DNA of 55,794 nt. It comes from Vicinamibacterales bacterium (GTDB lineage Bacteria > Acidobacteriota > Vicinamibacteria > Vicinamibacterales > UBA2999). The translations under genes were made by a program, and so were the position numbers. The DNA lies in the NCBI GenBank assembly GCA_030680175.1, contig JAUXWO010000112.1, positions 1 through 55,794 of the forward strand, written 5' to 3'. The notes under the pieces are model-generated. The model was not told where the DNA came from. It made no database searches and worked only from the letters and a program-made list of their open reading frames with translations. This document shows, one piece after another, positions 1 to 55,794 of the stretch; the first letter of the stretch is position 1; every line of letters starts with the position of its first letter.

Positions 1-748
1 CGCCGCGGGCGATCCGGCGCCGGCCGCAACCGCGGCCACGGGCGACGCCTACAAGTACGTGGGCTTCGAGGATCGCTTCCGCGGGTCGGAGGTGGAGATC
101 CGCGCGCGCCTCGCCGACTTCGTGCCGTACTTCGCCGGCCACACAGATGTCCTCGACATCGGCTGCGGCCGGGGTGAGTTCCTCGATCTGCTGCGCGAGG
201 CCGGCATCGCGGCGCGCGGCCTCGATCTGAATCCGGAGATGGTCGAGGTGTGCCGCGCGCGCGGCCTCGAGGCGGCCGCGGGCGATGCGCTCGGCTACCT
301 GGCCCGCCTGCCGGATGCCTCACTCGGCGGCTTGATCGCCGTGCAGGTCGTCGAGCATCTCGAACCCGACTACCTCACGCGCCTGCTGCAGGCCGCCTAC
401 GACAAGCTGCGCCCCGGCGCGCCGCTGGTCCTCGAGACGATCAATCCGGCGTGCTGGGTGGCGTTCTTCGAGAGCTACATCCGCGACCTCACGCACGTCC
501 GGCCGGTGCACCCCGACACGCTGCAGTACCTGCTGCACGCCAGCGGGTTCAGCCAGGTGGAGATCGTCTACCGCGCGCCGATCGCCGAGGAGGCGCGTCT
601 CGAGCGTGTGCCCGCACGCGCCGAGCACGTCGGCCACGAGAGCGGCGACCCGCTGACCGGGCTTGTCGGCGCCTTCAACCGCAACATGGACCGCCTGAAC
701 GCCCGCATGTTCACGTTCCAGGATTACGCGGCCATCGGCAAACGCTGA
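1..748 (+). CDS. Class I SAM-dependent methyltransferase, 5'-truncated by window edge
   Basis: The reading frame is open from base 2 to the stop at 746-748 (248 residues visible), so the gene starts outside the window. A GTG at 59 exists, but the in-frame residues before it (AYKYV-GFEDRFRG) read as continuous protein, so it is probably not the start. The SAM-binding motif I is VLDIGCGRGEFL, followed by the acidic GLDLNPEMV strand that binds the ribose, and QVVEHLEPDYL, typical of Methyltransf_11/23 family members. The substrate cannot be read from sequence. Similar proteins sit in glycan or O-antigen clusters, and the next gene is an O-antigen ligase-like protein in convergent orientation, which makes polysaccharide modification a reasonable guess only. 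Confidence 0.85.
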   Translation, partial: AAGDPAPAATAATGDAYKYVGFEDRFRGSEVEIRARLADFVPYFAGHTDVLDIGCGRGEFLDLLREAGIAARGLDLNPEMVEVCRARGLEAAAGDALGYLARLPDASLGGLIAVQVVEHLEPDYLTRLLQAAYDKLRPGAPLVLETINPACWVAFFESYIRDLTHVRPVHPDTLQYLLHASGFSQVEIVYRAPIAEEARLERVPARAEHVGHESGDPLTGLVGAFNRNMDRLNARMFTFQDYAAIGKR

Positions 749-750
749 TT

Positions 751-967
751 ACGGACAAACACGAAGGTCACGAAGAAACGAAGGACGCACGAAGAGCCGA
801 TCAATTCAAGGATCCGGTTCCCGACTGGATCTCTGAAGAGAACGTTTGTCGTGCGTCTTCGTGGCCTTCCCGCCTCCGCTCGCCTCAGGGATCAGGCGAG
901 CTTCGGCGAGGTCACGCCGTAGCGGCCTCCGGCCGCGGAGGCGGACGTGACCTTCGTGTTTGTACGT
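751..967. repeat. Arm-core-arm repeat R1 (ACACGAAGG family), with nested hairpin insertion
   Basis: The left arm (751-792) is a degenerate tandem of the 9-mer ACACGAAGG preceded by ACGGACAA. The right arm is its inverted complement, CTTCGTGGCCTTC then GACCTTCGTGTTTGTACGT, ending at 967. The core between them is unrelated to the cores of the other family members. The right arm is interrupted at about 870-944 by a GC-rich segment holding two hairpins (879-900 and 925-942) that itself begins CCGCCTCCG and ends CGGAGGCGG. It fills the spacer between the methyltransferase stop and the end of the convergent O-antigen ligase-like gene. Five other copies are at about 36751, 38863, 40856, 50854 and 52314. 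Confidence 0.85.
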
Positions 968-968
968 C

Positions 969-2972
969 TCAGCGGACCCAGTGCCAGTCGGCAATGGCGA
1001 GGCCGAGTTCTCGTGGGTCCGTGCCGCCGTGGTCCATGGGACGCCACGCGCGGTCCACTTCCGTGCGCAGGATGATCCGGCTGCGTCCCGCCGGCGCGCG
1101 GATGTCCGCGGTCACGCGTTCGCCCCGGCGGAGCGTGGCCGACGCCACCAGAGCATCGCCGGCCCACACGCGGACGGCGACCGGATGCGCATCGGCGTCC
1201 GGATGGTCGATCCACGCCTCGAACCGCAGCACGGATCCTGCCACCGGCACCACCATCAGCCCCCGCGTCATCGTCCAGCGGTAGGGCGCGCCCTCGGGAG
1301 GACGCTCGATGTCGTAGACGCCGTAGCGGTAGTCCCACCCGAAGCGCACGGCGCGCTCGGCCGGACGCAGGGAGCCGCGCGCCTCGACGTAGGTGGCCGC
1401 CGCATGAACGGCCACGAGGCCGATCGCGAGTGCCCAGACCACGCGCGTACGCGCGGCGGGCCACGGCGTCACGGGCCGCGACTCGTCGAGCCCGCTGTCG
1501 TGGAGATACCAGAACGCGAACGTCCAGAACGTGATGACGACGGCCGCCGCCTGGCCGGGCATGCCGACGAGCGAGATCAGCCCGAGGGCGACGAGCGCGC
1601 CGCGCAGCAGTCCCGGGGCGGCACTCGCGGTTCGTGACGGGGTGACGAGCGCGCGCAGGAACAGCAGCGTCCACGCGACGATCGGCAGGGCGCCGAGCAC
1701 GCCGAGTTCCGCGACGTGATGCCGGAGCCAGTGCTGCGCGTTGTCGGGCGGCAGATCGTAGCCGCCGGCCGCCCTGGCGAAGTCGTGCACCAGCGTGTGG
1801 TACCCGCCGACGCCGACGCCGATCCAGGGGTGCTCCTGGATCATCAGCAGCGCCGCGGCGCCGTAGCCCATGCGATCCCAGAGCAGCCACAACGAGTGCC
1901 CGACGGTCGTCTCGAGACCGGGAATGAGATGGCGCGCGCGCTCGAAGGCCGTGATGCCGGGTGTCTGGAACATCACGGCCACGGCCGCGACCGCCACCCC
2001 CGCGACCACTCCCGCCACGACGAGGTGGCGCCGCGACGCCAGTGGCGCGTGCGCGTCGGCCTCGCGCCAGGCGCGCCACGCATGGATCGCGACCGCCACG
2101 AGGCCCGCGATGACGGCGACGAGGGCCGTGCGCGACCCGGAGGCCCAGACGCCGAGCACCGACAGGCCGAGCGCGAGGGCCGCCGTCACGACCGCGCGCG
2201 TGCCCCCTCCCGGCAGCACGAGGGCGACGAGCGCCGGGCCCCAGAGCGCGGCGATCATGCCGAACGCATTCGCGTCCATCAGCGTGCCCGCCGCACGCTC
2301 CATGTGCGGCCACAGGTGCCCGCTCAGAAACCGGATGTCCACGAGCGCCTGGTAGACGCCGACGACGCACGCCACCACGACGGCGGCCGCCAGCGGCCAG
2401 AGCACCTCCCGCCGCAGCTGCGGCGACGCGTCGTGCGCGTAGCAGCGGTAGAGCCAGTCGAACCAGAGAAGGCCGATGTTGTGCGTGAGGACCACGTAGA
2501 GGGTCCAGATGAGGACCTCGCCGGGCCCGATGCCGATGCTGGTGTTCGCCACGCGCGGCAGATCGATGATCCAGGGCGCGAAGTCGAGTTCGCGCCCCGC
2601 CACGACGGGCCACGAGGCCGCCACGACCAGCGCCCACAGCACGAGCGGCCATCGCCACGGCGAAGGCAGATGCCACCGCCAGGCGTCGCGACCCGACAGC
2701 ATCAGGCCGAGGAGTCCGGCGATCCACACGACCTCGAACGAGAAGTGGTTGCGCCCGGTCCACACGAGGAACCCGGCAGGCGACAGGTAGATGACGAAGA
2801 GCAGTGCGCGCGATGCGAGGCCGCGCCAGACAACGCCTGCCGCGAGTGCGGCAAGGAAGACGACGGTGGCGGCGGTGAAGAGCGGCCGGAATCCCGCCGA
2901 CGCCTGCCACGCCAGCAGCCCGGCCGCCGCGACGGTCGAGAGGTTGACGAAGGCCCTGGTGAGGACGCTCAT
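969..2972 (-). CDS. O-antigen ligase/polymerase-like multi-spanning membrane protein
   Basis: This 667-residue protein is dominated by hydrophobic segments over its first ~480 residues (for example VAAAGLLAWQASAG, LLFVIYLSPAGFLVW, HLVVAGVVAGVAVAAVAVMF), fitting roughly ten to twelve membrane helices. A large periplasmic-type loop contains IGVGVGGYHTLVHDFA and PPDNAQHWLRHHVAELGVLG. This resembles the Wzy_C/WaaL signature, where a G-x-G-x-N/Y-x-F segment precedes an HN/AQH-x-x-L-x-x-x-E-x-G segment. Such proteins polymerise or ligate undecaprenyl-linked glycans at the periplasmic face of the inner membrane. The C-terminal ~180 residues are soluble and beta-rich and contain no recognised domain. 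The gene ends beside repeat R1 and its start lies 22 bases downstream of the end of the rRNA methyltransferase-like gene, so co-transcription from upstream is likely. Ligase versus polymerase cannot be decided. Confidence 0.8.
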   Translation of the reverse strand: MSVLTRAFVNLSTVAAAGLLAWQASAGFRPLFTAATVVFLAALAAGVVWRGLASRALLFVIYLSPAGFLVWTGRNHFSFEVVWIAGLLGLMLSGRDAWRWHLPSPWRWPLVLWALVVAASWPVVAGRELDFAPWIIDLPRVANTSIGIGPGEVLIWTLYVVLTHNIGLLWFDWLYRCYAHDASPQLRREVLWPLAAAVVVACVVGVYQALVDIRFLSGHLWPHMERAAGTLMDANAFGMIAALWGPALVALVLPGGGTRAVVTAALALGLSVLGVWASGSRTALVAVIAGLVAVAIHAWRAWREADAHAPLASRRHLVVAGVVAGVAVAAVAVMFQTPGITAFERARHLIPGLETTVGHSLWLLWDRMGYGAAALLMIQEHPWIGVGVGGYHTLVHDFARAAGGYDLPPDNAQHWLRHHVAELGVLGALPIVAWTLLFLRALVTPSRTASAAPGLLRGALVALGLISLVGMPGQAAAVVITFWTFAFWYLHDSGLDESRPVTPWPAARTRVVWALAIGLVAVHAAATYVEARGSLRPAERAVRFGWDYRYGVYDIERPPEGAPYRWTMTRGLMVVPVAGSVLRFEAWIDHPDADAHPVAVRVWAGDALVASATLRRGERVTADIRAPAGRSRIILRTEVDRAWRPMDHGGTDPRELGLAIADWHWVR

Positions 2973-2994
2973 GACAACGACAGCGATGATACGT

Positions 2995-4284
2995 TTACCG
3001 GCCGCGCTTCGGAAGCGTGGCCCCGTGAACGGCGGCCGGTGAACGCTCCAGCGTCACCACCGTCTCGATGTGCGTCGTGTGGGGGAACATGTCCACCGGC
3101 TGCACGCGCGTCACCGTGTAGCCGGCATCGACGATGGCCGCGAGGTCGCGGACGAGGGCCTGGGGATCGCACGAGACGTAGACGGCACGCGGGGGGCCGA
3201 GGTCCGTGAAGATCGCCTCGAGCGCCTCCGGTGAGCAGCCCTCGCGCGGCGGGTCGAGGACGACCAGGTCGCACGCGTCGCGGCCGAGCCGCACGAGCGC
3301 CTGCTCGACCGGCGCGGCGACGAAGCGAAGCCGGCCGGGCGGCACCCGGTTCAGGCCGAGGTTGCGTTCGCCGTCGGCCACCGCCACCCGGTTCTCCTCC
3401 ACGGCCGTCACCGTGTGACCGGCCACGGCGAGGGGCACCGCGAAGAGGCCGCTGCCCGCGTAGAGGTCGAGCACCCGCTGCGGGTGGGCGCCCACCGCGG
3501 CGGTGATGAGACCCACCAGCGTGGCCGCCGCTTCGGTATTGGTCTGGAAGAACGCCGTCGGCGACAGCAGGAACGACCGCCCGGCCACCTCCTCGCGCAC
3601 ATGGCTGCGTCCGTCGAGGCGCAGCGACTCCGGGCCCACCATGTAGGCGCCGGGCCGGTCGTGGATGTTCAGGAAGAAGCCGGTCGGCCGCTCAGGACCC
3701 GCCAGGAACGCACGCAGCGGCGCGCGGAGCGCCTTGTCGTTCCGCGTGACCACGAGCATCGCCACCGCTTCTTGGTCGTCGCTCGTCGTGCGGACGATCA
3801 GATGGCGGAGCACGCCGTCGAGCCGCGGACCGGCGGCCGAGATCTGCGCCCGCGTCAGTTGACGCGCCAGGGCGAACGCAATGCGGTTGGCCCGCGGCGC
3901 ATGCACCGGGCACTCACCGATCGGGACGACCTCGCGCGACCCGCGCGCGAAGTGGCCCATGACGAAGCCGGGCGTCGGACGCCGGCGCGTCGCCGCCCCG
4001 CCGGTCGGCGCGAACACGAACGCGGCCTTGCGGCGGAACCCCCACGGCGCAGTCGCCTCGGCCGCCCCCTCGGGCCGGGGCCCCGACGGGTCGATGGTCA
4101 TGCCGGCCACGGGCTCGACGCGCGGGGCGCGCCGGCCGAACTGATCGTCGAGGAGGGCCTGGAGACGCGCCTGCTTGCGGAGAAGCTGGTCGGCGTAGGA
4201 CACGTCCTGCCAGTCGCAGCCCCCGCATTTCCCGAAGTGCCGGCACACGCCCGGAAGGGTCTGCCCCTTCCCTTCGGCCGTCAC
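2995..4284 (-). CDS. RlmD/TrmA-family 23S rRNA (uracil-5-)-methyltransferase
   Basis: The product (429 aa) should transfer a methyl group from SAM to C5 of a uracil in rRNA or tRNA. An N-terminal 4Fe-4S motif is visible as CRHFGKCGGCDWQ with a further Cys downstream (GECPVHAP). The SAM motif is LDLYAGSGLFAVPLA, and LDPPREGC and YVSCDPQALVRDL follow; the Cys of the latter is the family nucleophile. The open frame extends to 4431, but those extra residues are an Arg-rich shadow of the upstream FKBP gene. The GTG at 4284 overlaps the FKBP stop (GTGA, 4284-4281), so I take it as the start. No TRAM domain is seen before the Fe-S motif. RlmD and RlmC cannot be told apart without alignment. Confidence 0.88.
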   Translation of the reverse strand: MTAEGKGQTLPGVCRHFGKCGGCDWQDVSYADQLLRKQARLQALLDDQFGRRAPRVEPVAGMTIDPSGPRPEGAAEATAPWGFRRKAAFVFAPTGGAATRRRPTPGFVMGHFARGSREVVPIGECPVHAPRANRIAFALARQLTRAQISAAGPRLDGVLRHLIVRTTSDDQEAVAMLVVTRNDKALRAPLRAFLAGPERPTGFFLNIHDRPGAYMVGPESLRLDGRSHVREEVAGRSFLLSPTAFFQTNTEAAATLVGLITAAVGAHPQRVLDLYAGSGLFAVPLAVAGHTVTAVEENRVAVADGERNLGLNRVPPGRLRFVAAPVEQALVRLGRDACDLVVLDPPREGCSPEALEAIFTDLGPPRAVYVSCDPQALVRDLAAIVDAGYTVTRVQPVDMFPHTTHIETVVTLERSPAAVHGATLPKRGR

Positions 4285-4748
4285 CGAACCTCGAGCAGTT
4301 CCACTTCGAAAACGAGCGTGGCGTTCGGCGGAATCACGCCGCCGGCGCCGCTCGGGCCGTAGGCCAGTGCGGGCGGAATCGTGAGGACGCGCGTGCCGCC
4401 GACCTTCATGCCGGCCACGCCCTGATCCCACCCCGGAATGACCTGACCGGCGCCCAGCGGGAAGTCGAACGCCTCGTTGCGGTCCTTGGAGCTGTCGAAC
4501 TTGTTGCCGCGCTGCGCCGGGGCGGCGGCATCGAACAGCCAGCCGGTGTAGTGCACGCTGACGGTCATGCCGGGACGCGCCTCGGCGCCGGTGCCGGGCA
4601 CGGTGTCAACCACCTGGAGTTCGCTGATGCCTGAATTGGTCATGGGAGCCTGTGCGCGGTTGGGATCGGTCGACGACGGACCGCCACAGCCCGCGACGAA
4701 CAGGGCAAGCACGGCAGCCGACAGGAAACGAAGGGATTCGCGGAACAT
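4281..4748 (-). CDS. FKBP-type peptidyl-prolyl cis-trans isomerase, lipoprotein
   Basis: The 155-residue protein begins MFRESLRFLSAAVLALFVAGCGG, a signal peptide with a lipobox ending at Cys21, so it should be lipid-anchored outside the inner membrane. The FKBP fold follows: VHYTGWLFD, KFDSSKDRN, DFPLGAGQVIPGWDQG, MKVGGTRVLTIPP, LAYGPSGAGG-VIPPNATLVFEVELL. All canonical active-site aromatics (Y, F, W, Y, F) are present, so proline isomerase activity in the envelope is expected. The open frame continues upstream to 4976, but that extension is translated heptamer repeat, so ATG 4748 is chosen. The stop overlaps the GTG of the methyltransferase gene by four bases, implying translational coupling. 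Confidence 0.93.
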   Translation of the reverse strand: MFRESLRFLSAAVLALFVAGCGGPSSTDPNRAQAPMTNSGISELQVVDTVPGTGAEARPGMTVSVHYTGWLFDAAAPAQRGNKFDSSKDRNEAFDFPLGAGQVIPGWDQGVAGMKVGGTRVLTIPPALAYGPSGAGGVIPPNATLVFEVELLEVR

Positions 4749-4769
4749 CTGGTCAGGGTAGCACGACGG

Positions 4770-4948
4770 TGGGGGGGAGGGGGGTGGGGGGGGCAGTGGG
4801 TAGTGGGTAGTAGTGGGTAGTGGGTAGTGGGTAGTAGTGGGTAGTGGGTAGTGGGTAGTGGACGGTGGACGGTGGACGGCGGACGGCGGACGGCGGACGG
4901 CGGACGGATAGCGAACTGGCGAATAGCGAACGGCGAACAGCGAACTTG
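4770..4948. repeat. Composite heptanucleotide tandem repeat tract
   Basis: Between the divergent FKBP and Fis-HTH genes lie three adjoining period-7 blocks. They are GTAGTGG units (about 4796-4860, with occasional 3-bp slips giving TAGTAG), GGACGGT/GGACGGC units (4860-4907), and GCGAACA/GCGAATA units (4908-4945). The left edge is a G-rich run. The first block is the complement of the CCCACTA block in front of glmS; the last is the same unit as in the atp and par spacers. It resembles the intergenic heptanucleotide STRR repeats known from cyanobacteria. Confidence 0.9.
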
Positions 4949-4965
4949 CATGACGATAATTCGTC

Positions 4966-4995
4966 GTGAATAACACGAAATATCGTAATATTCAC
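4966..4995. promoter_or_regulatory. Candidate operator palindrome at the Fis-HTH gene start
   Basis: GTGAATA at 4966-4972 is mirrored by TATTCAC at 4989-4995 around an AT-rich 16-bp centre, itself containing CGAAATATCG. It ends two bases before the GTG start of the HTH gene, in a short AT-rich island amid GC-rich DNA. A dimeric Fis-type HTH protein could bind such a site and autoregulate; no experiment or homologue supports this yet. Confidence 0.4.
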
Positions 4996-4997
4996 TC

Positions 4998-5354
4998 GTG
5001 GTAGACGGTCTACTGGGATTCCTGGTCGAACTGAGCGGGCGGGTGGTGCGGCTCGAGGCGGAGAACCGCTACCTCAGGGACGAAGTGCGGCGGCTCGAGG
5101 CTGCATCGGGAGGGGAGACGAGGGGCCCCGGCCGGGCCGGGGAGACCGGGATCCTGACACGCGATGATCTGCGGCGCGTCGAGCGGGACAACCTTCGACG
5201 GGCCCTCGACGCCTGCGACTGGCGTATCTTCGGTCCCCGCGGTGCCGCCGCCAGACTCGGAATGCGTCCCACCACCCTGGCCTCGCGCCTCAAGACGCTC
5301 GGCCTCCGCCGGGCCGTCGCTCGCACCGGCACCCCGGGCATTCCGGAGTTCTGA
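4998..5354 (+). CDS. Small Fis-type HTH protein with N-terminal coiled coil
   Basis: This 118-residue protein has an N-terminal leucine/charged heptad stretch (residues 5-36, VRLEAENRYLRDEVRRLE) predicted to form a coiled coil. A Gly/Arg-rich linker follows, then a C-terminal HTH_8 domain (about residues 58-107: DNLRRALDACDWRIFGPRG, AAARLGMRPTTLASRLKTLG). That domain normally terminates sigma54 activators of the NtrC/FhlA class, yet no AAA+ or receiver domain is present here. It is either a free-standing DNA-binding protein or a decayed remnant of such an activator. The start is GTG 4998, just behind a palindrome. It converges on the biosynthetic operon ending at 5382; a regulatory link is only a hypothesis. 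Confidence 0.7.
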   Translation: MVDGLLGFLVELSGRVVRLEAENRYLRDEVRRLEAASGGETRGPGRAGETGILTRDDLRRVERDNLRRALDACDWRIFGPRGAAARLGMRPTTLASRLKTLGLRRAVARTGTPGIPEF

Positions 5355-5381
5355 CCCGGCTTCCCGCCAGCGGCCGGGCGA

Positions 5382-6497
5382 TCAGTCGGCGAGGAACACG
5401 TCGGGATCGCGGAAGCACTCCGCAATCACGCTGTACATCGCGGCGATGAGCGCCCCGGTGAAGATGCGGTGGTCAAACGTGTGGTGCAGGCGCAGCACCG
5501 GCCGCACCTCCACCGCGTCCCCGCGCGCCACCGGCATCCGCCGAATCGCGGGCAACGCGATGCTCCAGTAGATCGGGAACTGCCGCGTCAGCGGCGCGAA
5601 GCCTTCGGCCTGCACCTCCTCGTCGCCGCCGAAGGCGCCGACGTTCGACACCACCGCGCTCGAGAAATGGTTGCGGCCGGGATTGATGTCGAGCCACCGC
5701 AGCACGGCCAGCAACGGACGGAAGAACGGATCCGGCAGCGCGCTCAGGGGATCCCTGGGTCTCGGCGCGCCGGCCGCGCGCGTTACGTGGAACGCGCCCG
5801 CCCGGGCCTCGGTCGCGATCTCCACGACGCTCTTGGACCCCGCGTGCTCGATCTGCACGTGCCGGGTGGCCGCACGGCCGTCCGGCGTCACGACCGACAC
5901 GATCGCCGACACGCTCACGGTCTGCCGATCGACGATGCGCCCGAAGCGCAGGCGGGCGTTGGCATCGGGATAACGGCGCAGTGCTTCGGCGACGGCCTTG
6001 ATCACCACGTGCTCGATCGTCAGCCGTGGCTCCTCGCCGCGGCGCGCCTGCAGCCAGGCCTGGACGCGCGTGGCGTCGAGTTCGAGCGTCGTGTAGATGC
6101 TCGGCTCGGTCGGCCGCTTGAAGAGGTGCCGCATCCGCCGGTTGCCCGCGTCGCGCCTGTCGAATCGCACGTGCAGGGCCCCGGCGGATCGTCGCGGCGT
6201 CACCTCCGCCGCCACGCGCAGGCGCGCCCCGGCGTTCGGCACGGTCTCCCGCAGTGTGACCCCCAGCGCCGCCACGGTCTCGTGCGCCGACACCCCGTCC
6301 GCGGTCATCGCCACGCCGAGCGCCCGCTCGATGTGCGTCGCGAGCGCGGGCGCGTGTCCCGCCTCCACCACCGCCGGCAGCAACCGCGTCCCCGGCGTCA
6401 CCGACCCCGCGTCCAAACGGATCACCGACTCGACGACGGTGCAGAGCCACGCGTCGACCGGGTCGCGTGCGGGGCCGGGTGCGTGCGCGTGACTCAT
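5382..6497 (-). CDS. E2-like (2-oxoacid dehydrogenase) acyltransferase-fold protein with degenerate ACP-like N-terminus
   Basis: Residues about 12-86 look like a carrier-protein fold (SVIRLDAGSVTPGTRLL, ALATHIERALGVAMTADGVS, HETVAALG). At the position of the phosphopantetheine-bearing DSL it reads P50-A51-L52, so no prosthetic group can attach. Residues about 105-371 resemble the catalytic domain of dihydrolipoamide acyltransferases (HLFKRPTEPSIYTTLELD, AIVSVVTPDG, SSAVVSNVGAFGGDE, IYWSIALPAIRRMPV). The catalytic HxxxDG box reads H343-R-I-F-T347-G, keeping His but replacing Asp by Thr. No lipoyl or E1/E3-binding domain exists. ATG 6497 overlaps the decarboxylase stop (ATGA), making it the last gene of the five-gene operon. 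A role in acyl transfer to or from the pathway's carrier, or as a docking partner, is inference. Confidence 0.72.
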   Translation of the reverse strand: MSHAHAPGPARDPVDAWLCTVVESVIRLDAGSVTPGTRLLPAVVEAGHAPALATHIERALGVAMTADGVSAHETVAALGVTLRETVPNAGARLRVAAEVTPRRSAGALHVRFDRRDAGNRRMRHLFKRPTEPSIYTTLELDATRVQAWLQARRGEEPRLTIEHVVIKAVAEALRRYPDANARLRFGRIVDRQTVSVSAIVSVVTPDGRAATRHVQIEHAGSKSVVEIATEARAGAFHVTRAAGAPRPRDPLSALPDPFFRPLLAVLRWLDINPGRNHFSSAVVSNVGAFGGDEEVQAEGFAPLTRQFPIYWSIALPAIRRMPVARGDAVEVRPVLRLHHTFDHRIFTGALIAAMYSVIAECFRDPDVFLAD

Positions 6498-7903
6498 GGC
6501 GTCTCCACAAGCTCGAGGACTGCCAGCCGGGCGCGCGCGGAGGCGTCCACGACCGCCCGCAGGTCCGCGTCACTGACCTCCGGATTCGAGACCAGCAGCC
6601 GCAGCGTGTCGACCCCCTCGAGGGGACCGTAATTCAGGAACGCGTCGCCGTCGGCGAGGAGCCGTGCCCGCACCTGGCGTGTGAGCGCGCCGGCATCGAC
6701 GCCGTCCGGGGCGGCTGGACGGAAGCAGACCGCCACGGTCTCGACCGGGGCCGCGAGGGCCAGGCCCGGGGTGTCACGGATGAGGGCGGCCGCGAACGCG
6801 GCGCGCTCGAACAACCGCTCGATGCGCGCGGCCAGGCCGGCATCGCCGAGGTGCATCCAGGTGGCCCACAGCTTGAGGGCGCCGACGCGGCGGGCGCACT
6901 TGAGGCCGCGCCGGCCGAGATCCGGGTCGCCATCCCCGTGGTAGAGATACGCCGCCCCATCAGGGGCGCACGCCGCCTCGAGCCGCCCCGCCTCGCGCAC
7001 GATCAGCGCTGAGCACGTCAGCGGGACGCCGATCAGCTTGTGCGCGTCCCAGACCACCGAGTCCGCCTGCCGGACGTCCTCGAGCAGATGGCGGTGACGC
7101 GGGGAGAGCAGCGCCGGTGCGCCCAGGCAGGCATCGACGTGCAGCCACACATCCTCGCCCCGGCACACCTCCGCGATCGCGCCGATCGGATCCACGCTGC
7201 CGCGGAACGTCGTGCCCGCCGTCGCGCAGACGAAGAACGGGCGGGCGCCGCGGGCGCGTGCCGACGCGAGGGCCGCCGCCAGCGCCTCCGGGCGCATGCG
7301 CCCGCGGGCGTCCACGGGGATGCGCTCCACGTTCGCCAGGCCGATGCCCGCCGCCTGCGCGGCGGTCGCCACCGAGTAGTGCGCGTCGGCCGACACGAAC
7401 GCAACCAGCGGCCGGTCCGGCCATCGCCCCGATTCACGAATGGCGGGACACGCGCGATGGCGCGCGGCGAGCAGCGCGAGGAGGTTCGACTCGCTGCCGC
7501 CGTCGGTGAACGTGCCGTCGCCGTGCTCGAAGCCGGTCACCCGGCAGAGACGCGCCAGCAGTGCCAACTCCACCGCCGTCGCCGCCGGACTCGCCTCCCA
7601 TGTCGCCATGGTCGTGTTGAGGAGCGTGCCGACGAAGTCGCCGACGAGCGCGACGGGCTGGAGGCCTGAAAAGAGCTGATTGTGGAAGCGTGGGCTGGCC
7701 GTGTTGACCGAGCGCGCCACGATCGCTTCGAGCCGGGACACGACCTCGTCGAACGGGATGCCGTCGCGCGGCGGGTCGAGCGGGATCGCGGCCGCGATCT
7801 CCGCGACCGGCTGCGGCGCGCCGAGCGGGGCCTCCCGGCGCGACATGGCGAGCGTCGCCACCCGCATCAAGGCGTCGAGGAAGGCGCGCTCAGACGCGGG
7901 CAC
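6494..7903 (-). CDS. PLP-dependent group II amino acid decarboxylase (GAD/CSAD-like)
   Basis: The 469-aa product carries the family landmarks FTDGGSESNLLALLAAR, HVDACLGAPALL (Asp binding the pyridine N) and SVVWDAHKLIGVPLTCSAL with the PLP lysine K289. The following LKCARRVGALKLWATWMHLG corresponds to the QCGRxxDxxKxWxxWxxxG stretch of glutamate, cysteine-sulfinate and aspartate decarboxylases. A small acidic amino acid substrate is therefore more likely than an aromatic one. The open frame reaches a TTG at 7939, but GTG 7903 has GGAGGA eight bases upstream and is preferred. The gene then overlaps the condensation gene by 14 bases. In context it probably supplies an amine for condensation with the ACP-bound acyl chain. 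Confidence 0.82.
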   Translation of the reverse strand: MPASERAFLDALMRVATLAMSRREAPLGAPQPVAEIAAAIPLDPPRDGIPFDEVVSRLEAIVARSVNTASPRFHNQLFSGLQPVALVGDFVGTLLNTTMATWEASPAATAVELALLARLCRVTGFEHGDGTFTDGGSESNLLALLAARHRACPAIRESGRWPDRPLVAFVSADAHYSVATAAQAAGIGLANVERIPVDARGRMRPEALAAALASARARGARPFFVCATAGTTFRGSVDPIGAIAEVCRGEDVWLHVDACLGAPALLSPRHRHLLEDVRQADSVVWDAHKLIGVPLTCSALIVREAGRLEAACAPDGAAYLYHGDGDPDLGRRGLKCARRVGALKLWATWMHLGDAGLAARIERLFERAAFAAALIRDTPGLALAAPVETVAVCFRPAAPDGVDAGALTRQVRARLLADGDAFLNYGPLEGVDTLRLLVSNPEVSDADLRAVVDASARARLAVLELVETP

Positions 7904-9233
7904 GGGCCTGGTCCTCCATGAGCGGGATCCCTGCGGCAACCGCCGCCGCGGGATCGCGGGTCACGGCGTCGAGCGCCGCAACGAAGGCGTCCGACAGGCG
8001 CTCGATCGTCGGGCTGTCGAACAGGCCGGCATCGAAGTCGAGCACGCCGTTCAGTTCCTGCTCGTACTCATACAGCAGCATCTCGGCGTCGTACCGGCTG
8101 CGGCGGTTCGGGATCGGGCGGACCATGGCCGTGGCGTCGAGGCTGACGCCGGTGCACGCGGCCAGGTGCGCGCGGAACGCGTCCTGGTCGAACACGTTCA
8201 ACATGATGATCATCGTCTCGAACGGCAGCGGCGCGCCGGGGCCGCGCGCCTCGACGAGACGGCCGAACGGCAGGTCGCGATCCCGCACGGCCTCGTGCAG
8301 CGCGCGCTGGACGCGCGCCACGAGCGCCGACCACGGCTCGCCTGGATCGACCTCCGTGCGCACGGCGACGGGATTCACGAACGGCGCCACCACATGACGG
8401 AAGGAGGCGGACCAGCGCCCGGCCGTGGAGGTGCCCACCACCAGGTCGCGCTCTCCCGTCCACGCCGCCAGGGCGGCGAAGTACGCCGCGAGCGACAGCA
8501 CAAAGGGCGTCGTGCGGAGCGCGGCCGCCTGTGCGCGGGTGCGCGCCCACGATGCGGCGCCCACCCGCGGCGAGCACAGGGCATTCGTGCGGGCAGGCGG
8601 CTCGCGCCGAGGGCGGTCCATCGGCACGGCCAGTCGCGGGGCGTCCGCCAGCCGCGCCTGAACGCGCGCGAGGGCCTCGACCGCTCCGGCGCTCGCCACG
8701 TACCCGGCCTCGAGGGCCACGTACGCGTGGTAGTCCTTGTCGATCCCCGGCAGCCGCGGCTCACGCCCCGTCCGCACGGCCGCGTAACACTCCCATAGTT
8801 CCGTGGCCGCCGTTGCCAGCCCCCAGCCATCCGCCAGGGCATGGTGCAGCACCAGCATCACGATCGTGCCCTCGCCACGGCGATAGACGCGCAGCGCCCA
8901 CGGCGGCGCGGCAGAGAGATCGAAGGCGGTGGCCGTCGCGTCGCGCAGATGCTCGTGCAATGCGTCCGGCGTCCATCCCTCGGCCGCGAACACCTGGACG
9001 TGCGCCGCCGGATCGGCCTGCGGCTGCACCTCCTGCCGCCATGCCTCGCCGTCGCGGATGAACACGGTGCGCAGCATCGGGTGCCGCGCGGCCAGTCGGG
9101 CGACGGCAGCCCCGGCGGCGGCCTCGTCCACGCGTGTGCCCACCTGCCAGGTCGTCTGCACGAGGATGGGCCAGGGCGCGTCGAGGAAGCGGCGCTGGAT
9201 CCAGGACGCCGGTGCGGAGGCGGACGCGGTCAC
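7890..9233 (-). CDS. Stand-alone NRPS-type condensation domain protein
   Basis: This 447-residue protein is a single condensation (C) domain. The catalytic HHxxxDG motif is HHALADG at residues 130-136. An N-terminal PMLRTVFIRDG motif (family H-P-x-L-R) and the later PFVNPVAVRTEV and DLPFGRLVEARG stretches match the canonical C-domain series. No adenylation, thiolation or thioesterase domain is attached. C domains join a carrier-bound acyl donor to an amine or alcohol. Here the upstream neighbour is a fatty acyl-AMP ligase with its own ACP and the downstream neighbour is an amino acid decarboxylase, so N-acylation of a free amine is the natural reading. The GTG start at 9233 overlaps the preceding stop (GTGA, 9233-9230). 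Confidence 0.87.
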   Translation of the reverse strand: MTASASAPASWIQRRFLDAPWPILVQTTWQVGTRVDEAAAGAAVARLAARHPMLRTVFIRDGEAWRQEVQPQADPAAHVQVFAAEGWTPDALHEHLRDATATAFDLSAAPPWALRVYRRGEGTIVMLVLHHALADGWGLATAATELWECYAAVRTGREPRLPGIDKDYHAYVALEAGYVASAGAVEALARVQARLADAPRLAVPMDRPRREPPARTNALCSPRVGAASWARTRAQAAALRTTPFVLSLAAYFAALAAWTGERDLVVGTSTAGRWSASFRHVVAPFVNPVAVRTEVDPGEPWSALVARVQRALHEAVRDRDLPFGRLVEARGPGAPLPFETMIIMLNVFDQDAFRAHLAACTGVSLDATAMVRPIPNRRSRYDAEMLLYEYEQELNGVLDFDAGLFDSPTIERLSDAFVAALDAVTRDPAAAVAAGIPLMEDQARARV

Positions 9234-11167
9234 GGATGCCCTTCCCCGATGACCACGCCGCGCGTCTCGGCAATCGCCGTAATCAACTGCTCGACGGGAC
9301 GGGGCTGGAGGATGAGGTCGGGGTCGAGGTCGGTGCCGAGCGCCGTGTCGAGCCGGTACTTCAACTCGACCAGCTTCACCGAGTCGAGACCGAGCTCCGC
9401 CGGCGTCCGCGACAGATCCACGTCGCCGGCCGTCGACTCGAGCAGATCCGCGAGCGCCGCCAGCACCTCGGCGCGAATCGGCGCCGTCACCTCATCGACC
9501 GGCACGGGGTCCGGAGGCGGCGCGGTGACCGTCCACGGTTCGGCCGTCCATGCCCCCTCGGCAAACAATGCACGGCAGCGGTGTCGCTGCACCTTGCCGC
9601 TCGTCGTGCGCGGCAGCGTGCTCTGGGGCAGCAGCACCACCGCCGCCACGGCCACCTCGAACTCCTCGCTGACCACCGCGCGCACGTGCCGGGCCAGTGC
9701 CGCGCGATCCACGTCCAGGCCGCGCACCAGCTCCTGCGCGATCACGATCCGTTCATCGCCGGTGGGGAAGGCCGCCGTCGCGTTCGGGACGCACGCCGCG
9801 TGGCTGCGACCCACCGCCTGCTCGAGGTCATGCGGGTGCAGCGTCTGCCCATGCACGAGCAGGATGTCCTTGAGGCGTCCCGCCACGTGCAGCTGGCCGT
9901 CGTGCAGCCGGCCGAGGTCGCCCGTCCGGAGCCACGGTCCGTCGCCATGCGCATCGCGCGCCGCGAACGTCCCGGCCGTGGCGCCGGCATCCTCCCAGTA
10001 GCCGCGAGCCACCGTCGTGCCCTGCACCCAGATCTCGCCCACCTGTCCGGCCTCGACGGGCACGCGCGTGTCCGGATCGACAATCGCGAGGCGCGCCTCG
10101 GGATGCGTGACGCCGCAGCCAACGGAGGCGCCGTCGATCGCGACGCCCCCGGCAGGTGGCCCCCCGGTCACCATCAGCGTGGCTTCCGCCAGCCCGTAGC
10201 ACGGCTGCCAGGCGCGCGGGTTGAAGCCCGACACCGCAAAGGCGTCGGCGAAGCGCTCGAGCGTCGCCGCTCGGACCGGCTCGGCGCCCGTCACGGCTGA
10301 GCACCAGGCCGAGAGATCGAGCGCGGCGCGCTCCTCGGGCGTCGTGCGGTCCACGCACAGGTCGTAGGCGAAATTGGGCGCGGCCGAGTGCGTCGCCCGG
10401 AGGCGCGACAGGGCCGACAGCCAGCGCAGCGGACGCTGCAGGAACGCGCCGGGCGTCATGCCGTACATCGGCGTCCCCTGGACGATGGGCTGCAGGGCGG
10501 TGCCGATCAGCCCGAAGTCGTGGAAGAGGGGCAGCCACGTGACGCTGACGGTCACCGGCCCGATCGCGCGGGCGATGATGGCCTCGTTCGCCATGATGTT
10601 GGCGTGCGTCACCATCACGCCGCGGGGGGACGCCGTCGACCCCGAGGTGTATTGCAGGAACGCCAGGTCACTGGCGTCGGGACGCGGCAGCGACGCCGAG
10701 GGGTCGCCGGCGGCGGCCTCCTCGAGATCCAGCACCGGGATACCGGCCAGTTCCGGCAGCGCCTCGAGGCGTGCCCGCGCACCCGATCCGCCGTCCGCGA
10801 GGGCGATCGCAGGCCGCGCACTCGACGCAATGGCCGCGATGCGCGCCGCGTGCGCGTTGCGGCGCGGCGGGAAGGCCGGCACCGCGATCACGCCGGCCGC
10901 GAGACACCCGAAGAAGGCGTCCAGGAACGCCGGCCCCGGCGGCAGCAGCAGCAGCGCCGTGCGTCCGCGCGCGCCGCGCGCGACCAACGTCGCGCCGATC
11001 GCGCGCGCGCGTGCGGCCAGCGCCGCATAGGTCACCGGCGGACGCGCGCGCTCGCCGTCGTCCAGCCAGGTCAGGACGGGCGCCTCGGGCGTGGTCTCGG
11101 CCCGGGCGTCAAGGGCGTGCAGGATCGTGGGGAGGGCGAGCGCCGCCCGCGTCGTCATCGCGCTCAC
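9230..11167 (-). CDS. Fatty acyl-AMP ligase fused to C-terminal acyl carrier protein
   Basis: A 645-aa two-domain protein. Residues about 10-555 form a FAAL-type adenylating enzyme: AFLQYTSGST at 169-178, GVMVTHANIMANEA, WLPLFHDFGLIG, QRPLRWLSALSR, a DLG-R-LHDGQLHVAGRLKD hinge and the TTSGKVQRHRCR tail. These match fatty acyl-AMP ligases that hand acyl adenylates to a carrier rather than to CoA. Residues about 565-640 are an ACP with GLDSVKL; Ser596 is the phosphopantetheine site. The long open frame upstream to 11590 is a shadow of the P450 gene; GTG 11167 overlaps the P450 stop (GTGA). The protein should activate a fatty acid and load it in cis for the P450 and condensation enzymes. Confidence 0.9.
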   Translation of the reverse strand: MSAMTTRAALALPTILHALDARAETTPEAPVLTWLDDGERARPPVTYAALAARARAIGATLVARGARGRTALLLLPPGPAFLDAFFGCLAAGVIAVPAFPPRRNAHAARIAAIASSARPAIALADGGSGARARLEALPELAGIPVLDLEEAAAGDPSASLPRPDASDLAFLQYTSGSTASPRGVMVTHANIMANEAIIARAIGPVTVSVTWLPLFHDFGLIGTALQPIVQGTPMYGMTPGAFLQRPLRWLSALSRLRATHSAAPNFAYDLCVDRTTPEERAALDLSAWCSAVTGAEPVRAATLERFADAFAVSGFNPRAWQPCYGLAEATLMVTGGPPAGGVAIDGASVGCGVTHPEARLAIVDPDTRVPVEAGQVGEIWVQGTTVARGYWEDAGATAGTFAARDAHGDGPWLRTGDLGRLHDGQLHVAGRLKDILLVHGQTLHPHDLEQAVGRSHAACVPNATAAFPTGDERIVIAQELVRGLDVDRAALARHVRAVVSEEFEVAVAAVVLLPQSTLPRTTSGKVQRHRCRALFAEGAWTAEPWTVTAPPPDPVPVDEVTAPIRAEVLAALADLLESTAGDVDLSRTPAELGLDSVKLVELKYRLDTALGTDLDPDLILQPRPVEQLITAIAETRGVVIGEGHP

Positions 11168-12498
11168 GCGCCGGCCCTCCGCCGCAGCGTGGCCGCCACG
11201 GGCTTGCGCGGGCGGGCGCCGCCCGTCGCGGCGAGCTGCGGTGTGGGGTCGCCCGATCCCATGTCGATGTCGAACCGGGTCACGAACGCGGCGGACGCCA
11301 TCGCGATCTCCTGCAGGGCGTAGGGCGCCCCCATGCAATAGCGCGGGCCGAAGCCGAACGGCAGATACGATCCGCGCACCGGGGGCGCCGCGAGGAAGCG
11401 CTCGGGCTGGAACGCGTCCGGCGAGGGGAACCACGTGGGCTGCCGGTGCAGGGCGTAGTTGCTCAGCAGCACGACCGCGCCGTCGGGGATGTCCACGCCC
11501 GCCAGCGTCGTCGGGCGGGTCGTCAGGCGATCGAAGAACCAGACGGACGGATAGAGCCGCAGCGTTTCCTGCACGCACGCGTCGAGCCACGGGTAGCGGT
11601 TGCGATCGATGACGTCCGACCAGGCCGACGGCGGGTCGGCGGCCAGTTCGTCACGCAGGCGCTGGGACGCGGCCGGATGGAGGGCCAGGAGGTACAGGAC
11701 CCAGTAGAGGGCGGAGGCGGTCGTGCCGGTCCCGGCGAGCACGATCGTCGCGATGAGATCCCGTAGGAGCCGGCGTGGCTCGAGGGGTTCCACTTCCGCG
11801 AGCGCCGGGCCCGCCAGCAGGCGTCCGACCATGGTGGACGCTGATGCGGCCTGCGCGTCGATGATCGCGTACAGCACACGGTCGAGGCGGGCGCGCCCGT
11901 CGGTCCAGCCCTGCCGGAACCGATCGACGTGCGCGGGGGAGAGGTTCGCCATGAGGTAGAGCCAGGCCGGCCCCATGCCGTCTTCCGCACGCGTCACGAC
12001 CTCCACGAGGTCCTCGAAGCCCCCGCACGTCTCGTCGTCAAGGAATTCGCGCAACACGGCCCGCAGGATCCATCGCCGCGTGTCGTCGAGCAGATCGAAG
12101 GGCGCGCCCGAATCGGCGCGGGCATCCCACCCGGCACACCAGTCGTCGAGTACGGGCGCGAACCGGGAGGGCGCGGACGCGGCGCGGGCGGCGGTCCACT
12201 CCGGTTGGAGGATGCGCCGGACGCCGCGCCACCTGGCGCCGTCCGACGTGACGGGACCGTCGCCGAGCATCAACCCAAGCCCCTGCTGGCCGGCGTACGG
12301 CCCCTTCGCAAACGTCTCGATGTCGCGCAGGACCTCGATGATGACGCCGGGGTCGCCGACCATGAAGCCATGGAGGCTCCCGAAGCGGAAGCGCTGCACC
12401 GGCGCGAGCGCGGCCTGCGACCTGAGCCAGGCGAACGGATCTCTGGCGAAGTCAGGAAGCGCGTCAGGAAGGGTGGGATGAACAGACGAGTGAGGCAT
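11164..12498 (-). CDS. Cytochrome P450
   Basis: The 444-residue protein has the haem loop FGFGPRYCMG with the axial Cys388, the K-helix ETLRLYP, and an F-Q-P-E-R-F meander. The I-helix reads AGTGTT (residues 255-260); the acidic residue normally before the conserved Thr is Gly. There is no signal anchor, so it is probably a soluble class I-type enzyme needing external ferredoxin/reductase, none of which is encoded here. ATG 12498 is chosen over a TTG at 12534. It is the first gene of the operon and is coupled by GTGA to the acyl-AMP ligase-ACP, so the acyl chain, free or ACP-bound, is its likeliest substrate. Confidence 0.88.
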   Translation of the reverse strand: MPHSSVHPTLPDALPDFARDPFAWLRSQAALAPVQRFRFGSLHGFMVGDPGVIIEVLRDIETFAKGPYAGQQGLGLMLGDGPVTSDGARWRGVRRILQPEWTAARAASAPSRFAPVLDDWCAGWDARADSGAPFDLLDDTRRWILRAVLREFLDDETCGGFEDLVEVVTRAEDGMGPAWLYLMANLSPAHVDRFRQGWTDGRARLDRVLYAIIDAQAASASTMVGRLLAGPALAEVEPLEPRRLLRDLIATIVLAGTGTTASALYWVLYLLALHPAASQRLRDELAADPPSAWSDVIDRNRYPWLDACVQETLRLYPSVWFFDRLTTRPTTLAGVDIPDGAVVLLSNYALHRQPTWFPSPDAFQPERFLAAPPVRGSYLPFGFGPRYCMGAPYALQEIAMASAAFVTRFDIDMGSGDPTPQLAATGGARPRKPVAATLRRRAGA

Positions 12499-12573
12499 GA
12501 GCGGGAGCAGAGGGTTCGCTAATGATAGCGCCAAAAAACAAGAGCGTCCCTCACGCCGGTGTGACGCACCAGA

Positions 12574-12760
12574 AGTCGAGTGACTGGCGAGGGGGAGGAA
12601 TTCGCCCGCACGAGACGGGACGGCGCGTGGATGGCACGATCGACGGGATTCGCCCTGCCTGGCGCAGCGGAGGCGGCGCCGGCTGATCTAGAGTCCGTCC
12701 GAGCGAGACGGAGTCGGGTGAGTGGCACGATCGAGGGGATTCGCCCTGCCTGGCGACGCG
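12574..12760. repeat. Degenerate tandem copies of the tRNA-Ser 3' end and flank
   Basis: The strip between the P450 operon start and the tRNA gene holds three imperfect repeats of the sequence around the tRNA 3' end, at about 12574-12611, 12629-12710 and 12712-12810. Each has a GTGG/CTGG-CG-type start followed by GGGATTCG or AATTCG. The two later copies share TTCGCCCTGCCTGGCG, GCGGCGCCGGCTGATCTAGAG and CGAGCGAGACGGAGTCG. The genuine tRNA end at 12814-12849 carries the same flank. This spacer (12499-12823) contains no supported gene. Confidence 0.65.
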
Positions 12761-12823
12761 GAAGCGGCGCCGGCTGATCTAGAGGCCCGCCCCCTCCGCC
12801 CGAGCGAGACGGAGTCGAGTGAG

Positions 12824-12913
12824 TGGCGGAGGGGGAGGGATTCGAACCCCCGGTAGAGTTTCCCCTACAGCGATTTTCAAGACCGCCGCCTTAAACCGCT
12901 CGGCCACCCCTCC
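12824..12913 (-). tRNA. tRNA-Ser (anticodon UGA)
   Basis: Read on the minus strand, GGAGGGG (12913-12907) pairs with CCCCTCC (12834-12828) as the acceptor stem. The discriminator G is at 12827 and an encoded CCA at 12826-12824. The D-arm GGCCGAGCGGTTTAAGGC, the anticodon loop CTTGAAA (anticodon TGA), a long variable arm typical of class II tRNAs, and the T-arm GGGTTCGAATCCC are all visible. It reads UCN serine codons. It lies about 200 bases downstream of serS on the same strand and could be co-transcribed with it. Confidence 0.95.
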
Positions 12914-12924
12914 GCAAACGTCTT

Positions 12925-13127
12925 CGCTGTCGGCTTTCATCTTTCAGCTTTCGGCTTTCGGCTTTCGGCACGATCGCGCGGATTCGCACATCGACAGATC
13001 ACTAGATCAACACATCACAGATCAACAGATCAACACATCAGAAGATACATCCAAGATCCTGGCATCTAACTTCAGATCACCACGTCACCACATCACAAGA
13101 TCGCCAGATTCTTTATCTATCTATCTA
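12925..13127. repeat. Period-7, period-9 and tetranucleotide repeats in serS-tRNA spacer
   Basis: From tRNA side to serS side: TTTCGGC-type heptamers (about 12930-12968), 9-mers of the GATCAACAC type (about 12988-13050), GATCACCAC/ATCACAAGA variants (13073-13110), and a TATC tetramer run at 13113-13127 that reaches into the serS stop codon. No open frame here has support. Confidence 0.8.
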
Positions 13128-14400
13128 TGATCGCCTTGCCTCGCATATAGGGCCTCAGTGCTTCCGGCACGATGATCGTGCCATCGGCCTGCTGGTAGTT
13201 CTCGAGGATCGCGATGAGCGTGCGGCCCACGGCGAGTCCGGACCCGTTCAGCGTGTGGACGTGCTCGGCCTTGCCCGTCCCCTCGGCACGGTACTTGATG
13301 TTGGCGCGCCGGGCCTGGAAGTCGCCGCAGTTGCTGCACGACGAGATCTCGCGGTAGGTCTTCTGGCTCGGCAGCCACACCTCGATGTCGTACGTCTTTG
13401 CCGCCGAGAAGCCCATGTCACCCGTGCAGAGGGCCATCGTGCGGTAGGGCAGGCTCAGCCGCTTGAGCACCTCCTCGGCATTGGCCGTCAGCGCCTCGAG
13501 TTCGTCGTACGACGAGTCGGGGGTGACGAACTTCACGAGCTCCACCTTGTCGAACTGGTGCTGCCGGATCAGCCCGCGCACGTCCGCGCCGTAGGATCCC
13601 GCCTCGCTGCGGAAGCACGGCGTGTAGGAGGCGTACTTGATCGGCAGCAGGCGTCCGTCGAGGATCTCCCCTCGATAAAGGTTCGTGACCGGCACCTCGG
13701 CGGTCGGGATCAGGTAGAGATCCCAGTCGCCCCCGATCTTGAAGAGGTCCGCCTCGAACTTCGGGAGCTGGCCGGTCCCGAAGAGCGTCTGGCTGTTGAC
13801 CAGGAACGGCGGCTCGATCTCCGTGTAGCCGTGTTCGGTGGCGTGCAGCTCCAGCATGAAGTTGATGAGCGCGCGTTCGAGCTGCGCGCCGGCCCCCGAC
13901 AGCACCGCGAAGCGCGCGCCGGCGATCTTGGTGGCCCGTTCGAAGTCGATGATCCCGAGTGCGGGGCCGAGATCCCAGTGCGCCTTCGGCTCGAAGTCGA
14001 ACACGCGCGGTTCGCCCCACGTGCGCACCACGACGTTGTCCGCCGCGGTCTTGCCGACCGGCACGCTCGCGTGCGGCAGGTTCGGAAGGTTCGCCAGGAG
14101 CCGCGTCCGCTGCTGCTCGACCGTGCCGAGTTCCACCTCCAGCTGCTTGATCTTCTGGCTGCGCTGCTTGTTCGCCTCGAAGATTGGCCGCGCGTCCAGG
14201 CCCTGGCGCTTGGTACGCGCCACTTCGTCGCCCGCGGCGTTCTGCTCGCGCTTCAGGCCCTCCATCTGCGGGATCAGGCGGCGGCGGTGCGATTCGAGGG
14301 TCGCCAGTTGCTCGAGCTCGGCCGTGGCATCCAGGCCGCGCGAGGCAAGGCCGGCCTTGACAAGGTCGAGGTTGTCTCTGACGTAGGAGGGATCAAGCAT
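13117..14400 (-). CDS. serS: Seryl-tRNA synthetase
   Basis: A 427-residue class IIa synthetase that charges tRNA-Ser. The N-terminal helical arm ([20 protein letters not shown] through the Glu/Lys-rich coiled coil to about residue 105) binds the long variable arm of tRNA-Ser. The catalytic core shows motif 2 ([20 protein letters not shown]) and motif 3 ([19 protein letters not shown]), with [15 protein letters not shown] as the family signature. The frame extends to 14466, but the extra residues are translated heptamer repeat; ATG 14400 begins the conserved protein. Its stop lies in a TATC repeat, and a cognate tRNA-Ser follows on the same strand. Confidence 0.97.
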
Positions 14401-14403
14401 GGT

Positions 14404-14508
14404 GGCTGTTCGCTTTACGCTCTTCGCTTCACGCTGTTCGCTGTTCGCTGCTCGGTACGACTTCACCGTTCCGGACGGGCCGGGCGAATGGCGAATAGCG
14501 AATGGCGG
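14404..14508. repeat. Arm-core-arm heptamer element between serS and galU
   Basis: The left arm (about 14404-14452) is built of TTCGCTG/TTCGCTT heptamers; the right arm (14483-14508) of GCGAATA/GCGAATG heptamers, its inverted complement. The core of about 30 bases is unrelated. The element fills the divergent promoter region, leaving little room for separate serS and galU promoters. Confidence 0.8.
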
Positions 14509-14532
14509 CCGTTCGGCACTATCCTAGTCTTA

Positions 14533-15429
14533 ATGCCCGCCCCGATCCGCAAAGCTGTGTTTCCCGCCGCCGGACTCGGCACGCGCTTCCTGCCCGCCAC
14601 CAAGGCGCAGCCCAAGGAAATGCTGCCGCTCGTCGACAAGCCGACGATTCAGTACGGCGTCGAGGAAGCCGTGGCCTCGGGCGTCTCGAACATCATCTTC
14701 GTGACGGGCCGCGGCAAGAACGCCATCGAAGACCACTTCGATGTGTCGGCCGAACTCGAGAGCTTCCTCGAGAGCCGTGGCAAGCTCGAACAGCTGGAGG
14801 AAATCCGCAAGATCTCGAGCCTGATCAACGTCTCCTACGTGCGCCAGGGCGAGCCGCTCGGTCTCGGGCACGCCGTGCTCGTCACGCGCCATCTCGTCGG
14901 CGACGAACCCTTTGCCGTCATCCTGGCCGACGACGTGATGGATGCCGCCCCGGCCGCACTGCGGCAGATGATCGACGTATACGAGCGGGTGGATGGCCCG
15001 GTCATCGCCGTCGAGCGTGTGCCGAAGGCCGATGTCTCCAGCTACGGCATTGTCGCGGTCGAGCCGGCGCCTGAATTCGGCGCCCACGTGCACCGGATTC
15101 TGGATCTGGTCGAGAAGCCGCGCATCGAGGACGCGCCCTCGAATCTCGCCATCATCGGCCGCTACGTGCTGACCCCCGACATCTTCCCGGCGCTCGAGGA
15201 GACGGGGAAGGATCGGAGTGGTGAGATTCAGCTCACCAACGGCCTGCGGCGGCTGCTGCAGTCACGCCCGCTCTATGCCTGCGAGGTGGATGCGGTGCGG
15301 CACGACACGGGCAACAAGCTGGGGTTCCTGAAGGCCGTGGTGTACTTCGCCCTGCGGCGGCCCGACCTGGCCGGCCCCTTCCGCGAGTACCTGAAGGGGC
15401 TCGACCTTGGGGATTCGGGGCCGGGCTAA
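14533..15429 (+). CDS. galU: UTP--glucose-1-phosphate uridylyltransferase
   Basis: This 298-aa enzyme makes UDP-glucose from UTP and glucose-1-phosphate for envelope polysaccharides. The nucleotide-binding FPAAGLGTRFLPATKAQPKE, the IQYGVEEAVASG helix, FVTGRGKNAIEDHFD, the metal-binding ADDVM and RYVLTPDIFPALEET are all GalU-specific. ATG 14533 is taken as start because the long upstream extension is antisense to serS. It is adjacent to an fmdB-like gene on the opposite strand (stops three bases apart). Confidence 0.95.
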   Translation: MPAPIRKAVFPAAGLGTRFLPATKAQPKEMLPLVDKPTIQYGVEEAVASGVSNIIFVTGRGKNAIEDHFDVSAELESFLESRGKLEQLEEIRKISSLINVSYVRQGEPLGLGHAVLVTRHLVGDEPFAVILADDVMDAAPAALRQMIDVYERVDGPVIAVERVPKADVSSYGIVAVEPAPEFGAHVHRILDLVEKPRIEDAPSNLAIIGRYVLTPDIFPALEETGKDRSGEIQLTNGLRRLLQSRPLYACEVDAVRHDTGNKLGFLKAVVYFALRRPDLAGPFREYLKGLDLGDSGPG

Positions 15430-15432
15430 GCC

Positions 15433-15780
15433 TCAGTTTCCCGAATCGCCGGACGAGGGCTTCGAGTCGGCCGACGGCGCGGGCGTGGATTCCGTCTTCG
15501 TGTCGCTCGTGGCGTCGCCCTTCGTCTCGCCCTTCGTCTCGCCCCCGGACGACTTCGGGCTGCTCGACGTGCTCTTCTCGCCCCCCGCCCCCTCGCCGCC
15601 CTTGCGCGCGTAGTCGGTGATGTACCAGCCCGACCCCTTGAAGTGGAACGCCGGCGACGACAGCAGCTTCCGCACCACCCCGCCGCACTTCGGGCAGGTG
15701 TCGAGCGGCGCATCCGAGAACTTCTGAATCACCTCGAACCGGTGACTGCAGGACTCACATTGATATTCGTACAACGGCAT
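15433..15780 (-). CDS. FmdB-family zinc ribbon protein
   Basis: The first ~55 residues form the FmdB/CxxC zinc ribbon: MPLYEYQCESCSHRFE, then CPKCGG, giving a four-cysteine zinc site, and the usual LLSSPAFHFKGSGWYITDY that follows. The remaining ~55 residues are a low-complexity Ser/Thr/Gly/Lys tail (KGETKGDATSDTK) with no fold expected. The family is widespread and its biochemical role is poorly defined; a regulatory role was proposed for the founding member. It lies just downstream of the DUF885 gene on the same strand (5-base gap), suggesting co-transcription. Confidence 0.88.
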   Translation of the reverse strand: MPLYEYQCESCSHRFEVIQKFSDAPLDTCPKCGGVVRKLLSSPAFHFKGSGWYITDYARKGGEGAGGEKSTSSSPKSSGGETKGETKGDATSDTKTESTPAPSADSKPSSGDSGN

Positions 15781-15785
15781 CGGTC

Positions 15786-17444
15786 TTACTCCAACACGGC
15801 GCCCGCATCGCCGCCCAGCATCAATCGGCGAAGGGCCCAGAACGGCGCCGACCCCTGGGCGAGCAGCGCGTCGTGGAACGCCCGGAGCGACGGCTTCCCC
15901 GCCTGCCGCTCTTCCCAGTCACGCCGCAGCTTCAGCAGCATCAGCTTGCCCGCGGAATACACCAGGTAGGTCGGATCGAACGTACCGCGCTCCGCCTCGC
16001 GGCGCGCGCTTGATTCCTCGAGGTACGCCTCGTCGCGGAAGAACCGCACCCCCTGCTCCACCGACCAGTCCTCGGCATGCAGCCGGATGCCGACGATGAA
16101 GCGCGCGAGCCGGACGAGCGCTTCGGCGAGCTGGCCCAGGCGCACCGCGTGGTCGCCCTTGGCGAAGCCCGCCTCGAGCATCATCTGCTCGCAGTAGTGC
16201 GCCCAGCCCTCGATGTACGACGCGGGCGCGAACAGCGTCGATCGCCGGACCTTCGACTCCACGCGCCGCAGATGCTGGAAGTGGAGGTAGTGCCCCGGGT
16301 ACACCTCGTGCACCGTGATGTTCCAGAGGGTCGGCAGGCTGAATCCGCGCAGGTGCTCCGCCTGGCGCTCGGCGGGCCACGCGGGATCGACATCGGTCAG
16401 GTAGTACATCGCGCGCGACGCGCGCGTCTCGTACGGACCCGGTGTCCACATGCTCGCGTAGGACCACCGGAAGAACTCCGGGGTCGCCGCCACGCTGATG
16501 TCGTCATCCTCGGGCAGCGTCACGATCGCGTGGGTGCGCAGGAACCGGCGGAGCTCGTCCACCTGCGCGCGCGCGGTCGGGATGAGGGCGCCCGGGGCGG
16601 GGTGCTGCTGCCGGACCGTGCGCCAGACCTCCGCGGGATCGCCCTTCCCGAGGCGGGCGGCCACCGTGCGGAACTCCTCCTGCGTCGCCGCGAGTTCGCG
16701 GTGGGCGATCGCCAGCAGCCGGTCCGTCGAGAGCTCGAGGCCCTCGTCGTGCCGGAGCTTCTCCTCGAAGCGATCGCGGCCGAGACGGAACGACGCCTTC
16801 GCGCGCGGGCGGACCTCGGTCTCGAGATGCTCGACGTACGCGCCCACGGCCTGCACCGCCTCGGCCGACGCGTCGGCCAGGTCCGCGAGCAGGTGCATGT
16901 CGTCCACCGTCTTGAAGGCGCGCGGCAGATCGTGATCGATGAAGCTCATGACGCCGCGCAACGTCTCGACCCCGACCTTGAGGAAGATGGCCGGCGGCTC
17001 CTTGACGTTGTCACGCGCCGCCTGGATCAGACGGGGCGCCTGGCGCAGCTTGGAGAGGACGCGCCGCGCCCGATCCTCTTCGGGCGCATACGTGAAGACC
17101 GTCTGCGCCGCCAGGCTGCACGAGAGCAGATCCGCGTAGTAGTGCGGGTTGCGCTCCCACGACCGGACGTGCTCGAGCTCGAACTGGCGGCCGCGGATGT
17201 TGGCGTGGACGATACCGTGCTCGACCTGCTCGATGTCGGGGAGGCGCGTGGCGTCGATGGAGCCCAGGCGGCGGGCAAACCCGGCGAGCGCGCCGGCCGC
17301 GGTGTCGATCGCCGTCCGCGAGCAGTCCTCGAGGAGGTCGTCGTGCATATGCACGCCGTCCATCGTCGCGGCCGTGGGATGCACCTCGTACAGGTAGCTG
17401 AGGTAGTCATCGACGAAGTGCGGGAGCGGTTCCGCAGCGTGCAT
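15786..17444 (-). CDS. DUF885 family protein (putative metallopeptidase-like)
   Basis: A 552-residue cytoplasmic-looking protein with no signal peptide at the chosen ATG 17444 (MHAAEPLPHFVDDYLSYLYE). It contains the DUF885 hallmark HEVYPGHYLHFQH, an HExxxxH-like box seen across this family. EGWAHYCEQMMLE follows, whose Glu could be the third ligand, and then HAEDWSVEQGVRFF and PTYLVYSAGKLMLLKLR. Members are usually described as metallopeptidase-like, but few have tested substrates. The frame is open to 17588, but those residues overlap the rsmI promoter region and lack conservation features. The fmdB-like gene follows after five bases. Confidence 0.85.
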   Translation of the reverse strand: MHAAEPLPHFVDDYLSYLYEVHPTAATMDGVHMHDDLLEDCSRTAIDTAAGALAGFARRLGSIDATRLPDIEQVEHGIVHANIRGRQFELEHVRSWERNPHYYADLLSCSLAAQTVFTYAPEEDRARRVLSKLRQAPRLIQAARDNVKEPPAIFLKVGVETLRGVMSFIDHDLPRAFKTVDDMHLLADLADASAEAVQAVGAYVEHLETEVRPRAKASFRLGRDRFEEKLRHDEGLELSTDRLLAIAHRELAATQEEFRTVAARLGKGDPAEVWRTVRQQHPAPGALIPTARAQVDELRRFLRTHAIVTLPEDDDISVAATPEFFRWSYASMWTPGPYETRASRAMYYLTDVDPAWPAERQAEHLRGFSLPTLWNITVHEVYPGHYLHFQHLRRVESKVRRSTLFAPASYIEGWAHYCEQMMLEAGFAKGDHAVRLGQLAEALVRLARFIVGIRLHAEDWSVEQGVRFFRDEAYLEESSARREAERGTFDPTYLVYSAGKLMLLKLRRDWEERQAGKPSLRAFHDALLAQGSAPFWALRRLMLGGDAGAVLE

Positions 17445-17599
17445 GGATATGACGTGTCCTGATCGTGTCTGTTTGTGGAACCGCGCCCCTGATCGCCGTG
17501 CGGCGGGAGGGACGCCCGCCGAGGAGTCGCGCGCGGCGGCCCCCTGTGAGAGGGCCGTCCGGCACGCAGACATCCCGCAATGGTACATTAAGATTCGCC

Positions 17600-18460
17600 A
17601 TGCCCGGCACCCTCTTCGTGGTGGCCACGCCCATCGGAAACCTCGAAGACATCACCCTGCGCGCCGTGCGCGTGCTCCGGGAGGTCGCCGTCGTGGCCGC
17701 CGAGGACACCCGCCGGACCGGAAACCTGTTGCGGCATCTCGGGATCGACACCCGCCTGCTGAGCCTGCACGAACACAACGAACACGAGCGGATTCCCCCG
17801 CTGCTGGCCAGGCTCGCCGCCGGGGAGTCGGTCGCCGTGGTGTCGGACGCCGGCACCCCTGGGGTGTCGGACCCGGGGATGCGCCTCGCGGAAGCCGCCG
17901 TGGCCGCCGGGATTCGGGTCGAACCGGTGCCGGGCGCCAGCGCCGTGCTTGCGGCGCTCGCCGGGTCGGGCGTCGCGTGGAACTCGTTTGCGTTCCTTGG
18001 GTTCCCCCCACTTAAGGCAAAAGACAGAAAAACATGGGTGTCTGGTCTGGCGGCGTCGCTTCAGACCTCTGTTTTCTTCGAGGCTCCACACAGAGTTCGC
18101 CGAACACTCGGCGAACTGGCCGCAATATTGGGCGAACGACAGATTGTGGTGGCCCGAGAGCTGACCAAGGTGCACGAGGAGTTCATTCGAGGCACGGCTT
18201 CAGAGATCCTGGCTCGGCTGGAGTCACCGAAGGGGGAGTTCACCGTGGTCGTGCCTCCGGCCAGTGGGGCCGAAGAGGTCCAGCGGTCGCCACTTTCCGA
18301 CGAGGACATCACTGTCTTATTTGGTCAGATGACAGAAAACGGAGCGGTCTCGAGAAAGGCGGCCCTCAGAGAAGTCGCTGAAGCGACTGGGCGGCCCGTC
18401 AACGAGGTGTATGACGCCATCGAGAGACACAAACAATCGGTTAAACAACAGAATTCGTGA
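17600..18460 (+). CDS. rsmI: 16S rRNA 2'-O-ribose C1402 methyltransferase
   Basis: A 286-aa tetrapyrrole-methylase-fold enzyme that 2'-O-methylates C1402 in the decoding centre. Diagnostic segments are LFVVATPIGNLEDITLRA, VAAEDTRRTGNLL, VAVVSDAGTPGVSDPG, FLGFPPLKAKDRK, VFFEAPHRVRRTL and VVARELTKVHEEF. A C-terminal HTH-like tail (AVSRKAALREVAEATGRPVNEVYDAI) is also typical. ATG 17600 opens the conserved protein. From about base 18010 onward base composition drops from roughly 70% to about 50-57% G+C with A-rich codons, although the protein stays intact. Confidence 0.95.
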   Translation: MPGTLFVVATPIGNLEDITLRAVRVLREVAVVAAEDTRRTGNLLRHLGIDTRLLSLHEHNEHERIPPLLARLAAGESVAVVSDAGTPGVSDPGMRLAEAAVAAGIRVEPVPGASAVLAALAGSGVAWNSFAFLGFPPLKAKDRKTWVSGLAASLQTSVFFEAPHRVRRTLGELAAILGERQIVVARELTKVHEEFIRGTASEILARLESPKGEFTVVVPPASGAEEVQRSPLSDEDITVLFGQMTENGAVSRKAALREVAEATGRPVNEVYDAIERHKQSVKQQNS

Positions 18461-18551
18461 CATCCTGACGGCCAGCCGAGTGGCGGCCAAACTTGACCCC
18501 GTCGCCCTCGCTTTGTTAAGGTGAGGCCGGCTTTTCGCCAACGGAGGCGGC

Positions 18552-19193
18552 ATGGCGAGGGAGCAGCGCCCCAGCCCAAAACCGGCAACCCGACCCGTTC
18601 GGTCCCGCAAGGCCAAGGCCCCGGCGAGCGCGCCAGGCCCGGCGGCGACCCCTCCCAAGGCAGAGATGGCTCAGCCACCGCGGTCGTCCTATGCCGACGC
18701 CCTCCACCGCTACGAACAGGCCATGCGCGCGCTCCAGGAACACCACTACGACCGCGCCGCCGAAGCGCTGCGCGACGTGCTCGAGCGCTTCAGCGAGGAG
18801 AAGGAGCTCACCGACCGCGCCCGGCTCTACCTGGCCGTCTGCGAGCGCCATCTCCAGCCGTCGCCCGAACCGACCACCACGCACGATCGCCTCTATGCCG
18901 CCACCCTCGCGCTCAACGCCGGCGACGCCGCGCGCGCCATCACGCTGCTCGACGATGTGTGCCACGAGGATCCGGGGCACGACCAGGCGCTGTATCTGAT
19001 GGCGGTTGCGTATGGACTCCAGGGGGAGACGCAGCTCGCCGTCCCGTTTCTTGAACGCGCGATTGAGGCCAACGCCGGCAACCGGGCCCGCGCGCGTATC
19101 GACCCCGATCTCGAGACGCTGCGGAGCGACGCCGGCGTGGCCGCGCTCCTGCAGCCACCCTCCGCCGACGGCGGCCGTCCCCGAACGAGCTAG
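18552..19193 (+). CDS. TPR-repeat protein of unknown function
   Basis: This 213-residue protein has a basic, Pro/Ala-rich N-terminus (residues 1-45, no cleavable signal) and then helical repeats. YADALHRYEQAMRALQEHHYDRAAEALRDVL, DRLYAATLALNAGDAARAITLLDDV and QALYLMAVAYGLQGETQLAVPFLERAIE have the W/L-G-Y-A-F-A-P spacing of tetratricopeptide repeats. About three repeats are present, so it is probably a scaffold for protein contacts. No enzymatic domain is seen. It lies between rsmI and glmU on the same strand; a GC hairpin at 19222-19238 follows it. Confidence 0.75.
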   Translation: MAREQRPSPKPATRPVRSRKAKAPASAPGPAATPPKAEMAQPPRSSYADALHRYEQAMRALQEHHYDRAAEALRDVLERFSEEKELTDRARLYLAVCERHLQPSPEPTTTHDRLYAATLALNAGDAARAITLLDDVCHEDPGHDQALYLMAVAYGLQGETQLAVPFLERAIEANAGNRARARIDPDLETLRSDAGVAALLQPPSADGGRPRTS

Positions 19194-19335
19194 CGGGGTG
19201 TCGTTGACGGTCCACTGCCGGGCCGCCCGTGGGGCGGCACGCCGCATCGCGGTCGAGTAAAGGCGCTGGTCGCACCTCTTCAGTCGATACATGCCACGAG
19301 CGGGCCGGCACGGCCACCCCGCGGCCACCACTTCC

Positions 19336-20775
19336 ATGTCTGACGTCCACATCGTCGTGCTCGCCGCCGGAAAGGGAACGCGCATGAAGTCGCGCCTCCC
19401 GAAGGTCCTGCACCCGATCGCCGGCCTGCCGCTGCTCGACTGGGTCCTCCGCGCCGCCGAGGCGCTGCAGCCCGCCTCCACGACGATCGTCGTCGGCCAC
19501 GAGGCGGAGCGCGTGCGCGCGCACCTGGCGGAACGTCCGGATGTTGCCCTGGCCGTCCAGGAACCGCAGCTCGGCACCGGCCACGCGCTGCTGCAAGCCG
19601 AGCCGCACCTCGCCGGACGCCACGGTACGGTCGTCCTGTTGTCGGGAGACGTGCCGCGCATCGGCGCGCGCACACTGCGCGCCCTCGTGGACACGCACGT
19701 CCAGGCGGGCGCCGCGGCCACGGTCGCCACGGCCGTCGTCGATCGTCCCTATGGGTACGGCCGCATCGTGCGCAGCGAGGGCCGTATCGTGCGCATCGTC
19801 GAACAGCGGGATGCCTCGCCTGGCGAGCAGGAGATCCGCGAGATCAACAGCGGCGTGTACGCTTTCGAGCTCGCGCCCCTCTTCGATGCGCTCCGCGGCA
19901 TCGCCTCGGAGAATGCCCAGGGCGAGTACTACCTGCCGGATCTCGTGGGGATCTACCGCCGGCAGCGGCGGGTGGTCGAGACCCATATAATCGAGGATGC
20001 CAGCGAGATGCGCGGCATCAACAGCCGCTCGGAACTCGCGGAGGTCAGCGCCATCGTGAGACAACAGAAGAACGAAGAGCTGATGGCCGCCGGGGTCACG
20101 CTGATCGATCCCGCCACCACCTACGTGGACGCGGACGTCGTCGTGGGCGCCGACACGGTGATCCATCCCGGAGTGACGCTCGAGGGGTCCACGACCGTGG
20201 GCGCCGCGTGCGAGATTCACTCGGGGACGCGGATTGCGAACAGCCGGATCGCGGATCACGTGACGGTGCTGAACCACTGCGTGATCACCGGCGCGACCAT
20301 CGGGGCGCAGGCCTCGATTGGCCCGTTCGCGCACGTGCGTCCCGCGACCGAGATCGGCGAGGGGGCGCGCGTCGGCAACTTCGTCGAGCTGAAGAAGACG
20401 ACGCTCGGCGCCGGGTCGAAGGCCAACCACCTCTCGTACCTCGGCGACGCGACGATCGGCCCGAAGGTGAACGTCGGCGCCGGCACGATCACGTGCAACT
20501 ACGACGGCACGCGCAAGCACCAGACGGTGATCGACGAGGGGGCGTTCATCGGCAGTGACTCGACGCTGGTCGCTCCGGTGCGCATTGGCGCCGGCGCCTA
20601 CGTGGCCGCGGGCTCATCGATCACGGACGACGTCCCCGCCGGCGCGCTCGGCATCGCGCGCGCCCGGCAGCAGAACAAGGACGGCTGGGCGCAGGCGAGA
20701 CGGGACGAGGCGCACGGGTCGGAGTCAAACGCCCGTAGTGGCGCGGGGCCCGGCGACGGTCCCAAGGAACCCTGA
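19336..20775 (+). CDS. glmU: Bifunctional UDP-GlcNAc pyrophosphorylase / GlcN-1-P acetyltransferase
   Basis: The 479-aa protein performs the last two steps to UDP-N-acetylglucosamine. The N-terminal uridylyltransferase shows VVLAAGKGTRMKSRLPKVLH, PQLGTGHALLQ and LLSGDVP; NSGVYAFE and ENAQGEYYLPDLV link to the C-terminal left-handed beta helix. The hexapeptide repeats include IGPFAHVRP, GNFVELKKTTLG, NHLSYLGDATIG, NVGAGTITCNYDG and FIGSDSTLVAPV, and the acetyl-CoA/GlcN-1-P residues look intact. ATG 19336 starts the conserved domain; the frame begins 15 codons earlier without support. glmS follows on the same strand, so two steps of the same pathway are adjacent. Confidence 0.96.
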   Translation: MSDVHIVVLAAGKGTRMKSRLPKVLHPIAGLPLLDWVLRAAEALQPASTTIVVGHEAERVRAHLAERPDVALAVQEPQLGTGHALLQAEPHLAGRHGTVVLLSGDVPRIGARTLRALVDTHVQAGAAATVATAVVDRPYGYGRIVRSEGRIVRIVEQRDASPGEQEIREINSGVYAFELAPLFDALRGIASENAQGEYYLPDLVGIYRRQRRVVETHIIEDASEMRGINSRSELAEVSAIVRQQKNEELMAAGVTLIDPATTYVDADVVVGADTVIHPGVTLEGSTTVGAACEIHSGTRIANSRIADHVTVLNHCVITGATIGAQASIGPFAHVRPATEIGEGARVGNFVELKKTTLGAGSKANHLSYLGDATIGPKVNVGAGTITCNYDGTRKHQTVIDEGAFIGSDSTLVAPVRIGAGAYVAAGSSITDDVPAGALGIARARQQNKDGWAQARRDEAHGSESNARSGAGPGDGPKEP

Positions 20776-20781
20776 CACCAC

Positions 20782-20837
20782 CGCCCACTACCCACTACCC
20801 ACTACCCACTACCCACTACCCACCACCCACTACCCAC
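20782..20837. repeat. CCCACTA heptamer tract forming the glmS leader
   Basis: About eight near-perfect CCCACTA/CCCACCA units run from just after the glmU stop to one base before the glmS ATG. No purine-rich Shine-Dalgarno sequence is present between them and the start. On the other strand this is the TAGTGGG unit seen at 4796-4860 and 48028-48051. Confidence 0.9.
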
Positions 20838-20838
20838 C

Positions 20839-22686
20839 ATGTGCGGCATCATCGGTTACATCGGCCCCAAGCCCGTCGTTCCCCTCCTGATTGAGGGGCT
20901 GCGCCGCCTCGAGTACCGCGGGTACGACTCCGCGGGCGTGGCGCTCGTCCACGACAACGAGGTCGTGCTGCGCCGGAGCGCCGGCAAGCTCGCGAACCTC
21001 GAGGCGGTGATCGCCGCAGACCCCGTGGAGGGTGTCTACGGGCTCGGCCACACACGCTGGGCGACCCACGGCCGGCCCACCGAAGAGAACGCCCACCCGC
21101 ACCGCGACTGCACCGGCCGGATCGTCGTCGTCCACAACGGCATCATCGAGAACTACCTCGAGCTGAAGGCAGAGCTTCAGGCGCAGGGCCACACGTTCGT
21201 CACCGAGACCGACACCGAGGTCGTGGCGCATCTGGTCGAGCGCGAGTGGGGCACTGATGGGCTCGAGGGCGCGGTCCGGCGGGCCATGGCCCGCATGCGC
21301 GGCCTGTTCGCGCTGGTCCTGCTTTCGGCCGACGACCCCGAGAAGCTCGTCGCCGTCAGGAACGGCCCGCCGGTGGTCGTCGGCCACGGCGATGGGGAGT
21401 GGTTCGTCGCCTCGGACATTCCGGCGCTGCTCGCGCACACGCGCGATGTCGTGTTCCTCGGCGATCGCGAGATGGCCATCGTCACGCGCGCCGGCGTCAC
21501 GTACACCGACCTGGCTGGCGCCCCCGTGACGGCGACCCCGCAGCGGGTGCTGTGGGATCCGGTGATGGCCGAGAAGGCCGGCTACAAGCACTTCATGCTC
21601 AAGGAGATCTTCGAGCAGCCGAACGCCGTGCGGGAGACGATCCTCGGCCGCGTCTCGCTCGAACGCGCGCGGACCTACCTCGGCGAGATCGCGATCGATC
21701 CGGAGGAGCTGCGGCAGGTCGATCGCGTGCTGCTGCTCGCGTGCGGCACGTCGTGGCACGCCGCGCTCGTCGGCAAGTTCATGATCGAGGAGCTCGCGCG
21801 GCTGCCCGTCGAAGTCGACTACGGCTCCGAGTACCGGTACCGCGATCCGATCGTCAACGCCAGGACCCTCACGGTCGTCATCACCCAGTCGGGCGAGACG
21901 GCCGACACGCTGGCCGCACTGCGCGAGGCCAAAGCCAAGGGCGCGCGCTGCCTGTCCATCTGCAACGTGGTCGGCAGCATGGCCACGCGTGAAACGAGCG
22001 GCACGATCTACACGCACGCCGGCCCCGAGATCGGCGTGGCGTCCACCAAGGCCTTCACCTGCCAGCTGGTGGCGCTGCATATGCTCGCGCTGCACTTGGC
22101 GGAGCTGCGCGGCACGCTGGACGAGGCGGCGCGGCAGGGCCATATCGAGGACCTGCTCCGATTGCCGCATCTCCTGGAGGAGGTCCTGAAGACCACGGCC
22201 GATCAGATCGAGGAGATCGCCGGGCGCTTCCACACGCGCTCGGATTTCCTGTTCCTCGGCCGCGGCATCAACTACCCGATCGCCCTGGAGGGGGCGCTCA
22301 AGCTGAAGGAGATCTCCTACATCCACGCCGAGGGCTACCCGGCCGGCGAGATGAAGCACGGCCCGATCGCGCTCATCGACGAGAAGATGCCGATCGTGGC
22401 GATCGCGCCGCGCGATCACGTGTACGAGAAGATGCTCGGCAACATCCAGGAGGCGAAGGCGCGCAGCGGCGTCGTGATCGCGATCGGCACGGAGGGCGAC
22501 GATATGCTGCCACGCCTGCTCGACCCCGCGGTCGACTGCCTGGTGGCAGTTCCTGCCACCTCGCGGCTCGTCTCTCCCGTCGTGATGACGCTGCCGCTGC
22601 AGCTGCTCGCGTATCACATTGCGGTGCGACGCGGCTGCGATGTCGATCAGCCGCGCAACCTCGCGAAGTCGGTCACGGTAGAATAG
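20839..22686 (+). CDS. glmS: Glutamine--fructose-6-phosphate aminotransferase
   Basis: A 615-residue enzyme producing glucosamine-6-phosphate for peptidoglycan and [12 protein letters not shown] supplies the N-terminal nucleophile Cys (after Met removal), followed by [24 protein letters not shown] and [12 protein letters not shown] of the class II glutaminase domain. Two SIS isomerase domains follow ([81 protein letters not shown]), ending in [12 protein letters not shown]. The upstream glmU stop is 63 bases away and the whole spacer is a heptamer tract; no glmS ribozyme or SD is visible. The PcrA helicase gene starts 8 bases after the stop. Confidence 0.97.
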
Positions 22687-22693
22687 CGGGAGG

Positions 22694-25030
22694 GTGGATC
22701 TCCTTTCCTCGCTCAATCCCGAACAGCGCGACGCGGTCGCCCACACCGACGGCGGTGTGCTGATCCTGGCCGGCGCCGGCTCGGGCAAGACGCGCGTGAT
22801 CGCGCATCGCATCGCCTATCTCGTCTCCGAGCGGCTCGCGCAGCCCGACGAGGTGCTCGCCGTCACCTTCACGAACAAGGCGGCGCAGGAGATGCGGGAT
22901 CGCGTCGAGGCGCTGCTCGCCCCCTCACCGGGACTGGGCGGCTCCGAGCCGGGTCGAGGCGCCGGCATCGATTGCCGGACGATGTGGATTTCCACGTTCC
23001 ACGCGCTGTGCGCCCGCCTCCTGCGCCGCGAGGGACCCCACGTCGGGCTGACGCGCGACTTCATCATCTACGACTCCGCCGACCAGCAGAGCGTCATCAA
23101 GCAGCTCGTCAAGCAGTACGGGCTCGACGAGTCGGCCTATCAGGCGCGGGCGGTGCTCTCCCGGATCAGCGCGTCGAAGAACCGCATGGAGGGGCCCGAC
23201 GCGATCGCCAGCGGGTGGAACCCGCGCGACAAGGACATCGCGCGCCTCTTCGAGGGGTACCTCGCCGCCCTGCGCGAGGCCGGGGCCGTGGATTTCGACG
23301 ACCTGCTGCTGAAGACCGTCGAGCTCTTCGACCGCGCGCCCGACGTGCGCGCGCGCTACGCGCGGCGGTTCCGCTACGTGATGGTGGACGAGTATCAGGA
23401 CACCAACCGTCCGCAGTACCTCCTCGTCTGCCACCTCTCGAGCCTCCATCGCAACCTCTGCGTCGTCGGAGATCCGGACCAGTCGATCTACAAGTGGCGC
23501 GGCGCGGACGTGCGCAACCTGATGGACTTCGAGCGGGACTATCCCGACGCGAAGGAAGTCCGGCTCGAGCGCAACTATCGCTCCACGTCCGTGATCCTCG
23601 AGGCGGCGTCCGCCGTCATCAGCCGGAACCGCAACCGCAAGGACAAGCGGCTCTGGACCGACCGCGAGGGCGGCGCCAAGATCGGGTTCTTCCGCGCGGC
23701 CGATGAGATCGAGGAGGCCGAGTTCATCGCACGCACGGCGCGGACGGCCCTCTCCGAGGACGTCGCCAACCTCGTGGCGGTGCTCTACCGCACCAACTCG
23801 CAGTCGCGGGCGGTGGAGGATGCGCTGCGCCAGGCGGGCATCGCCTACGTGGTGCTCGGCGGCGTCGGCTTCTACGAGCGGAAGGAGATCAAGGACGCGC
23901 TGTCCTACCTCAAGCTCGTCCTCAACCCGCACGACGATGTGGCGTTGCGCCGCGTGATCAACACGCCGACGCGCGGAATCGGGAAGGGCGTGATGGACGC
24001 GCTCGTCACGATCGATCTCAGTCAGGCGCGCGACGACCTGCCGCCGCTGCTTATCGGCCTCCAGCCCGAGGTGTCGAGCAACTCGCTCTGGACCCGCCTG
24101 GTCACGGCGGTGGACCAGCGGCTGCTGAACCCGCGGCAGACCGCCTCGCTCGCGGCGTTCCGCGACCTGATTGCCGCCCTCGCCCAGACCGGCGCGCGGG
24201 AAGGCGTCGCCGTGCTGCTCGGCAAGGTCCTGGATCAATCAGGCTACCTCCGCGATCTGCGCGAGGACCGCACCGAGGAGGCGCAGGGCCGGATCGAGAA
24301 CCTGATGGAGCTCGTCTCGGCCGCGCGCGAGTACGAGAACAGCGAGCTCGAACCCTCGCTCGGCGGCTTCGTCGACCGCCTCTCGCTGCTGTCCGACGTG
24401 GACAAGGAGCAGGGCGGCCGGGACGCCCGGGTCATGATGATGACCCTGCACACCGCCAAGGGCCTGGAGTTTCCCGTCGTCGTGCTCGCGGGCCTCGAGG
24501 AAGGGCTTTTCCCGCACTCCCGCTCGTCCGAGGACGAAGCGGAACTGGAGGAGGAGCGCCGCCTGTGCTACGTCGGCATCACCAGGGCCATGTCGCGGCT
24601 CTACCTGACGAGCGCGGCCAGACGGCGGGTCTTCGGGGAGTACCAGAATTCCGAACCGTCACGCTTCCTCGACGAGATTCCCCCCGAGCTCGTCGAGCAG
24701 GAGTTCTCGACCTATAGCTCGCCGTTTGGCGGGACGCGTGGCGGATGGGAATACCGGCAGAACCCCTACGGCCGGCGTGGCAACCGGTTCAGCGGCGTCC
24801 GCGAGTCCGAGCGTGCGGCCGTGACCTACGCGCCCGAGGACGAGGATCAGTCCGCCGGCGGGGACGGCCCGCTCCGGCCCGGGGTGCGCGTGCGCCACGC
24901 GCAGTTCGGCGCCGGCATGGTGCTCAGCGTGGAGGAACTGGACGACGACCTGAAGCTGGTCGTGCGGTTCGATACGGTGGGGCGAAAGACGCTCCGCGCG
25001 AAGTTCGCCAAGCTGACAGTAGGGGCGTAG
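22694..25030 (+). CDS. ATP-dependent DNA helicase, PcrA/UvrD type
   Basis: This 778-aa superfamily 1A 3'-5' helicase acts in repair and in removal of blocked replication or transcription complexes. Helicase motifs are complete: Q motif LNPEQRDAV, Walker A AGAGSGKTRV, Ia TFTNKAAQEM, II VDEYQDTNRPQY, III GDPDQSIYKWRGAD, IV LERNYRSTS, V MTLHTAKGLEFPVV and VI RRLCYVGITRAMSRLYL. The C-terminal ~60 residues (LRPGVRVRHAQFGAGMVLSV...LVVRFDTVGRKTLRAKFAKL) form the Tudor-like RNA polymerase-binding module of PcrA. The GTG start at 22694 is eight bases beyond glmS. PcrA versus UvrD naming is a matter of convention. Confidence 0.95.
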   Translation: MDLLSSLNPEQRDAVAHTDGGVLILAGAGSGKTRVIAHRIAYLVSERLAQPDEVLAVTFTNKAAQEMRDRVEALLAPSPGLGGSEPGRGAGIDCRTMWISTFHALCARLLRREGPHVGLTRDFIIYDSADQQSVIKQLVKQYGLDESAYQARAVLSRISASKNRMEGPDAIASGWNPRDKDIARLFEGYLAALREAGAVDFDDLLLKTVELFDRAPDVRARYARRFRYVMVDEYQDTNRPQYLLVCHLSSLHRNLCVVGDPDQSIYKWRGADVRNLMDFERDYPDAKEVRLERNYRSTSVILEAASAVISRNRNRKDKRLWTDREGGAKIGFFRAADEIEEAEFIARTARTALSEDVANLVAVLYRTNSQSRAVEDALRQAGIAYVVLGGVGFYERKEIKDALSYLKLVLNPHDDVALRRVINTPTRGIGKGVMDALVTIDLSQARDDLPPLLIGLQPEVSSNSLWTRLVTAVDQRLLNPRQTASLAAFRDLIAALAQTGAREGVAVLLGKVLDQSGYLRDLREDRTEEAQGRIENLMELVSAAREYENSELEPSLGGFVDRLSLLSDVDKEQGGRDARVMMMTLHTAKGLEFPVVVLAGLEEGLFPHSRSSEDEAELEEERRLCYVGITRAMSRLYLTSAARRRVFGEYQNSEPSRFLDEIPPELVEQEFSTYSSPFGGTRGGWEYRQNPYGRRGNRFSGVRESERAAVTYAPEDEDQSAGGDGPLRPGVRVRHAQFGAGMVLSVEELDDDLKLVVRFDTVGRKTLRAKFAKLTVGA

Positions 25031-25099
25031 GGGTCTGGCACCGTGACATCAAAAACGGCGCAGAAACTGCGCCGTTTTCGATGTCACGGTGCCAGACCC
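25031..25099. terminator. Long near-perfect hairpin between convergent stops
   Basis: The left arm 25031-25063 and right arm 25067-25099 pair at 32 of 33 positions around an AAA loop; an A-rich/T-rich segment lies inside the stem. It begins at the base after the helicase stop and ends one base before the lipoprotein gene's stop codon, so it fills the whole gap. The position between convergent genes argues for a bidirectional terminator. The unusual stem length also resembles a REP-type palindrome. Confidence 0.7.
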
Positions 25100-25100
25100 T

Positions 25101-25826
25101 CTACATGCCCTGAATCCGGGTGATGATCCAGCGGCCCGTCATCTCCTGGCCGGCGAGCGTCCCCTCGGCACGCTGCAGCGTCAGGGTGAGCGTCTTCGGC
25201 GCGGCGGCGCCTTCGGGACTCACAACGCTGGCATCGATCGTCACCTCCTTGGTGACGAGCGCGCCCTCGAACTGCGCCGGCACGAAGGCCGGCGCCCCGG
25301 GCTGCGTCAGCGACGCCTCGATCGGCCCCACGGCGTCAACGAGCGCCGCACGTGCGCCGGAGACCGCGCGGGTATGGGTGGTCGTGTCCTCGCGCCACTT
25401 GTCCCACTCGGTCTTGACCTTCTGCTGGGCCGCATTCATGCGGGCGCTCGGGTCGCGTTCGAGCTTCAGGACCTGTTCGATGACGGCGAGGTTGGCGTCC
25501 TGATAGGCCTTCTTCTCCCTGCCGAAGGCCGCCTCGGCCTCGCGCGCCTGCTGCTCGGCCTCGACGAGACTCCGCAGGCTGAGCGGCGTCCGCTGCTCGT
25601 CGGTCACGTTCGTGATCGAGAAGCGGTCGACGACGCCCTGCTCCCGGGGGTCGAAGGACACGGCCGACATCATCGCCAGCGTCGCGTTGTCGCGCGCGCG
25701 CGAGGCGCGGAAGAACTGGGTGAGCAGTTGCTGCTCGGGGGGCCTTGAGCAAGCCGCCGCGAGGAGGGCCAGCGGCCCAGCCAGGACCGCGATCAGGAAA
25801 ATCGCCTTTGCTCTGGTTCGAGCCAT
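25101..25826 (-). CDS. Putative lipoprotein of unknown function
   Basis: The 241-residue product starts MARTRAKAIFLIAVLAGPL, a basic n-region and hydrophobic core, with a lipobox LAAAC giving Cys26. Residues 75-160 are charged and helical (AEQQAREAEAAFGREKKAYQ, WDKWREDTTTHTRA), probably a coiled coil. The C-terminal part has alternating beta-like segments (ALVTKEVTIDASVV, KTLTLTLQRAEGTLAG, GRWIITRIQ). I recognise no named family. It is probably exported and lipid-anchored. It is the last gene downstream of gyrA on the minus strand, 33 bases away, and is closed by the hairpin at 25031-25099. Confidence 0.75.
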   Translation of the reverse strand: MARTRAKAIFLIAVLAGPLALLAAACSRPPEQQLLTQFFRASRARDNATLAMMSAVSFDPREQGVVDRFSITNVTDEQRTPLSLRSLVEAEQQAREAEAAFGREKKAYQDANLAVIEQVLKLERDPSARMNAAQQKVKTEWDKWREDTTTHTRAVSGARAALVDAVGPIEASLTQPGAPAFVPAQFEGALVTKEVTIDASVVSPEGAAAPKTLTLTLQRAEGTLAGQEMTGRWIITRIQGM

Positions 25827-25859
25827 TCCGTCCTCCTTGAACTAAACCGCGAAAGACTA

Positions 25860-28355
25860 CTACTGTTCTTCGGTTTCCACAAGCGGAACCGGTACGTCGT
25901 CATCGCTGTCGACGAGCGCGACCGACCCGATGCTGTCGCCGTCGCCGAGATCCATGACCCGCACGCCCTGCGTGGCGCGCCCGATCGTCCGGATGTCGGT
26001 GGCCGGGGTCCGCAGAATCATGCCCTGCTCGGTGATGATGAGCAGTTCCTCGTTCTCGCGCACCTGCGCGATGCCGACGACCTGGCCGTTCTTTTCGGTC
26101 ACTTCGATGTTCTTCAGGCCGAGCCCGCCGCGGCTCTGCACCCGGTACTCGTCGAGCTCGGTGCGCTTGCCGTAGCCGAACTCCGTCACCGTCAGCAGGG
26201 TGCCGCCCGGCTTGACCACTTCCATGGCGACGACCTCGTCGCCTTCGCGCAGCGTGATGCCGCGGACGCCGTAGGCCGTGCGGCCCATCGTGCGCACGTC
26301 GTCTTCGGGGAAGCGGATGGCCATGCCGGCGCGGGTGCCGATGAACACCTCGCTCTGCCCGTCGCTGAGCTGGGCGGCGATGACCGCGTCGCCCTCGTCG
26401 ATGCCCATCGCGATGATGCCGCCGGCGCGCGGGTTGCTGAACGCGTCGAGCGGCATCTTCTTCACGGTGCCGCTCCGCGTGCCCATGATGATGAAGCGAT
26501 CGCCGTCGAACGCCCGGACCGCCAGCAGGGCGGCAATCTTCTCGCCCGACCCCATCTGGACCAGGTTCGCCACCGACTTGCCGCGGCCGTCGGGGCCCAC
26601 CTCCGGGATCCGGTGCACCTTGAGCCAATAGGCGCGGCCCTTGTCCGAGAAGACCATCATGTAGGAGTGCGTGGACGCCACGAACAGGTGGTTCACCACA
26701 TCCTCGTCGCGCTTCCCCATCCCCTTGCGGCCCTTGCCGCCGCGCCGCTGGTTCCGGTACGTCGAGAGGGGCGTGCGCTTGATGTAGCCCGTGTCGGTCA
26801 CCGTGATCGCGACGTCCTCGTCGGCAATCAGGTCCTCGATCGCGAACTCGCCTTCCTCCTCGATGATCGTCGTGCGCCGCGCGTCGGTGAACTTCGCCTG
26901 CACGGCCCGCAGCTCGTCGACGATGATCTGCAGCAGCAGCGGCTGGCTCGCCAGGATGGTGCGCAGGCGCTCGATGGTCCGGAGCAGATCCGCCAGCTCA
27001 TCCAGGATCTTCTGCCGCTCGAGGCCGGTGAGCCGCTGCAGCTGCATGTCGAGGATGGCCTGCGACTGCACCTCGCTCAGCCCGAACGTCGCCATCAGGC
27101 CGGTGCGCGCCTCGAGGGGGTTCTTCGACTCGCGAATGAGCGTGATGACGGCGTCGAGGTGGTCGAGCGCGATGCGCAGCCCCTCGAGGATGTGCGCGCG
27201 CGCCTCGGCCTTGCGGAGCTCGAACTCGATCCGGCGCCGCACGACCTCGCGCCGGAAGTCGATGAAGTGCTCGAGGATCTCGAGCAGGTTCAGCACGCGC
27301 GGGCGCCCGCCGACGATCGCGAGCATGATGATGCCGAAGCTCTGCTGGAGCTGGGTGTGCTTGAAGAGGTTGTTGAGGATGACCTCGCCCACCTCGCCGC
27401 GCTTCAGCTCGACGACGATGCGCATGCCGTCGCGATCGGACTCGTCGCGCAGGTCCGAAATGCCCTCGAGCGTCTTCTCGCGCACGAGGTCCGCGATGCG
27501 CTCGAGCAGCCGCGCCTTGTTCACCTGATAGGGGATCTCGGTGATGACGATGTGCTGCCGGTCCCCCTTCCGCATGTCCTCGATGTCGGCCTTTGCCCGC
27601 ACCTGGATCGAGCCGCGGCCCGTCAGGTAGGCCTCGTGGATCCCGCGCCGGCCGACGATAATCCCGCCGGTCGGGAAGTCGGGTCCCGGCACGAGGCGGA
27701 TCAGTTCCTTGAGCTTCTGCTCGCGCGTGAAGGTCGGCGCGCCCTCGGGCGCCATCAGGGTCTGCTCGATCAACCACACGGCGCCGTCGACGATCTCGGG
27801 CAGGTGGTGCGGCGGGATGTTCGTCGCCATGCCGACGGCAATGCCCGACGATCCGTTCACCAGCAGGTTCGGATACGGCGCCGGCAGCACCAGCGGCTCT
27901 TCCGTCGTCTCGTCGAAGTTCGGCTGGTAGTCGACGGTGTCCTTGTCGAGGTCCACCATCATGGCCTCGGCCAGCGCCTTCAGCCGCGCCTCGGTGTAGC
28001 GGTAGGCCGCCGGCGGGTCGCCGTCCACCGACCCGAAGTTCCCCTGGCCGTCGACCAGGAGGTACCGCATGTTGAAGTCCTGCGCGAGGCGCACGAGCGT
28101 GTCGTAGGCGGGCGCGTCCCCGTGCGGGTGATAGTTGCCGATGACCTCGCCGACGATCTTCGCGCACTTGCGGTAGGCGCGGTTGCTCGCCAGGCCCATC
28201 TGCCGCATCGCATAGAGCACGCGGCGGTGCGCCGGCTTGAGCCCGTCGCGGACGTCGGGAAGCGCGCGCCCGATGATCACGCTCATCGCGTAATCCAGGT
28301 ACGACCGCTTCATCTCGTCTTCGATGTTGACGGGGAATCGCTGTTCGGTGGTCAT
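25860..28355 (-). CDS. gyrA: DNA gyrase subunit A
   Basis: This 831-aa breakage-reunion subunit introduces negative supercoils with GyrB. It starts [20 protein letters not shown] (ATG 28355, with an in-frame GTG three codons earlier). It carries [13 protein letters not shown], the quinolone-region [29 protein letters not shown] with the DNA-linking Tyr, and the C-terminal wheel with GyrA box QRRGGKG. That box marks it as gyrase rather than topoisomerase IV. The position equivalent to E. coli Ser83 is Ala while the Asp87 equivalent is kept. The acidic tail ([16 protein letters not shown]) is typical. gyrB lies directly upstream with a repeat-filled 94-base spacer. Confidence 0.97.
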
Positions 28356-28371
28356 GTCGGGCACAGGAATC

Positions 28372-28443
28372 TTCGCTTTTGGCTGTCGGGCTCTCGGCTG
28401 TCAGCTCTCGGCGCCGGAAGCTGTGAGCCGGAAGCCGAAAGCC
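28372..28443. repeat. Arm-core-arm heptamer element between gyrB and gyrA
   Basis: CGGCTGT/CAGCTCT-type heptamers (28375-28411) face GGAAGCT/GGAAGCC-type heptamers (28415-28443) in inverted orientation with almost no core. It fills the gyrB-gyrA spacer. Its unit differs from the GCGAACA family, but the architecture is the same. Confidence 0.6.
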
Positions 28444-28449
28444 TCTGTG

Positions 28450-30993
<2,544 letters not shown>

Positions 30994-31016
30994 TCAGCCT
31001 TGCAGGGTCCCGTGCG

Positions 31017-32132
31017 TCAGACCCGCATGGGCATGATCACGTAGGTGTAGTCGTAGCCTTCGGCGCCCACCGGCTTCAGCACGGCCTGGCTGACCTCGTC
31101 CTTGAGTTCCAGCGCGATGACGTCGGACTCGACGACATTCAGGAAGTCGAGCACATACTGCGCGTTGAAGCAGATGGTGAGCGCGGGGCCGGTGTAGTCG
31201 ACGGGCAGCGGCTCACGCGCATCGCCGAACTCGGGGCTGCTCGAGGTGACCTCGACCTTGTCCTTGTCGAGCACGAGCTTGACCGCCCGCGACCGTTCAT
31301 TCGACAGAATCGCGACGCGTCGCACCGCGCTCGTCAACCGGTCCTTTTCGAACTCAATGCGCTTGTCGTTGCTCTTCGGGATGACCTTCTCGAAGGCCGG
31401 GAATTGCCCGTCGATCATCCGCGAGATGAGCAGGCGCGGACCAATCTGGAAGAACAGATGGTTCTCGCCACGCTCGTACTGGACGTCGATGTCGCCGTCC
31501 GAGAGCAGCCGCGAGAGTTCCGAGAGCGTCTTGCGGGGAAGGATGGCCTTCACCTCGTCGCCGCCCTTGGCGCCGCCTTCACGCTCGGCATTGACGAGCG
31601 CCAGGCGATGGCCGTCGGTGGCCACAAACGTCATCGAGTCGGGCCGCAGGACGAAGAGCGCACCGTTCAGGTAGTACCGCGTGTCTTCGCCGGTGATCGC
31701 AAACTGCGTCTTCGCCACCATCTCGCGCAGCGTCGAGCCCTTGATGGTGTGGACCGTGCCACCACCCGATTCGGGCAGTGACGGAAAGTCCTCGCGCGGC
31801 AGCGTCGGCATGTGCGACTCGAAGCGCTCGGCCGAGACAGAGACGACCTGCCCCGACTTCTCGGTCGCGAGGCGCACATCGCTCTCCGGCAGGGCACGCA
31901 CCACCTCGTAGAGCTTCTTCGCCGGCAGCGTCACCGAACCGCTCTTCGTGACCGACGCTTCGCACTTGCTGCGCAGCGCCACTTCGAGGTCGGTCGCCAG
32001 CAGCGTGAGCGAGTCACCATCGGCTTCGATCAGCACGTTCGCCAGGATCGGGATGGTGTTCTTGCGCTCAACAATCTGCTGAAAGAATTGCAGTTCCCGC
32101 ACAAGATCAGCCTTCCTGGCGACAAGTTCCAT
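31017..32132 (-). CDS. dnaN: DNA polymerase III sliding clamp, beta subunit
   Basis: A 371-residue protein with the three-domain clamp arrangement. It begins MELVARKADLVRELQFFQQIVERKNTIPILANVLIEA, with VTLPAKKLYEVVRALPESD at the end of domain 1 and LSRLLSDGDIDVQYERGENHLFFQIG in domain 2. The C-terminus YDYTYVIMPMRV contains the M-P-M-R-V/L motif that closes the protein-binding pocket. It tethers polymerase III to DNA. It is transcribed away from the origin region behind dnaA, with an AT-rich 264-base spacer that may be part of oriC. Confidence 0.97.
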   Translation of the reverse strand: MELVARKADLVRELQFFQQIVERKNTIPILANVLIEADGDSLTLLATDLEVALRSKCEASVTKSGSVTLPAKKLYEVVRALPESDVRLATEKSGQVVSVSAERFESHMPTLPREDFPSLPESGGGTVHTIKGSTLREMVAKTQFAITGEDTRYYLNGALFVLRPDSMTFVATDGHRLALVNAEREGGAKGGDEVKAILPRKTLSELSRLLSDGDIDVQYERGENHLFFQIGPRLLISRMIDGQFPAFEKVIPKSNDKRIEFEKDRLTSAVRRVAILSNERSRAVKLVLDKDKVEVTSSSPEFGDAREPLPVDYTGPALTICFNAQYVLDFLNVVESDVIALELKDEVSQAVLKPVGAEGYDYTYVIMPMRV

Positions 32133-32169
32133 GGTTCGGTGGTCCTCGAGTTGGCGGGATTCAGCGCCT

Positions 32170-32300
32170 GTGTACTCTGTAGATAACTAGATAAAGGAAA
32201 GGATAGGAAATTATACAGGAAGAGGGTCCTGTGGAGAAAATAAACTGTCGCCGTTAGTCCTTTTGTATCAGTGACTTACCCTGTGCATTTTTCTGTGGGT
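32170..32300. other. AT-rich dnaA-dnaN spacer, candidate unwinding element
   Basis: In a two-thirds GC chromosome this stretch stands out (TAGATAACTAGATAAAGG, GGATAGGAAATTATACAGG, AGAAAATAAACTG, TGCATTTTTCTGTGGG). TGTGGAGAA at 32230-32238 is one base from the DnaA-box complement TGTGGATAA. In Bacillus-type bipartite origins the unwinding region lies between dnaA and dnaN, which is exactly this position. The rest of the spacer (32133-32396) holds no gene. Confidence 0.5.
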
Positions 32301-32396
32301 GAAGCACCGCCTTTCGCCCCCGTTTTCACTCTCCCGGCAAGGCCATCCGCCGTCATCCGCAATCCATGCACACTCAGGCTGTGCAAAGGGTGCGAC

Positions 32397-33764
32397 CTAC
32401 TTGAACGAGTCGAGGAAGTTGTCGATGAGGGTGTTGAAATCGTCGTTGTTCTTGCGTAACTCCTCGACCTTCTTGATGGAGTGGATGACGGTCGAGTGGT
32501 GCTTCCCGCCGAAGCTGCGCCCGATTTCAGGGAGCGAGGCGTGCGTCAGCATCTTGCAGAGGTACATCGCGACCTGCCGGGGCTTGGCGACCGACTTCGA
32601 GTTGTTCCGCGACTTCAGTTCGACGAGCTTCAACTGGTAGTAATCGCTCACGAATTTCTGGATCTGATCGATCGTCACGGCCTTCTCGTCGTGATCGATC
32701 ACGTTGCGCAGGACCTCCTGCGCCAGTTCCATCGAGATGGTGCGTCCGGTGAGTGAGGCGTAGGCGATCAGCCGGATGAGCGATCCCTCGAGTTCGCGGA
32801 TGTTCGACTTGATCTTCGACGCGATGTACATCGCGACGCTGTCGGGCAGCGGAATGACCTCGGCTTCGGCCTTCTTCTTGAGAATCGCGACCTTCGTTTC
32901 GAGGTTTGGCGGCTGCACGTCGGCGATCAAACCCCACTCGAAGCGTGATCGCAGCCGCTCCTCGAGCGCCTGGATTTCATGGGGCGGGCGGTCGCTGCTG
33001 ATGACGATCTGCTTCTGCGAGTCGTACAGCGCGTTGAAGGTGTGGAAGAACTCGTTCTGGGTGCCTTCCTTGCCGGCGACGAACTGGATGTCGTCGACAA
33101 GCAGCACGTCCACCGAGCGGTACCGCTCGCGGAATTCGAGGATGCGGTCGTAGCGCACGGCGTTGATCATCTCGTTCATGAAGCGCTCGGACGAGATGTA
33201 GGTGAGTTGCACCCCGGGGTTGTGCGCCAGGAGGTACTGCCCGATGGCATGCATGAGGTGCGTCTTGCCGAGGCCCACCCCGCCGTAGATGAACAGCGGG
33301 TTGTACGAGCGCGACGGCGCTTCAGCCACCGCGCGGCACGCCGCATGCGCGAACTGATTAGAGGGGCCGACGATGAAGGTGTCGAAGGTGTAGCGGGGAT
33401 TCAGCCCCCCGGTGACGATGGGCGCGTCGGTGACGACCGTGGGTGCCTCGGCCGGGGGGGCCGCCGGCGGGACCGGGGCGGCCGCTACACGGGCGATTGG
33501 GGGCGGCACAGGGGTATCGCTGGCGCCGGGCAGGAACGCGAGCTGAACGTCGGCGCGACCGACCTCACGCAGCGCCTCGGCGATCACGACCGAGTAGTGT
33601 TTGGTCAGCCAGTCCTTGAACAGCGGGTTCGGCACGCGCACGCTCACCGTGCCCGCCTCGTCGGCGATGAACGCCGTCGGCTTGAACCAGGTATAGAAGC
33701 TGTGCCGGTTGACCTTGCCCTCGATACGGCCGAGGACCTGATCCCAGAGATTTGCAGAGGGCAT
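32397..33764 (-). CDS. dnaA: Chromosomal replication initiator protein DnaA
   Basis: A 455-aa initiator. Domain I is LWDQVLGRIEGKVNRHSFYTWF. A Pro/Ala-rich domain II linker runs from about residue 80 to 120. The AAA+ domain has TFDTFIVGPSNQFAHAA, GGVGLGKTHLMHAIG (Walker A) and VLLVDDIQFVAGKEGTQNEFFH (Walker B). Domain IV carries SLPEIGRSFGGKHHSTVIHSI, the DnaA-box recognition helix. It binds the boxes upstream of its own gene (33948-33979), which would also allow autoregulation. It is the head of the dnaA-dnaN-gyrB-gyrA run. Confidence 0.98.
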   Translation of the reverse strand: MPSANLWDQVLGRIEGKVNRHSFYTWFKPTAFIADEAGTVSVRVPNPLFKDWLTKHYSVVIAEALREVGRADVQLAFLPGASDTPVPPPIARVAAAPVPPAAPPAEAPTVVTDAPIVTGGLNPRYTFDTFIVGPSNQFAHAACRAVAEAPSRSYNPLFIYGGVGLGKTHLMHAIGQYLLAHNPGVQLTYISSERFMNEMINAVRYDRILEFRERYRSVDVLLVDDIQFVAGKEGTQNEFFHTFNALYDSQKQIVISSDRPPHEIQALEERLRSRFEWGLIADVQPPNLETKVAILKKKAEAEVIPLPDSVAMYIASKIKSNIRELEGSLIRLIAYASLTGRTISMELAQEVLRNVIDHDEKAVTIDQIQKFVSDYYQLKLVELKSRNNSKSVAKPRQVAMYLCKMLTHASLPEIGRSFGGKHHSTVIHSIKKVEELRKNNDDFNTLIDNFLDSFK

Positions 33765-34150
33765 GAGCGACAGAAGGCCGAGTGGAACGCGGTTTCAGGA
33801 CTTTCGCCCCGGCGGATGGCCGGAGTTACACGGGATTTACGAAGACGATACGCCGCGAGGCCTTATCTGATGGGCCTTCCGCCATTTCGCCACGCCGCAA
33901 AGGCCCAAAAATCGGCCTTCCAGGCACAAACCCCTCGTTTTTCAGGCTTTTCCACAGCGTTTTCCACAGGTGTGGAAAACTCGGCCGCCTGCCCTCCAAG
34001 GGTGTCATCGGTCTTTCGCTTTTGGAGCGGGGAACGATCGGAAACTGTAGCACGGAAGCCGGCCCCTCGAGGCGCCAAGGGCAGGCCCGTGAGGCCACTG
34101 ATTTCGGCCCAAATCCGCTCGATTCTGACGACACCACTAGGGATGGTGCG
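33765..34150. other. oriC: Candidate chromosomal replication origin (dnaA-rpmH intergenic region)
   Basis: The 441 bases between dnaA and rpmH contain no supported gene. They contain a compact DnaA-box cluster: TTTTCCACA at 33948-33956, TTTTCCACA at 33960-33968 and its complement TGTGGAAAA at 33971-33979, each one base from the consensus TTATCCACA. Transcription diverges from here on both sides. The position between dnaA and rpmH is a known oriC site in many bacteria. No long AT-rich unwinding tract is seen in this half; the dnaA-dnaN spacer may provide it. Confidence 0.7.
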
Positions 34151-34180
34151 TTGACACCTCAACCGAGGGACGGCTACACT
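34151..34180 (+). promoter_or_regulatory. Sigma70-type promoter for rpmH
   Basis: TTGACA at 34151-34156 and TACACT at 34175-34180 are separated by 18 bases, close to the housekeeping consensus. Transcription would start near 34187 and give a very short leader with GAGGA at 34191-34195, ten bases before the rpmH ATG. It probably drives rpmH-rnpA-yidD-yidC. Confidence 0.7.
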
Positions 34181-34205
34181 CAGTGGTTCTGAGGACTATT
34201 GAATA

Positions 34206-34361
34206 ATGGCAAAGGGTAAGCGTACATACCAGCCGAACACGCGCCGCCGGAAGAAGGCCCATGGCTTTCTGGTGCGAATGGCCACCAAGAACGGCCGTCT
34301 CGTCCTGAAGCGCCGGCGCGCCAAGGGCCGCAAGCGGTTGACCGTCTCCGACGAGGGGTAG
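34206..34361 (+). CDS. rpmH: 50S ribosomal protein L34
   Basis: A 51-residue, highly basic protein: [51 protein letters not shown]. The family signature KRTxQPNxxRRKxxHGFxxRM-x-T-x-x-GRxVLxxRRxKGRxxL is fully kept, with a short acidic tail added. Start ATG 34206 follows a GAGGA ribosome site. It heads the operon to the right of the origin, and the rnpA GTG starts one base after its stop. Confidence 0.97.
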
Positions 34362-34362
34362 G

Positions 34363-34767
34363 GTGGGCGGCGCCCACGCGTTCCGCCCTGCCGAGCACAT
34401 CCGGAAGCGGAGCGACTACACCCGAATCTACGATTCGGGCAGCAAGAACCACGGCCGCTTGATGACCGTGTTCGTGCAGGCCTCCGAACGTCCGCATGCG
34501 CGGCTGGGGATCGCCGCCACCCGCAAGCTGGGCCCGGCCGTCGATCGCAACCGCGCGAAGCGGCGCGTGCGCGAGTTGTTCCGCCACCACAAACCGGACG
34601 CAGGCCTCGACATCGTGGTCGTGCCGCGTCGCGAGTTGCTCGATGCCCCTTTTGCGAGTCTCGAGGCCGAGTTCCGGGTCCTCGTTGAGCGACGCGGTCC
34701 CCGTGGCGCGCCTCGAGCGCCCCGGCATGGCCGCTCGTCTCGCCCTCGCGCTCATTCGGGCGTATAA
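34363..34767 (+). CDS. rnpA: Ribonuclease P protein component
   Basis: A 134-residue basic protein that assists the RNase P RNA in cutting tRNA 5' leaders. Family landmarks are [48 protein letters not shown] (the RNR motif) and [17 protein letters not shown]. The C-terminal ~25 residues ([20 protein letters not shown]) are Arg/Pro-rich and overlap the start of yidD in another frame, so they are an extension shaped by that overlap. GTG 34363 starts one base after the rpmH stop. Confidence 0.94.
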
Positions 34768-34945
34768 GTTCCTGATCTCTCCCTGGTTCATGGGCGCTTG
34801 CCGATTCGTGCCGTCGTGTGCCGACTACACGGCTGAGGCGATTACCCGCCATGGAGTGATTCGCGGCAGCTGGCTGGGCGCCCGACGCCTGGCACGCTGC
34901 CATCCCCTTGGTGGATCGGGTCTCGACCCGGTCCCGCACGACTGA
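34727..34945 (+). CDS. yidD: YidD membrane protein insertion efficiency factor
   Basis: A 72-residue protein: [20 protein letters not shown], then [43 protein letters not shown]. The YKFxISPxxxxxCRFxPSCSxYxxxAIxxHG signature and the cysteines of the YidD family are present. It is thought to help YidC/Sec-dependent membrane insertion through an amphipathic N-terminal helix. It overlaps rnpA by 41 bases and is followed by yidC after 11 bases, the standard order. Confidence 0.93.
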
Positions 34946-34956
34946 TCGTCCGATCA

Positions 34957-36744
34957 ATGGAACGTAGGGTTCTCCTCGCCATCTCGCTGTCGTTTCTGGT
35001 GCTCTTCCTGTACCAGACCTTCATCCTTCCCCCGCCGGTGCCGGTTGCGCCCGCCTCGACGGCCGCAGGCGAGACGCCCGCGCTCGGCGCCGAAGGCGCC
35101 GCCGCCACGCCTGTCGGGACCTCGCCCGCGCCCCAGGCGCCCGCGGAGTCACAGGCCGAACCGCTCGTCGCCGACGCCCAGGAGCGCGAGATCGTCATCG
35201 ACACCGCCCTCGTGCGGCTGACGATGACCAATCGCGGCGGGCGGATCACGAGCTGGATCCTGAAGGAGTACCTCGGCGAGGACGGCCAGCCGCTCGACCT
35301 CGTCCCGTCGGCGCTCCCCGAAGGCCGCACGACGCCCTTCGCGCTCGTCACCGGCGACGGCGTCGAAACGCGCCGCCTCAATGAGAGCCTCTACCGGATG
35401 AACGTCGAGGGTCCCGCCGTCGACGCCACCACCGCGCCGGCCACCATCGAGTTCGAGTTCCAGGCCGCCGATGGCCTCCGCGCGACCAAGCGTTTCGTCT
35501 TTGCCCCCGATTCCTACATCATCCGCTTCAGCGCGGGCGTGTGGCGCGGCACCGAGGCCGTGAACCCGTCCGTGCAGTGGGGCCCGGGTCTCGGCGATGA
35601 ACTCTCGCGTGCCGGTGGCGGGTTCCTGGCCGGCGCCTACAGCTACCCGGTGCAGGCCATCTACTACACCGACGGCGACATCGAGCGCATCAATGCCAAG
35701 GACCTGGCCGGGCAGGGCGTCCAGGAAGGCGCGTTCCGCTACGGCGGCGTCACCGATCACTACTTCGTCTCGTCCATCCTGGATCCGCCGGGGCCGGTGC
35801 GCTTCGACTACGCGCCGCTGTCGTCGCCCGATCCGAAGGACCCGCTCGTCGAGCGGCAGTTCATCGACTACACCGTCCGCTTCTCGGCGCCACCCCAGGA
35901 CGTGCAGTTCTACTTCGGCCCGAAGCAGTTCGACGTGCTGCGCGCGATCGACCCCGAGTTCACGCGCGTGATCTGGTTCGGCATCTTCGCGCCGCTCGCC
36001 GTGCCGCTGCTCGGGGCGCTCACCTGGGTCCACGGCTTCGTCGGCAACTGGGGCTGGTCGATCATCGTCCTCACGATCCTGATCAATGTGGCGATGTTCC
36101 CGCTCCGGCACAAGAGCGTCGTCTCGATGCGGAAGATGCAGGATCTGCAGCCGCAGATGAAGGCGATCCAGGCGCGGTACGCCCAGTACAAGGTGACCGA
36201 CCCCGAGCGCCAGAAGATGAACACCGAGGTGATGGCCCTCTACAAGGAGAAGGGCGTCAACCCCGCCAGCGGCTGCCTGCCGATGCTGCTGACGATGCCG
36301 GTGCTGTTTGCGTTCTACTCGCTGCTCTCGCAGTCGATCGAGATCCGCGGCGCCGACTTCGGCGGCTGGATCGACGACCTCTCGCGCCACGACCCGCTCT
36401 ACATCACGCCGCTGCTGATGGGCGCCAGCATGTTCTGGCAGATGCGGATCACGCCGAGCACGGCGGATCCGACCCAGCAGAAGGTGATGCAGTTCATGCC
36501 GGTGATGTTCACCTTCATGTTCCTGTGGGCGCCGAGCGGCCTGGTGATCTACTGGTTCGTGAGCAACCTGTGGGCGATCGGACAGCAGTACTTCACCAAC
36601 TGGCTGATCGGTCCGATGAAGGTGGTGTCGGGACCGGAGCTGCACACAGAGAAGCCGGTCAGGCCCGCGCGCGCGCCGAAGAGCGAGAAGAAGATGAAGA
36701 GCGTCGGCTCGGGCAAGACCGACGAAGCGAAGTCGAGCAAGTAG
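34957..36744 (+). CDS. yidC: Membrane protein insertase YidC
   Basis: A 595-aa inner membrane insertase of the Gram-negative type. An N-terminal signal-anchor helix (VLLAISLSFLVLFLYQTFI) and an Ala/Pro linker precede a large periplasmic domain (about residues 65-335). The conserved core follows: VHGFVGNWGWSIIVLTILIN, FPLRHKSVVSMRKMQDLQP, NPASGCLPMLLTMPVLFAFY and PSGLVIYWFVSNLWAIGQQ. The last 35 residues are Lys-rich. It works with YidD and, for respiratory complexes, inserts subunit c of F0. Repeat R2 follows directly. Confidence 0.97.
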   Translation: MERRVLLAISLSFLVLFLYQTFILPPPVPVAPASTAAGETPALGAEGAAATPVGTSPAPQAPAESQAEPLVADAQEREIVIDTALVRLTMTNRGGRITSWILKEYLGEDGQPLDLVPSALPEGRTTPFALVTGDGVETRRLNESLYRMNVEGPAVDATTAPATIEFEFQAADGLRATKRFVFAPDSYIIRFSAGVWRGTEAVNPSVQWGPGLGDELSRAGGGFLAGAYSYPVQAIYYTDGDIERINAKDLAGQGVQEGAFRYGGVTDHYFVSSILDPPGPVRFDYAPLSSPDPKDPLVERQFIDYTVRFSAPPQDVQFYFGPKQFDVLRAIDPEFTRVIWFGIFAPLAVPLLGALTWVHGFVGNWGWSIIVLTILINVAMFPLRHKSVVSMRKMQDLQPQMKAIQARYAQYKVTDPERQKMNTEVMALYKEKGVNPASGCLPMLLTMPVLFAFYSLLSQSIEIRGADFGGWIDDLSRHDPLYITPLLMGASMFWQMRITPSTADPTQQKVMQFMPVMFTFMFLWAPSGLVIYWFVSNLWAIGQQYFTNWLIGPMKVVSGPELHTEKPVRPARAPKSEKKMKSVGSGKTDEAKSSK

Positions 36745-36750
36745 CGCGTC

Positions 36751-36884
36751 ACGTACGTACAAACACGAAGGACACGAAGGACACGAAGAACGCTCTTTCG
36801 TAAGGGATCGCGTTCGAACCTGACAGCGAGATCGAAGGTCTTTGTGCGTCTTCGTGGCCTTCGTGTCCTTCGTGTTTGTACGTC
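36751..36884. repeat. Arm-core-arm repeat R2 (ACACGAAGG family)
   Basis: The left arm ACGTACAAACACGAAGG, continued by two further 9-mers, ends near 36790. The right arm is the exact inverse, CTTCGTGGCCTTCGTGTCC then TTCGTGTTTGTACGT, ending at 36884. About 55 bases of unrelated core lie between. It occupies the yidC-jag spacer and ends 16 bases before the jag start. Confidence 0.9.
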
Positions 36885-36899
36885 GTCACAGAGACAGCC

Positions 36900-37340
36900 A
36901 TGACCACACAAGTCACCGAGTTCGTGCAGAAGGTCGTCGACGCGATGGGCCTGAAGCTCACCGCCACCGCCGAGGAGCTGCCCGACGGCCTCCGCGTGCA
37001 CCTCGAGGGTGAGGACGGCGTGGTGCTCACGCGCCGGCAGGGCGAGGCGCTCCAGGCGCTGCAGCACATCGCCTCGTCGGCGTTCCGATCCGACGGTCCG
37101 GATCGCCGTCGGCTCGTCATCGACTGCGAGAACTTCCGCAAGGACAAGGACGCCGAGCTCCGGCAGATGGCGCTCTACATGGCCGGCAAGGCCAAGTCGA
37201 GCGGCGCCTCCCAGGAGATGGGCCCCCTCAACCCCTACGAACGGCGCATCGTCCACCTGGCGGTGAGCGAGGTCGCGGGGGTGTCGTCGGAGAGCGTCGG
37301 CGACGCATTCGAGAAGACGGTGATCATCTCCGTCGGCTAG
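36900..37340 (+). CDS. Jag/KhpB-type KH-R3H RNA-binding protein
   Basis: A 146-residue protein with a KH domain (about residues 5-75, KVVDAMGLKLTATAEE, HLEGEDGVVLTRRQGEALQALQHI) and a C-terminal R3H domain (PLNPYERRIVHLAVSEVAGVSSESVGD, with the R-x-x-x-H spacing). The N-terminal Jag_N domain found in Firmicute homologues is absent. It binds RNA and sits in its usual place between yidC and mnmE. ATG 36900 is preferred; the in-frame ATG at 36876 lies inside repeat R2. Confidence 0.88.
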   Translation: MTTQVTEFVQKVVDAMGLKLTATAEELPDGLRVHLEGEDGVVLTRRQGEALQALQHIASSAFRSDGPDRRRLVIDCENFRKDKDAELRQMALYMAGKAKSSGASQEMGPLNPYERRIVHLAVSEVAGVSSESVGDAFEKTVIISVG

Positions 37341-37423
37341 CGCCGCCGCGCCTCGTGCGCCGTGGTCGCCGTCTCGGCCGTTGTGGTTGCACGTGAGCTC
37401 GGCCGAGTGTAGCGAGGCCCCCC

Positions 37424-38857
37424 ATGGACACCATCGTCGCCCTTTCCACCCCGGCGGGGCGTGGTGCGCTGGGGGTGGTGCGGATGAGCGGGCCCGAGGC
37501 GCCGGGCATCATCCAGTCCCTCGCAGGGCGGCCCTCGCCTTTTCCCGATCGCCACCCGACGCTCACCCGGATCGACACGACGCGCGGCCACGGCCGCCCG
37601 TCCCGTGCGGCCTCCCACGCGGGCGGTGACGGTCTCCCCGCATCCGCCACCTCCGCGACAGGCATTCGGGATCAGGCCGTCGTCACCGTCTTTGCGGCGC
37701 CGCGGTCGTACACCGGCGAGGACATGGTCGAGATCTCGTGTCATGGCAGCCCGGTGGTGATCGAAGCGGTGCTGCTCGCCGCCATCGATCGCGGTGCGCG
37801 GCTGGCGGAGCCCGGCGAGTTCACACTGCGCGCGTTTCTGCACGGGCGGCTCGATCTGGCGCAGGCGGAGGCCGTGGCCGACCTGGTGAATGCCGTGACG
37901 CCGCGGCAGGCCACGACGGCGTTCGCGCAGCTCGAAGGATCGGTGACGGAGGCGATTGCCGCGATCGATCGCGCGCTGTTCGATCTGGCGGCGCGGCTCG
38001 AGGCGTCGCTGGATTTTCCGGACGAGGGCTATCACTTCGTGAACGCGGCCGAGGCGGCGCGCGAGCTTGGCGAGGTGGCCGCGCAGATCGATCGGCTGCT
38101 GGCGACGGGTGCGCGGGGCCGGTTGCTGCGTGAGGGCGCGGTGGTGGCGATTGCCGGGCGGCCGAACGTGGGCAAGTCGTCGCTCTTCAACACGCTGCTG
38201 CAGGCGAACCGCGCGATCGTCTCGGCCACGCCGGGCACGACGCGCGACCTTCTGACCGAGCGGGCTGATATCGGTGGTGTGCCCGTGCGCCTTGTGGACA
38301 CGGCGGGGCTGCGCGAGACGGCCGACGAAGTGGAGCGAGAGGGCGTGGCGCGTGCGCGGGGCGCGGTGGCGTCGGCGGACGTCACGGTGGTGGTCCTCGA
38401 TCGGTCGCGGGCGCTCGATGAAGAGGATCGCGCGCTGCTCGACGCGACGGGTTCGGAGGCGCGCGTGGTGGTCGTGAACAAGATCGACCTGCCGGCCGCG
38501 TGGACTGACGACGCGGCGGGCGGCGGGGCACGGCCCGCGGCGGTGGCCGTCTCGCTCAAGACCGGGCAGGGCGTGGAGGCATTGGTCGAGGGTCTCGCGC
38601 GAGCCCTCGGCGCTGGACCTGAGACGGCCTCACCCGCCGTGGTCACCAACGTGCGCCACCTGACGCTGCTCGAGGAGGCGCGCGTGTCGGTGGCGCGATC
38701 GCTGGAGGCCATTGCGGAGTCGAACGAGACGATCTCAGAGGAGTTCGTGCTCGTGGATCTCCAGGAGGCGCGGGCGGCACTCGAGGCGATCACGGGCCGC
38801 CGCTCGAGCGAGGATCTGCTGCGGCACATCTTCGAGAGCTTCTGTATCGGCAAGTGA
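37424..38857 (+). CDS. mnmE: tRNA uridine-5-carboxymethylaminomethyl modification GTPase
   Basis: A 477-aa GTPase that, with MnmG, modifies the wobble uridine of tRNAs. The N-terminal tetrahydrofolate-binding domain begins MDTIVALSTPAGRGALGVVRMSG. The G domain (about 220-380) shows GRPNVGKSSLFNTL, a switch I T-x-G-T-TRD (ATPGTTRD), DTAG and NKID. The protein ends in CIGK, the invariant C-terminal Cys motif. Between LTRIDTTRGHG and QAVVTVFAAPRSYTGED there is an insertion of about 25 residues rich in Ala/Ser/Gly, unusual for the N-terminal domain. It is 84 bases from jag. Confidence 0.96.
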   Translation: MDTIVALSTPAGRGALGVVRMSGPEAPGIIQSLAGRPSPFPDRHPTLTRIDTTRGHGRPSRAASHAGGDGLPASATSATGIRDQAVVTVFAAPRSYTGEDMVEISCHGSPVVIEAVLLAAIDRGARLAEPGEFTLRAFLHGRLDLAQAEAVADLVNAVTPRQATTAFAQLEGSVTEAIAAIDRALFDLAARLEASLDFPDEGYHFVNAAEAARELGEVAAQIDRLLATGARGRLLREGAVVAIAGRPNVGKSSLFNTLLQANRAIVSATPGTTRDLLTERADIGGVPVRLVDTAGLRETADEVEREGVARARGAVASADVTVVVLDRSRALDEEDRALLDATGSEARVVVVNKIDLPAAWTDDAAGGGARPAAVAVSLKTGQGVEALVEGLARALGAGPETASPAVVTNVRHLTLLEEARVSVARSLEAIAESNETISEEFVLVDLQEARAALEAITGRRSSEDLLRHIFESFCIGK

Positions 38858-38862
38858 GTGAT

Positions 38863-38973
38863 GACGTACAAACACGAAGGACACGAAGGCCACGAAGACG
38901 AAGAGAGTTCAAACCGGTCAAGAGACTGAACTCATTTGCCTTTGTGCGTGGCTTCGTGTCCTTCGTGTTTGTG
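38863..38973. repeat. Arm-core-arm repeat R3 (ACACGAAGG family)
   Basis: The left arm begins ACGTACAAACACGAAGG a few bases after the mnmE stop; the right arm GGCTTCGTGTCC-TTCGTGTTTGT ends at 38973. The ~40-base core shares nothing with R1 or R2. It fills the mnmE-mnmG spacer. Confidence 0.9.
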
Positions 38974-39001
38974 ATCGGCGATCATGTTCAATCGACGCTG
39001 A

Positions 39002-40894
39002 ATGACTGAATTCGATGTGATTGTGATCGGCGCCGGGCATGCCGGCGTGGAGGCGGCGTGGGCGGCGGCGCGGCTGGGGTGTCGCGTCGGTCTGTGTACG
39101 CTGTCGCTTGACACAATCGGTCATATGCCCTGTAATCCTGCCATTGGCGGAACCGCGAAGGGGCACCTGGTGCGTGAGATTGACGCGCTGGGCGGCCTGA
39201 TGGGCCAGGCGATCGACGCGACAGGGATCCAGTTCAAGCTGCTCAATCGAAGCCGCGGGCCGGCAGTCTGGTCTCCTCGGGCGCAGGCCGATAAGGGTGT
39301 CTACGGATCCTGGGTCCGCAACGCGCTCGAACAACAGCCAGGCATCACCTGGATTCAGGGCAAGGTGGGCGCGGTCACGACCGACCAGGGCCGAGTTTCC
39401 GGGATCGAACTCGAAGCGGGCGGCTCGTATGGCTGCCGCGCGCTGGTCATCACGACCGGCACCTTCCTCAATGGCCTGATCCATGTCGGCCCGGATCAGA
39501 AGCCAGCCGGCAGGTTCGGCGAGCCGCCGTCCAGGGATCTGGCGCAGTCCCTGAAGTCGTTTGGATTCACATGGGGCCGGCTGAAGACGGGGACCCCGCC
39601 GCGCCTGTCCAGGCGCTCGATTGACGTCAACCGTGCCGTTGAACGCGGGGTGTTCCACGTGGAACACGGCGACGCGGAGCCCGTCCCCTTCTCCTTCCTG
39701 ACGACAGAACGACCGCGCAACACGATTCAGTGCTGGCTGCTCCACACGACCGACGTTGTCCACGAGCTCGTGCGGGACCATATCGGGGAGTCCCCGCTCT
39801 ACAACGGGCAGATCCAGGGAATCGGGCCGCGCTACTGCCCCTCGCTCGAGGACAAGGTGATGCGCTTCCCTCACCGGGAGCGCCACCAGATCTTCCTGGA
39901 GCCAGAGGGCGTCGACCGCGACGAGGTCTACGTGAACGGCTTCTCGATGAGCCTGCCGGCGGAGCTGCAGGCGCGGCTGGTGCGGGCGCTGCCAGGGCTC
40001 GAGGATGCCGAATTGCTCCGCCCCGGGTACGCCGTCGAGTACGACTTCATCCAGCCCACGGAACTGCAGACCACACTCGAAGCACGGCGCGTACGTGGCC
40101 TGTTCCTGGCCGGGCAGATCAACGGCACCTCTGGTTACGAGGAAGCGGCCGGCCAGGGGCTGCTCGCCGGCATCAACGCAGCCCTCCAGGCCCAGGGGCG
40201 CGAGGCCTTCACGCTGGGGCGCGAGGAGTCCTACATCGGCATCATGGTCGACGACCTGGTGACGAAGGGCTGTCTCGAGCCGTATCGGATGTTCACGTCT
40301 CGAGCGGAGTTCCGCCTCCTCCTCCGGATCGACAACGCAGACCTCCGTCTCACCCCGCGGGGGCGCGAGATTGGTCTGGTCAGCGACGACCGATGGACGC
40401 GCTTCGAGGCGCGGCTCACCAGGTACCGCCACAACGTGGATGCAGTTCGAAACACAGTGGTGCGCCTGGGGAATGGGCACCGGGTGATGGCGGCCCAGGC
40501 GTTGCGGCAGCCGGAGGTGAGGCTGTCGGACCTTGTGGACAGCGGGAATGTCGCGCTGGACCTGTCGGTCGACGACCGCGAGCACGACCTGGCGAGCGTC
40601 GAGACCGAGGTGAAGTACGCCGGCTACCTCACAAGGCAGTCCCAGGCCGTGGAGAGGGCGCGCCGGAACGGCCACGAGCGGATTCCCCCAGGGTTCGGCT
40701 ATGCCGCCGTGCCTGGCTTGTCGAGGGAGATGATTGAGCGCTTCGAGCAGGTGCAGCCTGAGACGCTTGGTCAAGCGGGACGCATCCCCGGCGTCACCCC
40801 GGCGGCCGTTGCCGTCCTGGGCGCCTGGGTGGCACGCCGGCCACGGAAGTGGGCTGAACACGAAGGACACGAAGAACGGAGCGAATTCGGATAG
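39002..40894 (+). CDS. mnmG: tRNA uridine-5-carboxymethylaminomethyl modification enzyme (FAD-dependent)
   Basis: A 630-residue flavoprotein and partner of MnmE. The FAD-binding [77 protein letters not shown], the second redox segment [19 protein letters not shown] and [16 protein letters not shown] are diagnostic. [10 protein letters not shown] at residues 220-229 is encoded by a parS palindrome (39651-39666). The last 12 residues ([12 protein letters not shown]) are translated from the left arm of repeat R4, so the native C-terminus has been replaced or extended. The usual C-terminal helical domain ([20 protein letters not shown]) is intact before that. Confidence 0.96.
39651..39666. promoter_or_regulatory. 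parS: parS-like site inside mnmG
   Basis: TGTTCCACGTGGAACA is a perfect 16-bp palindrome. It matches parS sequences bound by chromosomal ParB (general form TGTTNCACGTGNAACA). It lies 2.2 kb upstream of parA, near the origin, where parS sites cluster in most bacteria. Confidence 0.85.
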
Positions 40895-40951
40895 ATCTGG
40901 GATTGATGGGTTCTGAGTTCTATACTTCGTGTCCTTCGTGTTTGGTACGTC
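40856..40951. repeat. Arm-core-arm repeat R4, overlapping the mnmG 3' end
   Basis: The left arm GAACACGAAGGACACGAAG is read as coding sequence for the MnmG C-terminus; the mnmG stop falls in the core. The right arm CTTCGTGTCCTTCGTGTTTG plus GTACGTCGT ends 17 bases before the rsmG ATG. Confidence 0.88.
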
Positions 40952-40967
40952 GTCTCCAGGTGGCCCC

Positions 40968-41624
40968 ATGAGCGCGCGTGAACTTCGCGATCGGATTCGC
41001 CGGCGCGCCAGGCATGCGGGCCTGACGCCTGACGCCGCGCTGCTCGGGAACCTCGAGCGTTACTACCTGCTACTCGCGCGCTGGAACCAGAAGATCAACC
41101 TGACGTCATTCGCGCTGACGCCTGGGGGCTCGGACGAGGCGGTGGACCGCCTGCTCATCGAGCCGGTCATGGCCGCGCAGCATGTGCCGTCAGGCGCCAC
41201 CACCCTCGTGGATGCTGGCAGCGGCGGTGGATCGCCGGCGATCCCGCTCAAGCTGGCGCACCCCCATCTCTCCCTGCGCATGATCGAATCGAAGATGCGC
41301 AAGTCGGTCTTCCTCACCGAGGCCTCGCGCGAGCTGGGGTTGACGAACACCAAGGTGGAGACGGCTCGGTTCGAGGAGCTGCTGGCACGCCCTGACATGC
41401 ACGAGGCGGCGGACCTCTTGTCGATCCGAGCCGTGCGCGTCGAGGCGCGCGTCCTGATGACGCTCCAGGCGTTCCTGAAGCCCGGGGGCCACATGCTGCT
41501 CTTCCGCGGCCCTGGCGGCGCGGATCTCTCGGACTCCCTGACGGCCCCCCTGCAGTGGATCGCCACCTACCCCCTGGTAGACGCCGCCCGCAGCCGTCTG
41601 GTCATCCTCCGCAAGTCACGATGA
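40968..41624 (+). CDS. rsmG: 16S rRNA (guanine(527)-N7)-methyltransferase
   Basis: A 218-aa Rossmann-fold SAM methyltransferase modifying G527 of 16S rRNA. NLERYYLLLARWNQKINLTS is the RsmG/GidB opening. LVDAGSGGGSPAIPLKLAHP is motif I with the glycine loop, followed by MIESKMRKSVFLTEASRELGL and a LLSIRAVRVEARVL strand in which the usual Arg is kept. ATG 40968 is selected over an upstream frame that is part of repeat R4. It stands between mnmG and parA as in most genomes. Confidence 0.93.
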   Translation: MSARELRDRIRRRARHAGLTPDAALLGNLERYYLLLARWNQKINLTSFALTPGGSDEAVDRLLIEPVMAAQHVPSGATTLVDAGSGGGSPAIPLKLAHPHLSLRMIESKMRKSVFLTEASRELGLTNTKVETARFEELLARPDMHEAADLLSIRAVRVEARVLMTLQAFLKPGGHMLLFRGPGGADLSDSLTAPLQWIATYPLVDAARSRLVILRKSR

Positions 41625-41625
41625 G

Positions 41626-41732
41626 CTGGGGTCAGATCTTGATCCTTGCGCTCAGAATCAAGATCTGACCCCTGGTCTCGCCCTTGGGGTCAGATCTTGA
41701 ATCTAGGCGCAAGGATCAAGATCTGACCCCAG
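41626..41732. repeat. REP-like nested palindrome (GGGGTCAGATCTTGAT doublet)
   Basis: The outer arms 41626-41651 and 41707-41732 are a perfect 26-bp inverted repeat (CTGGGGTCAGATCTTGATCC and inverse). Inside them an inner pair (about 41654-41673 and 41684-41704) repeats the same motif in the opposite sense with two mismatches. The result can form either two separate hairpins or one long cruciform. It starts two bases after the rsmG stop and touches the parS-like site at 41731. This type of doublet resembles REP/BIME elements mobilised by RAYT transposases; no such gene is in the window. Confidence 0.8.
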
Positions 41733-41746
41733 TTCCACGTGAAACA
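41731..41746. promoter_or_regulatory. parS: parS-like site upstream of parA
   Basis: AGTTCCACGTGAAACA matches the canonical TGTTTCACGTGAAACA at 14 of 16 positions. It lies 119 bases before the parA start and directly after the REP-like palindrome. ParB binding here could both nucleate segregation complexes and repress parAB. Confidence 0.72.
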
Positions 41747-41865
41747 CTTGACCGCGGGATCTGGTGGCCGTAAGCTCTCTTGATGCCCTGCATATTGCTT
41801 GTTTTGGTCTAACACCCAAACGCGCCGGCCTGAACTCGAAAACACCGGACTCCTAACTGCCCCAG

Positions 41866-42672
41866 ATGTCGCGCATCATCGCCGTCACCAACCAGAAAGG
41901 CGGCGTCGGCAAGACCACCACGGCCATCAACGTGGCGGCAGCCCTCGCCCTCGCCGGCCAGCGTGTCCTGCTCGTCGACGTGGACCCGCAGGGCAACGCC
42001 ACGAGCGGCGTCGGGCTGAAGAATCAGGCCGGCCCCCTCGGCACCGTCTACCAGGCGCTCACCGGCGACGAGGCGCAGGACCCCGACGGCTTCCTGCTGC
42101 AGTCCAGCATCGACGGCTTGATGGTCGCACCCGCCGACCGCAATCTCACCGGCGCGGAACTCGAGCTCATCGCGCTCCCCAACCGCGAGCGCCGCCTCGC
42201 CGACTTCCTCGCGCCCCTCCGCGACCGCTTCGACGTCATCGTCATCGACTGCCCCCCGTCGCTCGGCCTTCTCACGCTGAATGCGCTCGTCGCCGCCGAC
42301 ACCGTGTTGATTCCGCTGCACTGCGAGTACTTCGCCCTCGAAGGCCTGGCGGATCTCGTCGCGACGATGCGCCGCGTGCGTGCGGCGCTGAACCCGGCGC
42401 TCGATATCGAAGGCGTGCTGCTGACCATGTACGATGAGCGCACCAACCTTGGGCAGCAGGTCGCTGCCGACGTGCGCGCCTTCTTCAAGGAGAAGGTCTA
42501 CGACACGGTCATCCCGAGGAACATCCGCCTCGGGGAGGCGCCGAGCCACGGCCTGCCCGCCGTCACCTACGACCCGCGATCGCGCGGCGCCGAGGCCTAC
42601 ACGGCCCTTGCGCACGAGATCCTCGCGCGCCACGTCGCGGACAGCGAACAGCGAACCGCGAACAGCGAATAG
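41866..42672 (+). CDS. parA: Chromosome-partitioning ATPase ParA (Soj)
   Basis: A 268-aa deviant Walker-A ATPase: IIAVTNQKGGVGKTTTAINV (signature Lys in KGGVGKTT), LLVDVDPQGNATSG, VIVIDCPPSLGLLTLNAL and YDTVIPRNIRLGEAPSHGLP. It forms nucleoid-bound gradients that move ParB-parS complexes. The final ten residues DSEQRTANSE and the TAG stop are encoded by GCGAACA heptamers, so the C-terminus has been captured by the repeat. parB starts 24 bases later, with more heptamers between. Confidence 0.97.
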   Translation: MSRIIAVTNQKGGVGKTTTAINVAAALALAGQRVLLVDVDPQGNATSGVGLKNQAGPLGTVYQALTGDEAQDPDGFLLQSSIDGLMVAPADRNLTGAELELIALPNRERRLADFLAPLRDRFDVIVIDCPPSLGLLTLNALVAADTVLIPLHCEYFALEGLADLVATMRRVRAALNPALDIEGVLLTMYDERTNLGQQVAADVRAFFKEKVYDTVIPRNIRLGEAPSHGLPAVTYDPRSRGAEAYTALAHEILARHVADSEQRTANSE

Positions 42673-42690
42673 CGAATCAGCGAACAGCGA
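42637..42690. repeat. GCGAACA heptamer tract spanning the parA stop
   Basis: About seven units of ACAGCGA/ATAGCGA run from inside parA, through its TAG stop, to seven bases before the parB ATG. There is no core or opposite arm here. Confidence 0.88.
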
Positions 42691-42696
42691 GTACCC

Positions 42697-43563
42697 ATGG
42701 AACGCCGTCCCGCACTTGGCAAGGGCCTGAGCGCCCTGATTCCCGACGCCCCCGAGGCGCCCCCGCGCACGCCCGTCGACGTCGACATCGACCTGCTCGA
42801 GCCGAACGACTATCAGCCGCGTCTGCACATCGACGAGGCGCGCCTCGAGGAACTGGCCGCGTCCATCCGCGCCAACGGCGTCATCCAGCCCGTGGTCGTG
42901 CGCGCGATCGAGGGCAAGCGATTTCAGATCATCGCCGGCGAACGCCGCTGGCGCGCCGCCCAGCGCGCCGGCCTCCTCAAGGTCCCGGTCGTCGTCAAGA
43001 CGGTCCCGAAGGGGGGCGAGAAGCAGCTGCTCGAGTGGGCGCTCATCGAGAACCTGCAGCGCGAGGATCTGAACGCGATCGAAGAGGCGAAGGCGTATCA
43101 GCGCCTCGTTGACGAATTCAAGTTGACGCAGGACGCCATCGCGCAGCAGGTGGGCAAGGACCGGTCCTCGGTGGCCAACGTGCTGCGGCTCCTGAAGCTC
43201 TCGGTGGAGGTGCAGAACGACGTCGCCTCCGGCGCGCTGTCGATGGGGCATGCGCGGGCCCTGGTCGCCGTAGTGGACCATGCGACGCAGCGGCGCCTGG
43301 CGCGCGACGTCGTGGCGCGCGCCCTCTCGGTGCGCGAGGCGGAGGCGCTCGTCAAGCATGAGCTGGCGCCGAAGGCGCCCGTCACCCCACCGGCGCGCCC
43401 GACCAAGGATGCCGATACCCGCGCGGCCGAGGAGCAGCTGCACCTCGCCCTCGGCGCCCCCGTCGCCATCGTCCGCAAAGGCAAGGGCGGACACGTGGAG
43501 ATTGCCTTCAAGGACGAGGACGAGCTGCAGCGGATCTACGAGTACCTGACGGAAGCTCAGTAG
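42697..43563 (+). CDS. parB: Chromosome-partitioning protein ParB (Spo0J)
   Basis: A 288-residue CTP-dependent DNA clamp. It begins MERRPALGKGLSALIPD, the N-terminal ParA-stimulating region. The ParB/Srx CTPase core includes IDLLEPNDYQPRLHID, LEELAASIRANGVIQPVVVR and the CTP motif IIAGERRWRAAQRAGL (G-E-R-R-W). LIENLQREDLNAIEEA, the central HTH LTQDAIAQQVGKDRSSVANVLRLLKL and a C-terminal dimerisation part follow. It should bind the two parS-like sites at 39651 and 41731. The start follows a heptamer tract without a clear SD. Confidence 0.97.
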   Translation: MERRPALGKGLSALIPDAPEAPPRTPVDVDIDLLEPNDYQPRLHIDEARLEELAASIRANGVIQPVVVRAIEGKRFQIIAGERRWRAAQRAGLLKVPVVVKTVPKGGEKQLLEWALIENLQREDLNAIEEAKAYQRLVDEFKLTQDAIAQQVGKDRSSVANVLRLLKLSVEVQNDVASGALSMGHARALVAVVDHATQRRLARDVVARALSVREAEALVKHELAPKAPVTPPARPTKDADTRAAEEQLHLALGAPVAIVRKGKGGHVEIAFKDEDELQRIYEYLTEAQ

Positions 43564-43925
43564 GTGCCCAGGGTGCCCAGGGTGCCCAGGGTGCCCAGGG
43601 TGCCCGGGGTGCCCAGAGTGCCCGGGGTGCCCGGGGTGCCCAGGGTGCCCGGAGTGCCCGGGGTGCCCGGGGTGCCCGGGGTGCCCAGGGTGCCCGGGGT
43701 GCCCAGGGTGCCCGGAGTGCCCGGAGTGCCCGGGGTGCCCGGAGTGCGGGGGTCGGCCCAAAGGCGATCGGATCCCGAACATTCGACGAAACAAATGCCT
43801 GTCGCGCCCCGCATTGCGGCAGCGCACGCTGAGCACCTGGGGCACCTCGTGCACCTTGGGAACCCTGGGCCCCTTGGGCACCCCGGGCACCGTGAGCACC
43901 TTGAGCCCCCTGCGCCCCCTGCATC
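43563..43925. repeat. Large arm-core-arm element of 9-mers (GTGCCCAGG family)
   Basis: The left arm 43563-43745 contains about twenty near-perfect units of GTGCCCAGG/GTGCCCGGG. The core (43746-43835) is unique. The right arm 43836-43922 has about ten degraded inverse units (CCTGGGCAC, CTTGGGCAC, GTGAGCACC). This 425-base parB-atpF' spacer contains no other feature except a short AT-rich CCTGTGGTATAAATAATCG just before the atp genes, which may contain a promoter -10 element. Collagen-like open frames across it are an artefact of the repeat. Confidence 0.9.
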
Positions 43926-43988
43926 CTGTGGTATAAATAATCGTTTGACCGGGCCGCGTTTCGCGGCCCCATGCGGAGGCATTGCGCT

Positions 43989-44411
43989 GTGATCCCGGAC
44001 CTCTCGGTCCTCTGGGTAATTTTCTTCGTGCTGCTCTGCGTGTTCGTGCTGAACACGTTGATCTTCCAGCCGATCCTCCGGGTGACCGAGGCTCGTCAGG
44101 GAGCCGTGCAGGCGGCGAAGACGCTGGCCGAGACCGCGGCGCAGAAGGCCGCGAGCGCGTCGGCGGAGTACGACCACACGCTGAACGCGGCGCGCACCGA
44201 GGTCTATCGTCAGATGGACGACACGCGGCGCGCGGCGCTCGATCGGCGGACGGCGCTCATCGACGAGACGAAGCGCCAGGTGGAAACGGAAATCGCGGGC
44301 GCGACCACGCGGGTCGCGACCGAGGCCGCGGCGGCCCGTGACACGATCGACCGCGAGGCGGGCGCGATGGCCGGGGCCATCGTGGACCGCGTGCTGGGCC
44401 GCTCGGCGTAA
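43989..44411 (+). CDS. ATP synthase F0 subunit b' (second stalk subunit)
   Basis: A 140-residue protein with one N-terminal membrane helix (IPDLSVLWVIFFVLLCVFVLN) followed by a long Ala/Arg/Glu-rich amphipathic helix (ARQGAVQAAKTLAETAAQKA through VDRVLGR), the architecture of stalk subunit b. A GTG at 43989 has GCGGAGG ten bases upstream and is preferred to the ATG at 43971. Two non-identical b-type genes in tandem (this and the next) point to a b/b' heterodimeric peripheral stalk. No a or c subunit gene precedes it. Confidence 0.82.
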   Translation: MIPDLSVLWVIFFVLLCVFVLNTLIFQPILRVTEARQGAVQAAKTLAETAAQKAASASAEYDHTLNAARTEVYRQMDDTRRAALDRRTALIDETKRQVETEIAGATTRVATEAAAARDTIDREAGAMAGAIVDRVLGRSA

Positions 44412-44435
44412 GCCGGGGCTGACGAAACAAGGCGA

Positions 44436-45017
44436 ATGAGACACGTGCCCACCAGACGAACGGCGCTCGCTTGTGAATTAATTCGCAACCTCGTGCTTGT
44501 GCTCGCCGTCCTGCTCGTCGGCGGTGTCGCCCCCGCCTACGCGGCGGAAGGCATTGCCGGGTTCATGTGGCCCGTCGCCAACTTCGCCATCCTCGTGGGC
44601 ATCCTCTACTACTTCGGGCGCCGGCCGGTGAGCGAGTACCTCGCCGGCCGCCAGGCGCAGGTCCGCAAGGCCCTCGTCGAGGCCGCCGCCCTCAAGGCCA
44701 CGGCGACCACGCAACTCACCGAGATCGAGCGCCGCATGCAGGCGCTCCCCGGTGAACTCGACGCGCTTCGCGCGCGCGGCCGCGAGGAGATCGCCGCCGA
44801 GGACGAGCGCATCGCCGCGGCGGCGGCGACCGAGCGCGAACGGCTGCTCGAGCAGGCGCGCCGCGAGATCGATTTGCAGCTCCGGCTCGCCAAGCGCGAG
44901 CTCGTCGAGCACGCCGCCCACCTGTCGGTGCAGCTCGCGACCGAGCGCATCCAGAAGGACATCACCCCCGCGGATCAGGATCGCCTGGTTGACCGCTACC
45001 TCGATCAGGTGAAGTAG
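44436..45017 (+). CDS. atpF: ATP synthase F0 subunit b
   Basis: A 193-aa stalk subunit. The N-terminus ([21 protein letters not shown]) looks like a cleavable signal peptide, followed by the membrane helix [22 protein letters not shown] and a charged coiled coil ([40 protein letters not shown]). The protein holds F1 stationary against the a subunit. It is 24 bases from the b' gene and three from atpH, in a single operon. Secreted-leader b subunits are known in several non-proteobacterial phyla. Confidence 0.9.
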
Positions 45018-45020
45018 CCC

Positions 45021-45560
45021 ATGTCCACGCGATCCTCAGCGACCCGTTACGCCCGCGCCCTGCTCGAGGTCGCGGCAAAGGAAGCCGACCCGGTGAAGGC
45101 GGGCGCCGACCTCTCGGCCTTTACGGCGCTCGTCGGCGGGCACGCCGATCTCCGCCGCGCCCTGACGTCGCCGTCCGTCCCGGCGTCCGGCAAGCGCGCC
45201 ATTGTGGAGGCGGTCGGCGCGAAGATCGAGATGGCCGCGCCGGTGGTGAAGCTGCTGTCGCTGCTGGCGACGCGGGACCGGCTGCACATCCTCGACGAGC
45301 TGGCGGCGGCGTACCGCGAGCGGCTTCAGGATCAGCAGCAGATGGTGCGCGCGGACGTGCACTCGGCCGCCCCGCTGGATGCGGCCCGGACGGCGGCCCT
45401 TCAGGCGCGGCTGGCGAGCGCGACCGGCCGGCGTGTCGTGCTCGAGACGCGCGTCGACCCGTCGCTCATCGGCGGGCTCGTCGCCCGCATCGGCAGCACG
45501 GTGTACGACGGAAGCGTCCGCACGCAACTCGAGAAGATGCGCGCGCGCCTCACCGAATAG
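45021..45560 (+). CDS. atpH: ATP synthase F1 subunit delta
   Basis: A 179-residue protein: [18 protein letters not shown] opens the N-terminal helical domain, and the C-terminal motif [35 protein letters not shown] is the classic delta/OSCP signature. It links the peripheral stalk to alpha subunits. Its stop (GAATAG) is formed by the first unit of a GCGAATA/GCGAACA heptamer tract that fills the spacer to atpA. Confidence 0.95.
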
Positions 45561-45596
45561 CGAACGGCAGCGAACAGCGAAGAGCGAACAGCGAAC
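45552..45596. repeat. GCGAACA heptamer tract between atpH and atpA
   Basis: Units GAATAGC, GAACGGC, GAACAGC, GAAGAGC and GAACAGC fill the 38-base spacer; the first provides the atpH stop and the last ends two bases before the atpA ATG. No SD-like GGAGG is present. Confidence 0.88.
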
Positions 45597-45598
45597 CC

Positions 45599-47125
<1,527 letters not shown>

Positions 47126-47128
<3 letters not shown>

Positions 47129-47151
47129 CGAACAGCGAATAGCGAACAGCA
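47126..47151. repeat. GCGAACA heptamer tract between atpA and atpG
   Basis: TAGCGAACAGCGAATAGCGA plus ACAGC: the atpA stop codon TAG is itself the first three bases of the tract and the atpG ATG begins immediately after it. No separate SD is visible. Confidence 0.88.
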
Positions 47152-48018
47152 ATGCCATCCCTCATCGATATTCGACGCCGCGTCCGCGCGGTGAAGTCGA
47201 CGCAGCAGATCACGAAGGCCATGAAGGCCGTCAGTGCGTCGAAGCTGCGCCGCGCGCAGGACCGCATCCTGGGGGCGCGGCCGTTTGCCGTGGACATGCT
47301 GCGCGTGCTGAACAGCGTGGCCGCGCGCGTGGACACCCACGCGCACCCGCTGCTCGAGGTCAAGCCCGACGGGCGCACGCTGCTCATCGTCGTGACGTCG
47401 GACAAGGGGCTGTGCGGCAGCTTCAACACGAACATCATCAAGGCGGCCGGCCAGTTCATCACCGAGCGGCCGGCGGACCCGGGCCACGCGATCGCGCTCG
47501 GGCTCGTGGGCCGCAAGGGGCGCGACTTCTTCCGGCGCCGCGGCTTCGATGTCCGGTACGAGGACGCGGGCCTCTTCACCAATCTGAAGTTCTCGCACGC
47601 GCAGGCGCTGGCCAAGACCGCGATCGAGGAGTTCACCGGTGGCGGCGTGAACGCCGTCTACGTCGTCTACAACGAGTTCAAGTCGGTGATGGCGCAGCGG
47701 GTGGTGGTCGAGAAGCTGCTGCCGATCCCGCGCCTCGAGATCGAATCGGCCGACAGCACCATGGCCGACTACCTGTACGAGCCGGCGCCCGAGGTGATTC
47801 TTGGCGACCTGCTGCCGCACCACGTGGAGATTCAGGTCTACCGCGCGATGCTCGAATCGGCGGCGGCCGAGCACGCGGCCCGCATGTCGGCGATGGACGC
47901 CGCCACGCGCAATGCGTCCGAGATGCTGGAAGACCTGACGCTCTACATGAACAAGGTGCGCCAGGCCGCCATCACGCGCGAGATCATCGAGATCGTCTCG
48001 GGAGCGCAGTCCGTGTAG
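47152..48018 (+). CDS. atpG: ATP synthase F1 subunit gamma
   Basis: A 288-residue central rotor subunit: MPSLIDIRRRVRAVKSTQQITKAMKAVSASKLRRAQ is the N-terminal helix, TSDKGLCGSFNTN the conserved Rossmann segment, and the C-terminal helix contains AARMSAMDAATRNASEMLEDLTLYMNKVRQAAITREIIEIV. It rotates inside the alpha/beta ring. It is followed by an arm-core-arm repeat spacer and then atpD. Confidence 0.97.
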   Translation: MPSLIDIRRRVRAVKSTQQITKAMKAVSASKLRRAQDRILGARPFAVDMLRVLNSVAARVDTHAHPLLEVKPDGRTLLIVVTSDKGLCGSFNTNIIKAAGQFITERPADPGHAIALGLVGRKGRDFFRRRGFDVRYEDAGLFTNLKFSHAQALAKTAIEEFTGGGVNAVYVVYNEFKSVMAQRVVVEKLLPIPRLEIESADSTMADYLYEPAPEVILGDLLPHHVEIQVYRAMLESAAAEHAARMSAMDAATRNASEMLEDLTLYMNKVRQAAITREIIEIVSGAQSV

Positions 48019-48027
48019 CAGAAGTTG

Positions 48028-49615
<1,588 letters not shown>

Positions 49616-49619
49616 GCTG

Positions 49620-50051
49620 ATGGCGCTTCCGACCACGCTCACGCTGGAGATCGTCACGCCCGATCGCGCGCTCGCCCATGGCGAGGTCGACGAGGTGCAG
49701 CTGCCGGGCGCCGAGGGCTACCTCGGCATCCTGCCGGGGCACACGCCGCTGCTCGTGTCGCTGCGCGTCGGCGAGATGTGGTACCGGCAGGGCACGGAGA
49801 TCCACTACCTGTTCGTGGCGTTCGGGTTCGCCGAGGTGCTGCCGGACCGCGTGATCATCCTCGCGCAGACGGCCGAGCGCGCCGAGGAGATCGACATCGA
49901 GCGGGCCGAGACCGCGCGGCTGCGCGCGGCGGAGGCGGAGAAGGGCGCCGCCCCGACCCAGGTGGACATGGACTTCGAACGCGCGCGCATCGCGATGATG
50001 AAGTCGCTCATCCGGCTGCAGGTGGCGGAGCGCGCGCGGATGCGCAGGTAA
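49620..50051 (+). CDS. atpC: ATP synthase F1 subunit epsilon
   Basis: A 143-residue protein with the N-terminal beta sandwich (TLTLEIVTPDRALAHGEVDEVQLPGAEGYLGILPGHTPLLVSL, FVAFGFAEVLPDRVIILAQTAERAEEID) and a two-helix C-terminal domain that can inhibit ATP hydrolysis. It is the last gene of the ATP synthase set. The GTG start of a polysaccharide exporter permease follows two bases after its TAA, an unusual junction. Confidence 0.95.
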   Translation: MALPTTLTLEIVTPDRALAHGEVDEVQLPGAEGYLGILPGHTPLLVSLRVGEMWYRQGTEIHYLFVAFGFAEVLPDRVIILAQTAERAEEIDIERAETARLRAAEAEKGAAPTQVDMDFERARIAMMKSLIRLQVAERARMRR

Positions 50052-50052
50052 A

Positions 50053-50847
50053 GTGCTCGCCCACCTCGCGCGCCTTGTCCGCTACCGCGGCCTCATCCAG
50101 ACGCTCGTCGTCCGCGACCTGAAGGCCCGGTATCGGGGGTCGGTGCTCGGGTTCTTCTGGTCGTTCTTCAACCCGCTGCTGCTCCTCCTCACCTACACCT
50201 TCGTCTTCACCATCGTGCTGCCCGGCATGCACCCCGACTCGGTGCAGCCGTATGCGCTGTTCTTCTTCTGCGGCATCCTGCCGTGGACGTGGTTCTCCGC
50301 GTCGTTGTCGGAGGCGGCCAATACGCTGATCGCCGGCGGCAACCTGATCAAGAAAGTCCTGTTTCCGGCCGAGGTGCTGCCCATCGTCGCCGTGCTGGCG
50401 AACATGGTGCACTTCTTCCTGGGCCTGCCGATCCTGGTGGCGTTCCTGATCTACTTCCAACGGCCGCTCGACCCGCTGGAGCTGCTCTGGTTCCCGGTGA
50501 TCGTCCTCGTGCAGCTCATCTTCACGACGGGCCTCGCGCTGCTGCTCTCGGCCCTGACGGTGCACTTCCGCGACATCAAGGACCTGCTGAGCAACCTGCT
50601 GACGCTGTGGTTCTTCTCGACGCCCATCATCTACTCGATGCAGATGGCGCCGGACTCGGTGCGGTGGTGGCTCAACCTGAACCCGATGGCGCACCTCGTG
50701 ATCTCGTACCAGGAAGTGCTCTTCTACGTCGGCCCGCACGGCCACTGGAAGTGGCTGATGGCGATGCTGGTGGCGTCGATCGGCACGTTCCTGGCCGGCT
50801 ACTTCGTCTTCGACCGCCTGCGCGACAGCTTCGCGGAAGAAGTGTGA
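50053..50847 (+). CDS. ABC-2 type polysaccharide export permease (Wzm-like)
   Basis: A 264-aa integral membrane protein with about six membrane helices (LGFFWSFFNPLLLLLTYTFVF, MVHFFLGLPILVAFLIYF, LIFTTGLALLLSALTVHFRD, MAMLVASIGTFLAGYFVFDRL). The N-terminal VRDLKARYRGSVLG and the central VHFRDIKDLLSNLLTLWFFSTPIIY are hallmarks of the Wzm/RfbA/KpsM family. These translocate undecaprenyl-linked O-antigen across the inner membrane. GTG 50053 is its probable start. Its ATPase partner is the next gene, separated by repeat R5. Confidence 0.92.
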   Translation: MLAHLARLVRYRGLIQTLVVRDLKARYRGSVLGFFWSFFNPLLLLLTYTFVFTIVLPGMHPDSVQPYALFFFCGILPWTWFSASLSEAANTLIAGGNLIKKVLFPAEVLPIVAVLANMVHFFLGLPILVAFLIYFQRPLDPLELLWFPVIVLVQLIFTTGLALLLSALTVHFRDIKDLLSNLLTLWFFSTPIIYSMQMAPDSVRWWLNLNPMAHLVISYQEVLFYVGPHGHWKWLMAMLVASIGTFLAGYFVFDRLRDSFAEEV

Positions 50848-50853
50848 TCATGG

Positions 50854-50960
50854 GGACGTACGGACAAACACGAAGGACACGAAGGACACGAAGGACACGA
50901 AGGGACGCACGAAATCACTCTCCTTCGTGTCCTTCGTGTCCTTCGTGTTTGTCCGTGACA
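50854..50960. repeat. Arm-core-arm repeat R5 (ACACGAAGG family)
   Basis: The longest arms of the family: four tandem ACACGAAGG units after GTACGGACAA, and CCTTCGTGT units in inverse up to TTTGTCCGTGAC. The core is only about 20 bases, so this copy is close to a perfect palindrome. It separates the wzm and wzt genes. Confidence 0.9.
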
Positions 50961-50970
50961 GTGAGATCCG

Positions 50971-52308
50971 ATGACTCCCGCGATTGACGTTCGTAACGTC
51001 TCGAAGGTCTACCGCCGGTATGCGCGGAAGAAGCAGTTCGCCACGCTGAAGTCGGCGCTGCTCAGCGGCAGCCTGATCTCCGACCTGCAGCCGGACGAGA
51101 CCTTCCCCGCCCTCCAGGGCGTGTCGTTCTCCGTCCCCAAGGGCTGCACCTACGGCGTCGTCGGGCGCAACGGGTCGGGCAAGTCGACGCTGCTCAAGTG
51201 CGTGGCGGGCATCACGCGGCCGAACTCCGGAAGCGTTGAGGTCGACGGCCGCATCTCGGCGCTCATCGAGCTCGGCGCCGGCTTCCACCCGGAGATCTCC
51301 GGCCGCGAGAACGTCTTCATCAACGGCATCATGCTCGGACTGACGAAGCGCGAGATCACGAAGCGCTTCGACGAGATCGTGGAGTTCGCCGAGCTCAAGG
51401 ACTTCATCGACGCGCCGGTCAAGACGTACTCGTCGGGCATGTACATGCGCCTCGGGTTCGCGGTCGCGGTCCATGTGGACCCCGAGGTGCTGCTGATCGA
51501 CGAGGTGCTGGCCGTCGGCGACCAGAGCTTCACGCTGAAGTGCCTCGACAAATTCGCGGAGTTCCGCCGGCGCAACAAGACGATCATGCTCGTCACGCAC
51601 TCGCTGGACCTCGTCGAGAAGTTCTGCGACCAGGCGCTGTGGCTCGACAAGGGCAAGAACCACGGCGAAGGCGAGCCGCGGCGCGTCGTGGCGCAGTATC
51701 TGATCGATGTGGGCAAGGCCGAGGAGCAGCTCCTGGCCCGCGAGGAGGCCGGGCGCGTGGCGCAGGCCGTGGCTGACGCGCCGGTCGAGGCGGAGCGGCC
51801 CGCCGATCCGGCCGATGGCGGAGACGCCCCGGCCGACATGTTCAAGGCCACGGAAGGGCGCTGGGGTACGCGCGAGATCGAGATCACCCACGCCGAGCTC
51901 GTCGGCGAGGACGGCGAGCCCGGCCACGTCTTCCAGAGTGGCGAGGCCGTGCGCGTGGTGATGAAGGTGCGCGCGCACCAGCCCTCGAACGACTTCGTCT
52001 TCGGGTTCGGGCTGTTCAACGCCGACGGCGTCTGCTGCTACGGCACGAACACGAACATCGAGAAGCTGGACCCCGAAAGCATCAGCGGCGAAGCCGAGGT
52101 CACGTTCCACATCGACCGGCTGGAGCTCGTCGAGGGCACCTATCGCCTCGACCTGGCGGTGCACAAGGTGGACGGCTACCCGTACGACTACCACCGCCAG
52201 CTGTACTCGTTCCGCGTGAAGTCGCGCACCCCGGACGTCGGCATCTACCGCCCGCCGCACCGCTGGGAGTTCAAGGGCGACGTGCGCTGGAAGCCGACCC
52301 GGTCCTGA
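50971..52308 (+). CDS. O-antigen/polysaccharide ABC exporter ATPase with C-terminal Wzt domain
   Basis: A 445-aa protein. The ATPase domain (residues 1-245) has Walker A VVGRNGSGKSTLLKCVAG, signature YSSGMYMRLGF, Walker B DPEVLLIDEVLAVGD and a late H-loop His (VTHSLD). After an Ala/Glu-rich linker, residues about 300-430 form a beta-sandwich (WGTREIEITHAELVGEDGEP, FVFGFGLFNADGVCCYGTNT, GTYRLDLAVHKVDGYPYDYH) typical of the Wzt C-terminal domain. That domain recognises the terminal modification of the exported glycan. With the preceding permease it forms a Wzm/Wzt-type exporter. Confidence 0.93.
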   Translation: MTPAIDVRNVSKVYRRYARKKQFATLKSALLSGSLISDLQPDETFPALQGVSFSVPKGCTYGVVGRNGSGKSTLLKCVAGITRPNSGSVEVDGRISALIELGAGFHPEISGRENVFINGIMLGLTKREITKRFDEIVEFAELKDFIDAPVKTYSSGMYMRLGFAVAVHVDPEVLLIDEVLAVGDQSFTLKCLDKFAEFRRRNKTIMLVTHSLDLVEKFCDQALWLDKGKNHGEGEPRRVVAQYLIDVGKAEEQLLAREEAGRVAQAVADAPVEAERPADPADGGDAPADMFKATEGRWGTREIEITHAELVGEDGEPGHVFQSGEAVRVVMKVRAHQPSNDFVFGFGLFNADGVCCYGTNTNIEKLDPESISGEAEVTFHIDRLELVEGTYRLDLAVHKVDGYPYDYHRQLYSFRVKSRTPDVGIYRPPHRWEFKGDVRWKPTRS

Positions 52309-52313
52309 CACTG

Positions 52314-52480
52314 ACACGGACAAACACGAAGGACACGAAGGCCACGAAGACGTCCTACTCTTAGATCAGTTCTCAGTTGTCAGTGGCCAGTTCAAGAGGT
52401 CGTCCTGGGGAAGAGGGGGCTTCAGCGTGCCCCCCGAAGAGTGACTTCGTGGCCTTCGTGTCCTTCGTGTTTGTACGTGA
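52314..52480. repeat. Arm-core-arm repeat R6 (ACACGAAGG family)
   Basis: The left arm ACGGACAAACACGAAGG begins five bases after the wzt stop; the right arm GGCCTTCGTGTCC-TTCGTGTTTGTACGTGA ends six bases before the rfaE2-like ATG. The ~85-base core itself contains a degenerate heptamer run (AGTTCTC, AGTTGTC, AGTGGCC), suggesting one repeat type growing inside another. Confidence 0.9.
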
Positions 52481-52485
52481 CGCCT

Positions 52486-52956
52486 ATGGTTCTGAGCCGC
52501 GCTGACGCGATCGACTGGGCCGCCGGGCTGCGGCGTGAGGGGCGGACGCTCGTCTTCACCAATGGCGTCTTCGACCTGCTCCATCCCGGGCACGTGCGGT
52601 ACCTGCAGGCGGCGCGCGCGCTTGGCGACGCGCTGATCGTGGCGGTGAACTCCGACCGGTCGGTGCGAGCACAGGGCAAGGGCCCGGACCGTCCCATCAA
52701 CCCCGACGCCGAACGCGCCGAGGTGCTGGCGGCCCTGGCGTGTGTCGACGCGGTGGTCATCTTCGACGAGGACACGCCGCTCGAGATCATCACGGCGATC
52801 CAGCCGGACGTCCTCGTGAAGGGGGCCGACTGGGGCACCGACGCCATCGTGGGCGCCGACGAGGTCCGCGCCCGCGGCGGCCGCGTGGAGCGCATCACGC
52901 TCGCCGAGGGGTATTCGACGACGGAGATCCTCAGACGCGTGCGCCAGACCCCCTGA
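52486..52956 (+). CDS. D-glycero-beta-D-manno-heptose 1-phosphate adenylyltransferase-like (RfaE2/HldE C-domain)
   Basis: A 156-residue cytidylyltransferase-fold enzyme. [22 protein letters not shown] holds the nucleotide-binding HxGH (HPGH), [20 protein letters not shown] the substrate loop, and [26 protein letters not shown] the family C-terminus. It lacks the ribokinase domain of full HldE, so heptose-7-phosphate kinase must come from another gene. ADP-heptose feeds the LPS inner core, fitting the neighbouring exporter. ATG 52486 is preferred because the upstream frame is repeat R6. Confidence 0.92.
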
Positions 52957-52964
52957 GGCCGGCG

Positions 52965-53055
52965 CACCCTAGAGCACTCCGGCACTCCGGCACTTAGGCA
53001 CCCAAGGCACCCAAGGCACCCCGGCACCCAGGCACCCCGGCACTTAGGCACCCAG
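52965..53055. repeat. One-sided 9-mer tract (GGCACCCAA family)
   Basis: About nine units such as GGCACTCC, GGCACTTA, GGCACCCAA and GGCACCCC(G) lie between the rfaE2-like stop and the mfd start. There is no visible opposite arm. The unit is the complement-related partner of the GTGCCCAGG arm at 43563. Confidence 0.82.
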
Positions 53056-53059
53056 TAAC

Positions 53060-55794
53060 TTGTCCCCCTCCCTCGCGCTCCAGTCGATTCTGAGATCAGC
53101 CATCGCGCGCGCACACCTGGCGCCGCGCGATGCCGGGCTCAGCGGGTTGACCACGCCCGCGCGCGCGCTGTCGGTGGCAGCGCTGGCGCATGGCGAGTCG
53201 CGCGCGGTCGTGCTGTACGTCGTGCCGACGGACGCGGCGATTGAGGGTGCGGTGGCCGACGTGCGGTTCTTCCTCGGCGCGGTGGAAGGCCACGCGACGT
53301 CCACGGTGGACCGGCTCGTCCTGCCGCTCCCGTCCCTCCAGGTCGACCCGTATCGCGCGCTGGCGCCCCACATGAAGGTGGCGTCGGCCCGCGCGCGGGC
53401 GTTGCTGGCCATGGCGACGGGCGAGGCCCGTGTCGTGGTGGCGTCGGCCGCCGCGCTGATGCCGCGCCTGCCGGCGCCCGGCCGCCTGGTGGCGCGCGCC
53501 TACGGTGTGCGCCCCGGCGTGGACATCGACCCCGAGGCGCTCCGCGACCTGCTCGTCGAGGGCGGCTACACGCGACAGGACCCCGTCGACACGCACGGCG
53601 AGTTCTGCCAGCGCGGCGGCATCCTCGACGTCTACCCGCCGAGCGAGACCTGGCCGGTGCGCATCGAGTTCATGGGCGACACGGTGGAATCGATCCGCCG
53701 CTTCGATCCCTCGACCCAGCGATCGATCGAAACGCTCGATCACTTCCAGATCGTCCCGATCACCGAGTCCGGCGCGGACGCGGCCACGGGCTCCGAAATG
53801 GGGAGCGTCCCCCTCCCCGCGGCCAGCGAGCAGACCTCGGTGTTCGCCTACGTCCGCGCCGCCCACGCCGCCCGCCTGGTGGTGTCGGAGCCCGCCGATG
53901 TGCGCGTGCAGGTGGAGCGGTGGTGGGATCAGGTCCAGGCGTCGTACGAGGAGCAGGCCGGAGGACGGCCGACGCACGCCGCCCCGCTGCCGGAACCGGG
54001 GGCGCTCCTGCTCGGGTGGGCCGATCTCGAGCCGGTGATCTCGGCCGCGCCGGCCCTCGAGGAGCTGACGATCGACGCCCCCTCCGACAGAGGGACAGAC
54101 CCCGGGGCGCGGCGGACGTCAACGCCGGTGGCGTGCCAGCCGACGCAGGAGTTCCGGGGGCGGATCGCCGACTGGATCGCGGAGGTGACGGCCGCGCGCG
54201 ATCGCGGCGACACCGTCGTCTTCATCGCGCAGACCAGCGGCCGCGCGGAGCGCACGCTGGAGCTGTTCCGCGACTACGAGGTGCGCGCGCAGAGCGTGGA
54301 TCACGCCGACGAGGGCATGGCCGGCAGCGTGCTGGTCGGCACCGGCGCGCTCTCGCGCGGCTTCCGCCTGCCGGATGCCGCGCTCACGATCTTCGCCGAG
54401 GCCGACATCTTCGAGGAGGAGCCCCGCCGCAGCGCGGCCGCGCGCCGCCGGTCGATCGCGGCCACGTTCCTCTCGGACCTCCGCGACCTCAAGGTCGGCG
54501 ACCTGATCGTCCACGTCGATCACGGCATCGGCACCTTCGTGGGCCTGAAGCAGATCGCCGCCGGCGACGCCGTCCACGAGTTCCTCGAGCTGCGCTATCA
54601 CGGCGACGACAAGCTGTTTGTCCCCGTTGAACGGCTCGACCTCGTCCAGAAGTACACCGGCGGCACGCGCCCGGCGCTCGACCGGCTCGGCGGCGGCACG
54701 TGGGAGCGCTCGAAGAAGAAGGTGAAGAAGGCCATGCGCGACATGGCGGAAGAGCTGCTGAAGCTCTACGCCGCGCGCAAGGCCGTTCCCGGCTACGCCT
54801 TCAGCACGGACACGCACTGGCAGGAGGAGTTCGAGGACGCCTTCGAGTACGACCTCACGCCCGACCAGGCGACGGCGATCGCCGACATCAAGCGCGACAT
54901 GGAGTCGACGATCCCGATGGACCGCCTGCTCTGTGGCGACGTCGGGTACGGCAAGACGGAGGTCGCGATGCGCGCCGCGTTCAAGGCGGTGATGGACGGC
55001 AAGCAGGTGGCCTTCCTGGCGCCGACCACCGTGCTCGCGTTTCAGCATCTCGAGACGCTGCGCAAGCGCTTCGCGGCGTTCCCCGTCCGCGTCGACATGG
55101 TCAGCCGCTTCCGGACCAAGCAGGAGCAGAAGGACGCGCTCGAGGCGCTGGCCGCCGGGCGTCTCGACGTCCTCGTCGGCACCCACCGCCTGCTCTCGAA
55201 GGATGTCCAGTTCCGGGACCTTGGCCTGCTGATCGTCGACGAGGAGCAGCGGTTTGGCGTGACGCACAAGGAGCGCATCAAGCAGCTTCGCGCCTCGGTG
55301 GACGTGCTCACGCTGTCGGCCACACCGATCCCTCGAACCTTACAGATGGCGGTGGGCGGCATGCGCGACATGTCCCTGATCACCACCCCGCCGCTGGATC
55401 GCCGGGCCATTCGCACCATCACCTCTCGCTACGACGAGCAGGTGATCCGGGAGGCCATCGAACGCGAGCTCTCGCGCGGCGGCCAGGTGTTCTACGTCTA
55501 CAACCGCATCGACGGCATCTACGAGCGCGCCGCTCGCGTCGGCGAGCTGGTGCCCGGCGCCAAGGTCGCGGTGGGTCACGGGCAGATGAGCGAGGCGTCG
55601 CTGGAACAGACCATGCTCGACTTCGTCGAAGGTCGCTTCGACGTCCTGGTGTCCACCGCCATCATCGAGAGCGGTCTCGACATCCCGCGCGCCAACACCA
55701 TCATCGTCGATCGCGCGGACATGTTCGGGCTCTCGCAGCTCTACCAGCTTCGCGGGCGGGTCGGGCGCAGCACCGAGCGCGCCTACGCCTACCT
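53060..55794 (+). CDS. mfd: Transcription-repair coupling factor, 3' truncated by window edge
   Basis: About 911 codons are visible, running off the window without a stop. The start is uncertain; TTG 53060 immediately after the repeat tract gives [19 protein letters not shown] and is the most plausible. UvrB-like N-terminal domains contain [16 protein letters not shown] and [27 protein letters not shown]. The RNA polymerase-interacting domain near residue 480 is [21 protein letters not shown]. The RecG-like translocase motifs are [17 protein letters not shown] (about residue 627), [42 protein letters not shown] and QLRGRVGRS. Mfd removes stalled RNA polymerase and recruits UvrA. Confidence 0.95.

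Follow-up and report, generated by a model that had tools for sequence, protein, structure and literature searches.

Organization of the gene cluster

The window analysed here, a stretch of 55,794 nucleotides, contains five consecutive minus-strand genes in the order cytochrome P450, fatty acyl-AMP ligase (FAAL) fused to an ACP, condensation (C) domain, PLP decarboxylase and E2-like acyltransferase. This operon extends exactly from 5382 to 12498, the stop codon of the E2-like gene forming one end and the ATG of the P450 gene (12498) the other, and its consecutive genes overlap by 4, 4, 14, and 4 bases, counted from the P450 end. The sequence-only reading had described five minus-strand genes with overlaps of 4–14 bases, and its coordinates are exact. 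The features of the locus are listed below.

4733–12823, no strand: putative inserted segment, from the 3' end of tRNA-Ser to the start of FKBP homology (right edge approximate)
4998–5354, plus strand: small Fis-type HTH protein within the segment, convergent with the operon (HTH_8 1.8e-5)
5382–6497, minus strand: stand-alone E2-like (CAT-fold) acyltransferase, 371 aa (2-oxoacid_dh 5.9e-17)
6494–7903, minus strand: PLP decarboxylase of the GAD/CSAD/GADL1 group, 469 aa from GTG (Pyridoxal_deC 4.7e-78)
7890–9233, minus strand: free-standing C domain, 447 aa (Pfam Condensation 2.1e-46)
9230–11167, minus strand: FAAL fused to ACP, 645 aa from GTG (642 aa from the ATG at 11158)
11164–12498, minus strand: cytochrome P450, first gene of the operon, 444 aa (Pfam p450 1.1e-50)
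12560–12790, minus strand: degenerate copy or copies of the 3' end of tRNA-Ser with its terminator, lying between the tRNA gene and that of the P450
12824–12913, minus strand: tRNA-Ser (TGA) at the segment edge (ARAGORN; Rfam tRNA 56.1 bits)

The operon genes are 72–74% G+C and long frames are also present on the opposite strand; because high G+C gives rise to such frames, frame length is no proof of a gene. The five genes are considered real because all five proteins have Pfam matches, and these matches (P450, AMP-binding plus PP-binding, Condensation, Pyridoxal_deC, and 2-oxoacid_dh) agree with the domain content that had been claimed. All five frames are open, with third-position G+C of 0.89–0.92. 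The absence of an amino acid adenylation domain and of a thioesterase, also stated earlier, was borne out, as neither a thioesterase nor a second adenylation domain gave a Pfam match in the five proteins at an E value of 0.01. No promoter-like site was found across positions 4700–13000.

Apparent insertion of the operon at a conserved locus

In all eight same-family sites where serS and FKBP are adjacent, the gene order galU-serS-tRNA-Ser-FKBP-rumA is present without the operon genes, whereas tRNA-Ser and FKBP are about 8 kb apart in the window. A serS match at 1e-100 was seen in 32 relatives, and the eight in which FKBP lies within 2 kb on the same contig were all fetched; together with five further sites of high serS identity they make up a non-random sample of 13. 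The stretches taken at these five additional sites contain no operon genes; one of them (G041) has its tRNA-Ser at a contig end, 3.6 kb away from serS, and in the other four tRNA-Ser and FKBP are both missing from the fetched stretch. In two of the eight empty sites the tRNA is placed by ARAGORN on the strand opposite to serS, and the HTH protein had no tblastn match at 1e-3 in any of the eight.

Near the P450 gene, the 3' end of the tRNA is repeated with a local alignment score of 58, whereas 100 shuffles reached at most 26. An exact 18-mer occurs at 12699 and 12800 (with three mismatches allowed, at least two matches to its pattern are seen in 13 of 100 shuffles), and a further copy of the tRNA 3' end was recognized by eye between the tRNA and the P450 gene. 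Of the characteristics of tRNA-targeted islands, insertion beside a tRNA gene and empty sites in relatives were observed, but not a repeat at the far end of the segment (score 21, shuffle mean 20.6) or an integrase among the ORFs scanned in it. The codon-usage distances of the five operon genes are 0.066–0.092, compared with 0.030–0.060 for 11 of the 12 other genes in the window; the native neighbour rumA has a distance of 0.073. The operon looks to have been acquired from elsewhere, beside tRNA-Ser.

The FAAL-ACP protein and the condensation domain

The FAAL-ACP protein has Pfam matches to AMP-binding (2.6e-61) and PP-binding (3.3e-6), the ACP serine lying in LGLDSV. The top solved chains are 7r7g (named a polyketide synthase; 1.7e-120) and 3kxw (2.8e-107), both of which we take to be FAALs, and the named FAALs among the solved-chain matches include FadD23 (1.2e-77) and 3pbk (1.6e-76). 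With the core fragment alone, FadD23 was matched at 1.8e-53 and the acyl-CoA ligase 3g7s at 3.9e-22; the adenylating enzyme is closer in sequence to FAALs than to acyl-CoA ligases. The FAAL-specific insertion (FSI) was not recognized in it, the insertion region being about 20 aa short. The span from PxYG to GEIWV is 60 aa, compared with 78–89 aa in 11 and 63 aa in one of the 12 relatives (from 20 related loci) for which it could be extracted, and the net gap in the alignment is 22 aa against 7r7f and 20 aa against 3kxw. TPGAFLQRP, TWLP, and PNFAY are present in the aligned operon FAAL, and the place of M231 of EcFAAL is occupied by Phe, as mapped by eye. Other features described for FAALs are a helix of their own and bulky side chains at the CoA pocket (PMC8460268).

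The C domain protein (447 aa) has only a Condensation match and its HHALADG motif is intact; it is free-standing, without an acceptor carrier domain. Among solved chains it is closest to ordinary NRPS C domains (4.4e-27); the match to VibH (1l5a), whose acyl donor is aryl, is marginal (E 0.023). An NRPS on another contig (C32) of the same genome has a C domain that is 35% identical to it.

Proposed pathway

Besides LGLDSV and HHALADG, the motifs containing the PLP lysine (DAHK) of the decarboxylase and the P450 cysteine are intact. We give about an even chance to the reading that these five genes, coupled in translation and acquired as one operon at tRNA-Ser, produce a fatty acid amide, and we infer every reaction, substrate and product from sequence. 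The FAAL would convert a free fatty acid into acyl-AMP and load it on its own fused ACP, while the decarboxylase would form the free omega-amine beta-alanine, hypotaurine or GABA from Asp, cysteine sulfinate or Glu. The free-standing C domain would then join the ACP-borne acyl group to the free amine. This step would also free the product, so that neither a thioesterase nor an adenylation domain for an amino acid would be needed. The P450 would oxidise the acyl chain, and the E2-like protein, as a second acyltransferase, may transfer the acyl group of the ACP to another acceptor or off-load the chain. The product is best read as a P450-oxidised N-acyl omega-amino acid (acyl-beta-alanine, -GABA or -hypotaurine).

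The decarboxylase and the identity of the amine

The earlier description of the decarboxylase as GAD/CSAD-like agrees with its closest solved chains, viz. the group II enzymes GADL1 (1.6e-82), CSAD (3.3e-81), and GAD (2.2e-73; the group extends to 3.3e-69), but not with its best NCBIfam match, which is the L-2,4-diaminobutyrate decarboxylase RhbB (3.8e-62; 210 bits against a cut-off of 900). The PLP lysine is conserved, and, by eye, both this protein and CSAD have an NQLFSG stretch and an Arg near the C-terminus. In contrast to GADL1, in which a Tyr is thought important, the catalytic loop (YLYHGDGDPDLGRRGLKCARR) is short with no Tyr after its first three residues; a Tyr is present in 31 of the 69 relatives with an extractable loop. 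Additionally, the protein differs at residues 288, 345, 349, and 353 (counted from the TTG at 7939) from columns that are at least 95% conserved in 83 relatives. The only PADLOC matches are two weak ones, SspA and DndA, both to the decarboxylase. The same genome has one cysteine dioxygenase homologue (a partial profile match, 5.2e-10) and one protein of the ACPS family (PF01648).

These results also bear upon an alternative, which we consider unlikely, in which a fatty amide is made but its acceptor does not derive from an acidic amino acid. The decarboxylase would then belong to general metabolism or yield a diamine, 1,3-diaminopropane for instance; alternatively, the C domain would take a common polyamine or amino acid. 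A diamine is possible because RhbB is the best NCBIfam match, albeit far below the cut-off; additionally, the C domain is most similar to NRPS C domains that use amino acids, and relatives of the decarboxylase are common outside clusters of this kind, with homologues of the partner genes near none of 80 loci (see below). However, the decarboxylase gene overlaps both of its neighbours (by 14 and 4 bases) within the acquired segment, which favours a shared role, and 2qma, the solved chain named diaminobutyrate decarboxylase, is matched at 1.4e-41, well behind the GADL1/CSAD/GAD chains.

The E2-like acyltransferase and the P450

Relatives of the E2 part are present in 92 of 377 Myxococcota genomes, where, among the matches listed, these stand-alone acyltransferases are 29–41% identical over most of that part. 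The operon protein differs from them in reading DHRIFTG, with Thr in place of the HxxxDG Asp that is found in all 23 relatives, and could therefore be altered or inactive. It also differs in an N-terminus of about 100 aa, which is an addition, as the alignments of all 20 fetched relatives begin at query residue 79 or later. As a candidate E2 component of a 2-oxoacid dehydrogenase the protein was rejected, since it has HxxxTG and no lipoyl domain match at an E value of 0.01.

The claim of an E2-like protein with an ACP-like N-terminus holds for its first part (2-oxoacid_dh), while PP-binding, the best Pfam match of the N-terminus, is below the cut-off (E 0.015; 16.0 against 20.8 bits) although it spans nearly the whole profile. 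A custom ACP profile built from three sequences gave 8.1 bits, a mildly positive score that was reached by two of 1,000 shuffles. The place of the carrier serine, as judged by eye, reads Pro, and the serine seems to have been lost. AlphaFold modelled the whole protein poorly (pLDDT 41), and that model was left unused; the model of the first 95 residues (pLDDT 60) has four helices. With it, Foldseek found nothing similar at 0.001, and the matches listed include no carrier protein. The ACP likeness of the N-terminus is suggestive only.

The P450 translation carries the Cys motif FGFGPRYCMG and ETLR, but its I-helix (AGTGTT) has a Gly at the aligned position of the Glu of CYP3A4. As the usual I-helix acid is missing, this protein could also be altered or inactive.

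Condensation domains and E2 acyltransferases share the CAT fold, and the presence of two such acyltransferases within one operon raises the prospect of a double product: the C domain and the E2-like protein would both acylate, the resulting amide lipid would be diacylated or esterified, and the ACP-like N-terminus would act as a docking part. The common occurrence of the stand-alone E2 family in Myxococcota and the added N-terminus fit with this; nonetheless, we regard it as quite unlikely, the Thr in the HxxxDG motif making E2-like activity uncertain and the likeness to ACP being suggestive only.

Search for a second copy of the operon

A second five-gene operon was not found in the searches made of the phylum, Myxococcota, plasmids, viral contigs and genome contigs (the scans of genome contigs require short near-exact peptides, and distant copies may escape them). 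The suggested co-conservation of the five genes was thus not borne out, and their functional linkage rests on the overlaps; the statement that no named cluster has this exact composition stands, no identical cluster having been found in these searches. With the E2-like query, the matches listed for 99 relatives (own genome included) and 396 same-phylum genomes, and likewise those for the 377 Myxococcota genomes, cover the E2 part only; there was no plasmid match, and no relative among 100 pattern matches in genome contigs. Near 20 Myxococcota E2 relatives (the first 18 matches listed and two others; four stretches shorter than 10 kb), no homologue of the FAAL, C domain, decarboxylase or P450 was detected at 1e-4.

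The best five relatives of the decarboxylase in the phylum are 38–42% identical to it. None of 11 fetched decarboxylase contexts has a C domain, E2 or P450 homologue, and one (L102) has a weak FAAL-like match (25%, 1.6e-5). A search of genome contigs with a six-row alignment gave 213 loci, of which 80 were kept (15 of them shorter than 10 kb), and homologues of the FAAL, C domain, E2 and P450 were found near none of these. FAAL relatives at 1e-90 are present in 18 of 396 phylum genomes (own included); ten contexts were fetched, five of which have C domains and none an E2, decarboxylase or P450 homologue. Counting the own genome, 20 of the 99 relatives have C-domain matches of 25–35%, most of which lie within long NRPS-like frames. 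Eight fetched regions lack E2, decarboxylase and P450 matches, and the FAAL-query matches within them (only 25–46%) we take to be NRPS adenylation domains. The C domain matched eight plasmid records (29–33% identity), seven annotated as NRPS or adenylation proteins and the eighth, unannotated, in a giant NRPS-like frame; no relative was seen among 24 pattern matches in viral contigs.

With several of its motifs altered, and found in one genome, the cassette could be decaying. The altered motifs of the FAAL, E2-like protein and P450, and the related C domain of the NRPS on contig C32, are consistent with a decaying fragment of a larger lipopeptide cluster with partners elsewhere in the genome, but we find this improbable in view of the five open frames, the coupled overlaps, the third-position G+C, and the segment ORFs scanned, in which no truncated biosynthetic gene was recognized. 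Lastly, a mobile, self-sufficient five-gene cassette that makes its own omega-amine, couples it to a fatty acid through FAAL-ACP and free C domain, oxidises the chain by an unusual P450 and adds a second acyl group by the pseudo-ACP/E2-like protein, the amine possibly being hypotaurine and the product a sulfino-lipid of a so far undescribed lipid class, is very unlikely.

Comparison with known systems and significance

The preferred reading, a fatty acid amide made from an ACP-bound acyl group and a free amine, had been put forward earlier as a new pathway. Its logic of FAAL-ACP and stand-alone C domain is the same as that demonstrated for the Oaa pathway of Coprococcus eutactus, in which three proteins, OaaA, OaaACP and OaaC, suffice, and the C domain, OaaC, converts aminovalerate and GABA to amides in vitro (PMC13142362). 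There, as proposed here, an ACP is charged by a FAAL-like enzyme, and a C domain that stands alone passes the acyl group to a freely diffusing small amine. Because this route, known from gut bacteria, has been reconstituted in vitro (PMC13142362), the core of the operon is no new pathway type. VibH, the amide synthase of vibriobactin, is likewise stand-alone and couples a soluble amine with an acyl group bound to a carrier (PMC3547906), although its sequence match to the operon C domain is marginal. Transfer from FAAL to ACP to a free-standing C domain and a free amine is therefore an established type of chemistry.

In contrast to Oaa, FAAL and ACP here form a single protein, and the operon additionally encodes a decarboxylase, a P450 and an E2-like protein. 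The C domains of published FAA pathways have mostly (D/H)HxxxD(S/A), and the Gly that ends the HHALADG motif is seen in only 17% of them (PMC13142362). As a group, FAA C domains are monophyletic and lie next to the starter C domains. What is new is the package, in which a fused FAAL-ACP without the FSI is combined with a P450, a GAD/CSAD-like decarboxylase, and an E2-like protein whose HxxxDG motif is altered.

If the proposed reading is correct, fatty acid amide synthesis by free C domains would extend beyond gut Clostridia, with amine supply and tailoring packed in one transferable block. With a C domain and a dedicated decarboxylase paired by nature, the amine specificity of free C domains could be put to the test, and a naturally insertion-less FAAL would bear upon the debate over how FAALs refuse CoA. 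It would also offer a role for the widespread family of stand-alone E2-like acyltransferases.

Gene Content and Genomic Site of the Operon

The five minus-strand genes at positions 5382–12498 overlap, in order from the P450 to the E2-like acyltransferase, by 4, 4, 14, and 4 bases, and both the coordinates and these overlaps agree with the sequence-only reading. Each of the five domain assignments made there was backed by a Pfam match, and neither of the two functions it had described as absent, a thioesterase and a second (amino-acid) adenylation domain, was matched by Pfam in the five proteins.

Genes of the operon and their flanks, with Pfam matches
12498..11164, minus strand, P450 (p450, 1.1e-50)
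11167..9230, minus strand, fatty acyl-AMP ligase (FAAL)-ACP (AMP-binding, 2.6e-61; PP-binding, 3.3e-6)
9233..7890, minus strand, condensation (C) domain (Condensation, 2.1e-46)
7903..6494, minus strand, decarboxylase (Pyridoxal_deC, 4.7e-78)
6497..5382, minus strand, E2-like acyltransferase (2-oxoacid_dh, 5.9e-17)
Downstream, in order: Fis-type HTH gene, FKBP, rumA-like methyltransferase, O-antigen-ligase-like gene
Upstream, in order: tRNA-Ser(TGA), serS, galU (the latter two identified from translations)

The site was compared across 42 same-family genomes. Apart from the genome itself, 32 relatives yielded a serS gene, and in eight of these FKBP lay no more than 2 kb away on the contig that carries serS. 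In all eight sites, which were fetched and come from two genera, galU, serS, tRNA-Ser, FKBP, and rumA were present, and neither the five operon proteins nor the Fis-type protein had a match there. In the window, about 8 kb between tRNA-Ser and FKBP splits an otherwise identical gene order. The interval between the tRNA and the P450 (12560–12790) holds one or more degenerate repeats of the tRNA-Ser 3' end plus terminator (local alignment 58; highest score among 100 shuffles, 26), and these decayed repeats suggest integration events at tRNA-Ser. No such repeat was found on the FKBP side (alignment 21, shuffle mean 20.6), and no integrase was present among the ORFs scanned in the inserted segment. 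The codon-usage distance of the operon genes from the other window genes is 0.066–0.092, as against 0.030–0.060 for 11 of the 12 others, the exception being the native rumA (0.073). Loss of the operon from the eight relatives is a less likely alternative. Given the empty sites, the 8-kb split, the tRNA 3'-end repeat and the deviant codon usage, we interpret the operon as an acquisition at a tRNA hot spot, the far end of which has decayed.

The inserted segment also carries the small Fis-type HTH ORF (4998–5354, plus strand), possibly a regulator of the operon, and between it and FKBP the sequence shows C/A-rich short simple repeats (~4760–4990). The window is the replication-origin region, where Pfam matched gyrA, gyrB, dnaN, dnaA, yidC, mnmE, gidA, and two genes for ATP synthase subunits (25860–49615), with dnaA about 20 kb from the operon. 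A tRNA-Thr called by ARAGORN antisense inside serS (14176–14260) had no Rfam match at the gathering threshold and is probably spurious.

Distribution of the Operon Genes

A search for the same five-gene order in other genomes, as the earlier reading had proposed, yielded no second copy in the scans made, which a diverged copy could escape. No full-length match to the E2-like protein was seen among scored matches in 99 relatives, 396 genomes of the phylum and 377 Myxococcota genomes, or in plasmids, and genome_contigs contained no relative at the pattern level. Decarboxylase relatives are many, and partner genes were found beside none of them in the 80 genome loci fetched (80 kept of 213). FAAL relatives are located within NRPSs or apart from them, and none of 10 fetched contexts contained an adjacent E2, decarboxylase or P450.

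Features of the Encoded Proteins

By sequence comparison, the operon FAAL is related to FAALs, and it is missing the FAAL-specific insertion. Its PxYG-to-GEIWV span is 60 residues; among the 12 of 20 related loci where this span could be extracted, it is 78–89 residues in 11 and 63 in one. The net alignment gap is 22 residues against 7r7f and 20 against 3kxw. The relative with the 63-residue span (L265, G065 contig 108), a FAAL-like protein, likewise lacks the insertion, and the other operon genes are absent nearby. According to one study, a FAAL-specific helix and a crowded pocket outweigh the insertion in CoA rejection (PMC8460268); the stretches corresponding to both appear, by eye, to be retained here. 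The C domain has the canonical HHxxxDG motif, which is the minority form among published fatty acid amide (FAA) C domains. It is closest to ordinary NRPS C domains, its match to VibH being marginal.

The description of the decarboxylase as GAD/CSAD-like holds for its closest solved chains (GADL1, CSAD, and GAD), although its best NCBIfam match is the diaminobutyrate decarboxylase RhbB, far below cut-off. In the GADL1 paper, the determinants that discriminate between similar acidic substrates are stated to be not known and a loop Tyr to be probably important (PMC5947694). The operon enzyme has a short loop without this Tyr, and 38 of the 69 relatives whose loop could be extracted likewise lack it. 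Cysteine sulfinate is a possible substrate, as the genome encodes a cysteine dioxygenase homolog.

The E2-like protein is a member of a stand-alone acyltransferase family (L226–L245), found in 92 of 377 Myxococcota genomes at E 1e-19; its assignment as a 2-oxoacid dehydrogenase E2 was rejected. The motif DHRxxDG is present in 20 of 23 aligned relatives, and Thr347 replaces an Asp found in all 23. The ACP-like N-terminus proposed earlier is suggestive: PP-binding is its best Pfam match and its 8.1-bit score against a small ACP profile was reached by only 2 of 1,000 shuffles, but the Pfam match (E 0.015) is under the family cut-off and the carrier-serine place, by eye, reads Pro. In the P450, the heme motif is intact and the I-helix acid is replaced by Gly.

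Proposed Pathway

In agreement with the earlier reading, no cluster of this composition was recognized in the titles and abstract openings listed by searches of open-licence papers. However, the novelty claimed for the pathway extends only to composition, as the logic of a FAAL, an ACP and a free C domain acting with a free amine is already demonstrated for OaaA, OaaACP, and OaaC of Coprococcus eutactus, whose C domain joins aminovalerate or GABA to several fatty acids as amides (PMC13142362); a term count for that paper lists no "decarboxylase". By analogy, the operon is most simply read as working alike: the FAAL would load an acyl group onto the ACP, the decarboxylase would supply a free amine, the free C domain would join the two, and oxidation would follow amide formation. 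Enzymes of the GAD/CSAD/GADL1 group produce small omega-amino acids. The strongest support for the amide proposal is that this group makes just such an acceptor.
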